Source: Hepatocystis sp. ex Piliocolobus tephrosceles
Lineage: Eukaryota; Apicomplexa; Aconoidasida; Haemosporida; Plasmodiidae
DNA: 16,575 nt
Direction: 5' to 3'
Assembly: GCA_902459845.2 (NCBI GenBank)
Contig: CABPSV020000197.1
Location: forward strand, 7,002 to 23,576
Shown here piece after piece: positions 1 to 16,575 of the stretch. Position numbers and translations under genes: made by a program. The notes under the pieces are model-generated. The model saw only the letters and a program-made list of their open reading frames with translations, was not told where the DNA came from and did no database searches. The stretch's first letter is position 1. Each line of letters opens with the position of its first letter.

Positions 1-2
1 CT

Positions 3-1107
3 GGTAATAATTCCACACCATTAGAGTCAAAACCTGAAAAAAATGATTTATTAACTTCTCATAATGCATTAAAAAAATATATACTAAGATTAAAAAATGT
101 AAATGATTTTATAAAACAAGAAAATTATTTTTTAAAAAAGAAAAATGAAGCAATAATTAATAAGCAAAACCATAACAAGGCTTCAAATGATACACCTAAA
201 AACACAAATAAAATACATGCACAATATAGACATGAATTAAATAAATTAAATAAAGAAAATGATTTTTTCAAATATCAATATGAAAAACTGCTGAGAAAAA
301 ATTTGAGTTTAGAAAGAAATAATAAAGAATTAAACGATGCATTGTTAAATAGGGGTAATAATAAAAATGATAAAAACTACTTATTAAATAAAAATGGAAA
401 AAATGGAGAAAATGGAAAAAAAAGAACTTAGAGCGCATAATAATTTTTTACAAAACAAAATTTTACAAATAGAAAATTTTATTTTGAATGATCCATTTTT
501 AGTTAATAAATTTAATAGTTTTAAAGAGATTACAAATTCAGATCTTTATGATAACTTAGGAAATGATTTTAATTCTTTTAAACAAAATAATTCAAATGAT
601 TTATTATATTATATATATAACTCTTTAAAAAATAATAATGAAGATTTAAAAGATCAATTATCAAATGAAAAAAAATATGCACAAGTGTATAAAAAATATA
701 TGTATGACATGCGCGAAAAGGTTAAGACCAATTTAAATGAGCTGTACCAATTACATGATAACACGGATATAAATCATAACTACTCTAACCAATTTAATGA
801 TTCGGATAATGATAATAATAATTGTAATACTAAATTTAATAATAATGATTATATCCGTATGGATACACAAAAAAATATACAAATGATGAAGCAAAGTATT
901 TATGGAGATGTAATTAACCAAGATGAAACTGAAATGGAACAAAAATTGAAGGAACAGATGAAATATTTGACTGATAACCATAATCTTGATTTTACTAACT
1001 TATATAGCATAAACAAGGCAAAAATTAACAAAAATCAACAGTTGTTAGTACAAATGTGGAAGAAAATCGAGGATTTGGGTAGGCAGATGGCATTTCAAAA
1101 AGTATGA
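3..1107 (+). CDS. Coiled-coil-like Asn/Lys-rich protein, 5' partial, with an apparent frameshift
   Basis: I do not recognise this gene. The frame beginning at base 3 is open to a stop at 429-431 and encodes helical, charged sequence (for example KYILRLKNVNDFIKQENYFL, NKLNKENDFFKYQYEKLLRK). The frame one base further on is open from 388 to the stop at 1105-1107 and continues in the same style (KNNNEDLKDQLSNEKKYAQV, ending LLVQMWKKIEDLGRQMAFQK). The two parts together give about 367 residues with heptad-like Leu/Ile spacing, so a coiled coil is likely. The shift must fall between 388 and 431. The simplest site is the A8 run at 416-423, where reading one A fewer joins the halves. A short intron at 355-424 (donor GTAATA) would also restore the frame, but its acceptor is a bare A-run ending in G. 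No transmembrane segment or catalytic motif is seen. The true start lies left of the window. The first ATG of the downstream frame (394) is probably not a start codon. Confidence 0.72.
416..423 (+). other. A8 homopolymer at the probable frameshift
   Basis: Eight A residues lie inside a low-complexity Asn/Lys/Gly stretch made of AAAATGG-like units. The upstream open frame stops six bases after the run, at 429-431. The downstream frame becomes usable if one A is removed. An indel error in sequencing, a real inactivating indel, or a nearby mis-annotated intron would each produce this. Confidence 0.5.
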
Positions 1108-2140
1108 TTAAAAAAAAAAAAAAAATGATAAAAAAAATGATAAATAATAAGTGATAAGTGATAAGTAATACATAAAATATAATTTATTAATATGTGTTAT
1201 ATATCCATGTATATATTATATATTGTACATGTATACAGTTATGTAAATATATATATATATATACACATAAATTTAAAATTATAGAAAAATACAATATACT
1301 TTACTTAATTCTTATTTGTATTATATACTTTGTAATTTAAATAAATAATATGCACATGCATTACAAAATATATTATACATTTTAACATAAGCTATTATTT
1401 TATAAAAGTTACATTTATGCTAACTGTGCTAATTGTATGTACACATACACATATCAATATATATATATATATATACAAATTACACATTCCTAACAACCCT
1501 TATATTTGAAACGTTCTCATATTATTATAGAGCACTACATAATATCATACATATTATTATAAATATATAAACTATATATTTTTTTTTTTTTTATGCATGA
1601 GCTATATTTATATACAAATATCAATATTATTAATAAGTTGTTTTTCCATCTTTGCTTTTTAGTGTACATTTTTGTTGTTTTATTATATTATTATATATTT
1701 GAAATTATTAATTACTATTCCGTTTTATTATATATCATACATATTGTATATATATATATATATATGTATTTTAACCTTTTATTATGGCATTATTGATTTT
1801 CATGATTTTCATGAAGTTAGTTTTTTTTTTTTTTTTTTATTTTTTTCATGTACAACATAGCTTGGCTTATGTATATAATGTATTCACATAAACAAATATA
1901 ACCGATTTGTTCGTGATATCTATATTAACGTTTTATTATTCATTATGATATAACATTAATTAAGAAATATGTCTATAGTTAACTAAATACATATGATTAA
2001 ACATTTTTATGTATATTTATTTTTCATAATAAATATATTAATTTAAATTAATTGGTTTATTCTGTCCGTCTATCTGTTTTTATTTTATAATACTACATTT
2101 TGCATATCATTATATATATAAATATTAATTTATATACAGA

Positions 2141-2316
2141 TTTGTTTATATAAATATTTATTTATATAAATATTTATTTATATACATATTTATTTATATA
2201 CATATTTGTTTATATATATATTTGTTTATATACATATTTGTTTATATATATATTTGTTTATATACATATTTGTTTATATACATATGTGTATATATACATA
2301 TGTGTATATGTATGTA
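2141..2316. repeat. 16-bp tandem repeat, about 11 copies
   Basis: The unit is TTTGTTTATATACATA, with variants TTTATTTATATAAATA and TTTGTTTATATATATA. Copies start at 2141, 2157, 2173, 2189, 2205, 2221, 2237, 2253, 2269, 2285 and 2301. The last two drift to TGTGTATATATACATA-like sequence. The period is not a multiple of three and the array lies in noncoding DNA upstream of the giant gene. Length variation between strains would be expected. Confidence 0.85.
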
Positions 2317-2491
2317 TGATAATATTGAATATGCACAAATTGGCAGTTGCTTTACTTATATTCTTCCTTTTTCAAATCTTATCAAACATAACCATTCACA
2401 TAAAAATACTATAACACAACACGCTATAAAATTGCTTAAACCAATTATTGTCACTATTTTTTTTTTTTTTTTTTATAAAATAAATATAAGT

Positions 2492-2522
<31 letters not shown>

Positions 2523-2640
2523 ATACATACTTTTGAAAAACCACTTTTTTAAACGTTGCTAAAAAAAATACATGTTATATATTCTCTTTATATAAAAATC
2601 TTTTATATATTAATATTATTATCACATCTTTTTACTTATC

Positions 2641-2665
2641 TTCTTTCATTACATATTTGAATTAG
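2641..2665 (+). other. Putative intron 3' splice acceptor
   Basis: A pyrimidine-rich stretch (CTTTTTACTTATCTTCTTTC, just upstream and into this interval) is followed by TTTGAATTAG. The TAG at 2663-2665 is an in-frame stop for the giant reading frame, yet coding-like sequence (ANNRGNFSFNTSQARYLEDV) begins directly after it. A stop placed exactly at a consensus YAG-type acceptor is the usual signature of an exon start in Plasmodium. The splice would be phase 0. Confidence 0.62.
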
Positions 2666-5600
2666 GCAAACAATAGAGGAAATTTTTCATTCAACACGAG
2701 TCAAGCAAGATATCTTGAAGATGTATATGAATATGTGAAAGATGAAGAAAATTATTTTAAAATTAAAATATTAATATTAAAAAGAAAAAAACAACTCGAT
2801 CAAATTATTGATTCCGACTTAAATACATTGCGTCAAAAAACAAATATGTACGAACACATAAATTGTAAATTATGGGATTTTATATTGAACAATAATAGAG
2901 AACACATTAAAAAGTACCCATTAAATGAAAACAGACGAATATTCGGTAGAACTTCTAGTTCGAACCCTAACCTGAATCAAATTGTGAGCCATGATATGGA
3001 ACAAGATATATATAACAGTTATATACAAAAACAAATAATTCCTCAATATTTTAGATACAAGTATGTGTATGACTATTATAAGCAATGCAAAAAAAAAAAA
3101 CAAATTCATATAAACAAAAAAAAATTTTATGATTTTTTTATTAAAGATATAATTAATTTTAAAACTGATAATGTTAATGATGAAGATGGAGATGGAGATG
3201 GAGATGGAGATGGAGATGAAGATGAAGATGAAGATGAAGATGAAGATGAAGATGATAAATTACAAATCGAAAAAATCAAAAAACAATTTTCAGAAATATT
3301 TTATAAAATAGATAAGCCAGAATATGATTTGATTGAAAAGTGTAGTTTAAATAAGCACACAGTTCATGAAAAAACTAAAAGTTGTGATGCCAATATATAT
3401 AATAAAGAAAATTATAAGAGAGTAATAAAAAATGTTATGGGTAAAACGAAACATGATGCTAAGGATAATAAAACAAAGATGAAACATCCGGTTGCAAATG
3501 CAAAAAAAAATGAGGTACATGGGAAATGGAGCAAAATTGGTAGGACAGGAGAGATAAAAATGAAAGTTAATCGAGAAAAAGAAAATGTACAAAAAGGTGA
3601 AGTAAAAGAAGAAATACAAACAGAAAAAAAAAAACAGAAAGCAAAGGATTCCCAATGTAATGAAACGAAAGAAGAAAAAAATAATATAAAACTTAAAGAA
3701 ATAAAAGAAAAAAAGAAAAAATGGGTAAGAAGCAATAGGGACAAAATGAATAAGAACAAAAGCGTTAAAATAACTAAAAATATAAATGAGTATAAAAAAG
3801 CTGTTATAATGAAAGATAAACAACAAATGTATAATAAAAGTTTGGAGAATTTGGATAAGACAAATAAAGTATATCATAAAAGATCAAAAAGCGATAGTAA
3901 TTCTTATATGTTTGAACATAATTTAAATAAATATAAAATGGTTTCTCCTACCAAACATAATTCTTCATTAGAAATATTAAAAAAAAAATTAAAAAATTTT
4001 ATTAATAACGATAGCAACGAAAATGAAAATAAAAATGCGCAAAATAAAAATGTGCAAAATAAAAATGTGCAAAATAAAAATGAGCAAAATAAAAATGAGC
4101 AAAATAAAAATGAGCAAAATAAAAATGCGCAAAATAAAAATGCGCAAAATAAAAATGCGCAAAATAAAAATGCGCAAAATAAAAATGTCCAAAATAAAAA
4201 AACTGATATATCAAATATACACAATGACAATTTCAAAACTAGCATTAATATAAATGTAAATAGTAGCACCACCAATTTTTTAAATAATAAGGAAAATCCA
4301 TTATATTCAATTGGAAAAAAAATAGCTGATAGTATAATAAATTATGTTCCATCAAATACATCAGTAAACACAAAAGAAAAAAAAGAAATTGAAAAAGATC
4401 AAAATAATAATCTTCAAATTGGAGCACGTACAATTAAAATAGATGATAACATAAAAAATGATAAAATGGATAATAAAAGTATTAAAAGCACTTTTTATCT
4501 TAATAAATCAATAAATGATAGTTATAATGAATATGATTTATCGAATACTATAAACAGCAAAAAAGAGAAAAATATTACCACGACTACAAGTAAAAAAAAT
4601 GAAAGTAACTTTTATGTATCAAACATAGAAAATTTTGCAACGAAGGAAATAGAAAAAGGAACGGATAATGTTAAAAATAACGATAATGAAATTGACATGT
4701 ATTTTTCTGATAGATTTAAAACGAAAAATAAGTCAGATAGTAAAAGTTTAAATTTTAAAAACGGGGAATATAAACATGAACCAAGCCATTCTAAGAATAA
4801 TAAATCACCTGTAGTAAGAAATAAAAAAGAACAAGGATTCAAAGATGACACATTGCATGAAATGGAACTAAAAGATAATACAATGCAAAATAATACATTG
4901 GAAAATAATACATTGGAAAATAATACATTAGAAAATAATACAATGCAAAATAATACAATGCAAAATAATACATTGGAAAATAATACATTGGAAAATAATA
5001 CATTGGAAAATAATACATTGGAAAATAATACAATGCAAAATAATACAATGCAAAATAATACATTGGAAAATAATACATTGGAAAATAATACATTGGAAAA
5101 TAATACAAGAAATGACGATGATGAATGGGAAGATCTTTTCAATGATAACACAATCGTAGATCCATCGAGCGAAAACTCTGAACCAGATTTTTTTGATAAT
5201 AAGAAATATTCCAATTTTAGACTTAATGTATTTCGAGATATAGTTTTTCATTATGATAAAAATATTTATAACTTTTTTATGAATATAATATTATATAATA
5301 AAATAGATTTCGAAAAAAAATATAAAAATAAGTTATTCAATGTAGAAATTAGCAATAAAGATATATTTAAATATGTAGTAAATATTTATGAAAAATATAA
5401 TAAAAATAACATTAACATGGATAAAAAAATGGACAATGATAAAAATAATTTACATATGACTTATAAAGAATATAAACAAATTATTGATTGGATATCTAAT
5501 AAAAATGTTACATGTTGTTTGCAAGTATTATATGAAAAACTTGATTTTATATCAGATGAGAATTTTGATAGTTTTAAAAATAGATTATTAGAAGGTGGTA

Positions 5601-8600
5601 TTATTAATTTAATTAATTTATTTCATGATGAAGATATTAATAATTTTGATAAAATTTTTGCTGTGTCTTTTGTTAATTTTTTCGATTTATTTGGAATATC
5701 TAAAGATAGCTGTATATATCATTTTAATCATATAGATAAGAAATATGTAGGTAACGGATATATATATTTAAAACATATAATTTATTATTTAAATTTAGAA
5801 CAAATACTGATAGAAGAATATCATACTAAATATTATTTTATTTCTACTTATAAAAAAAATTTAATGTATATACATATTAATGAAAATTACCATAATTTAA
5901 AAGAATTTTTTTATTCTATAAAAAAAAAAAATAATTTATATATAAGTTTAAATGAATTTATTTATTTCATGTCGAATGATGAAAAAATGCAAAAATATAA
6001 TTATCCGAAAGAGGATATAGTTAATTTATATTATTCAATTATTTTTTTTGTATACTATACAAATCAAAATAAAATTCTGCAATCATTACATTTATCAAAT
6101 GCTAATAGTGTTAAAAAAAATATGCAAAATAAAACAGATAATTTGAATGCACAAAAAATTGGACAGAAACAGTACCCCGAACAGAGCATAGATGTTAGTT
6201 ACATAAATGAAAATTATAATTTATCATTATATAAAACATATTTTAATATACACGATTTTAATTTTGTTATTGAATTAAAAGATCTATATTTTTATTTTGA
6301 AGGATTTGAATGCTCTTTTTCTAAAATAAAAAGAAGAATAATAGAAATGTATGGATCAATAAAAACTGCTATAATACTATGTCAAGAAAATTGTAACGAT
6401 GATAAAAAAAAATTTTCTAACTATCATGATAATACTAGTAACTCTTCTGATAAGTTACATAATAAAAATCAGGATCAAAATTTAAATACATTTGATTTAT
6501 TTTTAAAAGACAGATATAAATATACTAAATATGATGAAACATCACTTTCAGAATATAATTCATTACTTGATACACAATCAATGAAAATAAGAAAAAAAAA
6601 TGTAAAAAAAATAAATAAAAAAGTTTTTATGTGTTTAATGTATAATATAGGAATTTATGTAAAACATTGTTTAATTTTATGGGATAGTTTTTCTGCTTTC
6701 TTAGAAGATGGTTTATTAGATTTTAAAATTTTTATTAATATTTTAAATGGTATAACTAATACGTCTACTGCGGTAGTAGAAGAAATAAAAAAAAAAATAT
6801 TAAACGAAACCAGTAGTAACAGTAACAACGATAACGAATTAAAACCAAATAACTTCCCAGTTCGAAACAGATTAGCAGGAACAATATGTCCTAATACTTT
6901 TAAAAATATAAATAAAGATTTTACAATGCACGCATTTACTATCGATGAAATAGAAATATTTGTTGAATTGTTTAATTATATTTATCCTTTTTATTATCTA
7001 ACTATAGATGAAAAAAAACAGTTTATAAATAAATTAAAAAAAAAATGTTTTAAACAAAATTACGATTTTATGTCATTACAGGAAACTCATATAAAAAACA
7101 AAAACAATGTATCATCTTGTAATAAAAAATATATGAATGAAACTATTTATATTTTATTAAATGGTATTTTAAAAAATAGAAAAGATGCTAATGATTTTAT
7201 AAATAGCATTAATGTAATTAAAGAAGAAAATTTATACAATTATATTACACATACTGCAGTAGCTATTGTAGAAATAAACGCAAATCTTTTTACTGATAGT
7301 TTTATCAAATTATTAGATAAAAAAAAAACAATATCTGAAGAATTTATTCAAACTATTAACCATACACCAATATTTAAAAATTTCCCCTTTGCTTTAAAAA
7401 ACACTATATCAATTACTATACAAGAATGTAAATTTGAAAAAAATAAAATAATAATACGACATCACGATGACGCTAATTATTTTTATATTCTAAAAAAAGG
7501 GTTACTTAATGCATGTTATGGTAGTAACAATAATGACAGTGGCAATAACAGTGGCAATAACAATGGCAATAATAGTGGCAATAATAGTGGCAATAATAGT
7601 GGTAATAATAACAGTGGCAATAACAGTGGCAATAACAGTGGCAATAACAGTGGCAATAACAGTGGTGATAATAACAGTGGTAATAATAATGGCAACAAAA
7701 GTAACGTTATTAACACTATACGCCAATATGAATTTTTTGGAGAATTAGCCATCATATTTAATACATTAAGAACATGTAATGTAGTAGTAGAATCAGATAT
7801 TGCCATATGTTATTATATGCCAAAAGTCCGCTTTTTATCTCTTCTAACTAAAGATATACTACAAGAATTCATACAATATATTTATACTAACTACCATAAA
7901 AATGAAACTCAACATCTTATAAAAAATTATATTAATAGTAAGGATTGCAGCTATGGAATTATTAATGAACATATGAATGAATTAATTAATAAAAAAGAAG
8001 AAAAACAGAACAAAAAACAGAAAGAAAAACAGAAAGAAAAAGATCGTAACGGTGACAATAATGATAATAACAATTATTACAATGATCAAGATTCCGTTTT
8101 TTCTGAAAGTTTTAATAATAAATTAATCACCAATGAAAATATGTCAAACGAACAGAATAATTACGATATATTACAGAAATATAGTAAAAGTAAAAGTTCT
8201 GGATTTAAAAAGTTAGATACCTTTCTTTCCAGCTTATCTTCGAGTCATATTGCATTAAATGTTGACTATATTAATGAAAATAATATAAAATCTTTTTATA
8301 GTGATTTAGATAAAATATTACTAAATATTTATAATACCGAACAAAAATATTTTGCAAAAGAAATGGAAATTAACTTAATGAATGTAAAAGTTTTTAAAAA
8401 AATATTAACTAATATGAAAGATAAAGAAAGCTTTTTAAAAAAACTAAAATATTTAAAATGTCCTAAAGGAAAGCAATTAATATTAGAAGATGAGTATTGT
8501 GAATATTTTTTTTTTATTAAAGAGGGGGAAATTGTAATACAAAAATTCAATGAACATAAAAATATTTATGATGAAATTATTGTTTTAAAAAAAAATGAAT

Positions 8601-11600
8601 ATTTTGGACCCCAATTAATTTTAAGTAATATGAAATCAATTTTTATTGCTGTTGCAAAAGTAGATTCGGAATTATATACATTAGATGCAGAATCATTTAA
8701 ACAATTTTTAACTCCTTATATCGATTTACTTAATAGTTCATACGATATAATACAATTAAATATGATATCTGAAGCAGTTAATGAGGATATAAAAAAATTA
8801 AAAAAAGAAGATGATTTTATTTTAAAAGTAATAAAAATATTAAAAAAAGTACACATTATTCAAAAATTAAATGAAAAGGAACTTTATAATTGTGCCAAAC
8901 ATTTTGAATTTAAATTTTTTAAAAAAGGAAGTATTATAATAAAATATCAAGATGTATCCGATTATTTTTATATTATTAAAAAAGGAATTGTTGTAGTAAT
9001 TTTAGATCATAATGAAATGGAAGAAACAGATAAAAATAGTAATAAAAATAGTAATAAAAATAGTAATAAAAATAGTAATAAAAATAGTAATAAAAAAAAT
9101 AATTCAAAAAATCAAAAAGATAATATTTTACCAGATCAGAATATAGATGCACAAAAAACAGATGAAGAAATGTCTGAACCTTCTCCTATTTATTTATATA
9201 AATATGATTATTTTGGGGAACTATCTATTATAAATCATCAGTTAAGAACATCTACATGTAAAGCTTACACAAATTGTTTTTTATTAACAATTGATAAAAC
9301 TTCTTTTATGAACTGTTTTAGTAGTATAATTAATGATCTATTACTAGAAGCTGATGTTAAATATACTAAAAATTATTCTTTACCAAATTGGTTAAAATAT
9401 TTATATGGAATGGGAGATGTTTATGATAACTCTATGAATTCTACTTCTGCTCTTATACCTGTGCTATCAAATTCTTTTAGTAGTATGTCCGGTACAAGTA
9501 GTGAGGAATTTCTTTTTGAAAAAGAAATAAAAAAAAAACTTAAAAAAAATGACAAAAAACATAAAGAGAAAAACAATGAGTTCATGGAAATATTTGAAAG
9601 TTTTAATAATAAATCTTATAAGAAACAAGAAAAAAATGTTAATAAAAGCGATATTATTACAAGTGATAGTGCTAGTGTTGTAAGCGCTTTTGATGATAGT
9701 GATAAAATAAAAGAAATAGAAGAAGAAAAAAAACAAAAATTAAAAGAAATGAAGTTAAAAGAGCTAAAAGTATTTGAAAAAATTAAATTGAAAGAAGAAA
9801 GAAAAATTAAAAAGTTGATAAAACAAAGAGGGATTAATATGGATGCAGATAAGCTTATTCCTAAATATAATAATACTACGATGCATGATAGGGCACCAGT
9901 AAAAGATGGCGAATTAGTAAAAGATGGTAAATTAGTAAAGGATGGCGAATTAGTAAAGGATGGTAAATTAGTAAAGGATGGCGAATTAGTAAAAGATGGT
10001 AAATTAGTAAAAGATGGCGAATTAGTAAAAGATGGTAAATTAGTAAAAGATGGTAAATTAGTAAAATATGGCGAATTAGTAAAGGATGGCGAATTAGTAA
10101 AAGATGGCGAATTAGTAAAAGATGGCGAATTAGTAAAAGATGACGAATTAGTAAAGGATGACGAATTAATACAAGATGGCAAACTACAGCACCATGCCGA
10201 ACTACAACATGATGACACATTTGTACATGAAGACCCATTTAGTGGATGTATAAAAGATAACGTGAACTTAGATAGATCTAGTTCAAAATATATTGAAAGC
10301 CCCCAAAAAAACAATTTAGAAACATTTAACGAAGTAAAAAGTGTTATAAAAGATGAAACTAAAGAATTAAAAAATGAAAATAACATAGGTTCTGTAGAAA
10401 TAAAAAATAATGCTGTAAAATCTCTCAATTCTTTACTAACGAATGAACAAAGATCATTTAGCATTTTAAAAAAGAGAACAAATTCATCCAATTTGTCCGA
10501 GTTAGATATAAATAAATTAATAAAAAAATTAATAAATATTATAAACTTAGAATTTCATTCTATTTTTCACTTTTATGAATCCATTGATAAATTTAACAGA
10601 GGATATATAACATATAATGATTTTATGAATTTTATAATGCTTTTTAATATAGGAGAATTGTTTGAAAATTCTGAAGAATTAGGAATGGTATTTACATATT
10701 TATGTGGTGAAGGTAATAAAAATGTTTTAAATTTAAACGATTTTTATACAAATGCATATAAATGTTTTTACCCAAATGAAGATATGAATAAATTCGAATT
10801 GAATTTAAATTTATGTGAAATTTATGGTAATAGTAGGTTAGCTTTTCAAAAAAATATCTCTCAGTTGAATATAGAAAATTATTTCTGTACATTTCAAAAT
10901 TTCGAAACTGTTTGTAAAAAAGTTGGTTTATCTAAAAAAAATATAAAAGATATATGGAATGAAATAAATATCATGAATCAAGAAACTATACCAATCGATA
11001 TTATACTTAGTATATTAAATGGTGAATTATATATTGAAGAAGCTTATACTATATATAATGAAAAAACATCCATTGTAAACCAAGTTGTTACATTTTTTCA
11101 AACAGATGAAAACATTATTAAACTAGATAGCAATATTAATAATTTTTTGACTCAATATGAAGAACCAATTATTCTAAATAAAGCACAGCATAAATCACAT
11201 CCAAAAGAAGTTACACATATAATAAAACTATTAGAAAAAGATAATAATTTTAAATACTTAACATTAGATCAAAGAAAATTTGTTACCACTTTAATGAATA
11301 GAAAAGTTATGAAATATGAAGAAATTGTAATAAAACAAAATCAAAATAATGCACCAATTATTTGCTTATATGAAGGTGAAGCTAATATAAATAATTATCA
11401 ATTGTTTGGAGTACAATTAACTATAAGAGAATTAAAAAATAATGAAATTTATGGTTATAATGAAGTTTTGCATAATTTAGCAGCTAATTATGAAATAAAA
11501 ATAAAATCAAATAAAGCTATTGTATGGGTTTTGAGTAAAAAAGATTTTAACGAACATATAATAGAAATGTTAGAAGAAAGAAAAAATAATTGTGCTAATA

Positions 11601-12415
11601 TTTTAATAATATTAAAAAATGTACCCATTATAAAATATTTTACTCGAGAAGTACTTGAAGAAATTTCCTATGCATTAAAAGTTGAAATACATGAATCGAA
11701 TCATACCATTATACAATCTAATGATTATGCTGATAAATTTTATATTATATGTAATGGTTTAGTAACAGTAGAAATAAATTCAGAAATATTTAACAATAGA
11801 CTTGTTTTAGCAACATTAAAACAAACAGATTATTTTGGAGAATTAGCTTTAATTAAACAAAATAATAGAACAGTTAATGTTGTTTTAGATACACCAGGTA
11901 CTTTATTTTCAATGGTTGAATCAGAATTTTATAGATTATTTTATTCATATTTTGATAAATTTTTAAATAGAGCTATGGCCAATTATAAAAAAATGGAAGT
12001 AAACAACATAGCAATACAATCACGAAAAACTAGTTTTAGTAGTTTGTCAAACTTCAACAGTCACTCTTCTTTTAAAAGAGGACACAAAAAAGTTACAATT
12101 GCAGATGCGTCTGACATCAAATATGTTACAGACAATTACAATAATGACAACACAGGAAAAAAAAATAAAGAGAAAGATAAAAAAAATAAAAAAAAATCTA
12201 ATGTGGATAAGCAAGAAGATAGCGATAGTAATGCACAATACAAAAATAAAAATGTTAATGCAGACACACTTCAAGATAATAATAAAACTGATGTTTTTGA
12301 TAAAAAAAGTGGAAACCAACCAACCAAAGATAAGCATAAATCAAGTAAGGAAAAAAATAGTAAGGATAATGCTTATAAAAGTAAAGCTAATAAAGACAAA
12401 CACAATAAAGAATAA
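2666..12415 (+). CDS. EPAC: Giant multi-CNB, EF-hand-like protein (EPAC-like), 3' exon
   Basis: A single exon of 3,249 codons plus TAA; residues are numbered from the codon at 2666. The first in-frame ATG is at 2846, but coding-like sequence extends back to the acceptor at 2665, so an upstream exon is likely. Order of parts: a disordered, Lys/Asn-rich N-terminus (about 1-820) with repeats; an EF-hand-like block (loop near D1024); a helical block (near 1227-1362); then six CNB folds at about 1432-1552, 1553-1743, 1908-2022, 2055-2226, 2849-2970 and 2974-3104. A second EF-hand-like and helical block (loop near D2641) precedes the last pair. Intact phosphate-binding cassettes are FGELAIIFNTLRT (E1693, R1702), FGELSIINHQLRT (E2185, R2194) and FGELALIKQNNRT (E3059, R3068). 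The other CNBs lack the Glu and Arg; the third has FGPQ and Ser at the Arg position (P1982, S1991). A charged helix (about 2347-2391) and a Lys-rich tail follow. No RasGEF, kinase, phosphodiesterase or transmembrane segment is visible. P. falciparum has a protein described as EPAC; this match rests on architecture and neighbours recalled from memory. Its role is inferred as a cyclic-nucleotide sensor or scaffold. Confidence 0.85.
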   Translation, partial: ANNRGNFSFNTSQARYLEDVYEYVKDEENYFKIKILILKRKKQLDQIIDSDLNTLRQKTNMYEHINCKLWDFILNNNREHIKKYPLNENRRIFGRTSSSNPNLNQIVSHDMEQDIYNSYIQKQIIPQYFRYKYVYDYYKQCKKKKQIHINKKKFYDFFIKDIINFKTDNVNDEDGDGDGDGDGDEDEDEDEDEDEDDKLQIEKIKKQFSEIFYKIDKPEYDLIEKCSLNKHTVHEKTKSCDANIYNKENYKRVIKNVMGKTKHDAKDNKTKMKHPVANAKKNEVHGKWSKIGRTGEIKMKVNREKENVQKGEVKEEIQTEKKKQKAKDSQCNETKEEKNNIKLKEIKEKKKKWVRSNRDKMNKNKSVKITKNINEYKKAVIMKDKQQMYNKSLENLDKTNKVYHKRSKSDSNSYMFEHNLNKYKMVSPTKHNSSLEILKKKLKNFINNDSNENENKNAQNKNVQNKNVQNKNEQNKNEQNKNEQNKNAQNKNAQNKNAQNKNAQNKNVQNKKTDISNIHNDNFKTSININVNSSTTNFLNNKENPLYSIGKKIADSIINYVPSNTSVNTKEKKEIEKDQNNNLQIGARTIKIDDNIKNDKMDNKSIKSTFYLNKSINDSYNEYDLSNTINSKKEKNITTTTSKKNESNFYVSNIENFATKEIEKGTDNVKNNDNEIDMYFSDRFKTKNKSDSKSLNFKNGEYKHEPSHSKNNKSPVVRNKKEQGFKDDTLHEMELKDNTMQNNTLENNTLENNTLENNTMQNNTMQNNTLENNTLENNTLENNTLENNTMQNNTMQNNTLENNTLENNTLENNTRNDDDEWEDLFNDNTIVDPSSENSEPDFFDNKKYSNFRLNVFRDIVFHYDKNIYNFFMNIILYNKIDFEKKYKNKLFNVEISNKDIFKYVVNIYEKYNKNNINMDKKMDNDKNNLHMTYKEYKQIIDWISNKNVTCCLQVLYEKLDFISDENFDSFKNRLLEGGIINLINLFHDEDINNFDKIFAVSFVNFFDLFGISKDSCIYHFNHIDKKYVGNGYIYLKHIIYYLNLEQILIEEYHTKYYFISTYKKNLMYIHINENYHNLKEFFYSIKKKNNLYISLNEFIYFMSNDEKMQKYNYPKEDIVNLYYSIIFFVYYTNQNKILQSLHLSNANSVKKNMQNKTDNLNAQKIGQKQYPEQSIDVSYINENYNLSLYKTYFNIHDFNFVIELKDLYFYFEGFECSFSKIKRRIIEMYGSIKTAIILCQENCNDDKKKFSNYHDNTSNSSDKLHNKNQDQNLNTFDLFLKDRYKYTKYDETSLSEYNSLLDTQSMKIRKKNVKKINKKVFMCLMYNIGIYVKHCLILWDSFSAFLEDGLLDFKIFINILNGITNTSTAVVEEIKKKILNETSSNSNNDNELKPNNFPVRNRLAGTICPNTFKNINKDFTMHAFTIDEIEIFVELFNYIYPFYYLTIDEKKQFINKLKKKCFKQNYDFMSLQETHIKNKNNVSSCNKKYMNETIYILLNGILKNRKDANDFINSINVIKEENLYNYITHTAVAIVEINANLFTDSFIKLLDKKKTISEEFIQTINHTPIFKNFPFALKNTISITIQECKFEKNKIIIRHHDDANYFYILKKGLLNACYGSNNNDSGNNSGNNNGNNSGNNSGNNSGNNNSGNNSGNNSGNNSGNNSGDNNSGNNNGNKSNVINTIRQYEFFGELAIIFNTLRTCNVVVESDIAICYYMPKVRFLSLLTKDILQEFIQYIYTNYHKNETQHLIKNYINSKDCSYGIINEHMNELINKKEEKQNKKQKEKQKEKDRNGDNNDNNNYYNDQDSVFSESFNNKLITNENMSNEQNNYDILQKYSKSKSSGFKKLDTFLSSLSSSHIALNVDYINENNIKSFYSDLDKILLNIYNTEQKYFAKEMEINLMNVKVFKKILTNMKDKESFLKKLKYLKCPKGKQLILEDEYCEYFFFIKEGEIVIQKFNEHKNIYDEIIVLKKNEYFGPQLILSNMKSIFIAVAKVDSELYTLDAESFKQFLTPYIDLLNSSYDIIQLNMISEAVNEDIKKLKKEDDFILKVIKILKKVHIIQKLNEKELYNCAKHFEFKFFKKGSIIIKYQDVSDYFYIIKKGIVVVILDHNEMEETDKNSNKNSNKNSNKNSNKNSNKKNNSKNQKDNILPDQNIDAQKTDEEMSEPSPIYLYKYDYFGELSIINHQLRTSTCKAYTNCFLLTIDKTSFMNCFSSIINDLLLEADVKYTKNYSLPNWLKYLYGMGDVYDNSMNSTSALIPVLSNSFSSMSGTSSEEFLFEKEIKKKLKKNDKKHKEKNNEFMEIFESFNNKSYKKQEKNVNKSDIITSDSASVVSAFDDSDKIKEIEEEKKQKLKEMKLKELKVFEKIKLKEERKIKKLIKQRGINMDADKLIPKYNNTTMHDRAPVKDGELVKDGKLVKDGELVKDGKLVKDGELVKDGKLVKDGELVKDGKLVKDGKLVKYGELVKDGELVKDGELVKDGELVKDDELVKDDELIQDGKLQHHAELQHDDTFVHEDPFSGCIKDNVNLDRSSSKYIESPQKNNLETFNEVKSVIKDETKELKNENNIGSVEIKNNAVKSLNSLLTNEQRSFSILKKRTNSSNLSELDINKLIKKLINIINLEFHSIFHFYESIDKFNRGYITYNDFMNFIMLFNIGELFENSEELGMVFTYLCGEGNKNVLNLNDFYTNAYKCFYPNEDMNKFELNLNLCEIYGNSRLAFQKNISQLNIENYFCTFQNFETVCKKVGLSKKNIKDIWNEINIMNQETIPIDIILSILNGELYIEEAYTIYNEKTSIVNQVVTFFQTDENIIKLDSNINNFLTQYEEPIILNKAQHKSHPKEVTHIIKLLEKDNNFKYLTLDQRKFVTTLMNRKVMKYEEIVIKQNQNNAPIICLYEGEANINNYQLFGVQLTIRELKNNEIYGYNEVLHNLAANYEIKIKSNKAIVWVLSKKDFNEHIIEMLEERKNNCANILIILKNVPIIKYFTREVLEEISYALKVEIHESNHTIIQSNDYADKFYIICNGLVTVEINSEIFNNRLVLATLKQTDYFGELALIKQNNRTVNVVLDTPGTLFSMVESEFYRLFYSYFDKFLNRAMANYKKMEVNNIAIQSRKTSFSSLSNFNSHSSFKRGHKKVTIADASDIKYVTDNYNNDNTGKKNKEKDKKNKKKSNVDKQEDSDSNAQYKNKNVNADTLQDNNKTDVFDKKSGNQPTKDKHKSSKEKNSKDNAYKSKANKDKHNKE
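3181..3255 (+). repeat. Asp-Gly then Asp-Glu hexanucleotide repeat in the giant gene
   Basis: About five GATGGA-type units (Asp-Gly) pass directly into about six GATGAA-type units (Asp-Glu), forming an acidic stretch in the N-terminal disordered region. The array is in frame and of a replication-slippage type. Confidence 0.85.
4024..4200 (+). repeat. 15-bp repeat encoding NKN(A/V/E)Q, 11 copies
   Basis: The unit AATAAAAATGCGCAA varies mainly at one codon (GCG, GTG, GAG or GTC), giving Ala, Val or Glu. The order of the variable residue is A, V, V, E, E, E, A, A, A, A, V, so identical variants lie next to each other, as expected from recent slippage or unequal exchange. It lies in the disordered N-terminal part of the giant protein. 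Long open frames on other frames and strands here are by-products of the 3n-length unit. Confidence 0.9.
4874..5107 (+). repeat. 15-bp repeat encoding NNTLE / NNTMQ, about 15 copies
   Basis: Two unit types occur, AATAATACATTGGAA (NNTLE) and AATAATACAATGCAA (NNTMQ). They are ordered MQ, LE x3, MQ x2, LE x4, MQ x2, LE x3. The alternating blocks imply duplication of a larger segment of several units as well as single-unit slippage. The array ends just before an acidic stretch (NDDDEWEDLF) that leads into the folded part of the protein. Confidence 0.9.
7520..7705 (+). repeat. NNSG-type repeat inside the second CNB domain
   Basis: Roughly 60 codons of Asn-Ser-Gly repeats (core AATAACAGTGGC) fall between the strand FYILKKGLLNACYG and the phosphate-binding cassette FGELAIIFNTLRT. 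Both flanks are good CNB sequence, so this is an insertion in a surface loop of the beta barrel and not a domain boundary. Confidence 0.88.
9032..9094 (+). repeat. 12-bp repeat encoding KNSN, 5 copies, inside the fourth CNB domain
   Basis: The unit AAAAATAGTAAT is repeated five times and followed by a KKNNSKN remnant. It lies between FYIIKKGIVVVILD and the cassette FGELSIINHQLRT, the same loop of the CNB fold that carries the NNSG array in the second CNB domain. Confidence 0.9.
9899..10186 (+). repeat. 18-bp repeat encoding VKDG(E/K)L, 16 copies
   Basis: The unit is GTAAAAGATGGCGAATTA or GTAAAAGATGGTAAATTA. The variable fifth residue runs E, K, E, K, E, K, E, K, K, then E in most later units. 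Late copies diverge (VKYGEL, VKDDEL x2, IQDGKL). In the E copies the Gly codon is GGC and in the K copies GGT, so the two unit types differ at linked sites and the E/K pair probably duplicated as a 36-bp unit. The array links the fourth CNB domain and charged helix to the second EF-hand-like block. Confidence 0.9.
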
Positions 12416-12704
12416 TGCTAAGAAAAAGAAAAAAAAAAATGATACAAGCACAAAATAACAATTAATTAAGCATAAATTTGGCATATATATGTATATATAT
12501 ATATATATATATATTTTAAAAGCGTTTATATGTATGTAAAACATGTGTTATGAAAAAAAAAAAAAAAAAAAAAAAATATTTATATGCTAAAATAAAAAAA
12601 AGAGACAAACTATTTTAATATTTTAAAATACATAAAGAAAATAAGAACATAATCAGTGAACTTATTTTCACCTGAATTAAAAAAATTGTTGGTCCTTTTG
12701 GTTG

Positions 12705-12744
<40 letters not shown>

Positions 12745-13318
12745 CTCCATATTTTTATTTAAAATGCAATACATCATAACACATATGAAGACACTTTTTG
12801 TTAGTTTTTTTTTTTTTTTTTTAAGTAAGTGTATACATATATAAATCACAGTTGATCCAAAATTTTTAATTAAATAACTATGTTTTTGTATGTTTTGTAT
12901 GTTTTGTATGTTTTACATATATTTTTATTTTTTTTGTTTATACGATTTTTTTTTAAGAATTAATTTTTTATAAATATTTTGTTCTACTCATATAATAATA
13001 ATAAATATTGATGTTTTAATTTTTTTTTTATATTTTTTTAGTACTCTTTTTAACATTTTACAATTTTTTTTATACAATTAAACATTATACTTTTTACTTT
13101 TACATTCATTATTTGCAACATATGTGCTTTTACTTTTTTTTGTTATTTTTTTTCTACCTTTTTGTTCCTTTTTTCTACCTTGTTATTTACCAAAATTCGA
13201 AAATCCTATTCTACATTTTAAAAACCGCAATATTTTTTTTTTTTGAAATCTGAATATTTTTCCTTACTTCAAGTTGCTACCACCTTCTTGTTACACAAGT
13301 TGGCGTTTTGTGAATTCA

Positions 13319-13460
13319 AAAAAAAACTCTAAAAAAAGTTTTAAATTGGTTTTAAAAAAACACTAAAAAAAAGTTTTAAATTGGTTTTAAAAAAACTCTA
13401 AAAAAAAGTTTTAAATTGGTTTTAAAAAAACTCTAAAAAAAAGTTTTAAATTGGTTTTAA
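13319..13460. repeat. 35-bp tandem repeat, 4 copies
   Basis: The GG of the core TTAAATTGGTTTTAAA recurs at 13348, 13383, 13418 and 13453, an exact 35-bp period. Each unit contains AAGTTTTAAATTGG and a CTCTAAAAAAA-type segment (CACTAAAAAAA in one copy). AGTTTT in one unit can pair with AAAACT in the next, so a transcript could form a series of weak hairpins. Confidence 0.88.
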
Positions 13461-13462
13461 AA

Positions 13463-13512
13463 GAAGTTTTAAATGAAGTTTTAAATGAAGTTTTAAATGA
13501 AGCTTTAAATGG
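13463..13512. repeat. 12-bp tandem repeat, 4 copies, sharing the core of the 35-bp array
   Basis: The unit is GAAGTTTTAAAT; the fourth copy is GAAGCTTTAAAT. It directly follows the last 35-bp unit, and the 11-base core AAGTTTTAAAT is common to both arrays. One array therefore probably arose from the other. Confidence 0.85.
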
Positions 13513-13882
13513 GTTGTTTTTTTTTCTTTTGCTATTTCTATTTTAAGCTAAATTTCTTAGACATTTTAAGCAAAATAAACAAAACAACATAAAAGATGTG
13601 GCAAAACAGTAAAAAATTAATATGCACATACATTTATATATACACCTTTTTTTTTACAATTGCTTTGGATGCGTATATACATATATATATTATTGTTAAA
13701 ATTTAAAATGCATGTTCATTGTCTTTAAAAAAAAAAAAAATAATATGTATTCAATAAATATGCATTTACGAATAATTTGTCCATATATTATACATGAAAC
13801 AAAAAAAAAATATTGCTTACTGTTTATTTATTTATTTATTTATTTTTTTCACTAGTATTTTTATCAATTTACTTAAATATAT

Positions 13883-15349
13883 TTAGGTTTTCCTTTTTTT
13901 TTTTTTCACTACAAAATCACCTTCCTCTACATTATTATTCTGATTATCTTGTTTCCCATCTTGAGTATTATCTTTTTGTTTATCATTATCATTTTCATTA
14001 CTATTTTTATTATTTTCTTCTTCTTCTTTTTCTTTTTTAATCTTGTTTTCACTTTTTAGTGTATTAATTGTTGTATTACTTGTTGTATTACTTGTTGTAT
14101 TACTTGTTGTATTACTTGTTGTATTACTTGTTGTATTGCTTGTTGTATTGCTTGTTGTATTTCCCACAAGTTTAGGGACATAACCCTCAGCTTTTAACCA
14201 ACTCACTGGTGTTTTTTCATTTGGTTTACCATGTTTATCTAAAAGTCCAGCTATTATTAATTTTTTTTTTTCCATAGATCTATTCCCATACCCCCATCGA
14301 ACATCGTAAGTATCTCTATCCATTATAACTCTTTTCGTTAAAGATACAATACCATGATCTATTGTGGCAATAACAGTAGATGTCATCTGAGCAATTGCTA
14401 AAGCAACTGCTTCACCTTTTGTTGTCATTATAACAATTTCTGAGTTTAAATCAATATTATTATCAAATCTTAATACTCCTGGGATAGTTAATTTAGCACC
14501 ATAACAAATTGCATTAACTGCACTATCTTTTATAACTATACGAGGGAAATTAATTAATAATCTTTCTAAAGGCATTATAACTTTTCTTAAATAACTTTCA
14601 TCTCCTGTCGTATCATAAACATATTTTGCATCCAAAATATCATGTAATGTATGCATATTATCGTATTCAGTTAAAACTCCTGATTTTACTCTTCTTAACT
14701 CTTGCATATGTGCACCAACACCTAATAATAAACCAATGTGTTCACATAAAGTTCTTATATAAGTTCCGGCTTCACATTTAACCCAAAATAAACATGTGTT
14801 ATTTATTTCATCATAATCTAACAATTTGGAATCATAAATGGTTCGAACTCTTAATTGTCTTTTGACTGCACATATTAATGGAGGTCTTTGAAAAATAGCT
14901 CCTTGAAAATTATTTAATACAATTTTTACCTCTTCCAAACTATTAGGTTTTGCATGAAATTTACATACACAAACATATTCTTTACCAGACTCTTGTTGAG
15001 ATTTTACTAATCTAGTTGCTCTGTTTAAACAAACTAATAATACTCCTGTAACTTTAGGATCTAATGTTCCACTATGTCCTGTTTTTTCACAATTTAAAAT
15101 TTTTTTTATCCATGAAACTACTTCATGAGAAGATGGGTTACTAGGTTTATCTAATACGATAATACCATATTTTAAATATTCTTCCAAATTTCTTGAATAA
15201 GGAGAGTTACCCATAGGTATAGGTGTAAAATGAGAACTTCTTATATTCAGTTTATCATAATCTTTTAGTAATAATGGCCAATCAGATGTATTTATAACAG
15301 CTTCTTTAAGCTCTGGTTTTATTTTGTACTCTTCTTTTACTTCTTCCAT
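13883..15349 (-). CDS. CBF5: H/ACA ribonucleoprotein subunit 4, CBF5/dyskerin-type RNA pseudouridine synthase
   Basis: A complete 488-codon frame from ATG (15347-15349) to TAA (13883-13885). CBF5 is the catalytic subunit of H/ACA snoRNPs (with NOP10, NHP2 and GAR1). It converts guide-selected uridines in rRNA and snRNA to pseudouridine and acts in the nucleolus. What shows this: an N-terminal dyskerin-like segment (about 1-58); a TruB-type catalytic domain starting [20 protein letters not shown]; the signature [14 protein letters not shown] at 91-104 with catalytic Asp97; the conserved [11 protein letters not shown] and [12 protein letters not shown] segments; and a PUA domain at about 272-345 ([20 protein letters not shown]). 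The conserved segment [15 protein letters not shown] follows. The tail holds an NTTS repeat, an Asn/Asp/Glu-rich stretch and a basic end (KKKKRKT) suited to nuclear or nucleolar targeting. Length fits the family, with no intron or frameshift. The gene is convergent with the giant CNB gene. Confidence 0.96.
14066..14161 (-). repeat. 12-bp repeat encoding NTTS in the CBF5 tail, 8 copies
   Basis: Residues 397-428 are seven NTTS units and a final NTTI. On the + strand this appears as repeats of TTGTATTACTTG, two of which carry TTGTATTGCTTG. It lies after the conserved globular part, in the poorly conserved C-terminal tail, so length changes should not disturb catalysis. Confidence 0.9.
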
Positions 15350-15365
15350 TTTTTTATCTTTTACC

Positions 15366-15367
<2 letters not shown>

Positions 15368-15397
<30 letters not shown>
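15368..15397 (-). other. A30 homopolymer in the CBF5 leader
   Basis: Thirty T residues on the + strand read as A30 on the CBF5 strand, ending 18 bases upstream of the ATG. If transcribed, the mRNA would carry a poly(A) leader next to the start codon. It could also act only as a rigid DNA tract. The exact length is uncertain because long homopolymers are often mis-sequenced. Confidence 0.7.
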
Positions 15398-15399
<2 letters not shown>

Positions 15400-16502
15400 G
15401 GCTCATATACATACAGTTATAAATAAATTAATATACGTGAATATTATATATTCATAAGGTGATATATATATATATGTGTTTTTATTTTAATCTATATAAT
15501 TTTAATGTAAATACGATAAATAGTTACTAACACTTTTTTTAAAATATAAAACTGTATATATACATATATATAAATATCTATATTTGTTCTGATACTTACG
15601 TTTTTTTTTTTTTTTTTTCCTTTTTTTTTTTTTTTGTATGGTTTTATTTTTATGTTACAATAAAAATAATATATCACAATTAGCTTTTAACCTTGACATT
15701 TCTTATTTTCTTAATAATTTTTTTTTTTTTTCTTACTTTTTAGTAAAACCTTATTTCATTCTCTTTTTTTTATATTAAATTTAAAATTTAATGATTAATT
15801 TTTCATTTTTTTGTATTGTAAATTATTGACATTGACTTATAAAAATATTATTTTTTGTAAACTATACTTTAGCCTTTTTTTTTTTTTTTTTTTTTTTTTT
15901 TATTTTATTTTGTCTTTTTTCTTTTGATTGTTAATTTATTTATTTCATTTTTTTTTTTTTTTTTCTTTTTTTTGTTTTTTTTAAATAAAAAAATTTTGAT
16001 AAGTGTTGTTATTTTTAAAAATTTATAAATGAAAGACTATCAACATTAATATATATATATATATATATATGTACTTATTTAAATATAATTCAAATAGAAT
16101 ATTATATCTTTATTATGCCTTTAGGAAAATGACAGCCTAAGTAAATATTTTATACTCTCTTTTAAAATTATTGTATCACCTTAATAATTTAGGTAAAATA
16201 AAAAGTTCTTTGTATTATTATTTTTGTTAGCTCTGCTTAAATTATTTTTTTTTTACACTTACACTTCTACTAAATAGAGAAAAAATGATTTATTAATTAT
16301 TAAAAATGGCTAACTGAGCGCTATATGGTCACAGGATTTAACATATACGTATAAATATATCTATACGAGCCGAAATGATAGTTTTACTCCAATTATAAAA
16401 ACGCATAAAGTATAAAAACATATAATGTTATGATAACTCGTTTATTCTTTGTGTACATAAATTTTTATATTACAAATGTACATCGTAATATAAGAAATAA
16501 AG

Positions 16503-16503
<1 letters not shown>

Positions 16504-16575
<72 letters not shown>
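16504..16575. repeat. (TA)36 microsatellite at the window end
   Basis: Uninterrupted TA dinucleotides run to the last base. Sequence assemblies of Plasmodium commonly break in such tracts, so the true repeat length and what lies beyond are unknown. Confidence 0.95.

Follow-up and report, generated by a model that had tools for sequence, protein, structure and literature searches.

A duplicated EF-hand-like and cyclic nucleotide-binding module in the EPAC/CBP-O/PCR12 protein of Hepatocystis and its relatives in Plasmodium and Toxoplasma

A protein of malaria parasites annotated as EPAC has been described under several names. In P. berghei it is CBP-O (PBANKA_1025300), one of just three cyclic-nucleotide effectors predicted for Plasmodium, which is found at the apical tip of the ookinete and is needed for efficient midgut invasion (PMC12422582). 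As presented in that paper, CBP-O has five cyclic nucleotide-binding (CNB) domains (1-4 and X) and no exchange-factor domains, binds cAMP and cGMP in a CNB-dependent manner, with a pull-down for CNB3, and shows no oocyst-load defect upon deletion of CNB4 alone; its N-terminus was reported to hold no recognisable domains, yet is needed for apical localisation (PMC12422582). In Toxoplasma the protein is PCR12, one of the subunits of the preconoidal P2 ring; its CNB domains were unresolved in the structure, and the same report describes Ca2+ signalling as essential for conoid extrusion (PMC12819142). Its gene, TGME49_219070, is listed elsewhere with the conserved domains EF, Crp and CAP_ED (PMC7951837 Table 1). 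Loss-of-function EPAC alleles arise in cultured P. falciparum, and the gene is dispensable in blood stages (PMC10272863, PMC5746546, PMC6530879, PMC7595149). The protein, five CNB domains and the Toxoplasma EF annotation are thus already known. In the passages of the EPAC/CBP-O/PCR12 literature that we consulted, neither an internal duplication nor a calmodulin-like domain pair nor a sixth CNB is described. Here we add the repeat layout, the sixth CNB and a reading of the EF lobes.

We analysed a 16,575-nucleotide stretch of Hepatocystis DNA (the window), which is A+T-rich throughout (GC 18-29% per kilobase). Its main coding exon (2666..12415, plus strand) is open from 2666 to the stop at 12415 and encodes a product of 3249 residues; a 3' splice site likely lies just 5' of 2666. 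Protein searches returned nine homologues, every one from Plasmodium and named EPAC or cyclic nucleotide-binding protein, and no full-length coccidian orthologue. The closest relative of solved structure is Toxoplasma PCR12 (TGME49_219070, PDB 9ya0; E 9.3e-73 with a single-sequence query), followed among the best PDB sequence matches by PKG and PKA-R. A 10-sequence Plasmodium profile matched PCR12 (9ya0_MA) with an E value of 4.2e-134, aligning to its residues 42-336, 1052-1521, 1570-1727, 1744-2003 and 2118-2607. The separate N-terminal match (42-336, 37.7 bits) corresponds to an upstream exon of the same gene (394..1107, plus strand) that encodes the N-terminal coiled-coil region (ILQIENFILNDPFL...) and was also located by tblastn matches from three of the four relatives tried. 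Homology therefore runs along the length of the protein, from the N-terminal coiled coil to the C-terminal CNB array, and by this measure the main reading frame is the Plasmodium "EPAC" protein, orthologous to PF3D7_1417400, P. berghei CBP-O and Toxoplasma PCR12. At E <= 1, Pfam reported only cNMP_binding, a weak LED_rpt and weak EF-hand families in the main product, and nothing in the upstream exon; the scan found no protein kinase domain, which places the protein outside the cGMP-dependent protein kinases.

The adjoining minus-strand gene (13883-15349) encodes Cbf5/dyskerin and has a TTSN-type repeat at 14060-14161, close to the C-terminal end of its product; the CBF5 gene is, we take it, also the neighbour of PF3D7_1417400 in 3D7. 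Two overlapping frames share the 5' part of the gene (3-431 in frame 3 and 394-1107 in frame 1). Three relatives have a further 93-100 residues between the matching parts, for which no counterpart turned up in the window. This arrangement may reflect either a disrupted allele, as reported in cultured P. falciparum, or an assembly error. The interval from 1108 to 2665, between the coiled-coil exon and the main exon, is likely a long intron and includes a minisatellite with a 16-bp unit, TATATACATATTTGTT, at 2115-2309. Within the main reading frame, in-frame tandem repeats occur at 4026-4200 (QNKNA-type), 4875-5107 (ENNTL-type), 7532-7715 (NNSG) and 9898-10180 (VKDGEL-type).

A sequence-only reading of the window had proposed that an EF-hand-like block, a helical block, a degenerate CNB and an intact CNB occur twice in the same order. 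The motifs on which it relied are all present: IDK...GYI loops at 5732-5764 and 10583-10609, EMYGSIKTA (6344-6370) and EIYGNSRLA (10817-10843), INILNG (6734-6751) and LSILNG (11006-11023), YLTIDEKKQF (from 6995) and YLTLDQRKF (from 11255), and FGELA at 7736 and 11834, with 81 and 77 residues, as it had counted, between ILNG and YLT. Four of its five pairings (ILNG, YLT, FGEL and EMYG/EIYG) hold, the EMYG/EIYG pairing being seen only in a low-threshold alignment. The IDK...GYI loops had been mispaired: by BLASTP, hhalign and profile scan, the first EF-hand of copy 3 pairs instead with the stretch at 5870-6031, where residues 1071-1102 (INENYHNLKEFFYSIKKKNNLYISLNEFIYFM) lie.

On the revised map, with all features on the plus strand, copy 1 comprises EF lobe 1 (residues 1069-1215, 5870..6310), which carries a low-complexity insert; the EMYG helix and EF lobe 2 with an insert between them (residues 1220-1382, 6323..6811; HMM positions 126-221); a cryptic degenerate CNB, here CNB0 (residues 1425-1556, 6938..7333); and the intact CNB published as CNB1 (7331..7894), within which the NNSG array sits. 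The middle pair consists of a degenerate CNB, published as CNB2 (8378..8755), and an intact one, published as CNB3 (8828..9370), which matches PF00027 and has FGEL...RT in 10 of 10 species. Copy 3 comprises EF lobe 1 (residues 2626-2710, 10541..10795), EF lobe 2, formerly read as the helical block (residues 2718-2790, 10817..11035), the degenerate CNB published as CNBX (11213..11575), which aligns to its copy 1 counterpart, and the intact CNB published as CNB4 (11588..11989), recognised by its cassette and by PF00027 (best stretch 3010-3092).

The proposed duplication passed a profile-profile test, most cleanly in Toxoplasma. Copies 1 and 3 of PCR12 align end to end (hhalign 99.3%, E 8.7e-21, 453 columns), and their non-CNB (EF) blocks taken by themselves reach 48.4 bits across about 140 residues, which 0 of 2000 local shuffles equalled (best shuffle 8.2). 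The Plasmodium copy 3 block likewise matches PCR12 twice, at 1052-1521 (73 bits, iE 5e-20) and at 2118-2607 (245 bits, 7e-72). Since the PCR12 copies match with their non-CNB part included, the module duplication, on these alignments, is older than the Plasmodium/Toxoplasma split. The comparisons demonstrate, at the level of sequence, that the C-terminal part of the protein was built by duplicating a unit made of a two-lobed EF-hand-like domain, a degenerate CNB and an intact CNB, and that the copies flank a further CNB pair.

In Plasmodium alone the hhalign match between copies 1 and 3 is confined to the CNB pair (247 columns over both CNBs, E 1.1e-11), where the YLT and FGEL anchors fall in register. 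Between Plasmodium copy 1 and Toxoplasma copy 1 the alignment begins in lobe 2, runs into the intact CNB and takes up 333 columns (E 1.3e-7), as against only 144 columns near the C-terminal end for Plasmodium copy 1 with Toxoplasma copy 3 (E 1.8e-5); column-reversed controls gave P 0.7 and 0.81. The longer alignment, together with position, identifies Plasmodium copy 1 as the orthologue of Toxoplasma copy 1, and it has diverged, gaining low-complexity inserts and, it seems, one more EF lobe. Outside the CNB folds the Plasmodium-only signal is marginal: hhalign of the non-CNB blocks gave P 0.0087 over 32 columns, and global hhalign of the same blocks found no signal (P 0.23). The short block 1066-1180 matched copy 3 with P 0.0003, and block 945-1065, which contains the IDK...GYI loop, with P 0.21. 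BLASTP of the window's two non-CNB blocks, with E values for a single pairwise comparison, gave collinear matches at 0.005 (EF1, 13/32 identical) and 0.087 (lobe 2), and a third at 0.12 in which copy 3 EF1 is matched to the beginning of the extra lobe. Once the copy 3 profile also contained the two Toxoplasma blocks, the non-CNB comparison reached P 0.0018 and a score of 32.2, against at most 17.7 for six control blocks (column-reversed copy 1, two N-terminal stretches, two linkers and the middle CNB).

When the Toxoplasma copy 1 block is part of the profile, the copy 1 alignment lengthens to 341 columns (E 2.3e-16) and takes in lobe 2 and the linker; because that profile contains the copy 1 orthologue, the result speaks to domain identity, not paralogy, and with Toxoplasma copy 1 left out the copy 1 alignment is confined to the CNB pair. 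The module HMM used in shuffle tests also contains the Toxoplasma copy 1 sequence. With it, the whole copy 1 block beat all 300 local shuffles in nine of 10 species, the window being the lowest scorer (2/300 shuffles reach its score). Lobe 2 (residues 1290-1437) was reached by 0/300 shuffles in 10/10 species, and lobe 1 (1060-1215), matched from residue 1070 on and from HMM position 26 to 79-99, by 0/300 in seven of 10 and by 1-5/300 in the others. Stretches 500-836, 836-965 and 2240-2600 had no consistent module HMM signal (1/300 for the window's 2240-2600 linker). We conclude that the duplication itself is real and that these alignments support the interpretation first put on it, the observation being partly confirmed in its original form: the expected end-to-end match was obtained within Toxoplasma PCR12 and was limited to the CNB pair in Plasmodium alone, and the likeness, weak outside the CNB folds in Plasmodium alone (P 0.009), is far beyond chance once the Toxoplasma orthologue is included.

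Published CNB1 appears to be preceded by a cryptic, easily missed sixth CNB. A profile built from the family's other CNBs matched CNB0 (residues 1425-1560) with 0/300 shuffles reaching its score in 10/10 species, by a narrow margin in the window (6.0 against a best shuffle of 5.8), and three control stretches were null with this profile. The match is concentrated in the first ~37 residues, and a profile of degenerate CNBs only matched CNB0 weakly (1 to 23/300 shuffles reach the score). The cassette Glu and Arg are present in CNB1, CNB3 and CNB4 of 10/10 species. In the window, CNB1 retains E1693, R1702 and T1703, and CNB4 retains E3059 and R3068; Glu, Arg and Thr are kept in CNB1 and CNB3, and the residue after Arg is Ser in CNB4 of three of 10 species. 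CNB0, CNB2 and CNBX lack the phosphate-binding cassette in all 10 species, as judged by eye from aligned segments, CNB2 lacking both Glu and Arg in 10/10 Plasmodium proteins. In Toxoplasma, the first middle CNB (PCR12 1570-1717) retains cassette Glu and Arg, so that the two lineages would differ in how many sites could potentially work.

In a tree of 39 CNB sequences and 127 columns, CNB0 and CNBX of both genera grouped together (UFBoot 97 under two models). The AU test rejected CNB0 with CNB1 (p 0.046) and CNBX with CNB4 (p 0.045) and gave p 0.28 for CNB0+CNB2, 0.24 for CNBX+CNB2 and 0.085 for CNB1+CNB4; the SH test rejected no CNB topology. It is doubtful that long-branch attraction by itself explains why CNB0 groups with CNBX, because the degenerate CNB2 stays outside the group. 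These trees bear on the suggestion, already made in the sequence-only reading, that three ancestral EF-CNB-CNB modules stood in tandem and that the middle one lost its EF domain. A constrained tree uniting CNB0, CNBX and CNB2 fits as well as the best tree (AU p 0.74), and the Plasmodium middle pair has the same order of a degenerate followed by an intact CNB. However, CNB2 has no supported join to CNB0 or CNBX (38 in one model, absent in the other), the Toxoplasma first middle CNB keeps its Glu and Arg (FGEMSIIKNEPRG), unlike CNB0 and CNBX, and residues 1740-1905 give no EF-like signal (hhalign P 0.31). We regard a three-module ancestor as a serious possibility, though one that we would not favour.

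The EF-hand-like and helical blocks, presented at first as separate units, do repeat, and they look like, and probably are, two lobes of one calmodulin-like domain. Copy 3 EF lobe 1 matches Pfam EF-hand_7 at E 8.2e-4 (20.1 bits, below the cut-off of 30) in three of five members, and it forms a helix-loop-helix in the AlphaFold2 model (pLDDT 60-74); no Pfam EF-hand family was found in copy 1 of five members at E <= 5. AlphaFold2 models from five-sequence alignments had a mean pLDDT of 40.4 and 39.3, too poor to superpose the copies. The copy 3 lobe 2 model, of low confidence, overlays the lobes of calmodulin, troponin C and CDPK. For the copy 3 model Foldseek returned nothing at E <= 0.001, with EF-hand proteins recurring among the 50 matches listed, and the five highest VIA-align rows for copy 3 were not calmodulin-type proteins.

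Residues 965-1056 (5558..5833), which contain the IDK...GYI loop, correspond to module lobe 2, not lobe 1: they match HMM positions 133-195 in nine of nine species, six with 0/300 shuffles and three with 1-3/300. As this stretch is of the lobe 2 type and copy 3 EF1 pairs with 1071-1102, Plasmodium copy 1 seems to carry one EF lobe more. A Toxoplasma fragment (P0013) showed no such lobe in the 225 residues that precede copy 1. A full extra EF domain over 836-1066 was also considered and rejected as a whole, since only its second half is supported: taken whole, the region was reached by 0, 0, 1, 4, 10, 20, 77, 120 and 120 of 300 shuffles and is not significant in most species. Residues 846-964 (window 5201-5557) are conserved in Plasmodium and match neither the EF-module nor the CNB profile.

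Some of these EF-hands might be working Ca2+ sites, in which case the protein would integrate Ca2+ with cAMP or cGMP. The Toxoplasma copy 3 EF1 loop, DGNNSEIVDFDE, is near-canonical; the extra lobe of six of 10 Plasmodium proteins has a loose loop (DEDI[NS][ND]FDKIFD) in which positions 1, 3, 5 and 12 are occupied by ligand-type residues; and the Ca2+ requirement of conoid extrusion (PMC12819142) and the EF domain listed for the Toxoplasma protein (PMC7951837 Table 1) fit this idea. The window, however, does not have the loose loop, its last position being Ala, and canonical loops are absent from the EF positions of both EF blocks in the 10 Plasmodium proteins and of Toxoplasma copy 1; the two canonical-pattern hits (window and P. 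vinckei) both fall in linker or insert sequence. We therefore consider Ca2+ sensing by this protein unlikely.

It could also be argued that CNB domains alone were repeated, as in an ordinary CNB expansion, and that the EF-like and helical likeness is convergence or chance. EF-hands are common and short, and Plasmodium-only profiles align strongly over the CNBs alone; yet the Toxoplasma EF blocks match by themselves and the Toxoplasma copies align end to end, and we find this account very improbable. That the protein is a true Epac, a cAMP-activated Rap exchange factor (RapGEF3/4), is suggested by source-given names only and can practically be dismissed, as the RasGEF, REM, RA and DEP domains are all absent from the 3249-residue product and the upstream exon (Pfam E <= 1) and two papers, one being PMC12422582 in its description of CBP-O, share the non-Epac view.

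Together, these observations make it probable that the window encodes an EPAC/CBP-O/PCR12 protein with an ancient duplicated EF-CNB-CNB module that acts as a flexible cyclic-nucleotide sensor arm, the duplicated module being evident from sequence and the mode of action conjectural. The N-terminal region would hold the protein in the preconoidal ring, with the modules projecting as a flexible arm. Binding of cAMP or cGMP to an intact CNB would move it against its degenerate partner, by analogy with tandem-CNB regulators. Because each outer unit joins a calmodulin-like domain to a degenerate/intact CNB pair, the nucleotide signal would probably be passed to the degenerate partner and the EF domain. 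The calmodulin-like domain, having no canonical Ca2+ loop in Plasmodium, may serve as a docking or packing adaptor, for the most part independent of Ca2+, through which the change reaches ring partners, and with two or three units per chain the protein could set a threshold or read cAMP and cGMP jointly. A bolder proposal, which we offer tentatively and think rather unlikely to hold in full, is that the preconoidal ring carries a multi-input receptor of duplicated pseudo-calmodulin/CNB/CNB modules, in which calmodulin-like transducers, largely blind to Ca2+, convert the binding of cAMP and cGMP into a signal, mechanical or by docking, at the place where gliding actin and secretion begin, and that the published N-terminal deletion removed half the sensor plus the anchor.

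The duplicated EF-CNB-CNB module and the sixth CNB change the design and reading of truncations. Mapped approximately, through P. vinckei numbering, the published delta-N end (Pb 1694) corresponds to window residue ~1527 and the delta-CNB start (Pb 1716) to ~1549. Both boundaries fall inside CNB0, and therefore neither construct separates the modules cleanly; delta-N (Pb 1-1694) would take away the coiled coil and the EF domain along with most of one CNB. It thereby becomes testable whether the coiled coil or the calmodulin-like domain is what apical targeting and midgut invasion depend on.

A search with the module alignment was limited to scoring the 7999 candidates with the most words in common. 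Apart from a single Toxoplasma fragment (P0013) it yielded 21 proteins; none of the 21 was an EF-CNB-CNB protein, as judged by sequence for four and by precomputed Pfam domains and coverage for the others. Among known systems, the modelled lobes resemble those of calmodulin and CDPKs in their predicted pairing of helix-loop-helix lobes and differ in that the Ca2+ ligands are largely degenerate in Plasmodium. The CNB pairs with a phosphate-binding cassette recall the PKA regulatory subunit and PKG, whereas the window protein has no kinase domain and places an EF-hand-like domain before each outer pair. Toxoplasma PCR12 is homologous along its length, with the same module order, but differs in its near-canonical copy 3 EF1 loop, in the Glu and Arg of its first middle CNB and in its upstream region, where the extra EF lobe was not found. 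P. berghei CBP-O (PBANKA_1025300) and P. falciparum EPAC (PF3D7_1417400) belong to the same family, and the published five CNBs are five of the six described here. The CBP-O paper reports no recognisable domain before CNB1, and the term "EF-hand" occurs 0 times in its main text (PMC12422582), whereas here that region appears to hold a calmodulin-like block and a degenerate CNB.
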